Assembly: GCF_024398015.1 (NCBI RefSeq)
Contig: NZ_CP073747.1
Span: forward strand, 1,436,501-1,500,500
Source of the DNA: Kordiimonas sp. SCSIO 12610
Lineage (GTDB): Bacteria; Pseudomonadota; Alphaproteobacteria; Sphingomonadales; Kordiimonadaceae
Reading direction: 5' to 3'
Length of the DNA stretch: 64,000 bases
How positions within the stretch are numbered: position 1 is the stretch's first letter; each line of letters opens with the position of its first letter. Made by a program: the position numbers and the translations under genes. Under the pieces are notes generated by a model that saw only the letters and a program-made list of their open reading frames with translations, did no database searches and was not told the origin of the DNA. Shown here in pieces: positions 1-64,000 of this stretch.

Positions 1-363
1 ATTGAACCAATTTTTAGCAGCCAATCTGTTACAGGAAAGAAGGTCGCCGATTTTATCCCGCCAGAAAGCAAGGATGCGGTTCAGGAGTTTTTCCAATTTG
101 GAGGAAACAATAACCTAGTCAGTTTTCAGGAAGAAGACCTTGAGCTGGCGAGCGGTGATGTCATCACATGTATGACCCTGGGTTTTCCCTTTGAAAGGGA
201 AGACGGTGGCAAGTGTTTTCGAATATCCGCAAGTTATTACACATACCGAAAGCAACATTCTATTTTGCCAGAGGGGATTAATGTGAAGCATTCTAAAATC
301 CACAATATTCGGTTTGCCCCGCTTGATAAATTCATGGATGCGATCTCAGCCCTGCCGCAATAA
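1..363 (+). CDS. C-terminal part of a PAS_5-like protein (5' end outside window)
   Basis: The frame is open from base 1 to a TAA at 361-363, giving 120 residues of a protein that starts upstream of the window. The visible part holds a segment resembling the second half of a PAS sensory domain (GKKVADFIPPESKDAV) and a later strand-like stretch with FPFERED. It resembles the PAS_5 family, of which a complete member lies at 42642-43151. Members are usually small single-domain proteins of unknown ligand, so a regulatory or sensing role is only inferred. The next gene is in the same direction 130 bp away. Confidence 0.55.
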   Translation: MEPIFSSQSVTGKKVADFIPPESKDAVQEFFQFGGNNNLVSFQEEDLELASGDVITCMTLGFPFEREDGGKCFRISASYYTYRKQHSILPEGINVKHSKIHNIRFAPLDKFMDAISALPQ

Positions 364-493
364 ATGGATTCACTGTGCGCCTGGCACTTACGTTATTGCT
401 CGTAGTCTTCCCATTTTTATTCTTGCCAGCCATTGGAAAATGACCCACTCTTGCGGTATTATATGCGTGTATGCCGCAGAGGGAGGGTGTGTT

Positions 494-1828
494 ATGGCTG
501 ATGATGTTTCGGGGAAAATCGCTGATAAAATCTTATGGGTGGCGGTGATTGGAGCAGGGCCCGCAGGGTATTACACCGCCGAGGCGCTAACCACCGGGCG
601 GGATGACGTGCGTGTTGATATTATTGATCGCCTACCAACCCCTTTTGGTTTGATCAGGGCAGGGGTCGCGCCTGACCATCAATCAATCAAAAATGTTGCA
701 AAACGGTATAGTGCCACGAATGACAGGGAAAATGTCCGATTTGTTGGAAATCTCTCCCTCGGGCGCGACATAACCTTAAAGGAACTACAAACGCTTTATG
801 ATGTTGTAGTTTTGGCAACGGGGGCCGCCAAAGACCGTGAACTGGGCCTCGACGGTGAAAACCTAACTGGTATTATTGGGTCGAGTGCATTCGTTAGCTG
901 GTACAATAGTCACCCTGATTTCCGTAACCTCGCGCCAGACCTTAAAGTGGCAAGTGTTGCGGTTATCGGTAACGGCAATGTGGCGATTGATGTCGCGCGG
1001 GTGCTTGCCAAAACTGCGGATGAAATGACAAATTCTGACCTTGCCCCCCATGCAGCCGATCAAATCCACGGCTCGCCAATTCGGGATATTTATGTGTTTG
1101 GGCGCCGTGGGCCACTAGAGGCAAGCTTTACACCAAAAGAAATGGGTGAACTCAATGAGTTAGAGAATTGTGTCGCTTTGGTTGATGAGGGTCAACTCCC
1201 CGACGCCTCTGGTGATGACGAACTTGCTGGCGCGCAAAAGAAAAACATGATTGCGCTCAGAAAAATGGCAGAAAACAAGCCTGACGATAAAAACATAAGA
1301 CTGCATTTGATGTTTTACCGAAGGCCTATGGCCATTCTGGGCGACGAGCGCGTTTGTGGTATCCGGTTAGAGAAAACGCGTGTAGAGGCCGATGGAACCT
1401 GCACAGGAACAGGAGAGACTGAAACCTTGCCTGTTGGGTTGATTGTGCCCTGTATCGGCTATAAATCTGCGCCCATCGAGGATGTTCCCTATAACGAACG
1501 GCGCGGCCGTTTTGAAAATGATGAAGGCTTGATCGCTGATCGGCTTTACTGTGTTGGTTGGGCGCGCCGCGGCCCCACGGGCACAATAGGAACCAATAAA
1601 CCGGACGGTGTGGCAATCGCGAAAAAAATCCTTGAAGAGGTCCAGCCAAGTGGGCGCGGTGGCAGAGTAGGCCTTGATAAAATCGTTGAGGAACGTGACC
1701 TGAAAATTGTGACATTCGCTGACTGGAAGAAAATTGATGAAGCCGAAACCAGCGCTGCCACAGACGGCGCGCCACGCGTGAAGTTTGCGAGCGTAGAAGA
1801 CATGATCGAAGCGGTCGATAATCAGTAA
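494..1828 (+). CDS. Ferredoxin/adrenodoxin-type NADP+ reductase (FAD-dependent)
   Basis: This 444-residue flavoprotein should pass electrons between NADPH and a ferredoxin in the cytoplasm. The N-terminus has the FAD dinucleotide-binding motif VIGAGPAGYYTAEAL. The middle has the NADP-binding motif VAVIGNGNVAIDVARVL followed by FGRRGPLEASF, and near the C-terminus GWARRGPTGTIGTNK, all typical of adrenodoxin reductase. The frame is open for 60 more codons upstream, but the ATG at 494 follows a clear GGGAGG ribosome site and begins just before the FAD motif, so it is preferred. Length fits the family (about 440-460). The physiological partner cannot be told from context. Confidence 0.93.
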   Translation: MADDVSGKIADKILWVAVIGAGPAGYYTAEALTTGRDDVRVDIIDRLPTPFGLIRAGVAPDHQSIKNVAKRYSATNDRENVRFVGNLSLGRDITLKELQTLYDVVVLATGAAKDRELGLDGENLTGIIGSSAFVSWYNSHPDFRNLAPDLKVASVAVIGNGNVAIDVARVLAKTADEMTNSDLAPHAADQIHGSPIRDIYVFGRRGPLEASFTPKEMGELNELENCVALVDEGQLPDASGDDELAGAQKKNMIALRKMAENKPDDKNIRLHLMFYRRPMAILGDERVCGIRLEKTRVEADGTCTGTGETETLPVGLIVPCIGYKSAPIEDVPYNERRGRFENDEGLIADRLYCVGWARRGPTGTIGTNKPDGVAIAKKILEEVQPSGRGGRVGLDKIVEERDLKIVTFADWKKIDEAETSAATDGAPRVKFASVEDMIEAVDNQ

Positions 1829-1867
1829 AAAGATACTGTCAGGCGAATAGGATAAGAAAGTATAATA

Positions 1868-2311
1868 ATGACCATTACAATGCGTGCGGCGACACCAAGC
1901 GATCATTCGTGCCTTTTCGATATCTGGCAAACGGCCGTTGCTGCAACCCATGATTTCCTTAGTGAAAAGGATGCCGCTGAAATTGCTGACCTTGTGAGGG
2001 ATCACTATATCCCAAATGCGGAATTCATGGTGACAGTTGATCAGAGCGATACCCCAACAGCCTTCATTGGTATGACCGATAATTCGATCGATGCGCTTTT
2101 TGTTCACAGTGACCACCACGGTGAAGGGATTGGTAGTTTTATTGTCAAACAAATGCAAAGTCAGTTTGAAACGCTGACGCTTGATGTGAACGAAGGAAAT
2201 CCAGGCGCACGGGCTTTTTATGAAAAACATGGCTTTGAAAAAACAGGCCGATCAGAAACCGACGATCAGGGTCGGCCATACCCGCTTATTCATATGGCTT
2301 GGCGGCGATAA
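1868..2311 (+). CDS. GNAT family N-acetyltransferase
   Basis: A 147-residue single-domain acetyltransferase of the GNAT fold, which moves an acetyl group from acetyl-CoA to an amine. The acetyl-CoA loop is visible as HHGEGIGSFIV, and the family's C-terminal motif as NPGARAFYEKHGFEKTGRS. The overall pattern is close to the YjaB/YiaC-type small acetyltransferases. It follows the reductase gene by 39 bp in the same direction and may be cotranscribed. The substrate is unknown. It ends 28 bp before a convergent gene with no obvious terminator between them. Confidence 0.88.
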   Translation: MTITMRAATPSDHSCLFDIWQTAVAATHDFLSEKDAAEIADLVRDHYIPNAEFMVTVDQSDTPTAFIGMTDNSIDALFVHSDHHGEGIGSFIVKQMQSQFETLTLDVNEGNPGARAFYEKHGFEKTGRSETDDQGRPYPLIHMAWRR

Positions 2312-2339
2312 ATAGCCCCGTTAACAGAGTCTGTGGTTT

Positions 2340-2954
2340 TTATTTCACCGCAATATGCATGCGGGTAAGCGACCAGACCCAATATTGTGTATAGGTATTA
2401 TCCAGGTCTTCGATACCGTCCCTATCGAACACGATGAACAGGGGGGCATATTCCTCTGGTAATGGTTTGCCGTCCATTTGTGTCGCGATGATGGGGTTGA
2501 ATTTTTCCAACACCTCTGTGATTGGAATGCGAATATCATAATCGTCGCCCGCGGCTGCGATAATTTCCTTATCGTCCCAATAGGATGTTCCTGCCTTAAT
2601 GGACGCAGAAGCCGAAAGGCGCGGCAATACATCGTTTTCAGCATACAAATTCAACACATCCATCACCCGTGGGCCAGAAAATGTGTGAATTTCATCGCCC
2701 GTGAAATAGGTGCTTGTGGTGATTGATACCTGATCAAAATCACTTTCCAAGGCATCGATTGGAATAACACGGAACGGCGCTGTGCTGGTTAATGTCAGGG
2801 GAACAATGGTTTGAGGGATAAGGGTTTCATCAAAAAAGGCAGCATCCTTACGGCGCGTTTCCGATACATCCGTGACGATAGGGTAAATCACCACAAACAT
2901 CAGGATGAAAGTCACGATGAAGATAGTCACCAATATACGCGTCGCAGGGTTCAA
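2340..2954 (-). CDS. Membrane-anchored protein resembling the molybdopterin (SUOX-type) oxidoreductase fold
   Basis: A 204-residue protein with one N-terminal membrane segment (about residues 8-27) and a periplasmic domain. The C-terminal block, DGKPLPEEYAPLFIVFDRD followed by YWVWSLTRMHI, matches the end of small proteins related to the molybdopterin-binding fold of sulfite-oxidase-like enzymes. I see no conserved cofactor-ligating cysteine, so it may be a non-catalytic relative. The start is a TTG at 2952-2954, chosen because a strong GAGGAG lies at the right distance and no ATG fits. It converges on the acetyltransferase gene. Confidence 0.6.
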   Translation of the reverse strand: MNPATRILVTIFIVTFILMFVVIYPIVTDVSETRRKDAAFFDETLIPQTIVPLTLTSTAPFRVIPIDALESDFDQVSITTSTYFTGDEIHTFSGPRVMDVLNLYAENDVLPRLSASASIKAGTSYWDDKEIIAAAGDDYDIRIPITEVLEKFNPIIATQMDGKPLPEEYAPLFIVFDRDGIEDLDNTYTQYWVWSLTRMHIAVK

Positions 2955-3126
2955 TATGTGCTCCTCTAATCTGCTTCTATGTCATAATGCAGAATGATTA
3001 GGGAGGCCAGTCAACAATATTTAGCAGGAATGTTATTGTGAGAGGGGGATAGGGGGACTTTGTAGAGCAAGTGTCTGAGATTATTTCTTCTTCGAGAATC
3101 TTACTACACATGGTACTATATTGTGA

Positions 3127-3663
3127 TTAGTCCCATTGAGGTTGGGGCAATCTACCACGAAGTGCATCTTCTGCATGCTCCGCCAGATTCTTGAATTTTC
3201 TAAGAACTAGTATGATTGTATCGATATTTTCAATCGTTAGTTTTCTTGTAAACTCTGGGTTTTCTAGTTTTGAGTATAACTGAGACTTGATATTAACCAA
3301 TTCGTGTAAATAGTTTCCTATTGCAGGTGTCACGGTTTTAATCTCGTGTAAAACGTCATCAAGTACTTCGGATTTCGTACCAAGGAATTTTGCTTGCGAA
3401 GATATGAATGACAGCGTGCTGGTTGAGGGAGATTGTGTATCGGTTAGCTCGTGTTTTAGTCTCATAAGAGCGTCAATCACATTAGCTTTTCCACCAGATA
3501 ATTTTGAAATATCAACGATTACCTCTTTGATTAGGCCAATTGCTTTTACCTGTTTATTGGTAATTTTGTTTTTGTTAATTTGCAAGATTGCGTTACTAAC
3601 CGAGGTAAATAACCCTTCAGTTTGCTGACCAATAGTAAGAATACTCTGTAGGTGCTCGATCAT
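3127..3663 (-). CDS. Unknown helical protein, last gene of the small-gene cluster behind tRNA-Thr
   Basis: A 178-residue, strongly alpha-helical and lysine-rich protein with no signal peptide and no motif I recognise. Long stretches rich in I, L and K suggest helical bundles or coiled coils. It begins MIEHLQSILTIGQQ. The start has an AAAGGA ribosome site inside a 15-bp leader (3667-3681) that is identical to the leader of the next gene upstream. It is the promoter-distal member of a run of genes read leftward from tRNA-Thr. Codon and base composition are more AT-rich than the flanking housekeeping genes, which suggests acquired DNA. Confidence 0.6.
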   Translation of the reverse strand: MIEHLQSILTIGQQTEGLFTSVSNAILQINKNKITNKQVKAIGLIKEVIVDISKLSGGKANVIDALMRLKHELTDTQSPSTSTLSFISSQAKFLGTKSEVLDDVLHEIKTVTPAIGNYLHELVNIKSQLYSKLENPEFTRKLTIENIDTIILVLRKFKNLAEHAEDALRGRLPQPQWD

Positions 3664-3690
3664 AACGTCGTCCTTTATTGTAACGTCAGT

Positions 3691-3888
3691 TTAGCCTAGT
3701 TTTCGTTCAGCCAAATAGGCGTGCTTCCAATTTTCCTGCGGCTCAGGTAGTGGTGTTTGATAAACAAGCTCAAAGGCATTAGGTACACCGATGGTGCTGC
3801 TATCAAAAATTTCATCTAGCACGCTATGCATATCTTTTTCAGTCGCGGCAGAAGCGAGACGGTTATTTAGATCAGTAAGTTCCGACAT
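3691..3888 (-). CDS. Unknown 65-residue protein of the small-gene cluster
   Basis: A small acidic soluble protein starting MSELTDLNNRLASAATEKD, without recognised domains. Its start is preceded by the repeated leader (3892-3906), in which the AAAGGA ribosome site overlaps the TAA stop codon of the upstream gene, so the two are probably translationally coupled. The gap to the downstream 178-residue gene is 27 bp. The function is unknown. Tight packing, shared leader and codon-like composition support a real gene. Confidence 0.5.
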   Translation of the reverse strand: MSELTDLNNRLASAATEKDMHSVLDEIFDSSTIGVPNAFELVYQTPLPEPQENWKHAYLAERKLG

Positions 3889-3899
3889 TCTGTCGTCCT

Positions 3900-4241
3900 T
3901 TATTGTGCTAGCTGATTAACATGAGAAACATACCTGTATGACACCCGTTTTAAAATCTGTGTACAGTATTTGTCTGCAATTACAAATTCCCCCTTCTTGC
4001 GCAGTGCTGTTGAGGACTTCCCTAATGTCACTCTTCTCCCAGTATCAAGTTCTGCAACCAGTAATGTTGGTGTTGCTGTATCGCTTTGCTGTTTAGAAAT
4101 GCCGACAACTTTTAGCTTAAGGGTGCCACATTTCTCCGGTGTATCAATAGCAAACACCAGAATAACCAATAAGATAGCAACGCCCATTAATATAGCGCTG
4201 GTGTTGTTTTCCGGTTCTTTTTGAAGAGACTTTTTGGTCAT
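3900..4241 (-). CDS. Unknown single-pass membrane protein of the small-gene cluster
   Basis: A 113-residue protein with a short charged N-terminus (MTKKSLQKEPENN), one hydrophobic helix at about residues 16-31 and a C-terminal domain of about 80 residues containing two cysteines (C38, C93) that could form a disulfide if exported. Topology is probably N-in, C-out. No family recognised. A GGGGGC ribosome site lies just before the ATG, and the repeated cluster leader GTCCTTTATTGT (plus strand) lies a little further upstream at 4257-4268. Its stop codon overlaps the ribosome site of the next gene. Confidence 0.55.
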   Translation of the reverse strand: MTKKSLQKEPENNTSAILMGVAILLVILVFAIDTPEKCGTLKLKVVGISKQQSDTATPTLLVAELDTGRRVTLGKSSTALRKKGEFVIADKYCTQILKRVSYRYVSHVNQLAQ

Positions 4242-4279
4242 TCTGCCCCCTTAAGTGTCCTTTATTGTGATTGGTCAAT

Positions 4280-4465
4280 CTACATGCATCGCTTCGCTTT
4301 TCGACGTTCTATAATGCCGTCGTATTTCGCAATCCATTTGCTCAAATCCTCTTTCAATTCTTCATGTGTTGGCCCGCCGATGAATTCGAAGTGAACACTA
4401 TCGGCGTTATCAAGCTGTTCTTGCAGGTTGTCTCGCCAAGTCTGAAATGGTTCAATTCTATCCAT
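4280..4465 (-). CDS. Unknown 61-residue protein of the small-gene cluster
   Basis: A small hydrophilic protein beginning MDRIEPFQTWRDNLQEQL, rich in W, E, D and K, with no recognised domain. The start codon is two bases beyond the TGA of the frame lying between it and tRNA-Thr, and is served by a GGAAGG ribosome site, which points to translational coupling with that frame. It ends 38 bp before the membrane-protein gene. The function is unknown. Confidence 0.5.
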   Translation of the reverse strand: MDRIEPFQTWRDNLQEQLDNADSVHFEFIGGPTHEELKEDLSKWIAKYDGIIERRKAKRCM

Positions 4466-4466
4466 A

Positions 4467-4690
4467 TCATGTATCCTTCCAGTTTATTTGATCATCAATA
4501 GGTTGTGAATTTTCACTATAGGGATAAGGTTCTCTTGCATCAAGTTGCCTACGTATATTCAGTAATGTGATGTATGAAAGTTTTGCTTTACTGCATAGTT
4601 TGACATTGATTTCTTCAGCGATGGTTCGGCATGCTTTGCTTGGCAAGATGATTGCCTGAACATTAAAGCTATCAATATTTAAGGAGAAAA
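4467..4690 (-). pseudogene. Open frame running directly out of the tRNA-Thr 3' end (possible truncated gene)
   Basis: The frame is open from inside the tRNA through about 74 further codons and ends in TGA (4467-4469), immediately before the next gene. The part after the tRNA reads like protein (AEEINVKLCSKAKLSYITLLN) but has no ATG. The first usable start is a TTG at 4644-4646 with a weak CAGG upstream. Either this is a short TTG-started gene or the tail of a gene whose front was lost at the tRNA junction. I cannot assign a family. Confidence 0.35.
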
Positions 4691-4766
<76 letters not shown>

Positions 4767-4812
4767 ACATTATTCGGTAAGGGCATCGGCGTTGTTCGCC
4801 GTTGCGGGCGCC

Positions 4813-4840
4813 TTTCTATCACAACTTTTCTGATGTGCAA
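4813..4840 (-). promoter_or_regulatory. Candidate promoter of tRNA-Thr
   Basis: On the minus strand TTGCAC (4835-4840) and TAGAAA (4813-4818) are separated by 16 bases and lie about 46 bases before the tRNA. The match to a sigma-70 promoter is moderate. Confidence 0.35.
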
Positions 4841-4907
4841 GAGGAATTTTTAAAAAAAATCACCTTGGCCGTTATGGCGTGCATTTTAGGTGAAAAAATA
4901 TATTGCA

Positions 4908-4926
4908 ATTAATAATCATTATTAAT
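4908..4926. promoter_or_regulatory. Perfect 19-bp Fur-box-like palindrome
   Basis: ATTAATAAT-C-ATTATTAAT is a perfect inverted repeat 68 bp upstream of the 186-residue gene at 4995. Its AATAATCATTATT core resembles the classical Fur box (GATAATGATAATCATTATC). A Fur-family repressor is the most likely ligand, but this is inferred from sequence only. Confidence 0.55.
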
Positions 4927-4994
4927 AGTGTTTCGTTTATCACGCAATCACGTTAAGCCACCAACGGCATTTAGCTGCAATGAGGGAATGAATA

Positions 4995-5555
4995 ATGGAC
5001 GAGTCACGACAGTTTTTAGCGACAAAGGATAATCATATTGCGGATACTAAAGAGGCTAGGGGCTTAAAACTGGGCGCCGCAGAAAACTTTGCCCTGTTGA
5101 TGGTGCGTGCGTGGGTGAGGGTGCTAACGGCAAAAAGGGGAAGTGCTCCGGTTCATGATGCCCTTAATATATGGAATCGCGGATTTTGTCAGGTTGGCAC
5201 GGTAACAGCGTCAAAATCCCTCGATCAATTCATGAGCATGCTGGCGCGGAAAAGCCAGCATAAAATAGAAATCGGCTGCCCTAAATGCCTGGCCCCCAAT
5301 TCGGATGAGCAGCGAATATTGGAGTGTATGCGCGCCTATCAAAGGGGTGATGTCTGCAAGGGACGTGGGCTCTTATCATATTGGCTGAGTGACGAAGATA
5401 TGGGTTTTGCCGAGCACCAGCTTATTTTGTTTGTCGCCGCCTTAAGTGAGAAAGCCTATATTTTCAGGGATCGTTTGCCCTGTAGTGTAGGCGGGCCAGC
5501 CAGAAAAACAGCCTCAGACGCCGATGCGATGAGCGATCACCTGGAGGCCTTTTAG
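4995..5555 (+). CDS. Unknown protein with one CxxC, behind a Fur-like operator
   Basis: A 186-residue soluble protein with no signal peptide. It carries a CPKC pair at about residue 95-98 followed by further single cysteines and a helical C-terminal half (DEDMGFAEHQLILFVAALSE). No family recognised. The ATG has a GAGGG ribosome site 8 bases upstream. The perfect AT-rich palindrome 68 bp upstream suggests repression by iron or another metal, so a role in metal homeostasis is possible but not shown. The gene stands alone, with tRNA-Thr divergent on the left and a convergent DUF2834 gene on the right. Confidence 0.65.
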   Translation: MDESRQFLATKDNHIADTKEARGLKLGAAENFALLMVRAWVRVLTAKRGSAPVHDALNIWNRGFCQVGTVTASKSLDQFMSMLARKSQHKIEIGCPKCLAPNSDEQRILECMRAYQRGDVCKGRGLLSYWLSDEDMGFAEHQLILFVAALSEKAYIFRDRLPCSVGGPARKTASDADAMSDHLEAF

Positions 5556-5647
5556 CGCGCTGACAGATATTTCGCCAGCGTTACAGTGCATTAAGGGCAA
5601 GGCGGCTGATCAATATAGTCATTCAATTGATGCTCTGAATAGCGTAA

Positions 5648-5700
5648 CCCAAGGCTGCTGCTGAGGGAGTGAGAATTGTCTTGAATGCAGCAGCCTCGGG
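5648..5700. other. Strong 53-base hairpin between convergent genes
   Basis: CCC-A-AGGCTGCTGC (5648-5661) pairs with GCAGCAGCCT-C-GGG (5687-5700), giving 13 base pairs with one A-C mismatch and a 25-base loop. There is no T-run on either side, so it is not a standard terminator. It may act in 3' end processing of the two converging transcripts. Confidence 0.5.
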
Positions 5701-5736
5701 CCACCCGTAAAGGTGATGGTGTCTTAGATACCCAAT

Positions 5737-6054
5737 TTATTCGGCAGCGACCGTGTGCGCTGGGTTCGTGTCAGCGCCGAACCTGACGAGATACACCAAA
5801 AGCCCAATGCTGCCTGTCAGCAGCGTTAAAACAGTGTAGGGAAGTGGGTTAATCCCTTTGTTTTTTGCGTCCTGCCACATCCATGCAATACCGATAAAGA
5901 GTGCCAAAACCAAATCCACGCTTGCGAGTATTCCCCATGGGCCGAGGTTGGATAGATAGTGCATGAAATCACCGCTTGTTGCGGTCGTAAAGGCATAGAT
6001 ATTCACGCCGGCAAAGCCGATCAATAATACGGTCCAAATCAGTTTTGAATTCAT
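5737..6054 (-). CDS. DUF2834 family membrane protein
   Basis: A 105-residue integral membrane protein with three predicted helices (about residues 5-23, 42-60 and 72-92). The pattern WTVLLIGFAGVNIYAF, a central LVLALFIGIAWMWQDA and the final LLVYLVR fit DUF2834, whose function is unknown. The start has a GGAG ribosome site. It is divergent from an MmyB-type regulator 140 bp away, so regulation by that protein is likely. Confidence 0.8.
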   Translation of the reverse strand: MNSKLIWTVLLIGFAGVNIYAFTTATSGDFMHYLSNLGPWGILASVDLVLALFIGIAWMWQDAKNKGINPLPYTVLTLLTGSIGLLVYLVRFGADTNPAHTVAAE

Positions 6055-6194
6055 TTACTGCTCCTTTTCTTAAAAAGCGGTGTGGTTGTTCTCGCAGGCT
6101 AGACCGCGTGTGGAATATCCGCAATTCCCTAACAGGTAATAGCCAGCATTACCGTTTTCCATTATGATCTTTGTACGCAATTGGAGACAAGCAG

Positions 6195-7028
6195 ATGCCT
6201 ATTATATCAGCAGAAACTATCAAACCGGACGCTAGCACGACACTAGAACATACGGGTTCAGTGACTTCGAGCTTTGGCCGTATGCTGAAACAGTGGCGCC
6301 AACACCGCGGGCACAGCCAACTGGAACTTAGTTTGAGAGCAGATGTGTCACAAAAACATATTTCTTTCATTGAAACGGGGCGCTCACGGCCAAAAGTGGA
6401 GACTGTCCGCAAGGTGGCAGAAGCGCTTGAAATTCCGCTTAGGGAGCAAAATAAGCTATATGAAATGGCAGGCCTTCCGGCGCGGTTTCCAGATGTGCAT
6501 TATGATGCGGCGGCCCTTACCCCTTACAGGGATGCAATTTTTCGCATGCTGAAACAGCAAGACCCATTCCCTGCATATGTGGTGGATCGCTGGTGGAATT
6601 TGATCGAAGCGAATGAGGCTGGCAAAATGCTGTTTATGGCACCGGGGCTGGATACACCCAATATGGTTGATGCCTTTATGGCGCCTGGTGCTTTTCGGGA
6701 TATGGTCGAGAATTTTGACGAAGTTGCCTGGGCATTCATGAAACGCTTGCGTGCAGAAGCGATGCAAGCCCCCGGTGACGAACAAATGCAGGCCTTGCTT
6801 TCCCGGGCGCAGGCATATTTGCAAAATGTTCCGGAACCAAAGACAACGGACCGTCACGAGCTCGCGCTTTGTCCTCGTATTAAAATGGGGGATGCTGTGA
6901 TTAATATGATTACAATGGTTGCTCATTTTTCTGAGCCTAATGCAGCTATTTTGGACGAACTTAGGTTAGAGTTGGTGTTCCCCGCTGACGCAGAAGCGGC
7001 TGCCTTCTTTACCGCCATGCAGGTATAA
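6195..7028 (+). CDS. XRE-type transcriptional regulator with MmyB-like ligand domain
   Basis: A 277-residue regulator. Residues about 25-80 form a helix-turn-helix of the Cro/C1 type (HSQLELSLRADVSQKHISF followed by ETGRSRPKVETV). The remainder is the PAS-like MmyB ligand-binding domain, recognisable by FRMLKQQDPFPAYVVDRWW and NMITMVAHFSEP. Known relatives are often specific repressors or activators of a divergent neighbour, and here that is the DUF2834 gene. An in-frame TTG exists at 6171, but the ATG at 6195 has a GGAGAC ribosome site and is preferred. The ligand is unknown, possibly a lipid-like molecule as proposed for the family. Confidence 0.9.
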   Translation: MPIISAETIKPDASTTLEHTGSVTSSFGRMLKQWRQHRGHSQLELSLRADVSQKHISFIETGRSRPKVETVRKVAEALEIPLREQNKLYEMAGLPARFPDVHYDAAALTPYRDAIFRMLKQQDPFPAYVVDRWWNLIEANEAGKMLFMAPGLDTPNMVDAFMAPGAFRDMVENFDEVAWAFMKRLRAEAMQAPGDEQMQALLSRAQAYLQNVPEPKTTDRHELALCPRIKMGDAVINMITMVAHFSEPNAAILDELRLELVFPADAEAAAFFTAMQV

Positions 7029-7103
7029 TCGATTTCGTGATTTCCAATTCCAATTCGATTTCACTAAGCTTTCGATTAGGGAAATGAAAAAAGGAGAGGG
7101 GTC

Positions 7104-9161
7104 ATGATCACGACATATTCCAAAATGATACGTATTGGGCTGATGATTGTTATGTCATCATTTGTATCATCGATTGTTTCAGCGAACGATAAACTTACAC
7201 CTGAGCATTGGTTAAACTGGGAACGTGCGGGTGGGCCGCAGGTTTCGCCGGATGGTAAAGTTATTGTCTATACCCGGTCGCGCACCAATGCGATGGAAGA
7301 CAGGATTTCGAGCGAAATCTGGATGATGAATGCGGACGGTGGTAAACACCGTTTCCTCGTGAAAGGCGGGGGTGTTCGTTGGTCACCAGACGGTAGCCGC
7401 ATTGCCTATGTTGCAGTTGGTGACGACGGAAAGCCGCAGGTTTTTGTGCGCTGGATGGACGCCGAGGGTGCCACAAGTCAGATTACCCACAGTCTTTATG
7501 CACCGCAGATGATCCGGTGGTCACCGGACAGTAAAACCGTTGCTTTTCGTGCGCGTGTTCCGGCTAAATCTGATTGGAAATACGAGCAGCCAAAAATGCC
7601 GAAGGGCGCTAAAATACGGGGCGGCGCGACGGTTATTGATACGCTTCATTACAGGCAGGACCGCGTTGGTTTGATCGCGGGGTTTGATCATTTGTTTACG
7701 GTTCCTGCGGACGGGGGTACTGCAAAGCAATTGACGAGCGGTAAATGGCATACAAGCCTAAGGTTTTCTGGCATTTTAACCAATTCACCTTTCGTATGGA
7801 CACCGGATAATACCCACCTCGTATTTGATGGAAATGGCCCGGAAGGTGATGTGAATGAGGCTGTTCCCATGTCTTTCATTCATAAGGTTGATGTGAAATC
7901 AGGCAAAATCAAAAGCCTAACAAACACGCCGGGTATGTGGGGATCACCTGCCGTGTCACCAGATGGCAAGACAGTGATTTTTGCGGGTCAGGCCGACACG
8001 ATTGCCACATACGGTGTTGATGAAATTCGAACCGTTGGCATCGATGGTAGTGGTGAGCGAAGCATCACCAAAACCCTTCCAAATTCTGCGGGTGATTTCA
8101 GGTTTGCGAAGAACGGTAAAAGCGTATTTTTTAATATGGCCACAGAAGGCGACGCAGGTGTTGTTGAATTAACGCTTTCAAACGGAAATATGAAAACTGT
8201 CACGAAAGGTGACATGCAACAGTTCGCTATGGCGAGCATGGCATCAGACGGTCGGATGGTTGGAACGCTGACGACGCCCGAACATGACCGTGACCTTGCT
8301 GTTTCGGATCGTCGGGGCAACGTTACCCGGCTTACAAACTTGAACGCTGATATTCTGGATGGTGTTACACTCAGCAGTGTTGAAGAGATTTGGTACGACA
8401 GCACCGAAAACACAAAGGTGCAGGGCTGGATAATCACACCGCCTGATTATGACGCTAATAAGAAATATCCGCTGTTGTTATACATCCACGGCGGGCCGCA
8501 TGCCATGTATGGCACAAACTTCCGCTTTGCCATGCAGGCATTTGCAGCCAAGGGCTATGTGGTGGTTTATACCAACCCGCGCGGGTCAACGGGCTATGGT
8601 AGTGATTTTGCAAACGCGATTGATAACGCCTATCCGGGTGACCGCGATTTTGCCGACTTGATGGCTGGTGTTGATACAACGATTGCAAAACGGTCAATCG
8701 ACGAAGACCGGATGTATGTTACTGGATGCTCAGGCGGTGGCGTTCTGACCACATGGGTTGTTGGTAATACGGATCGTTTCGCGGCTGGTGCGTCGCTGTG
8801 CCCTGTGATTAACTGGGTTAGTTTTGTTGGCACGGCGGATGTTGTCGCATGGTCCTATCGTCGTTTCCACAAGCCTTGGTGGGAAGACCTTGAAACCTGG
8901 ATGAAGCACAGTCCATTATCACGTGCGCCTTATACGAAAACGCCAACACTTTACATGACTGGTGACAAAGATTTGCGTACACCTTTGAAGCAAGCGGAAG
9001 AAATGTATTCAGCGCTTAAAGTTCTAGGTGTGCCGACAAAGCTCGTGGCCATGAAGGGCGAATATCATGGAACATCCAGTATTCCTTCAAATATGCTTAG
9101 AACGATTTCAATTCTGGATACATGGTTTAAGGAATGGCCTGAAAAGAAAGGCTCAGAATAG
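7104..9161 (+). CDS. S9 family peptidase (prolyl oligopeptidase / acylaminoacyl-peptidase type)
   Basis: A 685-residue secreted serine peptidase. A signal peptide covers about residues 1-27. Residues about 40-410 carry repeated VSPDGK / WSPDG blades of a beta-propeller that gates the active site. The C-terminal alpha/beta-hydrolase domain has the oxyanion block YIHGGPHAMYG, the nucleophile in GCSGGG (Ser near 543), the acid in TGDKDLRTP and the base in GEYHG. It should cleave short peptides in the periplasm. A good AAGGAGAGG ribosome site supports the start. It stands alone, followed by a hairpin terminator. Confidence 0.93.
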   Translation: MITTYSKMIRIGLMIVMSSFVSSIVSANDKLTPEHWLNWERAGGPQVSPDGKVIVYTRSRTNAMEDRISSEIWMMNADGGKHRFLVKGGGVRWSPDGSRIAYVAVGDDGKPQVFVRWMDAEGATSQITHSLYAPQMIRWSPDSKTVAFRARVPAKSDWKYEQPKMPKGAKIRGGATVIDTLHYRQDRVGLIAGFDHLFTVPADGGTAKQLTSGKWHTSLRFSGILTNSPFVWTPDNTHLVFDGNGPEGDVNEAVPMSFIHKVDVKSGKIKSLTNTPGMWGSPAVSPDGKTVIFAGQADTIATYGVDEIRTVGIDGSGERSITKTLPNSAGDFRFAKNGKSVFFNMATEGDAGVVELTLSNGNMKTVTKGDMQQFAMASMASDGRMVGTLTTPEHDRDLAVSDRRGNVTRLTNLNADILDGVTLSSVEEIWYDSTENTKVQGWIITPPDYDANKKYPLLLYIHGGPHAMYGTNFRFAMQAFAAKGYVVVYTNPRGSTGYGSDFANAIDNAYPGDRDFADLMAGVDTTIAKRSIDEDRMYVTGCSGGGVLTTWVVGNTDRFAAGASLCPVINWVSFVGTADVVAWSYRRFHKPWWEDLETWMKHSPLSRAPYTKTPTLYMTGDKDLRTPLKQAEEMYSALKVLGVPTKLVAMKGEYHGTSSIPSNMLRTISILDTWFKEWPEKKGSE

Positions 9162-9225
9162 GAAGGCGTGTAAGCGAATGAGCTTATATTCAACTTTCCA
9201 TATCTGATGATCAGGTTGGATGATT

Positions 9226-9253
9226 AGGGCGGGGGAGTACCTTCGCCCTTTTT
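9226..9253 (+). terminator. Rho-independent terminator after the S9 peptidase
   Basis: AGGGCG (9226-9231) pairs with CGCCCT (9244-9249) and is followed by a T5 run. It lies 65 bp after the stop codon. Confidence 0.75.
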
Positions 9254-9271
9254 GTTTCTTGTTCTTATTGT

Positions 9272-10171
9272 TTACAGGTTTGGGAAGCAGATTTTCAATT
9301 CATTTTCTTCAACCGATAATTCCGGCGCAGGCTGTAATGCAGATGATTTTCCATCGCAGTTTTTGCCTGTTTTGATGCTGAATTTATAACCATGCCACGG
9401 GCAGGTAATCGTGCCATCCTTGTCAATTGACGAATGTTCCAACGGCCCTAAAAGGTGGGGGCAGTCTGCTGCATAAATGACCCACTCATTGTTCCATTTT
9501 CTGATGCAATAACGTGTACCCTTATATTCCAGGATATGGGGTAATTGGCCTTCGATTGCCGCGATTGGAATAGAAACCTGATTGGGGTCTTTTAGACTAG
9601 TACCTGATATGTTTTTTCGGTCGATAGCTTCCTGCCGACCCTGCATCAAGTCCTGATCTTCATCATAGAGCGTTTGATACTGTACTTGCATCATCCTCAA
9701 CAGAGCGTCAGAAAACCCTTGGTCTTCCGGTTTTTCGGGCAGGTAAAACCTTACATCAACTTCTATACCATGATCGCCTGTTTTGCTTTCCAGTTCATTG
9801 GCCTGTTTGCTGATCTGTTTACTGGCCTGAGTGTGAATTTCTATTCCTTCGCCGGGGCCGTCAAGAACAGTCGTTGCCCAGTAATTCCTTGTACAGTCAA
9901 CCAAAAGCTCAATGTGCTGGAAAACAGGATTGTCTGCTTGTCCGGGCAAGGTTGTTTTAGCGCGCCATCCCCATGTCCCACTATCCAGTAATTCAATTCC
10001 CGCAAAGGACGAAGGGTGCACGTAGGGCAAATGCTCCCAATCGTAGGCGTTTTCCATCATACGTGTCATAGAGACAGGAAGTGGGCGAACATAATTCCCA
10101 AGATAATGCAGCTTAGAGATGCGATTATAATCGATGGTTTTAGGGCGGGAGCTAAAATCAAAGGGTGCCAT
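9272..10171 (-). CDS. Rieske non-heme iron oxygenase with inverted domain order
   Basis: A 299-residue predicted oxygenase. Residues 38-60 contain D44-x2-H47-x4-H52, the mononuclear-iron facial triad of ring-hydroxylating oxygenases, and EDQDLM near residue 171 supplies a candidate third ligand (D172). The Rieske [2Fe-2S] domain is at the C-terminus: C237-P-H239 and C257-P-W-H260. In the usual alpha subunits the Rieske domain comes first and the catalytic domain second, so this protein has the two parts in reverse. No reductase or beta subunit is adjacent, so the electron donor and substrate are unknown. It converges on the S9 peptidase. Confidence 0.85.
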   Translation of the reverse strand: MAPFDFSSRPKTIDYNRISKLHYLGNYVRPLPVSMTRMMENAYDWEHLPYVHPSSFAGIELLDSGTWGWRAKTTLPGQADNPVFQHIELLVDCTRNYWATTVLDGPGEGIEIHTQASKQISKQANELESKTGDHGIEVDVRFYLPEKPEDQGFSDALLRMMQVQYQTLYDEDQDLMQGRQEAIDRKNISGTSLKDPNQVSIPIAAIEGQLPHILEYKGTRYCIRKWNNEWVIYAADCPHLLGPLEHSSIDKDGTITCPWHGYKFSIKTGKNCDGKSSALQPAPELSVEENELKICFPNL

Positions 10172-10265
10172 ATATTTATACTTCCAACTGCGGCTGACAA
10201 TCTAATCCAACCCTCAAAGCGTATCTTGTTTAATGATAAACAACAAGACAGCAGGGTAGATTATA

Positions 10266-11159
10266 ATGAAACGCCTAATTTTGAATTTTTCTGTATTTAC
10301 CGTATTTTCCGCAATTATGATTCTGATTGCCCATGGGGCGGTTGCGCAGGCACCAGACGCTCAGGTGCAACAACCACCGCAAAGACCTCAAGGGCCGCAA
10401 AGGTTGTCGGATTGGGAAATTGACCTTGGGGCAGGTGCATTATTTTCCCCTGTGTTTGCTGGTTCTGACGAGTATCAACTATCACTTTTGCCGTCTATCC
10501 GTCTGACCTTTAAAAACAGGTTTTTTGCCTCTGTTCAGAAAGGGGCGGGATATAATATCATTAACGATGGTACATGGCGTGTTGGACCAATTTTGCGGTA
10601 TGCATTTCCACGTGATGAAAATGGCGGCACTAGTCCATTTGCGGTGATTGGTGGGAATACGGATGCCCTTATTGGCCTTGGTGATGTTGCGGGTACATTC
10701 GAGCTTGGCGGGTTTGCAGAATACAGGACAGGTGCCTGGCGCTTTAAAGCGGAAACACGACAAGGGCTGAACGGCCACGAAGGTTTGGTCGGTGAACTGG
10801 AGGCTGCTTTCCAAAGCAATATTTCAAGTTGGTTTTATGAGCGTGGTCGTCCCATTTTGGCGTCAGTTGGTGCGCGGGCAATTTTCACTGATGATGATTT
10901 TAATCAAGCCTATTTCGGGGTTAATCAAAATCAATCGCTTGCGAGCGGGTTGCCTGAATTTGACGCAGGCGGTGGCCTTTACTCCGTAAGTGCGAATGCA
11001 CAGGTTATTTATCCATACAGCAGGCGGCTTTCAATCATTGGGTTCAGCAGTCTGGAGCGCTTAACAGGTGATGTGGCTGATAGCCCACTAGTGATTGAGC
11101 GCGGCAGCCGCAACCAATTTACGATGGGTATATTCTTTTCCTATAAATTCGGTCTTTAA
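10266..11159 (+). CDS. MipA/OmpV family outer membrane protein
   Basis: A 297-residue beta-barrel protein. A signal peptide (about residues 1-27) is followed by a Q/P-rich linker and then alternating strands ending in the aromatic C-terminus FFSYKFGL typical of outer-membrane barrels. The block WEIDLGAGALFSPVFAGSD and the later GPILRYAFPRD are characteristic of MipA/OmpV. Relatives act as scaffolds for murein synthesis or as outer-membrane antigens, and the role here is not known. It is divergent from the Rieske gene, with 94 bp between the starts. Confidence 0.9.
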   Translation: MKRLILNFSVFTVFSAIMILIAHGAVAQAPDAQVQQPPQRPQGPQRLSDWEIDLGAGALFSPVFAGSDEYQLSLLPSIRLTFKNRFFASVQKGAGYNIINDGTWRVGPILRYAFPRDENGGTSPFAVIGGNTDALIGLGDVAGTFELGGFAEYRTGAWRFKAETRQGLNGHEGLVGELEAAFQSNISSWFYERGRPILASVGARAIFTDDDFNQAYFGVNQNQSLASGLPEFDAGGGLYSVSANAQVIYPYSRRLSIIGFSSLERLTGDVADSPLVIERGSRNQFTMGIFFSYKFGL

Positions 11160-11183
11160 CTGGGGCTTTCAATGCTAGTGACC

Positions 11184-11220
11184 CATGGTTCCTGTCATGT
11201 ATTGACAAGAACCATGTTGT
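11184..11220. terminator. Long hairpin between convergent mipA-like and permease genes
   Basis: CATGGTTC-C-TGTCA (11184-11197) pairs with TGACA-A-GAACCATG (11203-11216), 13 pairs with one mismatch and a 5-base loop, followed by TTGTTTT on the plus strand. It probably terminates the plus-strand gene and perhaps both. Confidence 0.6.
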
Positions 11221-11230
11221 TTTCGCTCGC

Positions 11231-13666
11231 TTACTCGTATTTTAATAGTTTGACTGGGGGAACGGATGCAGCACGAAGCACCAAGGAAGCAACCAGAACA
11301 ACAGTTATGCAAACTATTGTACCGCCGCCAATAAGGTACAGGTCGGCCCCCATATCAATGCGGCTTGGGTATTTCTGTAGCCAGTCGTTTAGGAAATAGT
11401 ATGCAACAAACCCTGCAGGCAGGTTGGCGATCAGGACAGGTTTTAAATATTGCCAGGTAAAGAGCTTGAGATTGTCTGCAACGGAAGCACCGAGCACCCT
11501 GCGAATGCTGAATTCTTTTGCACGGTGAGCGATTGAATTGCTGACAAGGCCGATCAACCCGACAAGCGACAGGATAACAGCAAGAATTGAGAATACAGCG
11601 AATAAACTCAGTTGCTGATTTTCATTATCATACAGGCTGGCGATACGTTCTTCCATATATTGAAGCAGGAAGGGAGTTTCAGGGTACATTTGTTGCCAAA
11701 TTGCTTCGATATCCGAGATTGTTTGGGCTTCCATGCCTTTTACAAGTCTAACAGACATAACATTCAAAGCGTTTGGTGAGTGAAAATATATCTTGTTTTC
11801 CATTGGCCTGCGAGCCGAGCGGAACTGGATATCGTCAATAACACCCACAATGGTTAAATCTGCGCCTTGGCCTTCACCCAGATCCATTGTGATATGCTCG
11901 CCGATGATTGCGCTTGGGCTTTCATAGCCCAGGTTTCTGACGGCTTCGCGGTTGATGACAACATTTTTGTTACCATCGCGCGGAGAATAATTGTTCAGTT
12001 CGACAAAATCGTCCGCGAAATTTGTATTAAGCTGACGGCCTGAAATCAAATTGGCCTGATAACTTGTGAAAAAATCATCATCGGTTGCAACAAGGCGAAG
12101 TCCGATCAGGCTCTCCGGTGTTTGGAATTTTGAATAGAACCCTTCGTAGGTAACTCTATTGTCGTTGGGAACAACTGAGGAGCGCGTTACTGTTTCGACG
12201 CCGGATAATTTTGCGATTTGTGCTTTAAAACTTTCTGAGCGCGACGCATCAACCCCGCGGTCCAAGCCTCTAATGAGCACTATGTTCGATGGTTCAAAAC
12301 CGAGATCAAGGTCTTGAATATGGGCCATTTGTCGTGAAATAGCCACAGCACCAATAATAAGCGCGATTGAAGCCGTAAACTGAATGAAGACAAGTGCTGT
12401 TCTAAACCGTGTCACATTAGCTCGCTGTGATTTACCGCCAGATAAAAATTTAACAGGGCGGAACTTATTGATGATAAGTGCAGGATAAAACCCTGCGACA
12501 AGGCCGAGTAAAATTGTTGATATTGCAAAAATTGTGATGCCTGAGGTGTCGAACAGGTCGCCCAGTTTATACTCAACGCCCATGATCGAACCAAAATATG
12601 GTAACAGATCGGCAGCAATCAACAAGCCAATCAGGGCGGCAGGAATGGTTTGCATGGCCATTTCGATCATCACATGCCGGATGATTTGGAAATAATTGGC
12701 GCCTGAAACTTTACGAAGGCAAAATTCTTTTTCTCGTTCGACGGCTCTGGCCGTAGCGAGGCTTACATAGTTAAATACTGAGATTGCAAGCACTAGAATT
12801 GCTATACCCAGGAAAGAATATACCGTTGCATAACGCCCAATCGAATTAGCCGAAGTACGATCGCTGGACCCTAGATGAATATCTCCGAACGGTTGAAGGA
12901 AAAGGCGATAGATTTCACGCATATCGCTTGTCCCAGGACCCTGAAAGGGCCGGTGTTCATCAACAATAACTGCGAGTTTTTCTTCAACGTCTGCGATGCT
13001 TGCGCCGTCGCGTAATTTTACATAGGTCTGCAAACTCACATTGTCCCACGATGCATGGTTAGGAACAAGCGCATCACTATATTGAATAGCAATCTGAATA
13101 TTAAAATCGGTATGAGCAGGCAGATCTTTGAAAACACCGCTTACAATATAATCAATGTTATTGACGGTTAGTGTTTGGCCGATCGCATTGCCAGTACCAA
13201 AGTATTTCGCGGCCATTGCTTCAGATAGAACAACACTATGATTGTTGGAGAAAGCAGTCTGAGCGGTGCCGCTAACAAAATCGACGGTAAAAATGTCGAA
13301 TAAACCCTGATCAGCGATTGTGATCGTTTCATAATTAATGAGCGTGTCCTGTTTGATTGGCCAGTTTCTGAAACCCATCCTTAGAGCCAGTTCAGCTTCA
13401 TCAATATTTTCACGAATGGTTGGGGCGAGCGGTGTAACTGTATTTATGCCATACCCACCTGTTGTCGAGCGCAGTGCCTGCCCTTCAACACGGTAAAGGC
13501 CCTCATGATTTTCCACCCAGGAATTATAGTTTAATTCAACATGAACATAGAGGAGAATAAGAATTGAAACCGCAATGCCGGCCGCTAGACCCAGCATATT
13601 TAGTAGAGGCAGGGCAGGCCGCCTGATCATTTGCCAAAAACCGGTTTTTAAAATTTGCTTAAGCAT
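11231..13666 (-). CDS. ABC transporter permease of the FtsX/MacB type
   Basis: An 811-residue membrane protein with the double FtsX arrangement. There is one N-terminal helix (about 21-42), a large periplasmic MacB-like domain, three helices around 285-405, a fourth near 430, a second periplasmic domain, and three C-terminal helices (about 690-800). SIRRVLGAS and CLRKVSGAN are the conserved coupling-helix motifs of this family. Proteins of this length are usually paired with an ATPase for peptide or antimicrobial export or for mechanotransmission. No ATPase gene is adjacent here, so the partner must be elsewhere. The start has a GAGGAA ribosome site. Confidence 0.9.
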   Translation of the reverse strand: MLKQILKTGFWQMIRRPALPLLNMLGLAAGIAVSILILLYVHVELNYNSWVENHEGLYRVEGQALRSTTGGYGINTVTPLAPTIRENIDEAELALRMGFRNWPIKQDTLINYETITIADQGLFDIFTVDFVSGTAQTAFSNNHSVVLSEAMAAKYFGTGNAIGQTLTVNNIDYIVSGVFKDLPAHTDFNIQIAIQYSDALVPNHASWDNVSLQTYVKLRDGASIADVEEKLAVIVDEHRPFQGPGTSDMREIYRLFLQPFGDIHLGSSDRTSANSIGRYATVYSFLGIAILVLAISVFNYVSLATARAVEREKEFCLRKVSGANYFQIIRHVMIEMAMQTIPAALIGLLIAADLLPYFGSIMGVEYKLGDLFDTSGITIFAISTILLGLVAGFYPALIINKFRPVKFLSGGKSQRANVTRFRTALVFIQFTASIALIIGAVAISRQMAHIQDLDLGFEPSNIVLIRGLDRGVDASRSESFKAQIAKLSGVETVTRSSVVPNDNRVTYEGFYSKFQTPESLIGLRLVATDDDFFTSYQANLISGRQLNTNFADDFVELNNYSPRDGNKNVVINREAVRNLGYESPSAIIGEHITMDLGEGQGADLTIVGVIDDIQFRSARRPMENKIYFHSPNALNVMSVRLVKGMEAQTISDIEAIWQQMYPETPFLLQYMEERIASLYDNENQQLSLFAVFSILAVILSLVGLIGLVSNSIAHRAKEFSIRRVLGASVADNLKLFTWQYLKPVLIANLPAGFVAYYFLNDWLQKYPSRIDMGADLYLIGGGTIVCITVVLVASLVLRAASVPPVKLLKYE

Positions 13667-13869
13667 GTTTTCCTCGATGTCATTTGATATATTTTCTTTT
13701 GATTAAGCAAACTATGTACCAATGATGCTTATAAAAAATACATATAGAAATCAGATGGTTATAGTTTTATAATTTATTGTAAACGGCTATCGTTGTTCAG
13801 AATTGAACACTGAATGTCCGGTTTCGAACAGTTAAACCTTACATTTCTAATGCTCATTAGGACCGGGCT

Positions 13870-14763
13870 TTATTTTGTCGCTGCAAGTGCTCCCAAATGA
13901 TTACGAACATGATCGGTCAGATAATCTGAAATGGCTTTGATCCGCTCTAGTTTCGCATAGTCTTCATGAACCACGAGCCAGAAAGACCGTTTGAAATGAA
14001 CCTGCTCGGGCAAAATTGGCACTAAATCAGCATGGCGTTTCGCAATAAAGTCGGGGATTACGCAAAGTCCGGCACCCGCAAGCGTGCAGTTCACCTGCAC
14101 ATGCAAACTGGTACTTGTAATATTGGCTTTAATATCATCATCAATTAATGGCAGATAATCCAGTTTTTTGTCAGTGATCAGGTCCGGAATATAGGCAACG
14201 TTCGGCAGGTGTTTGATATCGTTTGTCGTCATTATTGGGGCATGCGCGTCGATAAAAGATTTGCTGGCATACAGATGCAAATGAAAATCGGAAATTTTCC
14301 TAACCTTAAGTCGCCCCTGATTTGGGGGTGATACAGTGATTGTGAAATCGGCTTCCCGTTTTGATAGGCTGAAGGTGCGTGGTGACGCAACTATCTGAAG
14401 CTCGAGGTTTGGATGACGCTCGCAGAAGCTTTTGGCGCCTTCTGAAATCAAATAGGTGGCGACGCCGTCCGGTGCACCAAGTCGAATAGTACCAGAGAAA
14501 TGTTGTTCTTCGTCCGCCATTTCCGCAAAGGCCGAAATTGTGGCGCTTTCCATCTGTTCTGCCACTGGAATTAAGCGCTCACCCGCTTCGGTCAGCGTAT
14601 AGCCCTGAGGGCTTTTATCAAACAGCTTTGATCCCAAGGCCGATTCGAGTGCACTGATCCTTCTACCGACCGTTGCCTGGTTAACGCTGAGTTGTTGTGC
14701 GGCTTTGCTTAGGCGGCCTGCACGTGCAACAGCTAAAAAATGGCGAATATCGTCCCAATTCAT
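13870..14763 (-). CDS. LysR family transcriptional regulator
   Basis: A 297-residue regulator. Residues 1-60 hold the winged helix-turn-helix (HFLAVARAGRLSKAAQQLSV, then GRRISALES) and the rest is the periplasmic-binding-like effector domain. It is divergent from the branched-chain 2-oxoacid dehydrogenase operon, with 266 bp between the starts. LysR regulators commonly control divergent neighbours, so control of bkd is plausible, although Pseudomonas bkd is controlled by an Lrp-type protein. The effector domain resembles the VxxR/DsdC-like subgroup with short sequence signatures only. Confidence 0.9.
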   Translation of the reverse strand: MNWDDIRHFLAVARAGRLSKAAQQLSVNQATVGRRISALESALGSKLFDKSPQGYTLTEAGERLIPVAEQMESATISAFAEMADEEQHFSGTIRLGAPDGVATYLISEGAKSFCERHPNLELQIVASPRTFSLSKREADFTITVSPPNQGRLKVRKISDFHLHLYASKSFIDAHAPIMTTNDIKHLPNVAYIPDLITDKKLDYLPLIDDDIKANITSTSLHVQVNCTLAGAGLCVIPDFIAKRHADLVPILPEQVHFKRSFWLVVHEDYAKLERIKAISDYLTDHVRNHLGALAATK

Positions 14764-15029
14764 AATTATATCACCGTAGCTTTATGTGTTTTGAAATATT
14801 ATTATAATGCAAAAATGCATAATGAAAATGCAAAAATACAGGATTGTCGTGCAATAATAAAGATACGATACCTTTGAACCGAAATTCAGGGGTTTGTGGT
14901 TGGGTTGTCACAAAGACAATAAATTGGGTGGCACTGTAAACTCTGAAACTTGCGTCTTTGACTTTGTTCTTTTGCGGCGCATTTTGCTGTTTTCTTTCAG
15001 AAGCCAGCATAAAACGGGAGATACTGTGA

Positions 15030-16262
<1,233 letters not shown>

Positions 16263-16265
16263 AAG

Positions 16266-17279
16266 ATGGCACGCATGAATATGATCGAGGCGATCCGTAA
16301 TGCGATCGACCTATCTATGGGGCAGGATGATAATGTTGTTGTCTTCGGCGAAGATGTAGGTTTCTTCGGTGGTGTTTTCCGCTGTACAGAGGGCCTTCAG
16401 GCGAAATACGGCAAGAACCGTGTTTTCGATGCGCCGATCAATGAAAGTGGCATTATCGGTGCTGCGATTGGTATGGGGGCTTATGGCCTACGTCCTGTCG
16501 CAGAAATCCAGTTTGCTGACTATGTTTATCCGGCAATTGACCAGATCACGTCTGAGGCTGCGCGCCTTCGGTATCGCTCAAACGGTGATTTCACGTCACC
16601 GCTTACGATCCGCATGCCGTGTGGTGGTGGCATCTTTGGCGGGCAGACGCACTCGCAGAGCCCAGAATCACTCTTTACCCATGTTTGCGGTATTAAAACT
16701 GTGATGCCGTCAAACCCTTATGACGCAAAGGGACTTTTGATGGCAGCGATCGAAGATGATGACCCTGTTATTTTCTTTGAACCAAAGCGCTTGTATAATG
16801 GCCCGTTTGATGGCCATCATGACCGTCCGGTTGTTCCGTGGTCCAAGCACCCGCTTGGTGAAGTGCCTGAGGAAGCGTATAAAATCGAGCTCGGCAAAGC
16901 CGCGATCCGCCGCGAAGGTAATGATGTTACAATCCTCGCTTATGGAACGATGGTTTTTGTTGCGGAAGCCGCCGCAGAGGAAACCGGCATTGACGCCGAG
17001 GTGATTGACCTTAGAACGCTATTACCGCTTGATGTTGACACAATCGTTGAATCTGTAAAGAAAACAGGCCGCTGTGTTGTGGTGCATGAAGCAACAAGAA
17101 CGAGCGGCTTTGGGGCGGAATTAGCTGCCGAGGTTCAGGAACGTTGTTTCCATTATCTCGAGGCTCCTGTAGAACGTGTGACAGGATGGGATACACCGTA
17201 CCCGCATGCGCAGGAATGGGAGTATTTCCCGGGACCAGCAAGGCTGGGTGAAGCACTAGAACGCGCGATGGAGGCATAA
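16266..17279 (+). CDS. bkdA2: Branched-chain 2-oxoacid dehydrogenase E1 beta subunit
   Basis: A 337-residue transketolase-type beta subunit that completes the E1 heterotetramer with the preceding gene. Visible family blocks are FGEDVGFFGGVFRCTEGL, the PINESGIIG motif that contacts ThDP, PCGGGIFGGQTHSQSPE, and the C-terminal transketolase-C segment VIDLRTLLPLD. Length matches bacterial BkdA2 (about 339). The start is 3 bp past the alpha subunit stop and the stop is 1 bp before the E2 start, so translation is tightly coupled. Confidence 0.97.
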   Translation: MARMNMIEAIRNAIDLSMGQDDNVVVFGEDVGFFGGVFRCTEGLQAKYGKNRVFDAPINESGIIGAAIGMGAYGLRPVAEIQFADYVYPAIDQITSEAARLRYRSNGDFTSPLTIRMPCGGGIFGGQTHSQSPESLFTHVCGIKTVMPSNPYDAKGLLMAAIEDDDPVIFFEPKRLYNGPFDGHHDRPVVPWSKHPLGEVPEEAYKIELGKAAIRREGNDVTILAYGTMVFVAEAAAEETGIDAEVIDLRTLLPLDVDTIVESVKKTGRCVVVHEATRTSGFGAELAAEVQERCFHYLEAPVERVTGWDTPYPHAQEWEYFPGPARLGEALERAMEA

Positions 17280-17280
17280 G

Positions 17281-18612
17281 ATGGGTGAATATGTAATTAA
17301 ATTACCTGACGTGGGTGAGGGCGTTGCCGAAGCTGAAGTCGTTGAATGGAATGTTGCGATCGGCGATATGGTCAAGGAAGACCAAACGCTCGCGGCTGTG
17401 ATGACGGATAAAGCGACGGTTGAAATCCCGTCACCAGTTGTTGGGAAAGTTATCTGGTTTGGTGGTGAAATTGGTGAAACCATGGCTGTTGGTTCACCTC
17501 TGATCAAATTAGAGGTCGAGGGTGAAGGCAATGCAGCCGACATGGCTGAAGAAGCTCCTAAGACTGAAGCGCCAGCCCTTGAAACAAAACTGGAAGCAAA
17601 AGCGGAACCAAAACCTGAAACCAAGCCAGAACCAAAATCTGAGCCTGTGAAGGCCGCACCTGTGCAGGCAGCGGTATCACATAGTGCGCCAAAACCAGCT
17701 GCATCAGCGCATGCAGGTCCACCGCGCGCAGCGGGCGAAAAACCAATTGCATCCCCTGCGGTCCGGGGACGTGCCAAAGACAATGGTATTGACCTTAAGT
17801 TCGTGCGCGGCACTGGCCCAGCGGGTCGGATTACCCATGATGATTTGGATGCTTATATGGCAGGGAACGCAGCGCCTGTTGCTGCTGGCGGTTCTGGTCT
17901 TGTTGCGAACACCGAAGTTGAAGAAATTAAGGTTATCGGCCTTCGCCGTAAAATCGCGAACAAGATGCAGGATACCAAACGTCGTATCCCACATTTCGCC
18001 TATGTAGAAGAAGTTGATGTTGATGAACTGGAGGCTTTGCGCGCTAACCTGAATAAGGAACGCCGTGAAGACCAGCCCAAATTGACGCTTCTGCCGTTTA
18101 TCATGCGGGCGCTTGTGGTTGCGATGCGTGATTATCCACAAATGAACGCGCGCTATGATGATGAAAATGAAGTTTTCTACCAGTATGGTGGTGCGCACTT
18201 GGGGATCGCGGCGCAGACAGATAAGGGGCTTATCGTTCCTGTGGTAACGCACGCCGAAGCACGTGATGTTTGGGACTGTGCGCGCGAAGTGAAACGTCTT
18301 TCTGATGCAGCACGTAACGGAACTGCCAAACGCGAGGAATTAACAGGCTCTACGATCACAATCACAAGCCTTGGTCCAATTGGTGGTATTGTAACAACAC
18401 CAGTCATCAACCACCCTGAGGTGGCTATTCTGGGGATTAACAAAATTGCAGTTCGCCCGGTATGGCGTGACGGTGCATTTGTACCGCGCAAAATGATGAA
18501 CCTGTCGGGATCTTTTGATCACCGGATGATTGATGGTTGGGATGCTGCGAACTTTATTCAACGCATAAAATCCCTCCTGGAAAACCCAGCTAAATTGTTC
18601 ATGGAGAGCTAA
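17281..18612 (+). CDS. bkdB: Branched-chain 2-oxoacid dehydrogenase E2 (dihydrolipoyl acyltransferase)
   Basis: A 443-residue acyltransferase that moves the acyl group from E1 to CoA. Domain order: one lipoyl domain (residues 1-80, lipoyl lysine in [12 protein letters not shown]), a long linker rich in A, P, K and E (about 85-150), the peripheral-subunit-binding domain (about 155-195, [11 protein letters not shown]...[10 protein letters not shown]), and the catalytic domain with the active-site histidine in [11 protein letters not shown]. The linker has a near-repeat of PKPE units in the DNA. It sits between E1 beta and E3 with a single base on each side. Confidence 0.97.
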
Positions 18613-18613
18613 G

Positions 18614-20011
18614 GTGAAGCCGATACATTGTAAAGTTTTAGTCCTCGGTGCAGGGCCTGGTGGATATGTTGCTGCGATCAGAGCGGGGCAGCTTGGCCTC
18701 GACACGGTTATTGTAGACGGGCAGGCGCCTGGTGGTACGTGTCTGAATGTTGGATGTATCCCATCAAAGGCAATGATCCATGCCGCAGACGAGTTTGAAA
18801 AAGCCGTTCATTTCGCGGGCAAATCATCACCGATTGGTGTGAGTGTTGAAAAACCATCGATTGACATCAAGAAAACCGTTGAATGGAAAGATGGTATCGT
18901 AAAGCGCCTGAACGGCGGCGTTGCTGGCTTGCTCCGTAAAAACAAGGTTAAGCTTGTTGAAGGCTGGGGCCGGATGAGTGACGGTAAGACTTGTGTTGTT
19001 ACCACCGATACAGGCGAGCAAACGATCGTTGCAGAACATGTGATTATTGCCACTGGGTCCGAAGCCGTTGAGTTACCGTTCCTCAAGTTTAACGATAAGG
19101 TTATTTCAAGCACAGAAGCGCTTTCGCTTAATGAAGTACCAAATGATTTGGTCGTTGTTGGCGGTGGGTATATTGGCCTTGAACTTGGCATCGCCATGCG
19201 CAAGATGGGCGCGAATGTGACCGTTGTGGAAGCAATGGGTCGTATTCTGCCGCAGTATGACGCAGAACTTACAAAGCCAGTTGCCAAGAAACTTGAGCAG
19301 CTTGGTATTACCGTTCTGTTGAACACGAAAGCACTCGGTGAAGACAGTAAGAAAACTGGCCTGAAGGTTGAGCTTGCGGACGGTGCTGAAGATAAGATTA
19401 AAGCTGACAAAATCCTTGTAACTGTTGGCCGTCGTCCGAAAACTGAAGGCTGGGGCCTTGAAGAGATGGATCTGACAATGGACGGAAAGTTTGTCCAAAT
19501 TGATGATCAGTCAAAAACATCAATGCGTAATGTTTGGGCGATTGGTGATGTGACAGGTGAACCCATGCTGGCACACCGTGCGATGGCACAGGGTGAAATG
19601 GTTGCAGAGATTATCGCAGGGCATAACCGCTCGTTCGATAAAGTTTGTATTCCAGCGGTTTGTTTTACAGACCCTGAAGTTGTTGTTGTCGGACTATCGC
19701 CTGACGAAGCAAAATCAGCGGGCTATGAAACAAAAATTGGTGTATTTCCGTTCATGGCCAACGGTCGCTCGATGACAATGGAAGCGGAAGAGGGGTTCGT
19801 TCGCGTTGTAGCGCGTGCTGATAATCACTTGGTACTCGGCATCCAGGCAGTAGGTGGCGGTGTTTCCGAGCTGAGTGCCGGGTTTGCTCTTGCGCTTGAA
19901 ATGGGCGCAACGCTGGAGGATATCGCGGGAACAATCCACGCGCATCCGACCCAGAGCGAAGGTTTTCAGGAGGCTGCACTCAAGGCACTGGGGCATGCGC
20001 TTCATATATAG
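18614..20011 (+). CDS. lpd: Dihydrolipoyl dehydrogenase (E3)
   Basis: A 465-residue flavoprotein disulfide reductase that reoxidises the lipoyl group of E2 with NAD+. The N-terminal FAD motif is [19 protein letters not shown], the redox-active disulfide is in [13 protein letters not shown], the NAD motif is [16 protein letters not shown], and the C-terminal catalytic base is in HAHPTQSE. The start codon is GTG, placed one base after the E2 stop. As the fourth gene of the bkd operon it is probably the dedicated E3 of this complex. A hairpin terminator follows. Confidence 0.96.
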
Positions 20012-20050
20012 GTTCTTTGAAAAGAATCACCTCCGATTTTGTTAACGATT

Positions 20051-20077
20051 ATAGCTCGCTTTGGCGGGCTATTTTTG
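20051..20077 (+). terminator. Rho-independent terminator of the bkd operon
   Basis: ATAGCTCGC (20051-20059) pairs with GCGGGCTAT across a short loop, 9 pairs, followed by T5 and 39 bp after the lpd stop. Confidence 0.85.
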
Positions 20078-20166
20078 ATTCTAGGGCGTTTTATTCTGCA
20101 GGAAGTGCTAAAAAATACATATTAACCATATGTGTTAATTATGTTTTTGGCCAATATCATAAAACC

Positions 20167-20182
20167 TTAATAAAGTCTTAAC
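20167..20182 (+). promoter_or_regulatory. CtrA-type box TTAA-N7-TTAAC
   Basis: TTAA-TAAAGTC-TTAAC is an exact match to the binding consensus of the alphaproteobacterial cell-cycle regulator CtrA. It lies 138 bp before the start of the RTX nuclease gene. Function is inferred from the motif only. Confidence 0.5.
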
Positions 20183-20319
20183 AAAACGCATCCAAAGTCG
20201 CCAAATCAACTTGACTTGTTGGTCAGGTTTGTATCTTCTTCTAGTTGCCTGTTCGTGGGGGAATACGTAACAGGGACTAAAAGAAAATAGTTTAGTTTAT
20301 TCAGATCAGGGGTGAAACA

Positions 20320-23300
20320 ATGGCCATAATCGCCAGTCAGAACTTTAATGCTATTTCAAGCGCCAATACACGTAATGAAGATGATAATCTCCAAGACGGT
20401 GATGCATTAACGAATGCGGGTGCAAACCATGTGTCTACGGGCGATGGTGACTTAGGTTTTCAAACACTTTTCACAAACACACGTGGGACATCAAACGAGG
20501 CTGGCACAGGCTCGGGGCCTGCTGCGACCGATAGCTCCGATTTTATCGGTGTAAACAGCTTTACTGGAAGCAATGCACCGGATGTTGCTGCTGACGGAAC
20601 AGCTATTGCTGCTGGCACCGAGCATAATTTTCAATTTAACGATACAGACGGTAATTTGGCGCTCGTTTTCGACTCTGTTGATGTCAGCGGTTTTCAAAAT
20701 CGCACAGTTTCTTTGAACTATTTTATCAACGATACGGGCTATGAAAGCGATGATGCTTTCACAATTACCATATCTGATGGCACTACAACCGTTACTGTAC
20801 TTGATTTCGGCGAAGCTGAGCTTGAAGGAAATGCTTCTGCTGATGATGGGTCAGCTAATTGGAATACGCTCAACATAGACCTTGATCAAATCATTGCTGA
20901 TAACGGTCTTGATGCGACTAACATTACACTGACTGTGAATGTTGATACGAATTCTGGTTCAGAAAATATCTTTGTTGATAATATTGCTTTTGAGGGCGAG
21001 GAAGCAAATATCGTTTTCGGTACCGCTGTAACGGGCTCGGACGATGACGTTGATCCTGTACAATCTATTTCTACTGATGACTTTTCATCTGCTGGCGATG
21101 GTTTTGGTATTTTCCAGCGCGGTGTTTCACCAAGTATACCATTCGCGTTATTGGACGATACAACCACGTTTGCCAGTGACAATCTTGGTATTGTTCAAAG
21201 CACAGATACGGCAGAATTTTTTGGTGTCACCGATACGCAGAATGGTGACAATAATGGACCGGTAACGGCTGAGTTTACATTTGATATTGGTGGTGCAAGC
21301 AACCCTTTTGTTTCCCTTGACCTTGCAGCTATGGGCGATTTTGAAGCGAATGATACATTCACTTTTGAAGTTGCATTTGATGATGGATCATTCGCACCTC
21401 TCTTCACACTGACCACAGATGAAGATGGTGTGTTGAGCTATACTTTAGAGGATGGCCGTGTTGTTGAATTAAATGATCCAACAGTTCTATCTGAAAGCGG
21501 TACTGTTCTTAGTAACGTATTCCAGAATTTCTTCTCTCAAATTGAAGGCTCCGGTGACACATTAACGCTTCGCCTAACAGCACAAACAGATGGCTCGGAA
21601 GCATTTGCATTCCGTAATGTTGTTGTTTCAAACTTTGCCCCAGAAGACAGCACGCAGGTTGGTGACCTTGTTGATGGTGACGGCGGTGATGGTGGCACTG
21701 GTGGCGGTGACGGTGATGGCCCGGCAACGAATATTGTCATCAACGAAATTGATGCGGATAACGTTGGAACAGACAGTTCAGAATTTATCGAGCTTTATGA
21801 TGGTGGGGTTGGTAATACGCCGCTTGATGGTCTGGTTCTCGTGCTTTTCAATGGGAATAACGACCAGTCATATCGTACGATTGACCTAACCGGTTTCACA
21901 ACAGATGAAAATGGCTTTTTCGTTGTTGGAAGTGAAAATGTCGACAACGTAGATCTTGTAGCATTTACGACGAACGGTATCCAAAATGGTGCCGACGCTG
22001 TTGCACTGTATATTGGAAGTGCGGCAGACTTCCCGAACGGTTCGGTAGCAACTGCCGATAATCTTGATATTCTGGTTGATGCGATTGTCTACGGCACAAA
22101 TGATGGTGTTGACACAGGCCTTCTAACGGCGCTTGGCCAAGATACCCAGTTTAACGAAAGTGCAAATGGCGCAAGTGACCAGGATGCTCTTGCCCGTGAT
22201 GTCGATGGAACGGGGACTTTTGTTGCTCAAGGACCAACCCCGGGTGCGTCAAATATTGACGATGATGGCGGCGATGGTGGCACCGGCGGCGGTGGCGGTG
22301 GTGCTGGTGAAAACCCAGGACTAACATTCAACGAATTCCGTATTTCTTCACCAGGTGCAGGTGATAACACAAGTAACTTCATTGAATTGATCGGTGAAGC
22401 AAACCAGAGCCTTGATGGCCTTACGCTTCTCGTGCTCTCTGGCGAATTTAGCCCAGGAACGATTGATTTTGCCTTTGATTTGACAGGATCATCAACTGAT
22501 GCTGATGGTATTTTTGTTGTCGGCAACCCTGATTCTGGCATCTCTTTTGACGCGGGTGACCTTCAGGCAAGCTTTGACTTGTTTGGTTCGCCTACAACAT
22601 TCCTGATTGTTGAGAACTTTACAGGTAATGTTGGGGATGATCTTGATACCAATGATGATGGCACATTCGATGTTACGCCATTTGGTAATATTATTAACGG
22701 CCTATCACTCGTTGACGGTGATGATAATCCAGATGTGAATTACGGCGGTATTATCGTAGGACCAGACGGACCGTTTGCGCCTGCACATGGCTTCCGTATC
22801 GATAATGGTGTTGGCGAATTTACAATCGGTGATTTTGGCGATCAATTTAATGATACACCGGGTGAGCTAAACCGTGAACCAATGGTACCTGTGTCTGATG
22901 ATGTGACCAGCCTTGTTGGTGATGCAGATCATTTGACGACGCTTGCCTACAATATCAGAAGCGTTGATAACTTTGCGACAGGTACATTGTTTGATAACTC
23001 AGCTGGTATTGCCGACCATATCGTGAACTTCTCAGGCAGCCCGGATATCATCGCGCTTCAGGAAGTTAGTAACGAGTTTGGTGAGCAGGTGCTTCAGGAT
23101 ATCGTTGACGCGATTGCGGCTGCGGGTGGCCCTGTTTACGAGATTGTATTTGTTCCGTCTGACATCGTCGGTGCGGTTGGTACAACAACAATTACAAATG
23201 CCTTCCTTTACCGCCCTGACCGGGTTGACTTTGTGGAGGGCTCGGCTCAGTTGTTGACAGATGTTCAGGTTGGAACCAGCTTCCCACGTTTCCCACTGAT

Positions 23301-24654
23301 CGGTGAATTTACTTTCAACGGGGAAACTGTAACGCTCATTAACGCTCACTTATCATCAGGTTCAGCGGGTAGCGACCCAGATGTAAACGGTGATGCTGCT
23401 GAGCGCCTGGAGCAAGCGCAAGAGCTTACACTTATCCTTGATAGTCTTTTGGACGCCGATCCGGATGCGAATGTTATCGTTCTTGGTGACTATAACGATA
23501 CGCAGTTCGGTGAACCGACAATTGAACTTCTCGATGACGAGCTTACAAACTTGTTCACTGAGGCAGATCAGTCTGAGTTAACGACAAACACATTTGGTAA
23601 CCCAATTGATCATATCGCGGTTTCAGATAGTTTGGCAGCTAGCGCTGAGTTTGATTATATCCGTGTAAACGCAGACTTTGGTAATGTGGTTTCGGATCAT
23701 GATCCTGTGCTTGCACGTTTCCTCTTCAGGCAAGATGCTGTTGAAACGATCACATCGCCTATTGGTTTTGAACGTTCACGCGCGGACGCAATTGCAAACG
23801 CGACTGATGTGTCGCTTGTAAACTCTGGCGGTCTTCAGAACTATTTTGATATTAGCCGCCTGAGGGGCGCTGAAATCCAAATCATTCAGGATGGTGTTGA
23901 TGATTTCCAAATCATCATCGGTTTCCGTGGCCGTTTCTTCACAGCCTATGATTTTGATAATGTTGGTAGCTTGGGTAATAACGCTGATGCAAACCTCTAT
24001 GAATTCCTCAGTTCACTAGAGGGCAGCGGTTTACCGGCTGGTGCTGCCTTCTCTGTAGGGCGTGTTGCGGACTTCAATAGTGATGCACCGGTTGATTTTG
24101 CTTCACTTGAATTCTCGGAATTGCATATCGCTCTTGACCGCGAGATTGTTGACGCGTCTGGTAGCCGTGCATTCGACACATCGTTTGATCGTGTAGCGTT
24201 CTTAACTGGTGGCCGCGACGGTGTGGCTGCTGCGGGTGATAATGATATCCTTATTGGTGAAAACAACCGCGATAGTTTTGTTGAAGTGTTAATCGGCGGT
24301 GACGGTGATGATCTTCTTATCGGTGGCCGTGGTACAGATCAGCTTAACGGCGGTGCAGGTAGTGATGACTATCTTTATCGTCTGGGAGACGGTGATGATA
24401 CCATTATCGAGTCAGGCGAAGGCTTTGATACCTTGACATTCGGTGAAGGTATCAGTGCAAGCGATATTACAATCACGCAAGATGTGGATGACCTTGATAC
24501 CTTCATCATTCTTATTGATGACGGTTCAAGCGATGGCTCTACGATCCGTCTGACAAGTGAAGATGATGACTTCGGCGGTATCGACCAGATTGTCTTTGCT
24601 GATGGTACGACACTGAATGATGATGATGGTTTTGGTGGCCTGTTAACGCTTTAA
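20320..24654 (+). CDS. Giant RTX extracellular nuclease with lamin-tail domains (ExeM/NucH-like)
   Basis: A 1444-residue acidic protein without an N-terminal signal, as expected for type I secretion. Order: two beta-sandwich regions (about 1-450) with a Gly/Asp linker, a lamin-tail domain starting near 471 (NIVINEIDADN), a second Gly-rich linker, a second lamin-tail domain from 666 (GLTFNEFRIS), then an endonuclease/exonuclease/phosphatase domain (about 870-1137) with AYNIRS, ALQEVSN, NAHLSSG, LGDYND and SDHDP. RTX calcium-binding nonapeptides follow near 1326-1352 (GGDGDDLLIGGRGTDQLNGG). It probably degrades extracellular DNA for nutrients or biofilm release. The exporter genes are not nearby. 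Confidence 0.92.
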   Translation: MAIIASQNFNAISSANTRNEDDNLQDGDALTNAGANHVSTGDGDLGFQTLFTNTRGTSNEAGTGSGPAATDSSDFIGVNSFTGSNAPDVAADGTAIAAGTEHNFQFNDTDGNLALVFDSVDVSGFQNRTVSLNYFINDTGYESDDAFTITISDGTTTVTVLDFGEAELEGNASADDGSANWNTLNIDLDQIIADNGLDATNITLTVNVDTNSGSENIFVDNIAFEGEEANIVFGTAVTGSDDDVDPVQSISTDDFSSAGDGFGIFQRGVSPSIPFALLDDTTTFASDNLGIVQSTDTAEFFGVTDTQNGDNNGPVTAEFTFDIGGASNPFVSLDLAAMGDFEANDTFTFEVAFDDGSFAPLFTLTTDEDGVLSYTLEDGRVVELNDPTVLSESGTVLSNVFQNFFSQIEGSGDTLTLRLTAQTDGSEAFAFRNVVVSNFAPEDSTQVGDLVDGDGGDGGTGGGDGDGPATNIVINEIDADNVGTDSSEFIELYDGGVGNTPLDGLVLVLFNGNNDQSYRTIDLTGFTTDENGFFVVGSENVDNVDLVAFTTNGIQNGADAVALYIGSAADFPNGSVATADNLDILVDAIVYGTNDGVDTGLLTALGQDTQFNESANGASDQDALARDVDGTGTFVAQGPTPGASNIDDDGGDGGTGGGGGGAGENPGLTFNEFRISSPGAGDNTSNFIELIGEANQSLDGLTLLVLSGEFSPGTIDFAFDLTGSSTDADGIFVVGNPDSGISFDAGDLQASFDLFGSPTTFLIVENFTGNVGDDLDTNDDGTFDVTPFGNIINGLSLVDGDDNPDVNYGGIIVGPDGPFAPAHGFRIDNGVGEFTIGDFGDQFNDTPGELNREPMVPVSDDVTSLVGDADHLTTLAYNIRSVDNFATGTLFDNSAGIADHIVNFSGSPDIIALQEVSNEFGEQVLQDIVDAIAAAGGPVYEIVFVPSDIVGAVGTTTITNAFLYRPDRVDFVEGSAQLLTDVQVGTSFPRFPLIGEFTFNGETVTLINAHLSSGSAGSDPDVNGDAAERLEQAQELTLILDSLLDADPDANVIVLGDYNDTQFGEPTIELLDDELTNLFTEADQSELTTNTFGNPIDHIAVSDSLAASAEFDYIRVNADFGNVVSDHDPVLARFLFRQDAVETITSPIGFERSRADAIANATDVSLVNSGGLQNYFDISRLRGAEIQIIQDGVDDFQIIIGFRGRFFTAYDFDNVGSLGNNADANLYEFLSSLEGSGLPAGAAFSVGRVADFNSDAPVDFASLEFSELHIALDREIVDASGSRAFDTSFDRVAFLTGGRDGVAAAGDNDILIGENNRDSFVEVLIGGDGDDLLIGGRGTDQLNGGAGSDDYLYRLGDGDDTIIESGEGFDTLTFGEGISASDITITQDVDDLDTFIILIDDGSSDGSTIRLTSEDDDFGGIDQIVFADGTTLNDDDGFGGLLTL

Positions 24655-24679
24655 TCTAAGTCATAAACCTGTTTTAGAA

Positions 24680-24705
24680 AGGCGGCACTTTGTGTCGCCT
24701 TTTTC
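24680..24705 (+). terminator. Rho-independent terminator of the RTX nuclease gene
   Basis: AGGCGGCAC pairs with GTGTCGCCT (9 pairs, 3-base loop), followed by T5. It is 25 bp after the stop codon. Confidence 0.85.
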
Positions 24706-25037
24706 TATGATGCTAAGGCTGAAAAATTAGCATGTTCGCAGACTTCCATTGATATCCCTCAACCGTTCATCCAGCGATGTTTAGGCAGGCTTTAGGTAGG
24801 TTGTGGGAAGTAGTAACGCACTCAGGTTTTCATTTAACGCAGTTCCATGAAAGCGCGGGAGGAGGCTTCCTTCGGGAAATATGAGTAGAGCTGTTTTATA
24901 CATTTCTTCCAGCGATATGTGGCAGCCTAATAAAGGAAAAACATAATATGTTGTAAGTTGGCTTACAGGTATGTGTGTGTAACCTCATGACATTGGATGC
25001 GATTTAACTTTGCCACTTTGCTGGTTTAACCAGATAC

Positions 25038-25068
25038 AAAAAAGGCCCAGGTTGATACCTGAGCCTTT
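25038..25068 (-). terminator. Rho-independent terminator of the PEP-CTERM gene
   Basis: AAAGGCCCAGGT (25041-25052) pairs with ACCTGAGCCTTT (25057-25068) with one C-A mismatch. The A-run at 25038-25043 becomes the T-run on the minus strand, 24 bp after the stop of the gene. Confidence 0.8.
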
Positions 25069-25092
25069 CAATGGATTGAAATTTTCTGTGTT

Positions 25093-25695
25093 TTATGCAG
25101 CAGTAATAGCGCGTCTGCGGCGCTGAAGTGCAACACCTGTTAGGCTAAAGCCGAAGATCATCATCAACCATGTCGCAGGCTCTGGCACGGCAGAAACCGC
25201 AGCAGCACGAATGTTAGTAAGGTCAAAAGAGTCAGTTGCTGTAGTCAGAATCCCGAAAGTGTTAAGTGAGCTTATACTTGTTATATTGGCAAGGTCAGTA
25301 CCAGTAAAATCGCTACCGCTACCACCAATATTATCGCCAGCAATTGTCAAAACATCAGTTGCGTTGAATGCGTCAATTGAGATGAAGTTTTCGCCAAAAA
25401 TATCACCAATAGTTACAAAGTTAGTAATGTCCGCGCCAAAACTGAAAACGTTGGCACCAATCGTGAATGTTAGGCTTGAAAATTCGTAGCTTGACTGGAA
25501 AGAACCGTCATCATCCGATACTGCATCGTCGAAAACGAGAGTAGCAGTGAAGTTTGTTGTCTCAAAAGTTTCGAATGAAGTTGCATCACCCGTGAGATCG
25601 AATGTCGTCGAGGACGCGTTGGCTGCGCCAGTGAATAATGCACCAGCTAGTGCAGCTGCACCAATCAATGTTGTTTTTAGTGAGGATAGTTTCAT
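25093..25695 (-). CDS. PEPxxWA-CTERM sorting-signal protein
   Basis: A 200-residue exported protein. An N-terminal signal peptide (about 1-27) leads to a beta-rich, acidic, S/T/D-rich body and ends with the sorting signal VPEPATWLMMIFGF, a hydrophobic stretch, and the arginine cluster RRRR. This is the PEPxxWA variant of PEP-CTERM, found in alphaproteobacteria, recognised by an exosortase and linked to exopolysaccharide. No exosortase gene is in the window. The body resembles other alphaproteobacterial PEP-CTERM proteins but has no enzyme motif. Ribosome site AAGGGAA. A CtrA-type box lies about 115 bp upstream. Confidence 0.9.
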   Translation of the reverse strand: MKLSSLKTTLIGAAALAGALFTGAANASSTTFDLTGDATSFETFETTNFTATLVFDDAVSDDDGSFQSSYEFSSLTFTIGANVFSFGADITNFVTIGDIFGENFISIDAFNATDVLTIAGDNIGGSGSDFTGTDLANITSISSLNTFGILTTATDSFDLTNIRAAAVSAVPEPATWLMMIFGFSLTGVALQRRRRAITAA

Positions 25696-26090
25696 TTCCC
25701 TTGACCCTAATTTAATTACTAATAATTACGCCTATTTTGGGTTTGGACCCTTGTTTCAAAAACGCCTGACCGCTTGGAAATCAAAACTATGTGCATACTG
25801 GATCGGGCGTTAATCTTTTATTAACTAAATTTACCAGAGGCGGTCAGAGGTTGGCAATTAGAAAAGCTAAAATTTTCAATAAATTTATATATTTAGCACA
25901 TTTTGATAAACGCATGTCTCATCATGGGACAACTGTTGCAGAATTGTTGCATTTCCGTGAAGTGATGATGAAGAAATTACATCTGTTTGGTGTGTAAATA
26001 CCTTATTGGATAAGACTTTAGCAACTAGAAGCAGATATTGCTGACTGATTCGTCAAGAACCAATATTCCTTTCGATGCGCATCGGAATTT
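25696..26090. other. Upstream region of the PEP-CTERM gene
   Basis: The 395-bp region contains a perfect CtrA-type box at 25810-25825 and otherwise AT-rich DNA. A 68-codon frame at 25791-25997 lacks a ribosome site and recognisable protein features, and I do not call it. Confidence 0.5.
25810..25825. promoter_or_regulatory. CtrA-type box TTAA-N7-TTAAC
   Basis: TTAA-TCTTTTA-TTAAC matches the CtrA consensus exactly. It is 115 bp upstream of the divergent-side start of the PEP-CTERM gene and is the second such box within 6 kb. It is assigned by motif only. Confidence 0.45.
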
Positions 26091-26504
26091 CTATTTCAGT
26101 AAAAAAGCATCCCGCTTTGGTTCGCCGCGCACACGATTTGATAGAATGTAGGAAACAGGGATTGCAACCAGTCCAACATAGGCATGAATTGGATCGTCGC
26201 CCGCCAACAAATGCGCCTTAGTAGCGGCTATCATATTTATATAATAGGCGCCGTAGGCAATATCTTTCAGGTTGCGATATCGATTACTAAGGATCGCTAT
26301 AAGGGCGATTAATTTAAGGTATGCAAGCGGATAAACAATATAGGTTGGGTACCCAAAGGCTTTAAAAAAGCCCGACATGACTTCATAGTTCAGATGATAC
26401 TGGATAATTGCCAGAAGCATTAATGCCGCCATCAAGCCGGTAGCAATCCAGTATATTATCTTTTCTGCAAGAGATGCTGTTTTAACTGTTGCTGTATTGC
26501 CCAT
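26091..26504 (-). CDS. DoxX-like family membrane protein
   Basis: A 137-residue protein with four predicted transmembrane helices and the DoxX-like pattern GFFKAFGYPTYIVYPLAYLK. Members of this family have no agreed function, and relatives sit in redox or thiosulfate-linked operons. The start has an AAGGGAA ribosome site. It follows the PepSY gene in the same direction, with 115 bp between, so a separate or shared transcript are both possible. Confidence 0.8.
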   Translation of the reverse strand: MGNTATVKTASLAEKIIYWIATGLMAALMLLAIIQYHLNYEVMSGFFKAFGYPTYIVYPLAYLKLIALIAILSNRYRNLKDIAYGAYYINMIAATKAHLLAGDDPIHAYVGLVAIPVSYILSNRVRGEPKRDAFLLK

Positions 26505-26619
26505 GGAGTTTCCCTTCCCAATTAGGTTTTAGTCCCAATATGGCTGTAGGATAATGCCGGATGGTCTGTAAAACAAATGGCAAAACCGTTACTGCAACAC
26601 TTTAACCGCTGATCGATGA

Positions 26620-27336
26620 TTAGAGTGCGCTAAACAGAATACCGGGCAGGGCTGTCAGAATAGCAAGTATTGTGCTTGAGAAGAAGATCAAGCCAGCAAC
26701 CAACCGCGTACCGTGCAATTTTGACCAAAGCAAAATGCCTGTAATGCTCATGAATAAAAAGGCACCCGCAATTGCATCAATAAACAAAATCCACGCGGCG
26801 GTCAGGCCGCTGCCTTTATGTAGGTTTTTGATAAAGGCGAGGAAATTTTTATCCTGCTTTGATAAGGTAAGCTGGTTGGTGCTTGGGGTATACGTGCTTG
26901 TTATAAAAGCATTTGGGCCATTGTATCTTACGCGCCATTCTTCGGCCTCGGTAACCGGTTTTCCGTTAAAGGAAACAGTTTGTTCGCGCTTGCGTTCGGG
27001 TAAAGGTAGCTTTGAAATATTAAATTCACCTTCCAACCAACGAGCATAGTCTTCGCGTGTACTGAATGGGCCATTTTCGGCCACCATGGTAATATTCGCG
27101 ACTTCCACATTACCGCCAGTGTCGATTTTAAGCACGCTTCTGTGGTTCAAGAAAAAACCGCTGACACCCAGCATGATAAAAATCAAGGCGCCCCAAAGGC
27201 CAGTCCAGGCATGAACCTTTTTAATCCAGGCAATCGTGTTCTGACGCTGCCAGTTTGCGGGAAGAAAATAGTAATATTTACTTTTCTTCTTGGGCTTTGG
27301 TGGGGTTTGGTTCGCAGCTTTTTCTTCAAATGGCAT
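26620..27336 (-). CDS. PepSY-associated transmembrane protein
   Basis: A 238-residue membrane protein. After a charged N-terminus it has a helix at about 40-58 following KKVHAWTGLWGALIFIMLG, the conserved PepSY_TM motif, then a periplasmic loop and two or three further helices with LHKGSGLTAAWILFIDAIAG. This family includes iron-regulated inner-membrane proteins, some of which reduce ferric siderophores. An AT-rich palindrome-like element lies 56 bp upstream and fits iron control. The protein is shorter than full PiuB-type reductases (about 370-500). Confidence 0.85.
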   Translation of the reverse strand: MPFEEKAANQTPPKPKKKSKYYYFLPANWQRQNTIAWIKKVHAWTGLWGALIFIMLGVSGFFLNHRSVLKIDTGGNVEVANITMVAENGPFSTREDYARWLEGEFNISKLPLPERKREQTVSFNGKPVTEAEEWRVRYNGPNAFITSTYTPSTNQLTLSKQDKNFLAFIKNLHKGSGLTAAWILFIDAIAGAFLFMSITGILLWSKLHGTRLVAGLIFFSSTILAILTALPGILFSAL

Positions 27337-27391
27337 TGGATCATTCCGTACTCTGGTTCAACTGCTGTTGCCATAGCGAAGATTTTGTGCA

Positions 27392-27412
27392 AATGCAAAT
27401 TATTATTAATAA
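27392..27412. promoter_or_regulatory. Possible Fur-type operator of the PepSY gene
   Basis: AATGCAAATTATTATTAATAA, 56 bp before the start, shares the TGCAA(A)TTA..ATTA pattern with the palindrome at 4908-4926 but is not a perfect inverted repeat. Iron regulation of PepSY_TM proteins is known, which adds some weight. Confidence 0.35.
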
Positions 27413-27507
27413 AGTTTCCTGATCATAACAGAGTTATGATCGCGTGCTGTTGCCATTAAGGATTGGTTGGGCATGGGGTTCTAGGCATATAAAATTCCGT
27501 ATTTGGA

Positions 27508-27864
27508 TTATAGTAACCCCAATTCCTTTTGCAGCTTTTTGGTTAACTTGGCTGCTATAATTTCATGGGCTTCGGTGATGTAGCTCTTGAGCGTATCGTC
27601 ATCGAGTATGGTATCGTCTTCAACTTGCACCCACTTCGCCCGCGCGAGGTAGGGGGCGGGGATGATACCTTCTAATTCGCATAATATCTGGTAACTAAGG
27701 TCACTGCATTTGAAATTGATTTTACTGTGGTTACCGTCACCCCAAACACTGGCAATCGCGAAAATCTTACCGCCAACCTTCCAGACTGACGAATTACCCC
27801 ATTGAATGACGTTGGTGGTTGCCTTTAAACCAGAACAAAAATGATCAAATTCATCGCGCGTCAT
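27508..27864 (-). CDS. MmcQ/YjbR family protein
   Basis: A 118-residue cytoplasmic protein starting MTRDEFDHFCSGL. The DHFCSGL...WGNSSVWKVGGKIFAI pattern and the later PAPYLARAKWVQVED place it in the MmcQ/YjbR (CyaY-like fold) family, whose members are thought to bind DNA but lack a confirmed role. The frame is open for 16 more codons upstream, but the ATG used here has a good AAAGGA ribosome site. Confidence 0.85.
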   Translation of the reverse strand: MTRDEFDHFCSGLKATTNVIQWGNSSVWKVGGKIFAIASVWGDGNHSKINFKCSDLSYQILCELEGIIPAPYLARAKWVQVEDDTILDDDTLKSYITEAHEIIAAKLTKKLQKELGLL

Positions 27865-27993
27865 TTTAAAATCCTTTGATTGTTCATTGCTGCCACAACT
27901 ATACCGTATCATGCATGATTGATATAATATAACAATTTACAAAAATAAACCATATGATACCATCAATGCAACTTTAGTTGGTGGAGTGGTGTG

Positions 27994-28986
27994 ATGATAT
28001 TGAGATTGGGGAATGTTTTTGGTTGTGTATTATTGTGTTCTTTGGCTTTTGGAGGAGCGGGTGCTGTTTGGGATAGAGATGTTAGCGGGGATATAAATGT
28101 TATCCGGGGTCTGGAAGTCACTGGGGATATAGAGAATGATACCGCTACCTTTGCGGCTTCTGACTTCATTGAGAAAGTCAAATCTGGTGAAATTTCGGCG
28201 GTTTCCACCGAAATCGGTGAAATGTGGTTTTCTGATGTAAAAAACCGCGATGAAACCTTTAACACCCTTCGTAAGTGGGCGAATGAAACTGAAGCAGAAA
28301 AGCTCAGTGGAATAAAGGGTGTAATATTGCCAGCGATGCCTGAATATTGTTTTGACGCAAGGCAATCATTCTTACTGAATCATCATATCAATTATTTGAA
28401 GTCGGTTGAAGGTTTTGAAACATACAGATCAGAAATGTCGATCATTCAAACCGCCCTTAAAACATTGGATGAAGATATTAAAAAATGCGCTGATAAAGCT
28501 GCGGCAAAAGTTGAAGTTGACGGCTTGGAAAGAGAATTGGTTTATCGGGGGGCGCTGAGCACTCAGACCGAAGAACAAAATGATATTCTCTTTTCCTACG
28601 GATTTAATGAAAAAGTGTCTGATGGTGCATGGTATTTCCTACAGGAAATCATTATTGGAACCCAATGCGAGTATGATTACGATAATACCGAATGGTTAAA
28701 GGAGCAATTGCCGCTTATCGGTTGGCCTTCGATTGCAGGGCATGACAAGAAAGTGGATAAAGCAGCCGCATTTTTGGTACGCCGCGCCTATGATATTCCT
28801 TTCATAGTAAAAATGACAAAGCAATTGAAACCGTTTTATGACCGCAGCGAGATTGATCAGTCTAGTTATGAAAAACTGAATAACGCGGCGCTTGCATATC
28901 AAGCTAGTCTTGATCGGTTTGCTGAATTGGTTGAACAATATCCGGGTGTTTCTATTCGTCCACCGCGAATGTGTCATAGGCTGTAA
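27994..28986 (+). CDS. Secreted protein with a DUF6624-like C-terminal part
   Basis: A 330-residue protein with a signal peptide (about residues 1-23) and no membrane helix after it. The C-terminal part (about 235-310) with IGWPSIAGHDKKVDKAAAFLVRRA resembles DUF6624, a family of unknown function with the pattern GWP...G..A..AA.LLVQ. The N-terminal two thirds are unique and helical, rich in acidic residues. GTG-ATG overlap at 27991-27996, and the ATG with the GGTGGAG site is preferred. Nothing in the neighbourhood hints at a role. Confidence 0.7.
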   Translation: MILRLGNVFGCVLLCSLAFGGAGAVWDRDVSGDINVIRGLEVTGDIENDTATFAASDFIEKVKSGEISAVSTEIGEMWFSDVKNRDETFNTLRKWANETEAEKLSGIKGVILPAMPEYCFDARQSFLLNHHINYLKSVEGFETYRSEMSIIQTALKTLDEDIKKCADKAAAKVEVDGLERELVYRGALSTQTEEQNDILFSYGFNEKVSDGAWYFLQEIIIGTQCEYDYDNTEWLKEQLPLIGWPSIAGHDKKVDKAAAFLVRRAYDIPFIVKMTKQLKPFYDRSEIDQSSYEKLNNAALAYQASLDRFAELVEQYPGVSIRPPRMCHRL

Positions 28987-29012
28987 GTCAATAATAATTA
29001 AGGATATTTTCA

Positions 29013-29058
29013 ATATGACACAATGACTGTCATATGACAGATTAGGCGACTGTCATAT
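29013..29058. promoter_or_regulatory. Array of four TGTCATAT operator half-sites
   Basis: TGTCATAT occurs at 29029-29036 and 29051-29058 on the plus strand and as ATATGACA at 29013-29020 and 29032-29039. The middle two overlap to make the perfect 14-bp palindrome CTGTCATATGACAG (29027-29040). The array lies 91-136 bp before the start of the next operon. It looks like a binding site for a dimeric regulator, and the XRE protein of the operon is a natural candidate. Confidence 0.6.
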
Positions 29059-29148
29059 CGTTTGCGCAGACAAATCGCTCTCTGTGAACCATGTTTGATG
29101 GACAAACAAGATTTGCATGTTCAAATATGATAAATAGAGGACCGAGAC

Positions 29149-29580
29149 ATGACAGCAAAAACAGTAGGGAATGACTTCACGATGAGCCAGCAGCATTCAT
29201 ATGTAAATTATAAGGAAGGGTACTATTATTATTTTCGTGACGGCGATGATGAAATTGTAGCCAGATGCTCCGCATGGACTGGTATGGAAACAGTTTATGT
29301 AAATGGTGAACAGGTATCCAAATTCAGAAGTTTGGGGTTCAATAGTAAGCACAGGTTTGACTATGAGGGTAATAGTTACCAAATGATTTTTATTGTCAAT
29401 GGTGCGATGCGTGGTTCCGTCGAATGTTTGCTTATTAAAGGAGACCAGTTAATTGGCAATGAGTGTGTTGCGCTTAACACTCGTAAGGGGAATAAGTGGT
29501 TAGCGATTGGGATGGCTGCTCTTGGTTTCGCGTGCGGCATGGCTGGTGCATTCATCGGTCTATCTTACGCTTTGGGTTAA
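29149..29580 (+). CDS. Unknown membrane-anchored protein, partner of an XRE regulator
   Basis: A 143-residue protein with an N-terminal soluble part of about 110 residues and one C-terminal helix rich in small residues (GMAALGFACGMAGAFIG). The soluble part has the pattern WTGMETVYVNGEQVSKFRS, seen in a group of small bacterial proteins with a C-terminal anchor that have no named family. The start has an AGAGG ribosome site. The stop codon is followed at once by a GTG and ATG of the next gene, so the two are cotranslated. It may sense or transmit something across the membrane with its partner. Confidence 0.7.
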   Translation: MTAKTVGNDFTMSQQHSYVNYKEGYYYYFRDGDDEIVARCSAWTGMETVYVNGEQVSKFRSLGFNSKHRFDYEGNSYQMIFIVNGAMRGSVECLLIKGDQLIGNECVALNTRKGNKWLAIGMAALGFACGMAGAFIGLSYALG

Positions 29581-29583
29581 GTG

Positions 29584-29901
29584 ATGGAGGTGAATGCATC
29601 CATTGTACGCTCGATGCGTATGTCAAAGGGTTGGACGCAGCAACACCTTGCAGATGCTTGTGATGTTAGCTTGCGGACTATTCAGCGTGTTGAAAAACTT
29701 GGAACAGCATCCAATGAAACTGTTATGGGATTGTGTGCTGTTTTTGAAGTTGATCAAAAGGAACTATCGATAATTCCTGCTTATGACCCCGTGGCTATGC
29801 AGCCTGTTAAAGTAAAGGACTTTGGCCTTTTCCTGTGCCTTGCAGGCGGTGGAGGGTTTGTTGCGGGCATAGCAACCGTTTTAATCTATCTGTATCTTTA
29901 A
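29584..29901 (+). CDS. XRE family helix-turn-helix protein with C-terminal membrane helix
   Basis: A 105-residue protein: a Cro/C1 helix-turn-helix (residues about 8-60, GWTQQHLADACDVSLRTIQR) followed by one transmembrane helix (about 80-103, with the GGGGF turn). A DNA-binding domain tethered to the membrane is uncommon and fits a sensor-regulator that acts at the membrane. An in-frame GTG at 29581 precedes the ATG and touches the stop of the upstream gene, so translation is coupled. The palindromic array before the operon suggests autoregulation. Confidence 0.85.
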   Translation: MEVNASIVRSMRMSKGWTQQHLADACDVSLRTIQRVEKLGTASNETVMGLCAVFEVDQKELSIIPAYDPVAMQPVKVKDFGLFLCLAGGGGFVAGIATVLIYLYL

Positions 29902-29918
29902 CCTTGAATTATGCCATT

Positions 29919-29948
29919 AAAAAAGCCGGGAAAAATCCCGGCTTTTTT
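29919..29948. terminator. Bidirectional terminator between XRE operon and M1 peptidase
   Basis: GCCGGGA pairs with TCCCGGC, with A-rich sequence before and T6 after, so a T-run follows the stem on both strands. It lies between convergent stop codons at 29901 and 29969. Confidence 0.9.
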
Positions 29949-29968
29949 GTGTTTGATAGAGCATGGGT

Positions 29969-32329
29969 TTAATAGCTAGTGCCTTCACCAGCACGTTCCA
30001 TCAGGCTTTGTCCGCGGCGGCGCTTAAACAGCTCCACACGTGTTTGCACAGGACGGCGCGGCCAATAGTTATTTTCTTCATTGGCGTCTGCTGTTTCAAA
30101 GAAAGGATCAAGTGTGATTGACTTAATTTCTTTGTCTGTTGTAATCAGGCGCGTGACCTTATCAGGGTTACGGCGCCAAAGTTCAGCAGGGAAGCGTTTC
30201 ACCTCATTAGAGCCGTCAACATACTCGATCTGAAGGATCACAGGCATAACGAGGCCTCCGATATTGGACATTTCAACGAAATAGAAATTGTCTTTGTTGT
30301 CCAACAATTCTTTTTCCCATGGCTCCAAACCGTCGATCATACGCTGGTATGCAGTGCGATCACTGTCTAATACCGTATATTGATCATTATTGTTGTAGAA
30401 ATCCTGAAGCTCAGGGCGCTCTAGCACGCGGCGACGAACATCCTTATGACGCTCGACAACAAGCGTTTGGTCATGCTTCGCTTTTGCTCTCGCGCGCTGG
30501 CGTGGCTTCTCAATATCCGGGTTTTTAGTGTCGATTGTGCCCCATGTCACCCTGTCAATTGAAATATCGACATGGTCCGTGGTGTAGAACCAACCACGCC
30601 AGAACCAATCAAGGTCGTGGCCCGATACATCCTCCATAGAGCGGAAGAAATCAGCAGGGAACGGGCGTTTGAATTTCCAGCGCTCTGCATAGGTTCTGAA
30701 CGCATTATCGAAATCCTCGCGGCCCATTACTGTTTCCCGCAGAATGTTAAAGGCGGTTGCCGGCTTTCTATAGGCGTTGGCACCAAATTGAATGAGCGAT
30801 TCCGGGTCTGTCATCACAGGAACCTGATTTTTGCTGATCATAAACGGTACGATCTGCGCAGGTGCACCCATGTTACCGGGCCAGCCTTCTTCCCATTCAC
30901 GGTGGGCAAGGCTTTGAAGGAAGGTGTTAAAACCTTCATCCATCCAGAACCAATCGCGCTCCGGTGTGTTCACGATCATTGGGAAATAATTGTGGCCAAC
31001 CTCGTGTATGATTACGCCGATCAGGCCGTATTTTGTTGCGCGTGAATAAGTACGCTTGCCGTCGTCACCCTCGGTTGGGCGTGGCGGGTTAAAGGAAATC
31101 ATCGGATATTCCATCCCACTCGTCGCTGAGTTTACAGACTGCGCTGTTGGATATGGATACGGGAAAGTATATTTAGAATATACTTCAAGCGTGTGAACGA
31201 TGGCTTCTGTTGAATATGTGTCCCAAAGCGGCATGCCTTCTTCTGGATAGAAGGACATCGCCATAATGGTGCGTCCATCGCTTTCCTGTTTGTAGCCTTG
31301 TGCGTCCCACACAAACTTGCGGGAGGATGAGAAAGCGACATCACGGACATTTTCAGCACGGAATTTCCATGTTTTGGTGTCGCTTGCTTTGGTCGATTGG
31401 TTTTCAATTGCTTCATCACGGGTGATAATGAAAACAGGCTTATCCGATTTTTTAGCTTCCGCGAGGCGGCTGCGTTGTTCGCTTGTTAATACCTCACGGG
31501 CATTCTGAAGCTCTCCAGTTGCGGCAACCACATGGTCGGATGGTACTGTGATTTCCATATTGAAATCACCAAATTCTAACAGGAATTCACCGAGGCCAAA
31601 GAAGGTGCGGTTATCCCATGCGCCATTATCCGTATAGGCAGCAACACGTGGGTACCACTGACCAAGGTTATAGATATAGTTGCCATCTTTCTCGAAATAA
31701 TCAAAGCCAGAGCGTTTGATCGGAACTTGTTTACTTTCGATAATATTGTAGGCCCATTCGATATTGAATGTGAATTCCTTACCTGGCTTGATCGGTTTAT
31801 CAAGGTCAATGCGCATCATGGTTTTCACAACCGAGAACGGTAATTTTTTACCGCCTGCGTCGGTGACGCTGAAAATCTCGTACCCACCATCAAAATTCTG
31901 ACGGTAATATTCATGGCGTATCGCACCAAAAGAAAGGCGCTCGGTATTGTTCGCAGGGATCGTCAGGTAATCATCAGAGTGCTTTTTAAACCTGTTCTGA
32001 TCAAGGCGAACCCAGATGTATGAAAGGTCATGCGGAGAATTATTGGTGTAGCTGATTTTCTCCGAACCCGTGATACGCTGTTTGTCATCGTCAAGGGTTA
32101 CCTTGATATCGTAATCAGCGCGCTGTTGCCAATATTGCGGGCCCGGCGCACCTGATGCTAGGCGTTGCTCGTTTGGTGTTGGCCAGCTTTCGTCTAACTG
32201 TCTGAATTTGTCTTCGCGGTCATTTTTGCTTTGCTTGATTTGTGCATCAGCAGAGCCCGCTAAAACTCCCATGCCTATAATAAGCGTGAAGCCAACCTTT
32301 AAACTGTTTTGTATGAGGTTATGAAACAT
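29969..32329 (-). CDS. M1 family metallopeptidase
   Basis: A 786-residue secreted zinc peptidase. A signal peptide (about 1-29) is followed by the N-terminal beta domain and the catalytic domain with the zinc motif HEVGHN near residue 445 and the third ligand in WFWMDEGFN about 20 residues later. The C-terminal region continues past the catalytic domain with basic segments. Bacterial relatives cleave N-terminal residues of peptides in the periplasm. The start is preceded by GGGAGGGG. It stands alone, and the S9 and S10 peptidases elsewhere in the window point to peptide feeding. Confidence 0.93.
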   Translation of the reverse strand: MFHNLIQNSLKVGFTLIIGMGVLAGSADAQIKQSKNDREDKFRQLDESWPTPNEQRLASGAPGPQYWQQRADYDIKVTLDDDKQRITGSEKISYTNNSPHDLSYIWVRLDQNRFKKHSDDYLTIPANNTERLSFGAIRHEYYRQNFDGGYEIFSVTDAGGKKLPFSVVKTMMRIDLDKPIKPGKEFTFNIEWAYNIIESKQVPIKRSGFDYFEKDGNYIYNLGQWYPRVAAYTDNGAWDNRTFFGLGEFLLEFGDFNMEITVPSDHVVAATGELQNAREVLTSEQRSRLAEAKKSDKPVFIITRDEAIENQSTKASDTKTWKFRAENVRDVAFSSSRKFVWDAQGYKQESDGRTIMAMSFYPEEGMPLWDTYSTEAIVHTLEVYSKYTFPYPYPTAQSVNSATSGMEYPMISFNPPRPTEGDDGKRTYSRATKYGLIGVIIHEVGHNYFPMIVNTPERDWFWMDEGFNTFLQSLAHREWEEGWPGNMGAPAQIVPFMISKNQVPVMTDPESLIQFGANAYRKPATAFNILRETVMGREDFDNAFRTYAERWKFKRPFPADFFRSMEDVSGHDLDWFWRGWFYTTDHVDISIDRVTWGTIDTKNPDIEKPRQRARAKAKHDQTLVVERHKDVRRRVLERPELQDFYNNNDQYTVLDSDRTAYQRMIDGLEPWEKELLDNKDNFYFVEMSNIGGLVMPVILQIEYVDGSNEVKRFPAELWRRNPDKVTRLITTDKEIKSITLDPFFETADANEENNYWPRRPVQTRVELFKRRRGQSLMERAGEGTSY

Positions 32330-32370
32330 AGACCCCTCCCTCTTATGTTCATGTTAAACCTGATTTCAGG

Positions 32371-32997
32371 TTATGTTGGTATTCCGTTTGGATTGTTGAA
32401 AAAACCCATATAGATCAGGCGACTGTTTTCCAAACAATCGCCAAATCCGTCCCCCGCATCATGCCAGTACCATGGGCGTAAAAGTACCAGGCGGTTATAT
32501 TTCATGGGAATTGAAAAAGTTTGTTCCCATTTGCTTGCATCATTTGTATGGGCGTCAATTAAATCGTCCCAAAGTTCATTGAAATTCTGTACGCCGTATG
32601 CTCCCAACTCGTTGGCGGTCAGCGGCGCTTTTTCTGTGCCTGTTGGGATATGGCGAAAGAAATTGGTTCCCCCCTCACAATGTTCCGGTTTTGAGAGAAA
32701 TAAAATAGCAGTCCAATGACAATTATCAACATGAACTCTGGCGGCACCATATTGGCCCGCTTGTGTCGATCTAAACTTGCCATTGGAAGTCCCTTGATAT
32801 TCCATCGGAACCAATGGTTCATTGACAATCTTTGATATGGCATCTGTGTAGCCATTGATGATTTGTGGGTGAACGCTGTTTCGCCCGGGGTACATTGCAT
32901 CGGGGTGAAAATCTGAATATTCAGCGCCCAGAGCAATGTCCCTCAGCTGGTCAGGGTCCTTTAGAAAGTCATCAATGATAATGAATGATCTCTGCAT
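32371..32997 (-). CDS. DUF6445 family protein (2-oxoglutarate/Fe oxygenase-like)
   Basis: A 208-residue soluble protein. The DDFLKDPDQLRDIAL start, an HxD pair in VHVDNCHW and the later WHDAGDGF...SRLIYMGFFN are those of DUF6445, whose fold resembles 2-oxoglutarate-dependent dioxygenases. Members often occur with tryptophan halogenase and SapC-type genes, none of which is here. It starts 5 bp after the serine hydrolase stop and is probably cotranscribed with it. The catalysed reaction is unknown. Confidence 0.85.
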   Translation of the reverse strand: MQRSFIIIDDFLKDPDQLRDIALGAEYSDFHPDAMYPGRNSVHPQIINGYTDAISKIVNEPLVPMEYQGTSNGKFRSTQAGQYGAARVHVDNCHWTAILFLSKPEHCEGGTNFFRHIPTGTEKAPLTANELGAYGVQNFNELWDDLIDAHTNDASKWEQTFSIPMKYNRLVLLRPWYWHDAGDGFGDCLENSRLIYMGFFNNPNGIPT

Positions 32998-33002
32998 CGT
33001 AA

Positions 33003-34424
33003 TTATTTCTCAAGCGCGTCCAAAACGTCCTTGGTGAAAGTATGAAGCTGGAAACCGCCGGGTTTCGCTGGGTCATATCCTCTACGGACAATAACAAGGT
33101 TCTTGCTCGGAATAATCATAATATGCTGACCGCGGTTTCCGCGTGCGGCAAATGCATCATTCGGTAACTCGGGGAACCGTTCGTTATAGAGCCAAAACTG
33201 CGCCCCGTACCCCGGTGTGTTTTCATTAAGGGGCTGCGCAGGCGCGGGGGCACTGACATACTCTGTCCAGTTTTCAGGCAATATGCGTTCGCCGTTCCAA
33301 ACGCCATTATTCAAATAAAGAATGCCAAGGCGCGCCATGTCGCGTGAAGTGGTCCATACTTGGCTCGAGAGAATGAAATCGCCGCCCCAATCGGTCTCCA
33401 GTTTGGTGTCCATCATGCCAATTTTATGCAGAACTGACTTGAATGGAAACTCCAGAAATTTCTGATCGTTATTCATGGCGCCGCGCAGAGCCCGTACTGC
33501 TAAAAGTGTATCATTATTTGCATATTTCCAGCGTGTTCCAGGCGTTGCTTCCACCGCTGTACGGCTTGAAGTATCCTGCACACGACCACCGCCAATATAC
33601 AAGCGATCGGTGCGGTTGCCAGCGCGGTTGCTATCAAGCCCAGACCCCATTTGTAAAAGGTTTTCAAGCGTGATGTTTCCACGTGGGTCGCCAGCGCTTT
33701 GCCACTCTGGAATAGGGGCTGGCGCTTTTACATTGATCATATTCTGTTCAACCGCGGCACCAATCACCGTTGCGGCAATACTTTTCGCAACGGACCATGT
33801 CCGCTGTGATGTCTTGTGGGTATAGCCGGCGATATACTGTTCGGTGATGATCTGATCTGGGGTTGCAATTAAGACTGCGGTGGTGAATGCATTTTCACCG
33901 TAATTGGTATTGAATGTTTCGCCTTTGAAAGCAGCTTTTACAACAGCATCAAGTTTTGCATTGCCGCTTGATGTGTTTGTTGGATTTAAAGCCTTCCAAG
34001 GCGCGCTATCATTCCTCTCGGGCGCAATAACATCAATTACAGGCAGGTGTTTAACGGCACTCTCGGTTGTGGCGCCCACAGGTAATTGCACGCAGCCCAG
34101 GTGCTCCCGCCACTGTGCGATGCGAGGTGGCATCGTATCAGAATATTTAACGCTAACACGTTTGTTGACTTGGTCAATTTTTGCATTCGGGAGCGCATTT
34201 ACCTCATCAGCAACAAGCGGATAAATACCCGTTAGTTCATGATCTTTGATCTGGCTGAGCGTTTTCCCTGCATTGAATGTGGCACTACATGTGAAAGCAG
34301 CTTTGTAGCCCGCAGCATATGCCTTGATCGTTGCATCAGTTTCTTGCCCATGAACTGATACAGCGCCAACAAAAGACGCCGAGATAAGTGCAGAACTTAT
34401 CTTTAAAAGAGTGAGTGATTTCAT
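33003..34424 (-). CDS. Serine hydrolase of the beta-lactamase class C fold
   Basis: A 473-residue exported protein. A signal peptide spans about residues 1-27. SVAK near residue 209 holds the nucleophile of the SxxK motif, and YANND near 303 is the YxN motif. GYGAQFWLYN follows, and near the end GNRGQHI takes the place of the KTG box. The N-terminal 120 residues are family-specific extra sequence. These enzymes act on peptides or esters, not necessarily on beta-lactams. The longer frame starts 16 codons upstream, but the ATG used has a GGGAGGG site and begins the signal peptide. First gene of a two-gene unit with DUF6445. Confidence 0.87.
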   Translation of the reverse strand: MKSLTLLKISSALISASFVGAVSVHGQETDATIKAYAAGYKAAFTCSATFNAGKTLSQIKDHELTGIYPLVADEVNALPNAKIDQVNKRVSVKYSDTMPPRIAQWREHLGCVQLPVGATTESAVKHLPVIDVIAPERNDSAPWKALNPTNTSSGNAKLDAVVKAAFKGETFNTNYGENAFTTAVLIATPDQIITEQYIAGYTHKTSQRTWSVAKSIAATVIGAAVEQNMINVKAPAPIPEWQSAGDPRGNITLENLLQMGSGLDSNRAGNRTDRLYIGGGRVQDTSSRTAVEATPGTRWKYANNDTLLAVRALRGAMNNDQKFLEFPFKSVLHKIGMMDTKLETDWGGDFILSSQVWTTSRDMARLGILYLNNGVWNGERILPENWTEYVSAPAPAQPLNENTPGYGAQFWLYNERFPELPNDAFAARGNRGQHIMIIPSKNLVIVRRGYDPAKPGGFQLHTFTKDVLDALEK

Positions 34425-34767
34425 TGTGACCCTCCCGAAATCGAATTTCGAGGTGCACAATGCAACAAGCAAACATTTAATACAAGGCGATGTCTCTAAA
34501 AACAGGGCTGTTCAAGAAAAGTTGTAGTCAATAAATTGTGAGGAAAGGAAGGATGCCGCAAAACGACCTACATAAACGATTGGGGGTTATCTACGGAGGC
34601 CGTCTTGCGACAATTAATTATTAGACCCATTTTAAATTTTCTTCAAGCATAAGTTCGAATCCTCCTGATTATAACGTAAGGGTTTTATAACCTCTACCAG
34701 AGCATGCTTGATTATTTAATGATTTTCATTAGAGTGTCGACCAAGTTATGAAATGAGAGGAGTTCCC
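34425..34767. other. Divergent promoter region between serine hydrolase and the beta-oxidation gene
   Basis: The 343 bp hold both upstream regions. I see AT-rich patches, but no clear operator, hairpin or coding frame. Confidence 0.4.
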
Positions 34768-36864
34768 ATGACAGCTGTATCAATGGAAATCAAAGGCAAT
34801 ATTGCGGTCATAAGCGTAAATAATCCGCCAGTTAACGCACTTTCACATAGTGTCCGTGAAGGATTGGCAAACAGTATAGAAGCGATTCGTACCAATGATA
34901 GCGTAAAAGCGGCTGTCATAGTATGCGAAGGCCGTACGTTTATGGCCGGTGCAGATATCAAGGAGTTCGGCAAGCCTATGCAGGAACCGGGGCTACCTGA
35001 TGTGGTGGATATGATTGAAGCATCCGACAAGCCAGTTGTCGCCGCAATCCACGGTACTGCGCTCGGTGGCGGGCTTGAGGTCGCGCTCTCCTGTCATCAT
35101 CGGATCGCACTTTCCAGTTCAAAAATTGGCCTTCCTGAAGTGAAGTTAGGGATTTTACCGGGGGCTGGTGGCACGCAGCGGCTACCACGTTTGGCAGGTG
35201 TGGAAAATTCACTCGATGCAATCCTGAGTGGCCGACATGTGGGCATGAAGGAAGCAAGTGCGTGGGGTGTAGTTGATAAGGTGGTCGAGGATACCCTGCT
35301 TGAAGCCGCGCTTGAGTATGCTGCTGGGCTTGGTGCCAATGGTGTGCGCCGTACAGGTGATATCGAGCTTGATAAAGGCAAATATGATGAGGCGTTTTTT
35401 GCGGCTTTTAGAAAATCCGTTGCCCGTAAGACCAAGGGATATTTTGCGCCTGAGCGCTGCATCCAATGTGTAGAGGCTTCGGTAAATCTAGATTTCCGCG
35501 CTGGCTTAAAGCGTGAGCGCGAACTCTTTATCGAATGCCAATCTAATCCGCAGGCGCGTGCGCTTCAGCATATGTTCTTTGCAGAGCGTCAAATCAGCCG
35601 CATCCCAGGTATCACAAAAGAAACACCGAGACTTCCAATCCAAAAGGTTGGTATCATTGGTGCGGGCACAATGGGTGGTGGCATCGCCATGAACTTTGCA
35701 AATGCTGGTATCCCAACAACTATTCTTGAAGTCGAACAAGCGGCGCTTGACCGCGGCCTTGGTGTTGTTCGAAAGAATTATGAAAACACAATGAAAAAGG
35801 GTCGTCTTACAGAAGCGCAGGTTGAAGAGCGTATGGGGCTGCTGTCTGGTACGCTGTCCTACGACGACCTCAGCGATTGTGATCTGATTATCGAAGCCGT
35901 TTTCGAAAAAATGGAAATTAAAAAGATTGTTTTTGAGAAGTTAGATGAGGTTGCAAAGGAAGGGGCAATCCTTGCGTCTAATACATCGTATCTTGATATT
36001 GATGAAATTGCGTCCTTTACCAAACGCCCAGGATCAGTTCTTGGCTTGCACTTTTTCTCTCCTGCCAATGTTATGCGCCTTCTGGAGATCGTGCGCGGTG
36101 CCAAAACGGATGATAGCGTATTAGCAACCTGTGTGGATTTGGCGAAGAAAATTCGCAAGGTTGGTGTGGTCGCTGGAGTTTGTCACGGCTTTATCGGGAA
36201 CAGGATGCTCTCGCCGTATTTCCGGGAGGCAGCCTTGGCTGTCGTTGAGGGCTCAAGCCCTGCCGCAGTCGATAAAGTATTGCTAGATTTTGGTATGCCC
36301 ATGGGGCCAATGGCTGTGTCCGATATGGCTGGTCTTGATATTGGTTATATGAACCGTCAGAGCATGGGACGTGAAAACTATGAAACCGCTGCTTTTGACT
36401 GGATGGACCGCATTGTCGAAATGGGCCGTAAGGGCCTGAAAACAGGTGCAGGAGTTTACGCCTATGACGAAGGATCACGGGTTCCAAAGCCAGATCCTGA
36501 AATTGAAAAACTAATCGAAGAAGAAGCAACAAAGGCGGGTGTAACGCGCCGCGAGATATCAGAAGAAGAAATTCTTGAACGCTCGATGCTTGCTCTGATT
36601 AATGAAGGCGCGAAAATTTTGGGCGAAGGCATGGCTTACCGTGCTAGCGATATCGATATTGTCTACTGCAATGGTTATGGTTACCCTTCGTATCGTGGTG
36701 GGCCGATGCACTATGCTGACTATCTTGGCGTCGATAAGGTCTATGAGAAGATTTGCGCACTGCGGGATCAGCAGGGGCCGCGTTGGTGGGAACCAGCACC
36801 GTTGATTGAGACGCTAGCGAAGGCTGGTAAGTCGTTTGCCGATTATGACCGTGAGAACGCATAA
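34768..36864 (+). CDS. 3-hydroxyacyl-CoA dehydrogenase / enoyl-CoA hydratase (fatty-acid beta-oxidation)
   Basis: A 698-residue bifunctional beta-oxidation enzyme. Residues 1-190 are the enoyl-CoA hydratase with the oxyanion segments MAGADIKEF and LGGGLEVAL and with [12 protein letters not shown]. Residues about 293-475 hold the NAD-binding fold ([11 protein letters not shown]), and two C-terminal dehydrogenase repeats follow ([10 protein letters not shown], then [11 protein letters not shown]). This order, hydratase first, is that of FadB/FadJ-type alpha subunits. An in-frame ATG at 34753 precedes it, but the GAGAGGAG site fits 34768. It heads an apparent operon with an SDR enzyme 16 bp downstream. 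A matching thiolase is not in view. Confidence 0.94.
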
Positions 36865-36880
36865 AGAAGGAAGTGAGATT

Positions 36881-37663
36881 ATGACTGATCATTTAAATTC
36901 AATTTTTGGGCTAGAAGGCAAAGTTGCCCTTGTTGCTGGTGCGTCCTCTGGAATTGGTGCCCGTTTTGCTGAAACGCTTGCACGTGCGGGCGCGGATGTT
37001 GTTCTGGGGGCTCGCCGCGCAGACCGTATCCAGGCAAACGCGGATAAAATCGCCGAGGCAACTGGCCGTAAAACACTTGCTGTTTCAATGGATGTGAGCG
37101 ACGGCGATAGTGTCACCGCAGCCTTTGATAAAGCCGAGGCTGAGCTTGGTACCCCGACGGTGGTTTGTAATAACGCTGGTATCGCACGACCAAACTGGGC
37201 GCTAGAAGACAGCGAGGAAGATTGGGATATCACCATGAATACCAACCTGAAAGGTATGTGGCGCGTTGGCCAAACGGCGGCAAAACGTATGATCAAGGCG
37301 GGTGTTGGTGGTTCTATCATTAATACGGCTTCGATCCTCGGTCTTGGTGTAGGGCCGCAACAGCTTACTTACGCCACAAGCAAGGCTGGTGTTGTGCAGA
37401 TGACACGCGCACTCGCGATAGAGTTACAGCGCTTTAATATTCGCGTTAATGCGATTTGCCCGGGCTATTTTAAAACAGAAATCAATGATCAGTTTTTAGA
37501 GAGCGAAATCGGGCAAAAAATGCTCAAACGAACGCCTGCACGCCGTGAAGGTAATCTTGCAGAACTTGATGCTCCGCTTCTGATGCTGGCGGGTGATGGT
37601 AGCACGTTCGTAACCGGTGTTGCGCTTCCGGTTGATGGCGCGCATTCTGTACATCTGGTTTAA
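36881..37663 (+). CDS. Short-chain dehydrogenase/reductase
   Basis: A 260-residue NAD(P)-dependent oxidoreductase. The nucleotide motif is AGASSGIGARFAE, followed by NNAGIARP and the catalytic Y-x3-K in YATSK. It keeps the FVTGVALPVDGAHSVHL end typical of the FabG-like SDR. It starts 16 bp after the beta-oxidation enzyme with an AGAAGGAAG ribosome site, so it is probably part of the same fatty-acid or branched-chain breakdown unit. The 15 codons before the chosen ATG are open but overlap the previous gene. A terminator follows. Confidence 0.93.
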   Translation: MTDHLNSIFGLEGKVALVAGASSGIGARFAETLARAGADVVLGARRADRIQANADKIAEATGRKTLAVSMDVSDGDSVTAAFDKAEAELGTPTVVCNNAGIARPNWALEDSEEDWDITMNTNLKGMWRVGQTAAKRMIKAGVGGSIINTASILGLGVGPQQLTYATSKAGVVQMTRALAIELQRFNIRVNAICPGYFKTEINDQFLESEIGQKMLKRTPARREGNLAELDAPLLMLAGDGSTFVTGVALPVDGAHSVHLV

Positions 37664-37683
37664 ACGAACTAAATATTGATAAT

Positions 37684-37712
37684 AAAACCCGGTGGCTTTC
37701 ACCGGGTTTTTT
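37684..37712 (+). terminator. Rho-independent terminator after the SDR gene
   Basis: AACCCGGTG pairs with CACCGGGTT across a 5-base loop, followed by T6. It ends the beta-oxidation/SDR unit. Confidence 0.9.
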
Positions 37713-37752
37713 GTTATCCAGTGTTTGAGCGTATGCACCATAAGGAAGAATG

Positions 37753-38445
37753 ATGAAATTTGAAAACACACTCACCGAAGGTAAATTGATTAAACGCTAC
37801 AAACGGTTCCTCGCAGATGTTGAATTGGAAAACGGAGAACTTGTTACCGCTCACTGTGCGAACTCTGGCTCTATGATGGGACTTAAGGATGAGGGCAGTA
37901 GAGTGTATTTGTCACCAAACACAAACCCTAAGGCAAAGCTAGATTGGCGTTGGGAAATGGTGGAGGTCGAGGGTTCGCTTGTTGGCATTAACACGAGCAG
38001 GCCGAACCATATTGTCGAAGAAGCAATCCTTGATGGAACTATCAAGGAATTGCAAGGTTACAGTGAACTTCGCCGCGAAGTAAAATACGGTAAAAACAGC
38101 CGGATCGATATTTTGCTTGAAGGCGAAAACCTGTGTTACGTGGAAGTGAAAAACGTGACGCTAAAAGTAGGGAGTGAGGCCCAATTTCCTGATGCAGTTA
38201 CAGCGCGCGGTGCCAAACACCTTGAAGAATTGATGGATATGGTTGATGAGGGCCACCGCGCGGTGATGGTGTATCTGGTGCAGCGCGCAGACTGCGAAAG
38301 CTTTACTATTGCAGAAGATATCGATAAGACATACGCCGAAACATTAAGAAAAGCGATTGCGCACGGCGTTGAAGTTTTATGTTATCATTGTAAACTAACG
38401 CCGAATGAGATTAAAGCGACAGCGCCCCTTTTGATTAGTTTTTGA
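37753..38445 (+). CDS. sfsA: DNA/RNA nuclease SfsA
   Basis: A 230-residue SfsA homolog. The conserved blocks LIKRYKRFLADVEL, AHCANSGSM, GKNSRIDILL, YVEVKNVTL, FPDAVTARGAKHL and the C-terminal ITPNEI-like TPNEIK are present. E. coli SfsA (sugar fermentation stimulation) is a nuclease of the restriction-endonuclease fold. Two ATGs are adjacent (37750 and 37753), and the AAGGAAG site favours the second. It is followed by map, as is common in alphaproteobacteria. Confidence 0.95.
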   Translation: MKFENTLTEGKLIKRYKRFLADVELENGELVTAHCANSGSMMGLKDEGSRVYLSPNTNPKAKLDWRWEMVEVEGSLVGINTSRPNHIVEEAILDGTIKELQGYSELRREVKYGKNSRIDILLEGENLCYVEVKNVTLKVGSEAQFPDAVTARGAKHLEELMDMVDEGHRAVMVYLVQRADCESFTIAEDIDKTYAETLRKAIAHGVEVLCYHCKLTPNEIKATAPLLISF

Positions 38446-38509
38446 AGTGATTATCTTTTGATACCATCACCTTTTGTCGGCGCAAGTGTGCTATAGGTTG
38501 GAATAGATT

Positions 38510-39337
38510 ATGAATTATGTTGATGCCGTGAATGTCCCTGAAACGCGCTCTGGTGCGATTAAACTGCACGGACCAGAAGCCTATGAGGGTATGCGGGCAG
38601 CAGGCAAGTTAGCCGCAGAAGTCCTCGATTATATCACGCCGCATGTTCAGATTGGTGTAACAACAGAATTTCTGGATCAACTCTGTCATGATTTCATTCT
38701 CGATCACGGCGCGACACCCGCGCCCCTTAACTATAAAGGTTTCCCAAAATCAATCTGCACGTCGATCAACCATGTGATTTGTCATGGTATTCCGGGCCCA
38801 AAAAAACTTAGGGACGGTGACACGATCAATATTGATGTGACTGTTATTCTGAACGGTTGGTTCGGGGATACAAGCCGGATGTTCTTTGTCGGAAAACCGA
38901 AAATTCTGGCACAGCGCTTATGCAAAGTTACATTTGAAGCGCTTTGGAAGGGTATTGAGGCGGTTAAGCCAGGCGCGCACTTAGGCGATATTGGTCATGC
39001 GATCCAAACACACGCGGAAGCCAACAGGTTTTCTGTCGTTCGTGATTTCTGCGGTCACGGCATTGGCCGTGTTTTCCATGACGAACCAAGCGTAATGCAT
39101 TTTGGGGAAAAAGGAACCGGGCCAGAACTTCGCCCCGGTATGTTCTTTACAATTGAACCGATGATCAATGCTGGAAAACCGCATTCGAAAATCCTCGCGG
39201 ATGATTGGACTGCCGTTACTCGTGATAAGTCCCTTTCCATGCAGTTTGAGCATACGCTCGCGGTTACTGAAGACGGATATGAAGTGTTCACCAAATCACC
39301 AAAAGGTTGGTTCCAGCCGCCTTACGATATTGGTTAA
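38510..39337 (+). CDS. map: Type I methionyl aminopeptidase
   Basis: A 275-residue enzyme that removes the initiator methionine from new proteins. The five metal ligands are visible in NIDVTVILNGWFGDTSRM (two Asp), GHGIGRVFHDEP (His), FTIEPM (Glu) and FEHTLAV (Glu). The N-terminal extension before the catalytic core is a little longer than in E. coli Map (264), as is frequent in this class. It lies 64 bp after sfsA and 10 bp before radC. Confidence 0.97.
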   Translation: MNYVDAVNVPETRSGAIKLHGPEAYEGMRAAGKLAAEVLDYITPHVQIGVTTEFLDQLCHDFILDHGATPAPLNYKGFPKSICTSINHVICHGIPGPKKLRDGDTINIDVTVILNGWFGDTSRMFFVGKPKILAQRLCKVTFEALWKGIEAVKPGAHLGDIGHAIQTHAEANRFSVVRDFCGHGIGRVFHDEPSVMHFGEKGTGPELRPGMFFTIEPMINAGKPHSKILADDWTAVTRDKSLSMQFEHTLAVTEDGYEVFTKSPKGWFQPPYDIG

Positions 39338-39347
39338 TTCATAACGC

Positions 39348-40070
39348 ATGGCTGATAAATCATCAGATCACGCTGCAGAGCACGGGCCCAAATATACGCC
39401 CGAATATGCGAAGGGGCACCGCGCACGCCTGCGTGATCGGTTTTTAAAGGGCGGTGTCGATGGGTTGGCGGATTATGAACTTCTGGAAATGTTGTTGATG
39501 GCAGCTATTCCGCGCAAGGACGTAAAACCCCTCGCCAAGGACTTGATCAAGGATTTCGGATCTTATGCGGCGGTTCTTTCAGCACCGCTTGCACGTTTGC
39601 AGGAGTATCCGGGCTTGGGCGCGAGCGCGGTTGCCCTTTTGAAAACCGTTGAAGCGTCAGTCCATGAGCTTACGAAAAGCGCGGTTCACAACAAACCTGT
39701 CCTATCCAGTTGGGACGCATTGATCACATACCTAAAAAGCACTATGTCACATCTGGAGAATGAGCAGTTTCGGGTGATTTATCTGAACACCGCAGGCGAG
39801 ATACTCCTTGATGATGTTTTGTCGGATGGTGACGGCCATAAGGTGAGCGTATCACCGCGCCATATTGTTCAAAAGGCGTTGTCGGTTGATGCCCGATCGC
39901 TTATTCTGGCGCATAATCATCCGTCTGGCCTCGCAAACCCCAGCAAAGCCGATATTAATTCCACGAATGAGATTATTGAAGCTTGCAAACCGCTGGAAAT
40001 TATTGTTCATGATCACCTGATTTTGTCAAACAGCGATTATATAAGTTTTAAGGCCCTGGGGCTTCTATAG
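39348..40070 (+). CDS. radC: RadC family protein (JAB/MPN domain)
   Basis: A 240-residue RadC homolog. The N-terminal helix-hairpin-helix segment (LQEYPGLGASAVALLKT) and the C-terminal JAMM metalloprotease-like motif HNHPSGLANPSKADI define the family. The historical role in DNA repair has been disputed, so the function is uncertain despite clear family membership. It follows map with a 10-bp gap and precedes a nudix gene with its own ribosome site. Confidence 0.95.
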   Translation: MADKSSDHAAEHGPKYTPEYAKGHRARLRDRFLKGGVDGLADYELLEMLLMAAIPRKDVKPLAKDLIKDFGSYAAVLSAPLARLQEYPGLGASAVALLKTVEASVHELTKSAVHNKPVLSSWDALITYLKSTMSHLENEQFRVIYLNTAGEILLDDVLSDGDGHKVSVSPRHIVQKALSVDARSLILAHNHPSGLANPSKADINSTNEIIEACKPLEIIVHDHLILSNSDYISFKALGLL

Positions 40071-40122
40071 TTTGGGCTTATATAATTGGGCAGTGGGAAA
40101 CTGATGGGAAGAGGGGCAGTTC

Positions 40123-40557
40123 GTGTATTGGGACCAGATTGTATCTGAAAAAAAAGCATTAAAAAAGCTTCCGGTATCGGCGAAGGTTGTTCTTGTTTCC
40201 AAAGACCACAAGGCGCTTGTGATGCATAAAGCCAAGGGTGTGTGGGATTTGCCGGGCGGTAAAATCGAAGCCAACGAGAATATCTATAAGGCGCTGAAAC
40301 GCGAAATTATGGAAGAAACCGGGCTTAAGGTGAAAAAATTCGCTTTCCTGACATCATGGATTAAAACCAACCGTAGCCTTGGTGACAGGCTCGTTGTGGT
40401 GTTTGAGGCAGACCTTAAGCAAAAAGCCAAAAACATCGATATCCAGCTATCGGAAGAACATGATTGGGCCAAATTTCTGGACGTGCGCAAGGCGGTTAAG
40501 AAAGACCTTGTTCTTGGCTATAAGAATGCGATTACGCTCGCACTTTCAAAACGCTAA
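40123..40557 (+). CDS. Nudix hydrolase
   Basis: A 144-residue nudix enzyme. The nudix box reads [24 protein letters not shown] in total, and I cite its ends: GGKIEANE and REIMEETG, which supply the Mg-binding glutamates. Such enzymes split nucleoside diphosphate derivatives, and the substrate here cannot be named. The start is GTG at 40123 with GAAGAGG about 13 bp upstream. It ends 35 bp before the CYTH gene and belongs to the same run of forward genes. Confidence 0.9.
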
Positions 40558-40592
40558 TTTCGAATAATGCCCAAATCCAATCTAAGAAACCC

Positions 40593-41078
40593 ATGATCGA
40601 AATTGAACGTAAGTTTCTGGTTGATACGAGCAAGCTGCCAAAGCTCGAAGGTGGCGTACCAATCGCACAAGGGTATTTGATGCGCGCTGATGATCGCTCG
40701 CTTCGTATCCGACGCAAGGGTGATGATTATATCCTGACCTTTAAAGCAGGTAAGGGGCTTAAAAGAACCGAAATTGAACGCCCTCTTACAAAGGATGAAG
40801 GCGAGCACCTTTTTCAACATTCACTCTTGGATACACCAATTATAAAAAACCGGTTTTTGTATAACCATGGTGCCCATCAGTGGGAAATCGATGTGTTTGA
40901 GGGGGCAAATGAGGGCCTCATTGTTGCTGAGGTCGAATTGGTCGCTGAAGACGAAGCATTTGATTGCCCTGATTGGCTTGGCCGCGAAGTCTCTAGCGAT
41001 CCTCGATTTTTAAATTCCAATCTCGCCAAACATCCAATCAGCGAATGGATGGATGAATACCGGGTTTTATTACTATGA
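40593..41078 (+). CDS. CYTH domain protein (triphosphate tunnel metalloenzyme type)
   Basis: A 161-residue protein with the ExExK signature in EIERKFLV at the N-terminus and alternating charged strands of the CYTH tunnel, such as LRIRRKGDDYILTFK. It is shorter than class IV adenylate cyclases and closest to bacterial inorganic-triphosphatase-type CYTH proteins. It could hydrolyse tripolyphosphate or nucleoside triphosphates. It follows the nudix gene, another phosphoanhydride enzyme. Confidence 0.9.
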   Translation: MIEIERKFLVDTSKLPKLEGGVPIAQGYLMRADDRSLRIRRKGDDYILTFKAGKGLKRTEIERPLTKDEGEHLFQHSLLDTPIIKNRFLYNHGAHQWEIDVFEGANEGLIVAEVELVAEDEAFDCPDWLGREVSSDPRFLNSNLAKHPISEWMDEYRVLLL

Positions 41079-41198
41079 TGTGGTTTTGCACTACTTAATC
41101 CTAGCAGATTTATGATGCTCTGACTTGCTTAAAGGCCTGCTTTCTGATAGCAGAGCGGCGAAGCCACACATTCCAATTCCTTTGAAGGAGCCTTGTCG

Positions 41199-42500
41199 AT
41201 GATTCCTCGTTATTCCCGCAAAAATATGACTGATATCTGGGAAGCGGAAAACCGTTTTCGTATCTGGTTTGAAATTGAAGCGCACGCCTGTGACGCCAAT
41301 GCAAAACTCGGCCGAATTCCAGAAGATGCCGCTAAAGCCGTTTGGGAACGCGGCAAGTTCGAAGTGGAGCGGATTGACGAGATCGAACGCGAGGTAAAGC
41401 ATGACGTTATTGCGTTCCTCACGAACCTTGCGGAACATGTTGGTGATGAAGCGCGCTTTGTGCACCAGGGGATGACATCATCGGACGTGTTGGATACCTG
41501 CCTTTCGGTTCAGTTGATGCAGGCGGCTGATATTATCATCGAAGACCTTGAGAAACTTCTTGTGGTTCTTAAGCGCCGCGCGGAAGAGCATAAATATACA
41601 GTATGTATTGGCCGCAGCCACGGTATCCACGCGGAACCAGTTACCTTCGGCCTTAAGATGGCGCAGGCCTATGCCGAGTTTGATCGTTGCCTCGCGCGCA
41701 TGAAAGACGCGCGGAAAGAGGTGGCGACATGCGCGATTTCGGGCGCTGTTGGTACGTTTGCAAACATCGATCCGTTTGTTGAAGAATATGTAGCCGAGCA
41801 GATGGGCCTTGAGGTTGAACCAATTTCAACGCAGGTGATCCCACGTGATCGTCACGCGATGTATTTCTCTGTGCTCGGCGTGATTGCGAGCTGTATCGAG
41901 CGCTTGGCGGTGGAGGTTCGTCACCTTCAGCGAACTGAAGTTCTGGAAGCGCAGGAATATTTCTCGAAGGGGCAAAAAGGCTCAAGCGCCATGCCGCATA
42001 AAAAGAACCCTATCCTCACTGAAAACCTTACAGGGCAAGCGCGCTATATTCGTGCGATGTGTATTCCTGCGATGGAAAATGTGGCCCTATGGCACGAGCG
42101 TGATATTTCGCATTCTTCTGTTGAGCGTTATATCGGTCCGGACGCAACAGTCGCGCTTGATTTCTCGCTTGCGCGCCTCACGAACGTGATGGACCAGCTT
42201 CTTGTTTATCCAGACAATATGCTTGATAATATGAATAAAATGGGCGGCCTGCCAAACAGCCAGCGCGTGCTTCTTGAGCTGACACAGGCAGGTGTTAGCC
42301 GTGAGGATGCATACCGCCTTGTTCAGGCGAATGCTATGAAGGTATGGGATAGCCGCGGTGAGCTTCAGCTTCTTGATCTTTTAAAGGCGGACGAGATTGT
42401 AACTGCCAAGGTTTCAGAAGCGGAACTGGATGAGCTCTTTAACATGGATTATCATACCAAACATGTTGATACGATTTTCAGGCGCGTGTTTGGTGAATAA
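41199..42500 (+). CDS. purB: Adenylosuccinate lyase
   Basis: A 433-residue enzyme for two steps of purine synthesis: release of fumarate from SAICAR and from adenylosuccinate. The fumarase-superfamily signature is GSSAMPHKKNPI (catalytic serine in SSAM), and the general-acid histidine lies in GRSHGIHAEP. The ATG with the GAAGGAG site is preferred over an in-frame TTG 6 bases upstream. Length matches bacterial PurB (about 430-435). A terminator-like hairpin follows. Confidence 0.97.
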   Translation: MIPRYSRKNMTDIWEAENRFRIWFEIEAHACDANAKLGRIPEDAAKAVWERGKFEVERIDEIEREVKHDVIAFLTNLAEHVGDEARFVHQGMTSSDVLDTCLSVQLMQAADIIIEDLEKLLVVLKRRAEEHKYTVCIGRSHGIHAEPVTFGLKMAQAYAEFDRCLARMKDARKEVATCAISGAVGTFANIDPFVEEYVAEQMGLEVEPISTQVIPRDRHAMYFSVLGVIASCIERLAVEVRHLQRTEVLEAQEYFSKGQKGSSAMPHKKNPILTENLTGQARYIRAMCIPAMENVALWHERDISHSSVERYIGPDATVALDFSLARLTNVMDQLLVYPDNMLDNMNKMGGLPNSQRVLLELTQAGVSREDAYRLVQANAMKVWDSRGELQLLDLLKADEIVTAKVSEAELDELFNMDYHTKHVDTIFRRVFGE

Positions 42501-42519
42501 CCATCGTCTAAAATATGGA

Positions 42520-42545
42520 AAGCCCGGCCTGTGCTGGGTTTTTTG
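42520..42545 (+). terminator. Rho-independent terminator after purB
   Basis: AAGCCCGGC pairs with GCTGGGTTT (two G-T wobbles) with a 4-base loop and a T-rich tail, 20 bp after the stop. Confidence 0.8.
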
Positions 42546-42641
42546 TTGTAGGTTGTATCTTGTCTGAATATGCGATTGATGGTGTATGAAATATAGAGTA
42601 CCGTAGTTTTGTCGTACTAACGAAACCGCGTTTTGAGGCTG

Positions 42642-43151
42642 ATGACTGACAATTACAATCGCAAATCGTCAATCGAACCGACCGGAACTGAAGGTAAAGT
42701 TGCAGTTTCGCTAGACGCACCAGAATCCCAAATATGTAAAACTCTTTATGATTGGTGGATTTCTCACAAGCAAGACAGGGACATGCCGTCCCGTGCAGAC
42801 TTGCACCCAAGGGATCTGATCAGCATTCTACCTTATGTTTATATGGTAGATGTTCTTGACGAAGGGACCGAATATGTTATCCGCCTTCATGGGTCTGCAC
42901 TGGCCGAAATGATGGGGGTGGATTGCACAGGCATGCGACTTGAACGCAACGAACAAAGCGGTAAATTCGATAATGCGTGGCGCGGCGAGGTGTATGATAA
43001 GGTATATTTCAGCGCATCCCCTGTTTTCTATAAATTCCATTTAGGTGACTTTGGAAAAGCCCACGTTATTACGGAAAATATTCTCTTACCCATGCGGGAT
43101 AAAAGTGGCCAATTTACCATTCTTTTGTGTGCTTCCGCGCCTCAAAGGTAA
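42642..43151 (+). CDS. PAS_5 domain protein
   Basis: A 169-residue cytoplasmic protein whose middle (residues about 35-150) fits the PAS_5 family: MPSRADLHPRDLISILPYVYMVDVL then the EGTEYVIRLHGSALAEMMG core. Members carry a PAS fold that may bind a small ligand and are common in alphaproteobacteria, without known partners. The start could also be a TTG at 42633; GAGG lies just before the chosen ATG. A fragment of a related protein ends at base 363 of this window. Confidence 0.8.
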   Translation: MTDNYNRKSSIEPTGTEGKVAVSLDAPESQICKTLYDWWISHKQDRDMPSRADLHPRDLISILPYVYMVDVLDEGTEYVIRLHGSALAEMMGVDCTGMRLERNEQSGKFDNAWRGEVYDKVYFSASPVFYKFHLGDFGKAHVITENILLPMRDKSGQFTILLCASAPQR

Positions 43152-43209
43152 TACTTTTGGAAATGTTACAGCTATTAATAGCTTTATGTTTGGGAAAATC
43201 GGATAACCT

Positions 43210-43962
43210 ATGCAAACTAATAACCAACATGTCAAAGCAGCCCTTTTAATCATTGGTGATGAAATCCTGTCCGGGCGTACGCAGGATAAAAACACAAGCT
43301 ACATAGCGACTTGGTTGAATGAAGCGGGGATTCAATTATCCGAAGTGCGGATTGTACCCGATATTGAGGACGAGATTGTTCACGCCGTTAATCGCCTGCG
43401 CGCCAAATATGATTATCTGTTCACAACAGGGGGGATTGGCCCAACCCATGATGACATAACGGCTGAGGCGATGGGGGCTGCGTTTGAATTACCTGTTCAC
43501 AATCACCCTGAGGCCTATGCGCGCCTTCTTGCCTATTACGGTGAAGAAAACTTTACAGACGCCCGCCAGCGTATGACCCGCGTGCCAGAAGGGGGGGAAC
43601 TAATCGAAAATCCAGTTTCTATCGCGCCGGGGTTTAAAATTGAAAATGTGTTTGTCATGGCGGGGGTCCCGAAGGTGATGCAGGCCATGCTGGAAAAGCT
43701 ACGTCATCACTTAAAGGGCGGGCGAAAGGTTCATTCAAAAACGGTTACCATCCATGCACCCGAAAGTGTGATTGCGGACACACTTGGCAACATTGAAGCG
43801 TCTGTTGAGGGGATCAGCATTGGCAGTTACCCGTTCTATCATGAAGGCAAGGTAGGGGCTCAGATTGTCACGAGAAGCGTGGATCAAGATGCACTGACGC
43901 AGGCTCAAAACTTATTGGTTGCTGCATGTGAAGCGAGCGAATGGGAATACGATACAGAGTAG
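43210..43962 (+). CDS. CinA-like molybdopterin-binding-fold protein
   Basis: A 250-residue protein with the MoaB/Mog-type fold: ALLIIGDEILSGRTQDKN at the N-terminus, TTGGIGPTHDDITAEA in the middle and PGFKIENVFVMAGVP later. It matches the N-terminal domain of CinA (competence/damage-inducible protein A) without the C-terminal deamidase domain. Such single-domain forms are common in alphaproteobacteria; activity as a nucleotide pyrophosphatase or molybdopterin-related enzyme is possible. It converges on purU with 37 bp between the stops. Confidence 0.88.
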   Translation: MQTNNQHVKAALLIIGDEILSGRTQDKNTSYIATWLNEAGIQLSEVRIVPDIEDEIVHAVNRLRAKYDYLFTTGGIGPTHDDITAEAMGAAFELPVHNHPEAYARLLAYYGEENFTDARQRMTRVPEGGELIENPVSIAPGFKIENVFVMAGVPKVMQAMLEKLRHHLKGGRKVHSKTVTIHAPESVIADTLGNIEASVEGISIGSYPFYHEGKVGAQIVTRSVDQDALTQAQNLLVAACEASEWEYDTE

Positions 43963-43999
43963 CTGACTACGATCAGAATTGAAATCCTTATAATCCTAT

Positions 44000-44854
44000 T
44001 CACCGCTTGAACACGACGGTCTTGTTGCCGTTTCTAATCACACGATGTTCAAGGTGAAGGGTCACAGCTTCTGCAAGGGTGATCCGCTCCACATCGCGGC
44101 CCGTTGCAACCAGATCGTCTGGCGTCATGGCATGGTTCACACGGGCGATATTCTGTTCGATAATCGGGCCTTCATCCAGATCCGGGGTTACATAATGCGC
44201 GGTGGCACCAATGATTTTCACCCCCTTTTCAAAGGCCTGATGATAAGGCTTTGCCCCTTTGAAACTTGGTAAGAAAGAATGATGAATGTTGATCACACGC
44301 CCATCCATTTTCGCGCATAAGGTATCGCTGAAAATCTGCATGTAACGGGCGAGGATGATCAAATCGATTTCTTCTTCCTGAACCAGATTATAAAGCTTGT
44401 CTTCCTGCGTTTTTTTTGTGTCAGGCGTTATTGGCATGTGATGGAACGGAACATCATAGGATGCAGCAAGTTGGTATGCGTCTCTGTGGTTTGAAACCAC
44501 AGCACGAATATCCATATTTATCGCCCCGCGCGCATTCCTGTAGAGTAGGTCCATCAAGCAGTGGTCGAATTTGGATACCATGATCAAAACCCGCTGCGGT
44601 TTATCGGCGTCTGAAATTGACCAATTGTCTGAATATTCCGAAACTGTTGGCGCCAATAGGGCTCTCATCGCATTGCAATCCAGACCGTCTTTGTTGGTAA
44701 AGGCTAGCCGCATGAAAAAACAATGGCTGGAGGTATCAGCAAACTGATCACTGGATGTGATGTTGCAGCCGTTTTTTGCGAGCAGGCTTGAAATGTCAGC
44801 AACTATGCCTTCGCGGTCTGGGCATGAAAACGTTAGAACAAATGATGATGACAT
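44000..44854 (-). CDS. purU: Formyltetrahydrofolate deformylase
   Basis: A 284-residue enzyme that hydrolyses 10-formyl-tetrahydrofolate to formate and tetrahydrofolate, feeding purine synthesis and balancing one-carbon pools. It has an N-terminal ACT-like domain (FVLTFSCPDREGIVADI) and a formyltransferase domain with the family's Asn, His and Asp residues in AVVSNH, NIHHSFLPSFKGA and TPDLDEGPI. The frame is open 6 codons further, but the ATG used has a GAGGTT site. It converges on the CinA-like gene. Confidence 0.95.
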   Translation of the reverse strand: MSSSFVLTFSCPDREGIVADISSLLAKNGCNITSSDQFADTSSHCFFMRLAFTNKDGLDCNAMRALLAPTVSEYSDNWSISDADKPQRVLIMVSKFDHCLMDLLYRNARGAINMDIRAVVSNHRDAYQLAASYDVPFHHMPITPDTKKTQEDKLYNLVQEEEIDLIILARYMQIFSDTLCAKMDGRVINIHHSFLPSFKGAKPYHQAFEKGVKIIGATAHYVTPDLDEGPIIEQNIARVNHAMTPDDLVATGRDVERITLAEAVTLHLEHRVIRNGNKTVVFKR

Positions 44855-45195
44855 AATAACCTCGATTAACAACGTGCGTATTCTTATGATTTTGCATTCT
44901 CCTATCGAAAAAATAGGCGTGCGTAAAATGATTATTTGATTATTATGAAATAACTGTATTTTTTGAAATTATATTACATTTTTGATGGGTGAAAATACGG
45001 ACATTTATTGAGCCGGAATTGATTGCGTGTTTGATTTTTCCTGAAAGGGCAAGGTACCAGCTCCTATAGGAATACGGAAGAATACTGTCTGTTAGTCACG
45101 GGTAATGCACTTAATGTCGCAATCTGCTGTTTTAAAACCATACGCGCCTTATAGTGTGGTTATATAAACTTAAGCATCTTTGATGGGGATTTTCG
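44855..45195. other. Divergent upstream region of purU and the cytochrome-rhodanese gene
   Basis: The 341 bp are AT-rich near purU and contain no coding frame, repeat or clear operator that I can identify. Confidence 0.4.
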
Positions 45196-46299
45196 ATGCG
45201 ATATTTTACTCTTCTTTTGTCTTTTGCCGTGGCAACCGCCATCTTGATTTTTCCTGCCTCTGCCTCGGACGATGTGCGGGATGGCTACACAAGGCAATCA
45301 AACCCGCGAACACTGACTGAGGAACAATCGCAAAAAGCCGCGCAAAACTATCAGCGATACTGCGCGCTTTGCCACGGTGAAAATCGGGAAGGACACGCGA
45401 ATGATCATGCGCCATCGCTTAGGAGTAAAAGCCTGATGGAATCAGGTGTTCCTCATTCAATTCTGCGTCCACTTTCTTATGGCCGCGAAGGAACGGCAAT
45501 GGGGGGCTACTTGGATGAAGTTGGTGGCCCTTTAACGCTAGATGAAGCCTGGAACCTGACCTACTGGCTATTCTGGCAATCGGGCGCTACGCGCGTGCGC
45601 CTAAGCGAAGATCCGGTGGAAGGAGATAGCGCTAAAGGCGCTGAATTATATGCCAATGTATGTGCATCCTGCCACGGCACACAGGGCGAGGGCGTAAGCG
45701 CACCAGCGCTTTGGAACCCATCGTTCCTTGCGCACAATAAGGACGAATTTATCCGCTATGCCATTCGCCATGGCCGCGAGGATACCCCGATGGTGGCCTT
45801 TGAAAACAGCCTGTCGCCCGATGATATTGATAATATCACGGCGTTTCTGCGCAGTCAGGCCGATGGAACAGCCCTTGGGAAGCCGGTGCTGAGCGCGCTT
45901 CCTGCGCCCGAGGATTATATTATCAATCCAACACATGACGACCCCGACTTTACGTTGAAGGATGACCTCTATGTGATGGCGGCTGACCTGAACACCGCCA
46001 TGCAGGATAGGAAGCGAATGGTGCTCCTCGATACCCGCGTTCCCTCGGTGTGGCAGCGGGCGCACCTTGAGGGCGCAGTACCAGTGCCCTATTATACGGA
46101 TGTGGATGATTTGATGCGTGATATCCCAAAGGATGTTCAGATTGTTGCCTATTGTTCCTGCCCGCGGGCCGCGGCGGATTATTTGGTCGGGAAACTGCGC
46201 GATATGGGGTACACCCGCACCGCCGTGATGTGGGAAGGTATTTTCGGCTGGATGAATATGGGCTTTCCGGTTGTAAGAGGGGAATTGGAAGCGGAGTGA
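45196..46299 (+). CDS. Diheme cytochrome c fused to a rhodanese domain
   Basis: A 367-residue exported protein. A signal peptide (about 1-23) is followed by two class I cytochrome c domains with CALCH (C56, C59, H60) and CASCH (C156, C159, H160) and candidate Met ligands M102 and M199. The C-terminal 110 residues form a rhodanese-like domain (VLLDTRVPSVWQRAHLEGA) with cysteines at 320 and 322 in VAYCSCPRAAA. It probably handles sulfur redox chemistry in the periplasm and passes electrons to the respiratory chain. It stands alone. Confidence 0.9.
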   Translation: MRYFTLLLSFAVATAILIFPASASDDVRDGYTRQSNPRTLTEEQSQKAAQNYQRYCALCHGENREGHANDHAPSLRSKSLMESGVPHSILRPLSYGREGTAMGGYLDEVGGPLTLDEAWNLTYWLFWQSGATRVRLSEDPVEGDSAKGAELYANVCASCHGTQGEGVSAPALWNPSFLAHNKDEFIRYAIRHGREDTPMVAFENSLSPDDIDNITAFLRSQADGTALGKPVLSALPAPEDYIINPTHDDPDFTLKDDLYVMAADLNTAMQDRKRMVLLDTRVPSVWQRAHLEGAVPVPYYTDVDDLMRDIPKDVQIVAYCSCPRAAADYLVGKLRDMGYTRTAVMWEGIFGWMNMGFPVVRGELEAE

Positions 46300-46596
46300 G
46301 GAAAGTCGAAAGATTTACCGTCATTTTTAGGGATGTATCAGCCGAGGCTATCCGGCGAACTAAAACATCCCTCCGTGGGATCAAATCGTAACAACCTAAA
46401 TGCAAAATGCGCTTCAGGAGGCTTCTTGAATAGCGCTCTCCGAGGGATGAACCGCGCATCGTAAAACAAAAGTGCGCCTTTGCGCTTTTTGCTTAACTTT
46501 TGTAGGAGTTCAGGAGGGGACACAAATTGGGGTACACAGACGGGAGATATTTTTCCGTTGCGTGGTATAAATTTCTATTAAGTATTTGATTTTAAA
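46300..46596. other. Region between the cytochrome gene and the island junction
   Basis: A cruciform-like hairpin lies at 46329-46372 (AGGGATGT/ACATCCCT with an inner GCCG/CGGC stem) and a weak terminator-like hairpin at 46468-46490 with a T5 tail. No coding frame was accepted. From here the native chromosome ends at the truncated tRNA copy. Confidence 0.5.
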
Positions 46597-46651
46597 TGGT
46601 GCGCCCGGCCAGACTCGAACTGGCACGACCATACGGTCGGGAGATTTTAAG
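46597..46651 (-). repeat. Displaced 3' fragment of tRNA-Leu (attachment site, left end of the island)
   Basis: These 55 bases are identical to 54837-54891, the 3' part of the intact tRNA-Leu from the anticodon stem to CCA. The match ends exactly at TTTTAAG, after which the two sequences differ. A partial tRNA copy at one end and an intact one at the other is the classic outcome of tyrosine-integrase insertion into a tRNA gene. Confidence 0.95.
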
Positions 46652-46913
46652 GATCAGGGGAGCGAGTGGATCGCCTTTCACTTACACGCAAAATTCTGCG
46701 AAAAATTATCTGCAGCCGGGCTTTTCTAACCGCTATTTTCACAAATCAGGCAACAGCCTAGTTCCCCATAAACAATGGGAAGCTATCATAAAGATCACTT
46801 TTGAGAAAGTGCTCTCTAATATAAAAAGGCGTTCTGTTATCGACCCTTAGCGGACATCAGGCTTATGTGAATTGTGATAGTTCTAGATTTACTTATTGCA
46901 GCAATATATCGTC

Positions 46914-47258
46914 TTAGTCTGCATCATTAAGCAACAGCCATAAATTGATTATAAGACCAAGAGCGGCGGCATACATCAGGTGCTTTAGAGAAGTTTGAGT
47001 TGTCGTCATCGTTTCAATCAGATGTTCCCATGGCATAAGCAGGGCCACAACCAGGGCTGCGCCTCCCAGCAGCTGCAACTTCTCCAGTCGGGCCTTCCCA
47101 ATCTCGTTCAACGCCCTATCCAGTGGAGTGTAGGCAGGCAAATCTACGTTACTATCGCGCACTTCTCTAAGTGTTTGCGTGAGAAGTGCTTGAAAGGCTG
47201 CATCGTCAGCATCTGTATCGTCTTCAATCTCATGATCTGGCTTGTGTTCAGTAGGCAT
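46914..47258 (-). CDS. Putative membrane anti-sigma factor
   Basis: A 114-residue protein with an acidic cytoplasmic N-terminus (about 60 residues) and two C-terminal membrane helices (about 65-80 and 92-111). Its start codon lies inside the sigma factor gene (11-bp overlap), the arrangement typical of ECF sigma/anti-sigma pairs. No zinc-binding HxxxCxxC motif is present, so it is not a ZAS-type anti-sigma; the assignment rests on position and topology. It is the last gene of the leftward operon. Confidence 0.6.
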   Translation of the reverse strand: MPTEHKPDHEIEDDTDADDAAFQALLTQTLREVRDSNVDLPAYTPLDRALNEIGKARLEKLQLLGGAALVVALLMPWEHLIETMTTTQTSLKHLMYAAALGLIINLWLLLNDAD

Positions 47259-47793
47259 CCGACCTTCCTTTCAGGTGTTTTTTTAGTTTAGCCTTACCGC
47301 GATTGATATGTGATTTACATGTGCCCAAAGGCATTTCCATTATGCGGGCTGCTTCAGAATGCGAATAGCCCTGAGTAAAACAAAGGTCGATTGCAAATCG
47401 TTCCTCATGGGATAAACATTGCATGGCTTTGGCAATATCCAGCGTCAGGTGACTATGCGCTGTAGAACTCATGTTATCCATTACTTCCGTTTCGAACGCG
47501 TCACCGGATAGCAGTTCTTTCGTGCCATGTTTACGGCAGTGATTGATAAAACAGCGGTAAGCAATTGTCATGAGCCAGCCACCAAGATGGCCCTTGCCTT
47601 CGAATTGGTTCAGCTTCCGGTACGCGGTCATGAATGTTTCTTGAGCGAGATCATCGACTAAAACCATATCGCCCTTAGTAAGGTGGGCAAGTGTGCTCCT
47701 TACCTGCTGCTGATATCTTTTGATCAGCAAGTTTATTGCAGCTTCTTCGCCATTCAGATAATGAGCGATCAGATGTTGGTCTGTGAGGGCCAT
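47248..47793 (-). CDS. ECF-type RNA polymerase sigma factor
   Basis: A 181-residue sigma-70 family factor. Region 2 is DLAQETFMTAYRKLNQFEGKG followed by WLMTIAYRCFINHCRK, and region 4 is LSHEERFAIDLCFTQGYSHS then AARIMEMPLGTCKSHINRGK. It redirects transcription to a small regulon, which is probably controlled by the overlapping downstream membrane protein. It is the middle gene of a DUF6249-sigma-anti-sigma operon on the integrated island, so the island brings its own transcription switch. Confidence 0.93.
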   Translation of the reverse strand: MALTDQHLIAHYLNGEEAAINLLIKRYQQQVRSTLAHLTKGDMVLVDDLAQETFMTAYRKLNQFEGKGHLGGWLMTIAYRCFINHCRKHGTKELLSGDAFETEVMDNMSSTAHSHLTLDIAKAMQCLSHEERFAIDLCFTQGYSHSEAARIMEMPLGTCKSHINRGKAKLKKHLKGRSDAY

Positions 47794-47808
47794 GAATAGG
47801 GTGGCGAA

Positions 47809-48189
47809 TTACAGGTTGTCGTCAGACTTGCGGGAAATCCGTTCAACTACTAGCGAGATTAAGTAACCTAGGCCGGTTACAATGGCGAAAAGCCCGCCAC
47901 CTTCAAGCAATAGGATAAACTCTAGTGTCCCTGGATCAAACATCTGGCTGTACAGGAAGGATGTTGTCCCAAGTATCAACAGAAAAATAGCCTTGCGGTG
48001 ATCACCTGGGCGCCTTGACATGCCACTGGTGAGGGCTTGAACAACCTCTACGTCAAGTTCATTACCTCGTTCGACGTGCTTTTCAAGTAGGTTAAATAGC
48101 GCTTTGTGGCGCATGTATTTAAAAAAGCCATGGGCGATCACAGCAACCGCACTCAAACCAAAAATTAACAAAAGCCCGTTGGCAAGCAT
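47809..48189 (-). CDS. DUF6249-like two-helix membrane protein
   Basis: A 126-residue protein with a membrane helix at about residues 1-21, a charged cytoplasmic loop (LEKHVERGNELDVEVVQALT) and two further helices at about 66-113. The pattern fits DUF6249, which is often encoded next to ECF sigma factors. It is the first gene of the operon, 15 bp before the sigma gene. It may take part in sensing or in holding the sigma factor. Confidence 0.7.
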   Translation of the reverse strand: MLANGLLLIFGLSAVAVIAHGFFKYMRHKALFNLLEKHVERGNELDVEVVQALTSGMSRRPGDHRKAIFLLILGTTSFLYSQMFDPGTLEFILLLEGGGLFAIVTGLGYLISLVVERISRKSDDNL

Positions 48190-48360
48190 TGATCTCTCCT
48201 ACTTTGTTCGTTCTCGACCGGTCCAGCATATTTTGTGAAGACTGACCGCGCTATCCATTAGACGCGTTCAGCGCCGGAAATGGATGCAGTAATTTTTTGC
48301 ATCTGTTTGCCCGTTGGCCAGCGTCTATCCTTGTAAAGCTCAAAACAGGAGGATACCATA

Positions 48361-49854
48361 ATGCACGAAAATCATCCGCTTTGTCGGCCCCAAACGAGGG
48401 GAAACAAGCCGTTTGTTCATTCGATTACCTTTTTGATATTGAATGTTTTACTGATGTCATTGATTAATCCGGTGGCAGCCTTGGACGTGTCTAACGATCT
48501 ACATGAGGCAAAAATAAAAAAAACTCAAAATGTAATTGCAGAGTATCTGGATGCAGGCTGGTTTTCTGGCAATGTGGCCGTTTTCAGCCAGGATAAAGTC
48601 GTTTTCCGGCACAGCTATGGTTTCTCAGATATCGACCAGGAGAAGGAAAATACCGATGAAACCAGAATTCGAATTGGCTCGATCAACAAACATTACACCG
48701 CAGCACTAGTATTGCGCCTTGTGGACCAAGGCCTGATATCTCTGGACGATACCCTGGATAGATTTGCTCTTGGTTTCCCTCATGACATCGGGGCAAAGAT
48801 TACGGTCCGTCACTTACTGTCCCATCGGTCTGGATTTAAGGATATTTTCACCGAAGAGTATATGAACACCTACCAGTCGCTAAAAACCATATCAGACAAA
48901 ATGCCCTTGCTGCTAGATGAGCCACTGCTCTTCGAACCAGGAAGTGACCATGCATACAGCAATTATGGCTATATTATTTTAGGTGCGATTGTGGAAAAGG
49001 TTTCAGGTCAGGACTTTAGACAGGTATTGCAGGATGAAATCCTAGAAATAATCGGAGCGGAAAATACCTTCTATGTTTTAACCGATGAAGTGCCCGGTAA
49101 GGCACGCAGTTATCAATTCACTAGTATGGGCGGGAAGCGTGACATGACCAGCCGGTTGGAAAATGTTACCCCGGATGGCGGCATGTATGCGTCTGCTTCT
49201 GACTTGGCCCTGTTCTATTCAAGGCTATTATACAGTAATGATATCCTCAGTGACGGTATGAAAGCCGTAATGGCAAGTGGATACCAGCTTTCTCCTCCGG
49301 AATGGGACGAGATAATGCAGAGCGATGGAGCCATGTGGAATTCATATGGCGGGGGTCCTGGTGTAAGCGCAGCGGTAGAGATATCCATCCGTGACAGACT
49401 ATTCGTGATTGTTCTCGCCAATACAGATGGCTTAGTTGCAGAGAGGATTTCTCAGCGTTTGGTTTCAGTGTTCGCAGGTCATGAGCCTAAGCCTATGGAA
49501 TTGCCGGTATCAGTCTTTGCGATGCATCATTTGCAAGAACGTGGACTGGATCAGTTCCGTCTAACGATCGGTCAGGCTCTGAGAGACGGCGGCTATGAAG
49601 GTTATACCGACCGGCCTTTAAATCGCCTAGGTTTAGACCTGATGAGAGAAGGCAAAAGCGAACATGCCCTTCAAGTGTTATTGGCGAATGTTGATATGTT
49701 TCCCAACCTCGCTAATCCCCACGACAGTCTCGCGTACTTGCATGAGCAAATAGGGAATCGAGAAGAGGCTGTGGCTGCATATCGAAGAGCACTCGAGATA
49801 GATGCAAGTCTTAGCTCAGCTTTGGAAGGTCTTAAAAGGCTGGAGGATAGTTAG
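48361..49854 (+). CDS. Beta-lactamase-fold serine hydrolase with C-terminal TPR-like repeats
   Basis: A 497-residue exported protein. The N-terminus is a signal anchor (hydrophobic about 22-40). The catalytic fold has SINK near residue 107 (SxxK motif), YSNYG near 200 (YxN motif) and PGVSAAVEIS near 340. The last 80 residues form tetratricopeptide-like helices (NPHDSLAYLHEQIGNREEA). Relatives act on peptidoglycan, esters or D-amino peptides, and the true substrate is unknown. It is divergent from the sigma operon with 171 bp between the starts and is an obvious candidate target of that sigma factor. Confidence 0.85.
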   Translation: MHENHPLCRPQTRGNKPFVHSITFLILNVLLMSLINPVAALDVSNDLHEAKIKKTQNVIAEYLDAGWFSGNVAVFSQDKVVFRHSYGFSDIDQEKENTDETRIRIGSINKHYTAALVLRLVDQGLISLDDTLDRFALGFPHDIGAKITVRHLLSHRSGFKDIFTEEYMNTYQSLKTISDKMPLLLDEPLLFEPGSDHAYSNYGYIILGAIVEKVSGQDFRQVLQDEILEIIGAENTFYVLTDEVPGKARSYQFTSMGGKRDMTSRLENVTPDGGMYASASDLALFYSRLLYSNDILSDGMKAVMASGYQLSPPEWDEIMQSDGAMWNSYGGGPGVSAAVEISIRDRLFVIVLANTDGLVAERISQRLVSVFAGHEPKPMELPVSVFAMHHLQERGLDQFRLTIGQALRDGGYEGYTDRPLNRLGLDLMREGKSEHALQVLLANVDMFPNLANPHDSLAYLHEQIGNREEAVAAYRRALEIDASLSSALEGLKRLEDS

Positions 49855-50361
49855 CTGCTATTCTCGTTGCCCAGGTTTAGGCTCACACGCTTGATTGTTT
49901 CGCTGTCTACAGCAGTAGCTATCTAAGTACCAAATAAGCTACAGCCAGCCTTGGTGTTACGATAACCACGAAGGCAGCTACGCACGCAAATCTGGATATA
50001 TCCTTGCCAGGTGCTGGACTATCAGTCTCTGGTGATATCCGGGTAGGATTTGACGGCACGCCTTGGTATACAACATTAGATGGGAGAGGAAATGCCTCTC
50101 CCAGCGACATAAGTCCGCTAAGTGCCGAAAGCGGACGTTCTGACAGAATATAAAACTCAGACTTTGGGATTAGATGTTGATCGTTGATTTTAGAGCCCTT
50201 TTGTCTATTGCGTAGTCGGGCCGTCAATTAGTTTCCCTAGCGTAATTCTGACTAGGCTTCGTGCAAAAATGTTGACGACCAAGAGATAACTTATCTCTTG
50301 AGACCATACCAGAACTGGCAACGTTCTGCAGTCCACAAAGACAACGAACAAAACGCAGGCA
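49855..50361. other. Region between the hydrolase and the integrase
   Basis: A leftward open frame of 102 codons at 49919-50227 ends in a membrane-like stretch but has no convincing ribosome site and is not called. From 50269 the sequence reads as the eroded N-terminus of the integrase (see that entry). No terminator was recognised for the hydrolase. Confidence 0.4.
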
Positions 50362-51364
50362 TTGGCATTTGAGCGCAAATGGCGGCATGAAATACACGCC
50401 AAAGAATTCTTGGGCGATTTGGACGATATTAATTTGCATGAAGCTTTTGAACTGTTTCTAAAGACGAGGGATAGTATTGCAAGCCACAAAGGGCTCACTT
50501 CTATTGTTAAGGGACTTAAGGTCCACTTTGATACAGCTATGCTTTTGCATCGCTTGACTACGGCTGAAGTCGAACGTTGGGTGCAGATGCGAAAAGATCA
50601 GGGCCGTAAATCACAAACAATCCAGCACGGCATTCATGTTATGCGGGGTACTGTTGAGCACGCACGTAAGCTTGGTTACCGTGTGGCAGAGATTGAATGG
50701 CCACGAATGAAGAAGGACAAAGGCCGTCTTAAGTATCTGACTGTTGAACAGGAACAGAAACTACTGAAGGAGCTGCAACCTAATCTATCTATTGGGCCAA
50801 AGGCACAGCATGATCCATTGAAGTGGTCAGCCGAGAAGAGACGTGCCCGGCTTGACAGCTATCACTTGACGCAGATGCTCTTAGACACTGGGGCCCGGTA
50901 TAGTGAAATTACTAGTCTATCATGGCGACAAGTGGACCTTGCGGAGCGGACCATTAACCTATGGCGTTCGAAAGTTTCCAATGAATCTGTGCTTTATATG
51001 ACTGACCGAATTTATACAGTTTTGAAGGAACGTAGTGAAAACAAGGATCATGAAGAATGGGTGTTCGCCAACAAAGTAAGGAACGGCCCACGACCACATT
51101 CGACAGCAGCAATCAGGAACGCAATGAAACGAGCAGGGCTGGACGGCTTCAGATTGCATGACGTTCGCCATACTGCTGCGAGTAGGCTGGTACAAAACGG
51201 CCTGAGCCTGCAAGAAGTTAGTTCTATCCTTGGCCACAGTGGGCTACAAATGACTGCTCGTTACGCTCATTTGCAGCCCGCTGAAACGTCTAAAAAAAGC
51301 GCGAGATGTGTTCAATCGTGTCAATCAGGCAAGCAAACCATCACTGAAGATTGTAGGGGAATAA
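50269..51364 (+). pseudogene. Tyrosine recombinase (integrase) with disrupted N-terminus and an A7 frameshift
   Basis: From a TTG at 50362 the frame gives a tyrosine recombinase with all catalytic residues: Arg in TGARYSEITS (near 180), HDVRHTAA (near 268), the LGHSG box and Tyr in TARYAHLQP (near 302). Upstream the homologous N-terminus continues in the same frame to an ATG at 50269 but is broken by TAA (50287) and TGA (50299). Near the end the run of seven A at 51292-51298 shifts the frame: skipping one A gives KKARDVFNRVNQASKPSLKI and a stop at 51362-51364, a normal integrase end. It is probably inactive unless rescued by slippage. This is likely the enzyme that inserted the island. Confidence 0.8.
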
Positions 51365-51369
51365 GTGGT

Positions 51370-51519
51370 ATGAAAGTGCAGCGTTGGCTTGTTACAGTTC
51401 ATCTGCCAAACGGCACCTACGACCAAATCTTTGTCACAACCAATAATCCAGCCAACGTCCGCCAGCTTGCCGAAGCACAGTCTGGCGGCAAAGTGATTAA
51501 TTGGCGACAGTTGTGTTAA
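51370..51519 (+). CDS. Small protein trailing the integrase
   Basis: A 49-residue frame that starts at ATG 51370 five bases after the expected integrase stop, with a GGGGA ribosome site, and ends at 51519. It reads MKVQRWLVTVHLPNGTYDQI... with a later NPANVRQLAEAQSGGK. Short proteins of this pattern are often seen beside integrases in integrative elements. In the frameshifted integrase it becomes an in-frame tail, so the long fused frame is an artefact of the A7 shift. Confidence 0.55.
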   Translation: MKVQRWLVTVHLPNGTYDQIFVTTNNPANVRQLAEAQSGGKVINWRQLC

Positions 51520-51628
51520 TTCGCGATAACAAATACATACACCACAACCGTAATCTCAACTTCCTTAGCACGCCTTTTTCAAAGGTGTTAACATAGCTTG
51601 TTGGCTATGACCTAAGAGTTCATAATGA

Positions 51629-53158
51629 TTAATTCAGATACGCGCTTATATCTACCTTGCGGCTTTTACTATTAGCCTCTTTAACCGCCTTTAGCATTCT
51701 ATCAAGCTCGGAGCGTATATAGTATTTTCCATTCACCATTACACCGTGAATGGATTGAGTATTCGATATATCTTCAAGAGGGTTGCGTTCTAAAAGAACT
51801 AGGTCTGCTCTTGCACCCGGTGCAATCCTGCCAGCATTTATACCCATCCATTTAGCCGTGTCTATTGTCGCTGAGCGAAGAACTTCTGCGGGGCTTAAAC
51901 CGAAGCCCTGAAGTGCCATGAGCTCTTGGTGGAGGGCGAAGCCAGCTATCATGCCGCAAGCGCCCAAAGAGTCTGTTCCCGCAGTAATCGTCACTTTTTC
52001 CTTAACAAGAGCCTGCGTAATAATTTTGTTCGCTTCATTATATGTTTGGTAATAGATCGACGCCGCTTTTTTCGAGGTCTCATCTGGATAAGTAAAATCG
52101 TATGAGTTGCCCCCCGGAAGGCACCCTTTAGATACGAAGGAGCCTTCGACCCAACCTGGGTTTTGATATTCATATGGTAGAGTTTTTAAAAAATCAGGGA
52201 GATCAAAATCCTGAGATGGTAGCGTTAGATGTAGCCAAACTGTGGAAGCCACCTTAATGTCACGTTTTTTGAAATCCTTAGCTATTTTACCAGCAGCTTC
52301 CTTCACGTAACTAAGAAACGCTTGACTGTTTTTTTCATCAATCCTGCCAAACTCATTCAATGATATTAGTGTGATCGAGTCTAAGTGACTTATTTGAGAT
52401 TGCTCAGCTTTGTAAATATCGTCGAAAGATAACCCAATTGGTACATGGCCTATCACTGGTAGATTTAATTTTTTCGCCTCATCATTCACTATGTAATAGA
52501 TTTCTGGCGACATATCCGAGCTCAATTTAATGGCTTGATAACCTTCAGCATGAAAATTTTGCACGGCTGCTCTTGCTTTTGCTTCAGTGGGGTAGCTTTT
52601 GTGACGCTCCTCAAAGATATGACGCATTTGCGCGTTCATGCCTCTTTGGGTAGACAATTTGGGGGATGCGACGAATATATCGGGTCCTAAACCACCGTTT
52701 TTAATATTTTCCTTCCAGCGAAAATGATGGCTCATACCAGTCATCTCACCAACATGAGTGATGCCATTCGCGATATATAACAGTAAATCATTCTTACTTT
52801 TCTTTAAGTGGACGTGAGAGTCAATTAAGCCCGGTATCAAGTATTTGTTCTGCCCATCAATTACTGTGAAGTTATCCTCTGTCTCGATTTGATCTGATAC
52901 TGAGATAATTCTTCCATCCTCGATTAAAATGGTTCTATTCGTAAGCATGGTCTCGGCATCTTGCCCCAGTATATTTACATTCGTTATGGCTATTTTACCT
53001 GTGATCGCTTTGAATTGATTGGTATCAACAAGCTCGGTGTTGCCCCCGAGTGTCTGATCAATATTCCATCGGAAAAACAGATAAACAGAGCCTATAACCG
53101 CTATCAATAAAATGAATACGATCTTTGCTAGTTTTGAAATAAAAGATTGAGGTTTCAT
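51629..53158 (-). CDS. Secreted or membrane-anchored amidohydrolase
   Basis: A 509-residue metal-dependent hydrolase of the amidohydrolase superfamily. An N-terminal helix (about 11-29) anchors or exports it. The metal ligands are visible as HVH in GLIDSHVHLKK, candidate bridging Lys in AIKLSSD, His in VIGHVP and SHLDS and Asp in TAGTDSLG. The final metal-bound beta-sandwich segment ARADLVLLERNPLEDI is present. It resembles imidazolonepropionase-like and prolidase-like dipeptidases, but the substrate is not known. A longer frame starts 12 codons upstream; the ATG with GAGAG is preferred. Last gene of the AraC pair. Confidence 0.87.
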   Translation of the reverse strand: MKPQSFISKLAKIVFILLIAVIGSVYLFFRWNIDQTLGGNTELVDTNQFKAITGKIAITNVNILGQDAETMLTNRTILIEDGRIISVSDQIETEDNFTVIDGQNKYLIPGLIDSHVHLKKSKNDLLLYIANGITHVGEMTGMSHHFRWKENIKNGGLGPDIFVASPKLSTQRGMNAQMRHIFEERHKSYPTEAKARAAVQNFHAEGYQAIKLSSDMSPEIYYIVNDEAKKLNLPVIGHVPIGLSFDDIYKAEQSQISHLDSITLISLNEFGRIDEKNSQAFLSYVKEAAGKIAKDFKKRDIKVASTVWLHLTLPSQDFDLPDFLKTLPYEYQNPGWVEGSFVSKGCLPGGNSYDFTYPDETSKKAASIYYQTYNEANKIITQALVKEKVTITAGTDSLGACGMIAGFALHQELMALQGFGLSPAEVLRSATIDTAKWMGINAGRIAPGARADLVLLERNPLEDISNTQSIHGVMVNGKYYIRSELDRMLKAVKEANSKSRKVDISAYLN

Positions 53159-53268
53159 ATTCGCTCTCGCATAAAATAGTTCATTCGAGCGCAAATACGC
53201 AAACTACCATTTCTGAGGCCTCTCATTTCATATTTTGAGGCGAAAAAAATGAGAGTTTGATGATTATT

Positions 53269-54411
53269 TTACACGATGTTCGTCCTATTGATGAATTCTT
53301 TAGGTGTTAGGCCTTCACTTTTTTTGAATGCCCGATAAAAACTAGCTTGAGAATTAAAGCCAGAATCCAATGCGATATTTAATATAGACACGCCTTCTTT
53401 TTTACTCGCACTTAGTTTGATTTTTACCTGTTCAATACGGTACTGATTCAATAGATCGCGAAATGACATGTTAAATTTCTGATTAACAACAAAAGACAGG
53501 CTCTCAGAGGATACATTCATGTTGCTTGCTAATTGCTTTAACGTTAGTTCGCCATCAAGGAATATTTTCTCTTCCTCCAATTTTGAACGTAAAGACAGTG
53601 CTATTTCTTGTATCTGATTATTACTTAATTTATTGGCGAGTGTCTTAAGATCATTTTTAGCTGTATGGACACGCAAGCTATCATTTTTATAGCCCATGAA
53701 CCCGATATAATAGGTAACAAATGCTAATAGCAGATTGAAGAACCGCCACCTGTAATCGGATTGGTCCATTGCGAGCGACATGGCGGTCAGGGTTTGGTTT
53801 ATGGCCAGAACGCCGACGATGCAAAAGCTCCAAACCATCAGGGTTCTGAGCCATTTGTATATCACGAGCGATTTATAATCATTAAATTGCGTTAGCCATT
53901 TCAGGTAAGTTTTTATCCGTTTCAGGCCAGATGCCATATAGAAAATTGATATGATAACAACGAGATAGTCTTCGATCTGGTTGGATAGGTCAAAATATAA
54001 CTGATTGCTGATTTGTAATTTTGCCTGCGCCGTATCTTCTCCCAATACTGCAAAATATACAGCCGTATCATAGAGACCATAAACTAGTGCGGGAACAAGA
54101 TGAAAAAAATCGATCCTTGTAAAAGCATAATTATCTTGAGTGAGCGACTTAACATATAAATAAATCAGGGGTGGTAAAAGTACCTCTGAACCAGCGGGAA
54201 AGTACCTCATGACTGGCACATTCCATAGGCCTGTTGTATGCAGAAGTACTTTGAAATTTGCTAGACAAAAGGCCAGAATAACTATGCCGAGAATGCGTTT
54301 ACTATATTCCTGCTCTTTAGTCGCTAGAAGCAGGAACGCGGTGATTATACCTTGAACTAGGCCGATAATAATTAAGATATCAAAAAGCGAAAAAGTTACA
54401 GATTCATTCAC
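53269..54411 (-). CDS. Membrane-bound AraC family regulator
   Basis: A 380-residue protein with an N-terminal membrane domain of about seven helices (residues about 10-240) and a C-terminal AraC-type DNA-binding domain with two helix-turn-helices (LKQLASNMNVSSESLSFVV and NIALDSGFNSQASFYRAFKK, then TPKEFI). Membrane-spanning AraC proteins sense signals at the inner membrane. It lies 110 bp before the amidohydrolase in the same direction and probably controls it. Confidence 0.88.
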   Translation of the reverse strand: MNESVTFSLFDILIIIGLVQGIITAFLLLATKEQEYSKRILGIVILAFCLANFKVLLHTTGLWNVPVMRYFPAGSEVLLPPLIYLYVKSLTQDNYAFTRIDFFHLVPALVYGLYDTAVYFAVLGEDTAQAKLQISNQLYFDLSNQIEDYLVVIISIFYMASGLKRIKTYLKWLTQFNDYKSLVIYKWLRTLMVWSFCIVGVLAINQTLTAMSLAMDQSDYRWRFFNLLLAFVTYYIGFMGYKNDSLRVHTAKNDLKTLANKLSNNQIQEIALSLRSKLEEEKIFLDGELTLKQLASNMNVSSESLSFVVNQKFNMSFRDLLNQYRIEQVKIKLSASKKEGVSILNIALDSGFNSQASFYRAFKKSEGLTPKEFINRTNIV

Positions 54412-54836
54412 TGGTATATATGCTCGAATTAAATCTAATGAAGACGACGGAAAACTTTGTAATCAAAATCATAGCGCTTTGATTTACCGCCCGCAAGCTG
54501 TTCACATGGCAAAAAGTTACTGAGTTGTTTGCTGACTAAGGCCTCTTATCACTATAGATTTTTCAGGGGCTGTAACACTATTATGTGTGATCAGCACGGC
54601 ATAAAGGCTCGTTAACTTATAAGAAAATAGAAAATTTGTTCATTTTCCCAAAATTGGTACGGACCTGTTTCCGTGCTCCACTTGGTCCACTTTCGCATGG
54701 TTCTGCGCCTTCGCAGGGCATTGCGAGCCATGTCCCAGAGATTTGCTGTCATTTTTAGGAAAGTGTCGGTGACGACTATCTAAAAGTATCCGTCATCCAG
54801 ATACTCAAAAACCCGCGAAGATCGCGGATTTGTTGT
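54412..54836. other. Right end of the island, noncoding
   Basis: The 425 bp between the AraC gene and tRNA-Leu contain no coding frame. They include a segment similar to the left flank (54739-54780, see findings) and the terminator of the tRNA at 54807-54827. Confidence 0.5.
54807..54827 (-). terminator. Rho-independent terminator of tRNA-Leu
   Basis: On the minus strand CCGCGA pairs with TCGCGG across a 3-base loop, followed by GTTTTT, about 10 bases after the tRNA 3' end. It is inside the island, so the element has replaced the original tRNA terminator. Confidence 0.7.
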
Positions 54837-54923
54837 TGGTGCGCCCGGCCAGACTCGAACTGGCACGACCATACGGTCGGGAGATTTTAAGTCTCCTGCG
54901 TCTACCAATTCCGCCACGGGCGC
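54837..54923 (-). tRNA. tRNA-Leu (anticodon TAA), insertion site of the island
   Basis: An 87-base class II tRNA with encoded CCA. The acceptor stem pairs GCGCCCG with CGGGCGC, the D region reads GGCGGAATTGGTAGACGC, the anticodon loop CTTAAAA gives TAA (UAA), and a long variable arm CGACCGTATGGTCG is present. The 3' 55 bases are duplicated at 46597-46651. The intact gene keeps its 5' part from the chromosome and received its 3' part from the element. Confidence 0.97.
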
Positions 54924-54961
54924 ATCTTCATGTGGGGTAGACTTCACTGTGTCTTGGCCGC

Positions 54962-54989
54962 AATTTATACAAAGCCAATCGCAAGTCAA
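54962..54989 (-). promoter_or_regulatory. Candidate promoter of tRNA-Leu
   Basis: TTGACT (54984-54989, minus strand) and TAAATT (54962-54967) with a 16-base spacer, 39 bp before the tRNA. Good -35 match, moderate -10. Confidence 0.5.
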
Positions 54990-55092
54990 TATATGACTGC
55001 AATATAAATGAAAAATTATTTGATTTGTTTGCGGATGGGCATGATTAGGCCGATGCACGCTCCTCAGTTTTGCGGCCTCACAAGCGCACCCT

Positions 55093-55725
55093 CTATTTTT
55101 CCTGCCCACCCGTCAGGACTTTAACATTCAAAATTTCATTTCGGGTAATTCTGATTTCTTTCTCAGGGTTAAATTGCCAAAGGACCAGTTCATCATCCTG
55201 CCATTTGATGAATTGTTTGATAAAGCCTTTGTGCCCCGTAAGCTCGACAAGTACAAAGTGGCCGCGCCGCGGTATTTGATTTGGGTGCACATAAACCAAA
55301 TCCCCAGCCAGATAGCGCGGTGCCATACTGTCACCTGTCACGAAAACGGCGAATGCATCCTCAACGCCTTCCAGACTTGTTGGGCGAAAGGTCCAATCGA
55401 TCGCGGTATCATTCATAATGATATTGCCGTCTTTCCCGCCCTGAGCGCACCCAAGGACAGGAAGGTCACGCCGCGAGCAACGTGCGGATGAATTTGACCT
55501 TAGTCTTTGTACCCGTTGGCGAACAGGAAGTGCCGTTTTAGGGGCGGAAGTATTCTTCGTGCCGCTAAGAGTATGGAAGCGATGCAATTTTTCAGGAATG
55601 GCGCGCGCGCCGTTTTCAATTTGCAGAATTGTTTTTTCGCTCATTCCCATACTGAGGCCGAGTTGCTTTTGCGTCAGGCCAAGCTTTTGCCGGTAGGCGA
55701 TGAGGGACTTTTGAGCGTTAATCAT
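55093..55725 (-). CDS. XRE/S24-type phage-like repressor (LexA-like self-cleaving protein)
   Basis: A 210-residue protein with an N-terminal helix-turn-helix (RQKLGLTQKQLGLSMGMSEK) and a C-terminal S24 peptidase domain with GDSMAPRYLAGDLVYV (nucleophile Ser) and the general-base Lys near FIKQF. The linker of about 70 residues between them is rich in R, S and P. Such repressors hold prophages or stress genes and release on RecA-driven autocleavage. No other phage gene is nearby, so it may be domesticated. Ribosome site AGGAGAAC favours the ATG used over one 11 codons upstream. Confidence 0.85.
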   Translation of the reverse strand: MINAQKSLIAYRQKLGLTQKQLGLSMGMSEKTILQIENGARAIPEKLHRFHTLSGTKNTSAPKTALPVRQRVQRLRSNSSARCSRRDLPVLGCAQGGKDGNIIMNDTAIDWTFRPTSLEGVEDAFAVFVTGDSMAPRYLAGDLVYVHPNQIPRRGHFVLVELTGHKGFIKQFIKWQDDELVLWQFNPEKEIRITRNEILNVKVLTGGQEK

Positions 55726-56061
55726 AATACACGTTCTCCTTTTGTTCTTATTATACAAAGATGCATTACTGAGGCCAGAAAAAATTGAAATCTGACAGTA
55801 AAAAAATCCGGCAATCCATTTTCAATATGGCGCCGCTGTTCTTGGCACATAGTTTGCTTTTATATGGCTGAATATAAGAATTTTGGTGGATGATGGTATG
55901 TCCGTCTTAGAAGGTAAATGTAAGTAACGTGTTGATTGAAATGCATAAAATACGACTGGTTTGCGTTGGTGCCTTGGCATCAGGCAACCATTACTTTTTA
56001 CCGACTGGGCAGTATCTGCCACAGCAACCTAATCGTTTGAAGGCCATAGAGGAGAGCATGT
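55726..56061. other. Divergent region between the S24 repressor and flgK
   Basis: The 336 bp contain the promoters of both flanking genes; no operator, repeat or coding frame could be resolved by eye. Confidence 0.4.
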
Positions 56062-58176
56062 ATGACACTGAATAATATCCTCAGCACGTCGCTTACCGGG
56101 CTTTTTACAAACCAGACCAATATTCGGGCAACGGCGAACAATGTTGCGAACGTAAACACACCGGGTTTTTCGCGGATTCAGGTTAATCAGGAAGCACTGG
56201 TTTTACAGGGGGAATCTGTTGGTGTTGGGGTTGCGAGTATTACCCGCGTTGTTGACCGGTTCCTTGAGGAAGCGAGCAGAACTGCTATTTCAAACACGGA
56301 TCAATTTGCGGTTCAGCGTGAATTTCATGACCGTTTTCAGGGTGTCTTGGGTGATCCATCGTCGGATAGTTCGCTCGCGGCACGGCTGGATCAGGTTTTT
56401 CAAACAACATCTGATTTGGCGTTAAACCCTGCTGATGTGTTAAGGCGCCAGCAAACCGTTTCCGAACTCGAAAATTTCCTGAGCCTTGTTGGTGGCCTTC
56501 AGGGGCAGATACAGGATTTGCGCGCCGATGTTAGCCGTCAGATTGGTGAGGTTGTAACTGCCGTTAACGAAAACCTGCAGCGGATTAATGAACTAAATCC
56601 GTTATTGGTTCGTCAAACCGCGCTTGGTTTGGAAACGGGTGGTGTCGAAGGGCAATTGCAACAAGCCCTTGACGAGCTCGCTGAATATATCGATTTTAAT
56701 ATTGTTCCGCAGGATAATGGCGCCGTTTTCCTGAATACGACGGCAGGGCAACCCTTGTTGGATACTTCGCTCACGCAGCTTGAGTATTCGCCGCCCGGTA
56801 TTGTCACATCTGAAACCTTTTTCCCGCCGATCAATCTATTCCGTGTGAACAGTGATACGCTGGAGCCGATTTCATCCTCTACTGATATCACGGGTACAAT
56901 TCGTTCTGGCCGCTTACGGGGGTTGGTTGACCTGAGGGATACGCAATTTGTCGACCTTTCGGAATCTATTGGTGAACTTGGCGCCCGTGTTGCTGATGAA
57001 TTTAATGCAGTACAGAACCGATTTTCGTCCGTTCCAGCCCCCAATACCCTTGAAGGGCGCCCAACAATTGTTGACGGTGCACAAGCGACCAACTTTACAG
57101 GCATTGTTACCTTCGCTGTAGTTGATGCAAACAGTAATTTGGTAGCGCGGACCACGGTTGATTTTGACGCGGCACCACCTGCAGACTTTAATGCCCTCAT
57201 TGCGCAAGTGAATGCAGGCCTTGGCGGCGCTGGAACGTTATCATTAAATAATGGTGTCGTGTCCTTATCCGCAACAGCGCCAGGAAACGGCGTTGTGGTT
57301 TCCGATGACGAAACAAACCCAAGCTTGCGGGCAGGGCGCGGGTTCAGTCATTTCTTTGGCCTGAATGACCTTATACAGTCTGATGACCCAGGAATTTACG
57401 AAACGGGTTTAACCGGCACTGAAAATCATAATATTGGTGCAGGGCAGTCCCTAACGTTTCGGGTACGGGACGAAGCCGGCCGCGAGCTTGCAACCGTGAA
57501 TGTGGGGGCGCTTGGCACCACATATAATGATGCGATCACCGCCCTGAATAATGTGACGGGGCTTGGGGCTTTTGTGAATTTCTCCCTCAACAGTGAGGGG
57601 GCGCTTGAGTTTACTGTCAATCCACCACGCAGTGATGTTGATTTGGAATTAGTGACGGATAGCACGCAGATCGGGACAACGGGCCTGAGTTTCGGGCGTG
57701 TTTTTGGCCTTGCCGAAGGTCAGCGGGCAAGGGCGGCGCAGAATATTACGGTTGTTGAGCGTATTCGGGAAAACCCAAACACGCTCGGTTTAAGTGTTTT
57801 ATCACCGACGGCTGCTGTTGGGGAATTGGCGCTCAATAACGGCGACCAGCGTGGTGCGCTTGCGTTCCAGCAATTGGAGACATTGCAGGTTGGCTTCGCA
57901 CAGGCAGGTGAATTGAACGCAGGTAACGTATCACTTAGCCAATTTACAGCACAGTTTTTGGGTAATGCTGGCTTGCAAGCGCTTAGGGCAACCAATTTGG
58001 AAGAAGATAATCAGGCGTTGCTCGGTGAATTGCAGGAACGCTTGTCCGACGTCACTGGTGTGAATTTGGACGAAGAATTAGCAAATTTGGTTGTCTTCCA
58101 GAATGCATACAGTGCAGCGGCAAGGGTGCTGTCGAGCGTTCAGGAACTTTACGATTCATTATTGAACGCGGTATAG
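56062..58176 (+). CDS. flgK: Flagellar hook-associated protein 1
   Basis: A 704-residue structural protein that joins the flagellar hook to the filament. The N-terminal block LSTSLTGLFTNQTNIRATAN with NNVANVNTPGFSR and the C-terminal heptad region (LEEDNQALLGELQERLSDVT, VFQNAYSAAARVLSS) form the coiled-coil core shared with flagellins. The long central part (about 170-620) is a beta-rich insertion. Ribosome site GAGGAGAG. It is followed 10 bp later by flgL in the usual order. Confidence 0.95.
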   Translation: MTLNNILSTSLTGLFTNQTNIRATANNVANVNTPGFSRIQVNQEALVLQGESVGVGVASITRVVDRFLEEASRTAISNTDQFAVQREFHDRFQGVLGDPSSDSSLAARLDQVFQTTSDLALNPADVLRRQQTVSELENFLSLVGGLQGQIQDLRADVSRQIGEVVTAVNENLQRINELNPLLVRQTALGLETGGVEGQLQQALDELAEYIDFNIVPQDNGAVFLNTTAGQPLLDTSLTQLEYSPPGIVTSETFFPPINLFRVNSDTLEPISSSTDITGTIRSGRLRGLVDLRDTQFVDLSESIGELGARVADEFNAVQNRFSSVPAPNTLEGRPTIVDGAQATNFTGIVTFAVVDANSNLVARTTVDFDAAPPADFNALIAQVNAGLGGAGTLSLNNGVVSLSATAPGNGVVVSDDETNPSLRAGRGFSHFFGLNDLIQSDDPGIYETGLTGTENHNIGAGQSLTFRVRDEAGRELATVNVGALGTTYNDAITALNNVTGLGAFVNFSLNSEGALEFTVNPPRSDVDLELVTDSTQIGTTGLSFGRVFGLAEGQRARAAQNITVVERIRENPNTLGLSVLSPTAAVGELALNNGDQRGALAFQQLETLQVGFAQAGELNAGNVSLSQFTAQFLGNAGLQALRATNLEEDNQALLGELQERLSDVTGVNLDEELANLVVFQNAYSAAARVLSSVQELYDSLLNAV

Positions 58177-58186
58177 GGAGGGAATT

Positions 58187-59113
58187 ATGGTTTCACGAGT
58201 ATCCAGTTTCGGTCAGCAACAACTTCTTATTCGCGGGATTCAGGAAAATCAGGCACGCGTTTTCGAAAACCAAAGGCAGATTTCAACAGGTAGAATTACT
58301 GATGAATTTAGGGGGCTTGGTGGCAGTACGGGGACCATTCTTGGATCGCGGTCTTTCCTTTCGCGCGTGGAATCGTATCAGCAATCAATTACTACAATCC
58401 GTGGCCGTATTGACAGTAACGACGTACAAATTGGCGGCATTATCGGTGCGGTGGAATCATTGCAGGATAATGTGCTGGCAGCTGTTGCAAATAATAATGC
58501 TCAGGGTTTTAGCGAACAGCTCGAGCAAACGTTTCAGTTTTTAACCAATTCCCTTAATTCAAATATTGATGGAACATTCCAATTCTCTGGTGCCAGTACA
58601 GGAACGGTGCCGGTTAATGTTACAGACTTGGCAAGCCTTGCGGCGCTGCCGAGTGTGAGCGATGCGTTTGATAATGCCGATATCGCGTTTGAAGCAAGAA
58701 TTGCGGACGGAGTGGACATTGACTTCGGTCTGTTGGCCGACGAAGTTGCTACAGAGACATTCCAGGTTCTGGTTGACCTTTATAATTTCGATAATGGCCC
58801 GTCTGGACCGCTTGAAGGGGAATTAGATGCTACACAGTTTGCGTTTTTGCAAACACAAGTAGGGGCTTTGAACGACGCCCTTGATGGTCTGCGACAAACC
58901 GAGGTGGATAATGGACTGTCTTTCAACAGGCTGAATGTTATCGAGCAACAACATGCCGATACGGTCATTTTCCTGCAAACATTCATCTCTGAACAGGAAG
59001 ATGTTGACCTGGCAGAGGCTGTGACAGAACTGAATAACAATCAGGTGGCGCTGGAGGCCTCCTTTCAGGCTGTGGCGAGCCTGAGTAGACTGTCCCTGTT
59101 AAACTTCCTTTAG
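58187..59113 (+). CDS. flgL: Flagellar hook-associated protein 3
   Basis: A 308-residue flagellin-like junction protein that sits distal to FlgK. The N-terminal helix has VSSFGQQQLLIRGIQENQARV and the C-terminal helix LAEAVTELNNNQVALEASFQ with SRLSLLNFL at the end, as in flagellin-family proteins. It is shorter than E. coli FlgL (317) by a few residues, within family range. Transcribed with flgK. Confidence 0.93.
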   Translation: MVSRVSSFGQQQLLIRGIQENQARVFENQRQISTGRITDEFRGLGGSTGTILGSRSFLSRVESYQQSITTIRGRIDSNDVQIGGIIGAVESLQDNVLAAVANNNAQGFSEQLEQTFQFLTNSLNSNIDGTFQFSGASTGTVPVNVTDLASLAALPSVSDAFDNADIAFEARIADGVDIDFGLLADEVATETFQVLVDLYNFDNGPSGPLEGELDATQFAFLQTQVGALNDALDGLRQTEVDNGLSFNRLNVIEQQHADTVIFLQTFISEQEDVDLAEAVTELNNNQVALEASFQAVASLSRLSLLNFL

Positions 59114-59452
59114 TTGCACCTTTTCAATTTCTCTCATGTAACTGTATTTCTTTACCGATGAATCTTGAATTCATTAACGAATTGTTAGTGAATTTAGTGA
59201 AAGTTTTATTCAAATTGTTATCGGCGGTGGAAATGCAAACAATTTTTATAAAATTCGAATCACAAGATATAGACTCTAAGAATCAAAATGATTCGATATA
59301 TAGTATGTGATAAAGAATTTTTTAACTAATTTGTGTAGAAACCCATCTAAGCTATTGATTCTTATTCATGAATCTATATTCTAGTAAAAATTAAGCTAGA
59401 TTTTGCATTAGGTGAAGAAGGTGCACCTGATACGACAGAATGTCAGAGGGGC
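59114..59452. promoter_or_regulatory. GANTC-rich upstream region of the DUF2336 gene
   Basis: This AT-rich 339-bp region contains seven GANTC sites, at 59159, 59256, 59271, 59279, 59289, 59356 and 59369, with an eighth at 59479 just inside the gene. GANTC is the target of the cell-cycle methylase CcrM. A near-consensus CtrA box TTAA-N7-TTAG lies at 59173-59187. Regulation by methylation state is inferred. Confidence 0.6.
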
Positions 59453-60583
59453 GTGAAATTGGTCAGTAATGAGCTTCAGAATCTGCTGTTGCTTGCTCGA
59501 AGTAAATCTTCGGACGCTCGATCACGTCTACTCGAAAACATCTCTGATCTTTTCCTATCTGATGCCGGACGTTTGAGCGAGCACGAACGTGCGCTTATGT
59601 CTGATATTTTAAGTAAGCTGATTTCACAGGTTGAAAAAGATATCCGGAAAGAGCTTGCAAATATACTTCAGCAGACGGGCGGTGATTTCCCTGATGTTGT
59701 GAAGCTTCTTGCAAATGACGATGTTGATATTGCTCGCCCGCTTCTTGAGAAAAGTAATCTGCTCAAGGATCCTGACCTGATTGAAATTATCCGAATGCGG
59801 ACCGATGAGCACCGGATGTCGGTTGCTATGCGTGATGAACTATCCGAGCAGGTAACTGATGCGCTGATTGAATATGGCAATGATGATGTGCTGGAAACAT
59901 TGCTAAATAACCATGACACCACTTTGTCCAAGCGCACAATGGAATATATGGTGGCGGAATCCCGCAGGGTAGACCGTTTTCAGGAACCCTTGTTGATGCG
60001 TGCCGATTTACCAGGTGATCTGGCTTACAAAATGTATTGGTGGGTTTCTGCGGCGCTTAGAAAGCGGATTGTAACAGAGTTTGAAGTGGAGCCTGTTCAG
60101 TTTGAACGTATGGTACGCCGTGCTGCGAACTCAGTCATCACTGAACAGACCAATGAACAAAGCTCTTATGTGCGTGCTCAGAAACTTGTGCGTCGCATGT
60201 ATGAAAACGGTGAGCTATCGATACAGTTTTTGATCTCTACATTAAGGCAACAGCGTGTCGCTGTGTTCGTTGCCGGAACAGCCGAATTGGCAGGAATTAG
60301 CTTTCGAACTGCGTGGCGTATATTTAGTGATAACGGCGGCGAAAGTTTTGCGGTTCTCGCTAAGGCGATTGGTATGGATCGAAGTCAGTTCACCAGTATT
60401 TTCCTACTATTGGGACAGGTGCGCGGTGCAAAAGATACGAAATCACCGGGTTTTATCAAAAGTATTCTGGAACTTTTTGATGCGATAACTGAGCAAAATG
60501 CAAGGGGCGCTGTGCAGATTTGGCAGCGTGAGGGCGCGTATCAGGAAGCAATTGAGGAGCTCGATAATGCTGTTGGGCAATGA
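59453..60583 (+). CDS. DUF2336 family protein
   Basis: A 376-residue protein, mostly alpha-helical, rich in short repeat-like helices (DARSRLLENISDLFLSDAGR and later GGDFPDVVKLLANDDVDIAR). This matches DUF2336, an alphaproteobacterial family of unknown biochemical function, sometimes linked to stress or cell-cycle control. The start is GTG at 59453 with an AGAGGGG site. It lies between flagellar genes and a histidine kinase, 68 bp before the kinase ATG, and may form a unit with it. Confidence 0.87.
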   Translation: MKLVSNELQNLLLLARSKSSDARSRLLENISDLFLSDAGRLSEHERALMSDILSKLISQVEKDIRKELANILQQTGGDFPDVVKLLANDDVDIARPLLEKSNLLKDPDLIEIIRMRTDEHRMSVAMRDELSEQVTDALIEYGNDDVLETLLNNHDTTLSKRTMEYMVAESRRVDRFQEPLLMRADLPGDLAYKMYWWVSAALRKRIVTEFEVEPVQFERMVRRAANSVITEQTNEQSSYVRAQKLVRRMYENGELSIQFLISTLRQQRVAVFVAGTAELAGISFRTAWRIFSDNGGESFAVLAKAIGMDRSQFTSIFLLLGQVRGAKDTKSPGFIKSILELFDAITEQNARGAVQIWQREGAYQEAIEELDNAVGQ

Positions 60584-60651
60584 TAGGCATTTTTTAGGTC
60601 GTGGGGGCGACATCGACCAGCTGCAAGCTATCTGCGGGGAGGGTATCAATC

Positions 60652-62358
60652 ATGAAATTGGGTAGTGCATCTCAAAAAGGCAAAGTGGTTAAACTCGCTG
60701 GGCGCAGGCCAGAGAATAGTGAAGACGCATCTTTTGGTGCCACTATATCTAAGAATTGGGAAACTAAGGAGCCAGCTAATAGTAAGGTTCTTGATATCGT
60801 TGACCGAATTATTATCGACGAATCTTTGCCTTCCTATGTGGCCTCGCTTGATGGTTCGATTATCAATTTTAATGATCACTATAGAAAACTTGATAAAGTG
60901 TTTGATGATGTTTCCTTGGCGCCAGGGCCATCAGACGCCTTTGGTGGTATCAAGATACCTTCATTAACGCCGGTTATTGACGATGTATTGGCTAGCGGGA
61001 CAACGGTTAGAGCCGAAGAAATCGCTATTATAAATGGGCGTGAACGGATTTTCCTCGGGCGTCACATGCCAGTGAGAAATGCGTCCGGTGATATTGTTGC
61101 TATTGCGGGTACCTATGAAGATGTAACGGTTCAAGTTAACGGCATCGAAGAAGCGAACAAGACACAAGCGAGATTTCAGGATTTTGCCCGTGCAAGCTCT
61201 GACTGGTTTTATGAATGCGGTCCTGATCTGACGATCCGGTCCTTGTCTGATCGTTTTACTGCGATTGTTGGGCAGCCTGCATCCTTGTTCATTGGGTCAA
61301 AATTTGAACAATTTGGCCGTATGGAAAAGAACCTTGCTGGTCGCAGTGACGGGCCAGAGGCGATAAAAAGCAGAAAGCCATTTCGGGACCAGCTTTTCAT
61401 TGTTAATGATCCAAGCGGAACAGAACTAAAGTTCCACTTGTCCGCCGTTCCTGTGTTTGATCGTACTACGGGAGAATTTACCGGATATCGCGGTGTTGGT
61501 ATGGATGTTTCCAAGCGGTATGTGCAGGCCGCTGAAGCCGATGCAATCCGTGAAAACCTTGAAACGCTGCTCGCAGAACTTACACGCAAAAACCACGCAC
61601 TTGATGAAGCGACAGAGCAAGCTACATCTGCGCTTCGTGCAAAGAACGAGTTCCTTGCAGCGATGAGTCATGAACTTAGAACACCACTTAATGCTATTAT
61701 CGGATTTGCAGAAGCCTTTAAATATGAAACGTTCGGTGAATTAACTCCAGCATATCTTGATTATGCAGGCGATATTCATCGCTCTGGTATTCATTTGCTT
61801 GGGTTGATTAATGATATTCTGGATGTTGCGGTTATTGAAAGCGGTGGGCTATCGCTTCAGCTTGAGGCGATGCCTGTTGATGAGCTTGTGAACAAAGCAG
61901 TTCAAATGAACAAGGAAGCAGCCATTAAAAAGAATGTGAATATTGATAAGGCGGAAACTGAGGACACAACGGAAATCACGGTTGATGATCGCCGTGCCAC
62001 GCAGATACTCGTAAATCTTTTGTCCAATGCTGTTAAGTTTACTCCGGCTGAAGGGGAAATTGGCATTGATGTGAATAAAGCAAAAGATAAGAACTTTATC
62101 GATATAACGGTATGGGACACAGGTATCGGTATTGCTGAAGAACACCATGAATTTGTATTTGATCGTTTTCATCAGGTAACAGACCATATTTATTCGCGTG
62201 AGCAAGAAGGAACGGGGCTGGGGCTGCATATCTCCCGCGAACTGGCTCGTCGAATGGGTGGTGATATCACGCTTACTAGTGAAGAAGGGAAGGGTAGCCG
62301 CTTTACCGTTACCTTACCTATCGCAGAAGAGCCCAAGCCAAATTTGGATGTAATTTAA
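60652..62358 (+). CDS. PAS-domain sensor histidine kinase
   Basis: A 568-residue kinase without membrane segments. It has two PAS-like regions (about 60-165 and 180-290), a coiled segment, then the HisKA domain with the phospho-acceptor in MSHELRTPLNAIIGF (near residue 340) and the HATPase domain with NLLSNAVKFT (N box), DTGIGIAEEH (G1) and GTGLGLHIS (G2). The long N-terminal extension in some gene calls is out of line with the GGGAGGG ribosome site at 60652. Sequence style around the phospho-acceptor resembles PleC/DivJ-type kinases. No response regulator is adjacent. Confidence 0.92.
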   Translation: MKLGSASQKGKVVKLAGRRPENSEDASFGATISKNWETKEPANSKVLDIVDRIIIDESLPSYVASLDGSIINFNDHYRKLDKVFDDVSLAPGPSDAFGGIKIPSLTPVIDDVLASGTTVRAEEIAIINGRERIFLGRHMPVRNASGDIVAIAGTYEDVTVQVNGIEEANKTQARFQDFARASSDWFYECGPDLTIRSLSDRFTAIVGQPASLFIGSKFEQFGRMEKNLAGRSDGPEAIKSRKPFRDQLFIVNDPSGTELKFHLSAVPVFDRTTGEFTGYRGVGMDVSKRYVQAAEADAIRENLETLLAELTRKNHALDEATEQATSALRAKNEFLAAMSHELRTPLNAIIGFAEAFKYETFGELTPAYLDYAGDIHRSGIHLLGLINDILDVAVIESGGLSLQLEAMPVDELVNKAVQMNKEAAIKKNVNIDKAETEDTTEITVDDRRATQILVNLLSNAVKFTPAEGEIGIDVNKAKDKNFIDITVWDTGIGIAEEHHEFVFDRFHQVTDHIYSREQEGTGLGLHISRELARRMGGDITLTSEEGKGSRFTVTLPIAEEPKPNLDVI

Positions 62359-62411
62359 GACATAGCTAACTGCAAAAGCAGTAGTTAATTTTCTCCGGGA
62401 CGGGAAAAGTT

Positions 62412-62447
62412 AAAGCCTCGACAGAACATACTGTCGAGGCTTTATAC
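62412..62447. terminator. Strong hairpin between convergent kinase and S10 peptidase
   Basis: AAAGCCTCGACAG (62412-62424) pairs perfectly with CTGTCGAGGCTTT over a 6-base loop. The T-run is short on either strand, but the stem and position fit a bidirectional terminator. Confidence 0.8.
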
Positions 62448-62468
62448 TTTAAAGGCAGAATGCTCAAT

Positions 62469-63977
62469 CTATTTGGCGATAAAGCTTCTGATATCCTTGA
62501 TAAGCTGATCCAGTGAAGGTTCATGAACATACATCATGTGCCCGGCAGGATAATATGTGAAATCTACACGATTGGTATCTATACCATTTGCATTAAAGGT
62601 GTTTTCACTTGCGAAAAACGGTGTCGCGAAATCATAATAGCCATTGGCAACCATGACTTTCAGGTGCTTGTTTTCCCGAAGCGCTCTGCCAACATGGGGG
62701 GCTACATTCACATAACTGCCGCTATATCTGCCATTACCGCTTGCCGTCCAGTGCCGACCAGGGACGCCAGACAGAATTTCATACTTGCGCTCTAAACTAA
62801 CATTGAGGTCATTGATCAGATAATGATTTAGCGCCCCAGTGTAAGCAGCATCAATACCGTAGGCAGACGGATCATTGTCAAACCGTTCGCCAATACCATC
62901 ATAGTCTACGCCTTTGTAGCGTGCGTCCAACCTGCCAATTGAATATCCTTCATCGCGCAAGAGTTCTTTCATAAACCGCATGTTGCTTACGCGTAAATTT
63001 GCGTTCATGAAATATTGCTTCGAAGCCCCTGTATATCCACTAAGCCGTTCTGCAATCTTTTCAAAATCGGCTTTTGACAGGCGATTGCCTTGAAGTAGGG
63101 CACTTGCATAATCACCCAGAGTGAAGCTTCGTACTTCATCCAGGAAGGCCTCTAATGTTCGACCATTTTTCTCTACCTTGCCGTGATACCACCCGGCAGC
63201 AGCCATCGTTGGCAAATAGGAAATATAGGGTGTATCATTACCGGGCTGATAGCGTGCAGTTTGGAAATCAAGGATACTGGAAATCATAACGACACCGTTA
63301 ATAGCGATATCGCTCCAGCCACCTTGTAATTCATTCAGGAGGGCGGCGGCGCGGGTTGTGCCGTAACTTTCCCCGGATAGATATTTGGGCGAATTCCAAC
63401 GGTTGTTCTTAACGAGCCACAAACGGATAAATTCTGCGATCGATTTTGCATCCTTTTCAACACCCCAAAAATCTTTACCATCCCCTTTTCCAATTGCTCG
63501 CGAATATCCAGTTCCGACAGGATCGATAAAGACCATATCAGCTACATCAAGAATAGATAGGGGATTGTCCACAAGGCGATAAGGGGCTGCACCGTCATCC
63601 TTTGCGTCCGATGGTATGGCAACGCGTTTGGGGCCATAGACACCCATATGTAGCCATACTGACGACGATCCTGGGCCGCCGTTGAAAATAAAAAATACCG
63701 GGCGTTCGGCATTATCTTTTATATCGGTTCTAATGTAGCTTGTAGAAAATATGGCAGCAGTTTCTTCGCCTCTGTCATTCTTAAGATAGGTTTCACCCGC
63801 GGTTGCGCTGTAGCGAACTTTGGTTCCGTTGAATGTACCGGAATGTTCGGTGATAAATATTGCTGGCGCTGCAACTTTCATATGTTTTGCTGCCATTTGT
63901 TCATCAGCTGTATACCCAGTTGCTGAAAACAAACTTGCCGACAGGGCAATTCCTGCGGACAGTATAAAATATTTCAT
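62469..63977 (-). CDS. S10 family serine carboxypeptidase-like peptidase
   Basis: A 502-residue secreted peptidase. A signal peptide covers about residues 1-23. FIFNGGPGSSSVWLHMG holds the oxyanion block, LSGESYGTTRAAAL the nucleophile (Ser near 204), and the end has the acid in VANGYYDFATP and the base in GHMMYVH. Acid-active carboxypeptidases of this family release C-terminal residues. A longer frame starts 6 codons upstream, but GAGGGG before the chosen ATG fits better. The gene may continue regulation from beyond the window, whose edge is 23 bp upstream of the start. Confidence 0.92.
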   Translation of the reverse strand: MKYFILSAGIALSASLFSATGYTADEQMAAKHMKVAAPAIFITEHSGTFNGTKVRYSATAGETYLKNDRGEETAAIFSTSYIRTDIKDNAERPVFFIFNGGPGSSSVWLHMGVYGPKRVAIPSDAKDDGAAPYRLVDNPLSILDVADMVFIDPVGTGYSRAIGKGDGKDFWGVEKDAKSIAEFIRLWLVKNNRWNSPKYLSGESYGTTRAAALLNELQGGWSDIAINGVVMISSILDFQTARYQPGNDTPYISYLPTMAAAGWYHGKVEKNGRTLEAFLDEVRSFTLGDYASALLQGNRLSKADFEKIAERLSGYTGASKQYFMNANLRVSNMRFMKELLRDEGYSIGRLDARYKGVDYDGIGERFDNDPSAYGIDAAYTGALNHYLINDLNVSLERKYEILSGVPGRHWTASGNGRYSGSYVNVAPHVGRALRENKHLKVMVANGYYDFATPFFASENTFNANGIDTNRVDFTYYPAGHMMYVHEPSLDQLIKDIRSFIAK

Positions 63978-64000
63978 GACGATCCCCTCGATCAATTTTC

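Follow-up and report, generated by a model that had tools for sequence, protein, structure and literature searches.

A small island at tRNA-Leu(TAA) of Kordiimonas sp. SCSIO 12610, best read as a CIME-like remnant of an anticodon-loop-class genomic island

Islands integrated into tRNA genes are characterized, in the cited part of the Islander description, by an intact tDNA and a cognate 3' fragment located on its 3' side in the same orientation, by an integrase inside the island and by a length of 2–200 kb; the size distribution peaks at 13.6 kb, and the anticodon-centred attP subsite is designated 'A' (PMC4383910). Cis-mobilizable elements (CIMEs) are defined, in the cited part of a second source, as decayed ICEs or IMEs which have kept attL and attR (PMC5704250). 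In the present study we analyzed a 64,000-nt stretch of the Kordiimonas sp. SCSIO 12610 genome (referred to as the window), in which a sequence-only reading had proposed an island inserted in tRNA-Leu(TAA). The features that define this locus are as follows.

46597..46651, minus strand: displaced 55-nt tRNA 3' fragment, attR (55/55 identical; no 5' half)
46652..54836, no strand: island body, 8185 bp, GC 44.0% vs 46.7% in the rest of the window
50284..51369, plus strand: tyrosine integrase pseudogene, catalytic domain intact, both ends broken
51269-51508: segment Z, comprising the integrase tail and part of the following 49-aa ORF, recognizable in the related genome G005
51370..51519, plus strand: 49-aa ORF after the integrase, without a family match (Pfam, NCBIfam, PHROGs and PADLOC scans)
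54790..54836, minus strand: terminator-like hairpin and T run directly downstream of the tRNA, within the island (fold of 54780-54836)
54837..54923, minus strand: intact tRNA-Leu(TAA), the integration target, whose 3' 55 nt form attL (ARAGORN; Rfam RF00005, 57.1 bits)

ARAGORN and a repeat search of the window agreed with the proposal of perfect 55-bp copies spaced by 8240 bp (46597-46651 and 54837-54891, direct orientation), the second within the intact tRNA. These were the only two sites of the 55-mer, at up to 3 mismatches, in the 3,501,651-bp genome (0 for the reversed-pattern control). The repeat corresponds to the 3' part of the tRNA, from the anticodon loop through CCA. The sequence-only reading had it run from the anticodon stem to CCA; the perfect 55 bp and the CCA end stood, but not the start, since ARAGORN placed the anticodon at tRNA position 35 and the repeat starts at position 33, i.e. 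in the anticodon loop, and does not include the anticodon stem's 5' strand.

The 32 nt flanking the left copy match the 5' half of the tRNA at only 9 positions, and no second tRNA was detected in 44000-57000 (Rfam, E≤0.1), nor a second tRNA-Leu in the window (ARAGORN). The left copy is therefore a 3' fragment, which lies 3' of the intact tRNA, in the same orientation, with the integrase in between, and outside any Pfam domain (Pfam gave nothing at 0.01 for ORF 46596-46850). The window contains no third att copy at ≥34/55 identities, also between the two cargo modules, and no further copy of the tRNA end at ≥18/22 identities. Apart from a 27-nt tRNA stretch, 46280-54930 has no second place in its own genome at E≤1e-3.

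The presence of an integrase remnant between the repeats was borne out by a match to Phage_integrase PF00589 (102.3 bits, cut-off 27.1), by two in-frame stops in the N-terminal part and by a frame change past the catalytic Tyr. The Arg, His-x-x-Arg, His and Tyr motifs align with those of the HP1 integrase. The pseudogene is not adjacent to the tRNA, being located 3.3–3.5 kb away. Among 29 family genomes it was found at 1e-60 in its own genome alone, and at 1e-25 in 2 other genomes among 385 of the class. Comparison with genome contigs revealed 15 distant loci (12 at 27–37% identity and 3 over short stretches), and with viral contigs a single contig (32%). None of the 818 phage and 412 plasmid records matched reached at least 60% identity, those listed being 26–29% identical.

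The island carries the following cargo genes.

46914..47258, minus strand: small protein overlapping the sigma gene, without a family match; C-terminal half hydrophobic
47248..47793, minus strand: ECF RNA polymerase sigma factor (Pfam; NCBIfam sigma70-ECF)
47809..48189, minus strand: membrane protein resembling DUF6249 (28.4 bits, under the Pfam cut-off of 33), encoded by the first gene of the sigma operon, which has a paralogous operon
48361..49854, plus strand: serine hydrolase of the class-C beta-lactamase/DD-peptidase superfamily, with C-terminal TPR (Pfam)
51629..53158, minus strand: amidohydrolase (Amidohydro_1) with hydrophobic N-terminus, GC 41.4% (Pfam; PDB relatives)
53269..54411, minus strand: AraC-type regulator, HTH_18 at the C-terminus, GC 38.1% (Pfam)

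This cargo is not unusual for an island of small size and can be read as two modules, each made up of regulator and hydrolase, i.e. the ECF operon with the serine hydrolase and the AraC-type regulator with the amidohydrolase; our guess is that each regulator would control its neighbouring hydrolase. The hydrophobic C-terminal half of the small protein and the position of its gene suggest an anti-sigma role, and a small protein holds the same position in a paralogous operon of the same genome (L150). The AraC-type regulator, with its hydrophobic N-terminal part, is probably located in the membrane. At E≤1e-40 the sigma factor was present in its own genome alone among 246 sampled from the order (a 45% paralogue occurs in the same genome), and the amidohydrolase was absent at E≤1e-70 from the 245 others. 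The serine hydrolase has relatives at 51% identity in two family genomes (G009 and G011), and in the 25 matches listed it scores far under the thresholds that NCBIfam sets for resistance beta-lactamases. On plasmids, the 8 matches listed for the AraC-type regulator (24–28%) and the 8 for the amidohydrolase (26–30%) are distant relatives. The island is probably composite, since the GC content of the AraC/amidohydrolase module is lower. Of the 2-kb windows within the island, those at 52001 and 53001 had tetranucleotide z values of 2.8 and 2.0, and the others values between -0.6 and 1.35; composition, atypical in the AraC/amidohydrolase half alone, is weak evidence.

Family scans agreed with the earlier description of the cargo as a sigma operon and two hydrolases in place of phage or conjugation genes. 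No capsid, portal, relaxase or conjugation families were detected in the island ORFs (Pfam, PHROGs and PADLOC, and NCBIfam among the matches listed). With PHROGs, the 8 island ORFs matched integrase, sigma-factor and regulator models, but no capsid, portal or terminase; the sole phage-type cargo match, at superfamily level, linked the serine hydrolase with tail proteins that have lysin activity (1.1e-50). A prophage or phage satellite was rejected because of this lack of structural and packaging genes, and an anti-phage defence island because PADLOC gave 0 matches to known defence genes for the 8 ORFs at 1e-3.

Analysis of the same tRNA in relatives revealed that in a genome of the same genus (G001) a 181-bp alignment (91%), including an identical 87-bp tRNA, ends at the tRNA 3' end (54836). 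This genome lacks the island, but has approx. 20 kb of different genes separating purU from the tRNA, and an exact empty site for the island, which under the Islander definition would support the assignment without being required for it, was not found in any genome examined. Nor was the island gene order seen without the left 55-bp copy among the relatives examined, all of other species. For 15 genomes of the family, the fetched stretch reached the conserved S24 gene on the 3' side of this tRNA; the distance to the S24 match was 40–88 bp in 5 of them and 740–10821 bp in the other 10, which points to tRNA-Leu(TAA) as a repeatedly used insertion hotspot. The near-identical species G009 and G011, whose flanks are 96% identical, form an exact filled/empty pair for an insert other than this island: G009 is longer by 1612 bp, at whose end the tRNA end is repeated over 17 bp. 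A 1998-bp insert ending in a 16-bp copy occurs in G015. These inserts contain one (G009) and two (G015) main ORFs, none of which matches a panel of four integrases at E≤0.01, a panel that would miss other integrase types. Since their repeats, at the acceptor end, are 16–17 bp and not 55 bp long, a different integrase probably acted on them.

The side and orientation of the fragment, the integrase between the repeats and the alignment break in G001 all support insertion in tRNA-Leu(TAA), and we consider it very probable that the region is a genomic island which entered the anticodon-loop subsite by site-specific integration with a tyrosine recombinase. The att site of the element would have brought in the tRNA 3' part, so that the tRNA stays whole after insertion; the original 3' fragment would have been shifted to 46597-46651, and the tRNA supplied with a new terminator-like hairpin (54780-54836 folds with z -6.06; 0/200 shuffles equally stable). 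Recombination was presumably catalyzed by the integrase now between the repeats, or by a relative. As this gene is broken at both ends, the element is probably no longer able to excise by itself; it could, in a CIME-like manner, still be moved by another integrase with the same att specificity.

Several features flanking the repeats bear on how the site was occupied.

46444..46512, minus strand: hairpin element X, 69 bp, 88% identical to the sequence right after the tRNA-Leu(TAA) CCA in G005
46513..46596, no strand: 84-bp segment between attR and X, containing TAAGTNATTGATTTTAA (one mismatch, 46579-46595)
54640..54740, minus strand: arm segment Y, with a counterpart at this tRNA in G005 (65 bp, 85% identical; 31 bp, 94% identical)

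That X lies 84 bp from the tRNA fragment in the window, but directly against the tRNA (0 bp) in G005, is not explained by insertion into a pristine site on its own. X was present in just 2 of 29 family genomes (best 10 candidates per genome scored) and is thus not a conserved tRNA flank. There is a little less than an even chance that the island joined an occupied site, an arm of the older element being kept as 46300-46596, with TAAGTNATTGATTTTAA, X and the 42-nt repeat of 46311-46352, and the remainder deleted; such tandem accretion extends the main explanation instead of excluding it, and the 84-bp segment may be the arm scar. TAAGTNATTGATTTTAA directly abuts the left fragment, and at up to 1 mismatch it occurs in 4 of 24 stretches (the window, G004, G009 and G010), always beside a tRNA-Leu(TAA) end or copy, but in the latter three its orientation is reversed relative to the window. 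Followed by ATGG, it has matches in 22 viral contigs, 9 of which continue (judged by eye) into an antisense tRNA 3' end; 7 of these contain an integrase match (E≤1e-4), located in 5 on the TAAGTNATTGATTTTAA side of the core, i.e. the side that is outside the island in the window. However, the remaining 13 contigs have neither a tRNA end nor an integrase match, several of the 9 are near-copies of one another, and in 2 of the 7 (near-copies L173 and L176) the integrase is on the opposite side. The GGGGACACAAATTGGGGWACA stretch of the 84-bp segment, found at one place in the window, gave 0 matches in viral contigs. A 42-nt repeat (74%) ties 46311-46352 to 54739-54780, beside Y; against accretion, the window has no third att copy, and X could be a self-inserted palindromic repeat. 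Y itself yielded 0 matches in viral contigs (two patterns) and none in plasmids, and a 25-mer of it occurs once in its own genome at up to 3 mismatches. The two island ends have no arm-type repeats in common (no shared 9-mer in 300 nt per end).

It is rather unlikely, though conceivable, that the island was mobilized in trans, its own integrase being unused here, in the manner of the inserts without a recognized integrase at this tRNA in relatives. The G009 and G015 inserts would provide the precedent, and the unconstrained left att shows 0/55 changes even though the integrase is damaged at both ends; on the other hand, a gene of 1.1 kb can soon acquire a few lesions, the shorter repeats of those inserts suggest another enzyme, and the integrase panel is blind to other types. 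The sequence-only reading had named a tandem tRNA array beforehand as one of two findings that would speak against an island, the other being the gene order without the partial copy in close relatives. Unequal duplication could in principle leave a partial tRNA copy among old chromosomal genes, but this origin has almost no probability: it is excluded by the missing 5' half (9/32 identities) and the lack of a second tRNA, and the intervening integrase and the absence of close relatives of the amidohydrolase and sigma factor from the order sample also contradict it.

We therefore retain the reading as an integrated island. Its integrase is broken and related bacteria have different DNA at this tRNA, so that it resembles ordinary genomic islands at busy integration sites; as regards the window, a small tRNA island in decay, whose cargo consists of regulators and hydrolases, is an ordinary finding. 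Its ends are fixed to the base, and insertions at tRNA-Leu(TAA) are seen to recur within the family, G009 and G011 being a clean pair of species with a filled and an empty site. Inserts without a recognized integrase raise a testable question, namely which enzyme inserts them.

One of the closest counterparts is the decayed element of G005, which shares the tRNA, a related arm Y, the integrase 3' end and the following small ORF (Z aligns with a score of 81; at most 36 for 200 shuffles). It differs in carrying a dGTPase between arm and integrase tail; most of its integrase was not recognized and its att repeat not found. It is unlikely, though conceivable, that both belong to an undescribed tRNA-Leu(TAA) element lineage. 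Its backbone would be fixed, with a cargo slot between arm Y and the small ORF plus integrase tail, and the content of the slot would be swapped between species, being the AraC-type regulator and the amidohydrolase in our island and the dGTPase in G005; small inserts that lack an integrase and are moved in trans would use the same target. Compared with the cited Islander description, the island likewise combines an intact tDNA and an end fragment on the same replicon, on the 3' side and in the same orientation, with a tyrosine integrase between them, a size of 8.2 kb inside the 2–200 kb range, a repeat starting in the anticodon loop and a fragment not within a Pfam domain; it departs from that description in its broken integrase, 3.3–3.5 kb off the tRNA, and in being smaller than the 13.6-kb peak. 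The likeness to CIMEs, as defined in the cited part of that source, lies in att sites and gene losses and not in traced ICE/IME descent: attL and attR are kept, the integrase is broken, no transfer family was detected in the scanned ORFs, and accretion is possible. The island is thus best read as a CIME-like remnant of an anticodon-loop-class tRNA genomic island.

A single tRNA-Leu(TAA) gene was identified in the window by ARAGORN (54837-54923, minus strand), and a repeat search revealed that its 3'-terminal 55 nt are repeated without mismatch at 46597-46651, in the same orientation and at a spacing of 8240 bp. The 55-mer occurs twice in the genome (one contig of 3,501,651 bp) and nowhere else at up to 3 mismatches. 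These results bear out the coordinates and the exact repeat proposed in the sequence-only reading, whose description of the repeat also holds overall, except that it begins in the anticodon loop (tRNA position 33, with the anticodon at 35) and not in the anticodon stem; it extends to the CCA. A tandem tRNA array, named there as a possible refutation, was also checked: the sequence beyond the left copy shares 9 of 32 positions with the tRNA 5' half, i.e. the copy lacks this half, and no second tRNA-Leu was found by ARAGORN in the window or by Rfam in 44000-57000. The gene content of the island is as follows.

Features of the island, listed from the tRNA leftwards
54780-54836: terminator-like hairpin directly after the CCA (folding z -6.06)
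53269-54411, minus: AraC-type regulator (GC 38.1%)
51629-53158, minus: amidohydrolase (GC 41.4%)
50284-51519, plus: 49-aa ORF and tyrosine integrase
48361-49854, plus: TPR-containing serine hydrolase (class-C beta-lactamase superfamily)
46914-48189, minus: three-gene operon (DUF6249-like protein, ECF sigma factor, small hydrophobic protein)

The integrase has a complete catalytic domain, whose motifs can be aligned with the HP1 integrase; two in-frame stops interrupt its N-terminal part, and the frame changes after the catalytic Tyr. No relatives were detected at 1e-60 in 28 other genomes of the family, and two others were found at 1e-25 among 385 genomes of the class, while phage and plasmid relatives showed 26-29% identity among the matches listed. 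Judged by these similarities, the relatives of the island integrase are distant.

Among the matches listed, the serine hydrolase scored far under the cut-offs for resistance beta-lactamases (class C, 53.6 vs 415 bits); relatives with 51% identity are present in two of the compared genomes (G009 and G011). A sample of 245 other genomes of the order yielded no close relative of the amidohydrolase or of the sigma factor at the thresholds used. The GC content of the island is 44.0%, compared with 46.7% in the rest of the window; atypical composition is confined to the AraC/amidohydrolase half. A paralogous operon (DUF6249, ECF sigma factor, small hydrophobic protein), whose sigma factor is 45% identical to that of the island, is located elsewhere in the same genome (locus L150, 3748-5017; C1, about 601-602.5 kb). 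The island is therefore not the only place with a sigma operon of this composition, and the trio may be a recurrent module. The island is adjoined by a cytochrome c-rhodanese fusion gene (45196-46299; GC 54%), detected at E<=1e-100 in 12 of the 41 genomes searched, including its own, and not detected in same-genus G001.

G001 carries the same tRNA, S24 regulator gene and flgK. Its alignment with the window (181 bp at 91%, including 87 bp of identical tRNA) stops at 54836, the tRNA 3' end, beyond which about 20 kb of other genes extend as far as purU; G001 therefore does not provide a clean empty site. In G005, a relative with a decayed element at the same tRNA, a 69-bp hairpin element directly follows the tRNA CCA; the window has this hairpin at 46444-46512, on the far side of the left tRNA fragment and 84 bp from it. 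Among 29 family genomes it was found only in G000 and G005 (up to 10 candidates were scored per genome, so misses are possible). Downstream of its tRNA-Leu(TAA), G005 matches the arm segment of the island near the tRNA (54640-54740; 65 bp at 85% and 31 bp at 94%). This is followed by a dGTPase gene (PADLOC dGTPase, E 1.8e-141) and then by a decayed stretch aligning with the 3' end of the window's integrase and the 49-aa ORF (score 81; the highest among 200 shuffles was 36). Because the arm and the integrase tail align and the dGTPase gene lies between them in G005, both parts are common to the two elements and the intervening genes differ, in these two cases only.

Comparison of 23 stretches with tRNA-Leu(TAA) (one per genome, window included) revealed the conserved S24 gene 3' of the tRNA in 15; five of these have gaps of 40, 52, 61, 69 and 88 bp to the S24 match, and the other ten have gaps of 740 to 10821 bp. 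The S24 gene fell outside the fetched stretch in six, and the tRNA is reversed relative to S24 in G000 and G001. Within the genus (G000, G001) the tRNA points away from S24 and flgK (window 54837-55725); set against the 15 family genomes measured, where its 3' end faces S24, this arrangement is a local inversion. Three of the 23 stretches contain exact copies (at least 13 nt) of the tRNA 3' end: the window (55 nt), G009 (17 nt) and G015 (16 nt). The flanks of G009 (L153) and G011 (L154) are 96% identical, and G009 has 1612 bp extra, ending in the 17-bp tRNA copy; the two form an exact natural filled/empty pair. The G009 insert has one main ORF (415 aa), which has no Pfam match and whose TIR-type match in PADLOC is weak (E 0.0025). 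In G015, 1998 bp separate the tRNA from the 16-bp copy (L081 9124-11121), and neither main ORF (257 and 173 aa) has a Pfam match; the larger shows a weak ZorB/MotB-type match (E 0.0038). A four-integrase panel (E<=0.01) gave no match among the ORFs of at least 70 aa kept from the ten intervals, a search that other integrase types would escape. The G009 and G015 inserts are without a recognised integrase.

The left fragment is adjoined by TAAGTNATTGATTTTAA (46579-46595, one mismatch); four of the 24 stretches compared have this motif at up to one mismatch. In G004, G009 and G010 it lies 3-8 nt past the tRNA end, in the orientation opposite to the window's; the G009 insert carries a copy near either end, with 0 and 2 mismatches. 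TAAGTNATTGATTTTAA followed by ATGG matches 22 viral contigs. Nine of these, several being near-copies of one another, run on into an antisense tRNA 3' end (read by eye; a TCGAA test marked four of them), and seven of the nine have an integrase match, which in five is located on the same side of the att core as the motif. In the window, the side with the motif falls outside the island, suggesting that this place was occupied, when the island inserted, by an older element of which most has since been deleted, the motif being its scar. Against this stand the other 13 contigs, with neither tRNA end nor integrase, and the remaining two of the seven (near-copies), where the integrase is on the other side; we regard such an earlier occupant as quite conceivable, though falling just short of probable.

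The island at tRNA-Leu(TAA) itself is real and was rightly read from the sequence as an element bounded by 55-bp tRNA repeats, with an integrase remnant between. It is ordinary in kind, and the more interesting part is the history of the site: a hotspot, inserts without a recognised integrase, and a relative with other cargo. Its anatomy agrees with each of the Islander criteria for tDNA islands that were tested, as taken from PMC4383910. According to the definition in PMC5704250, it resembles a cis-mobilizable element (CIME) in its broken integrase, in that no transfer genes were found and in the retention of both att copies, descent from an ICE or IME being putative.
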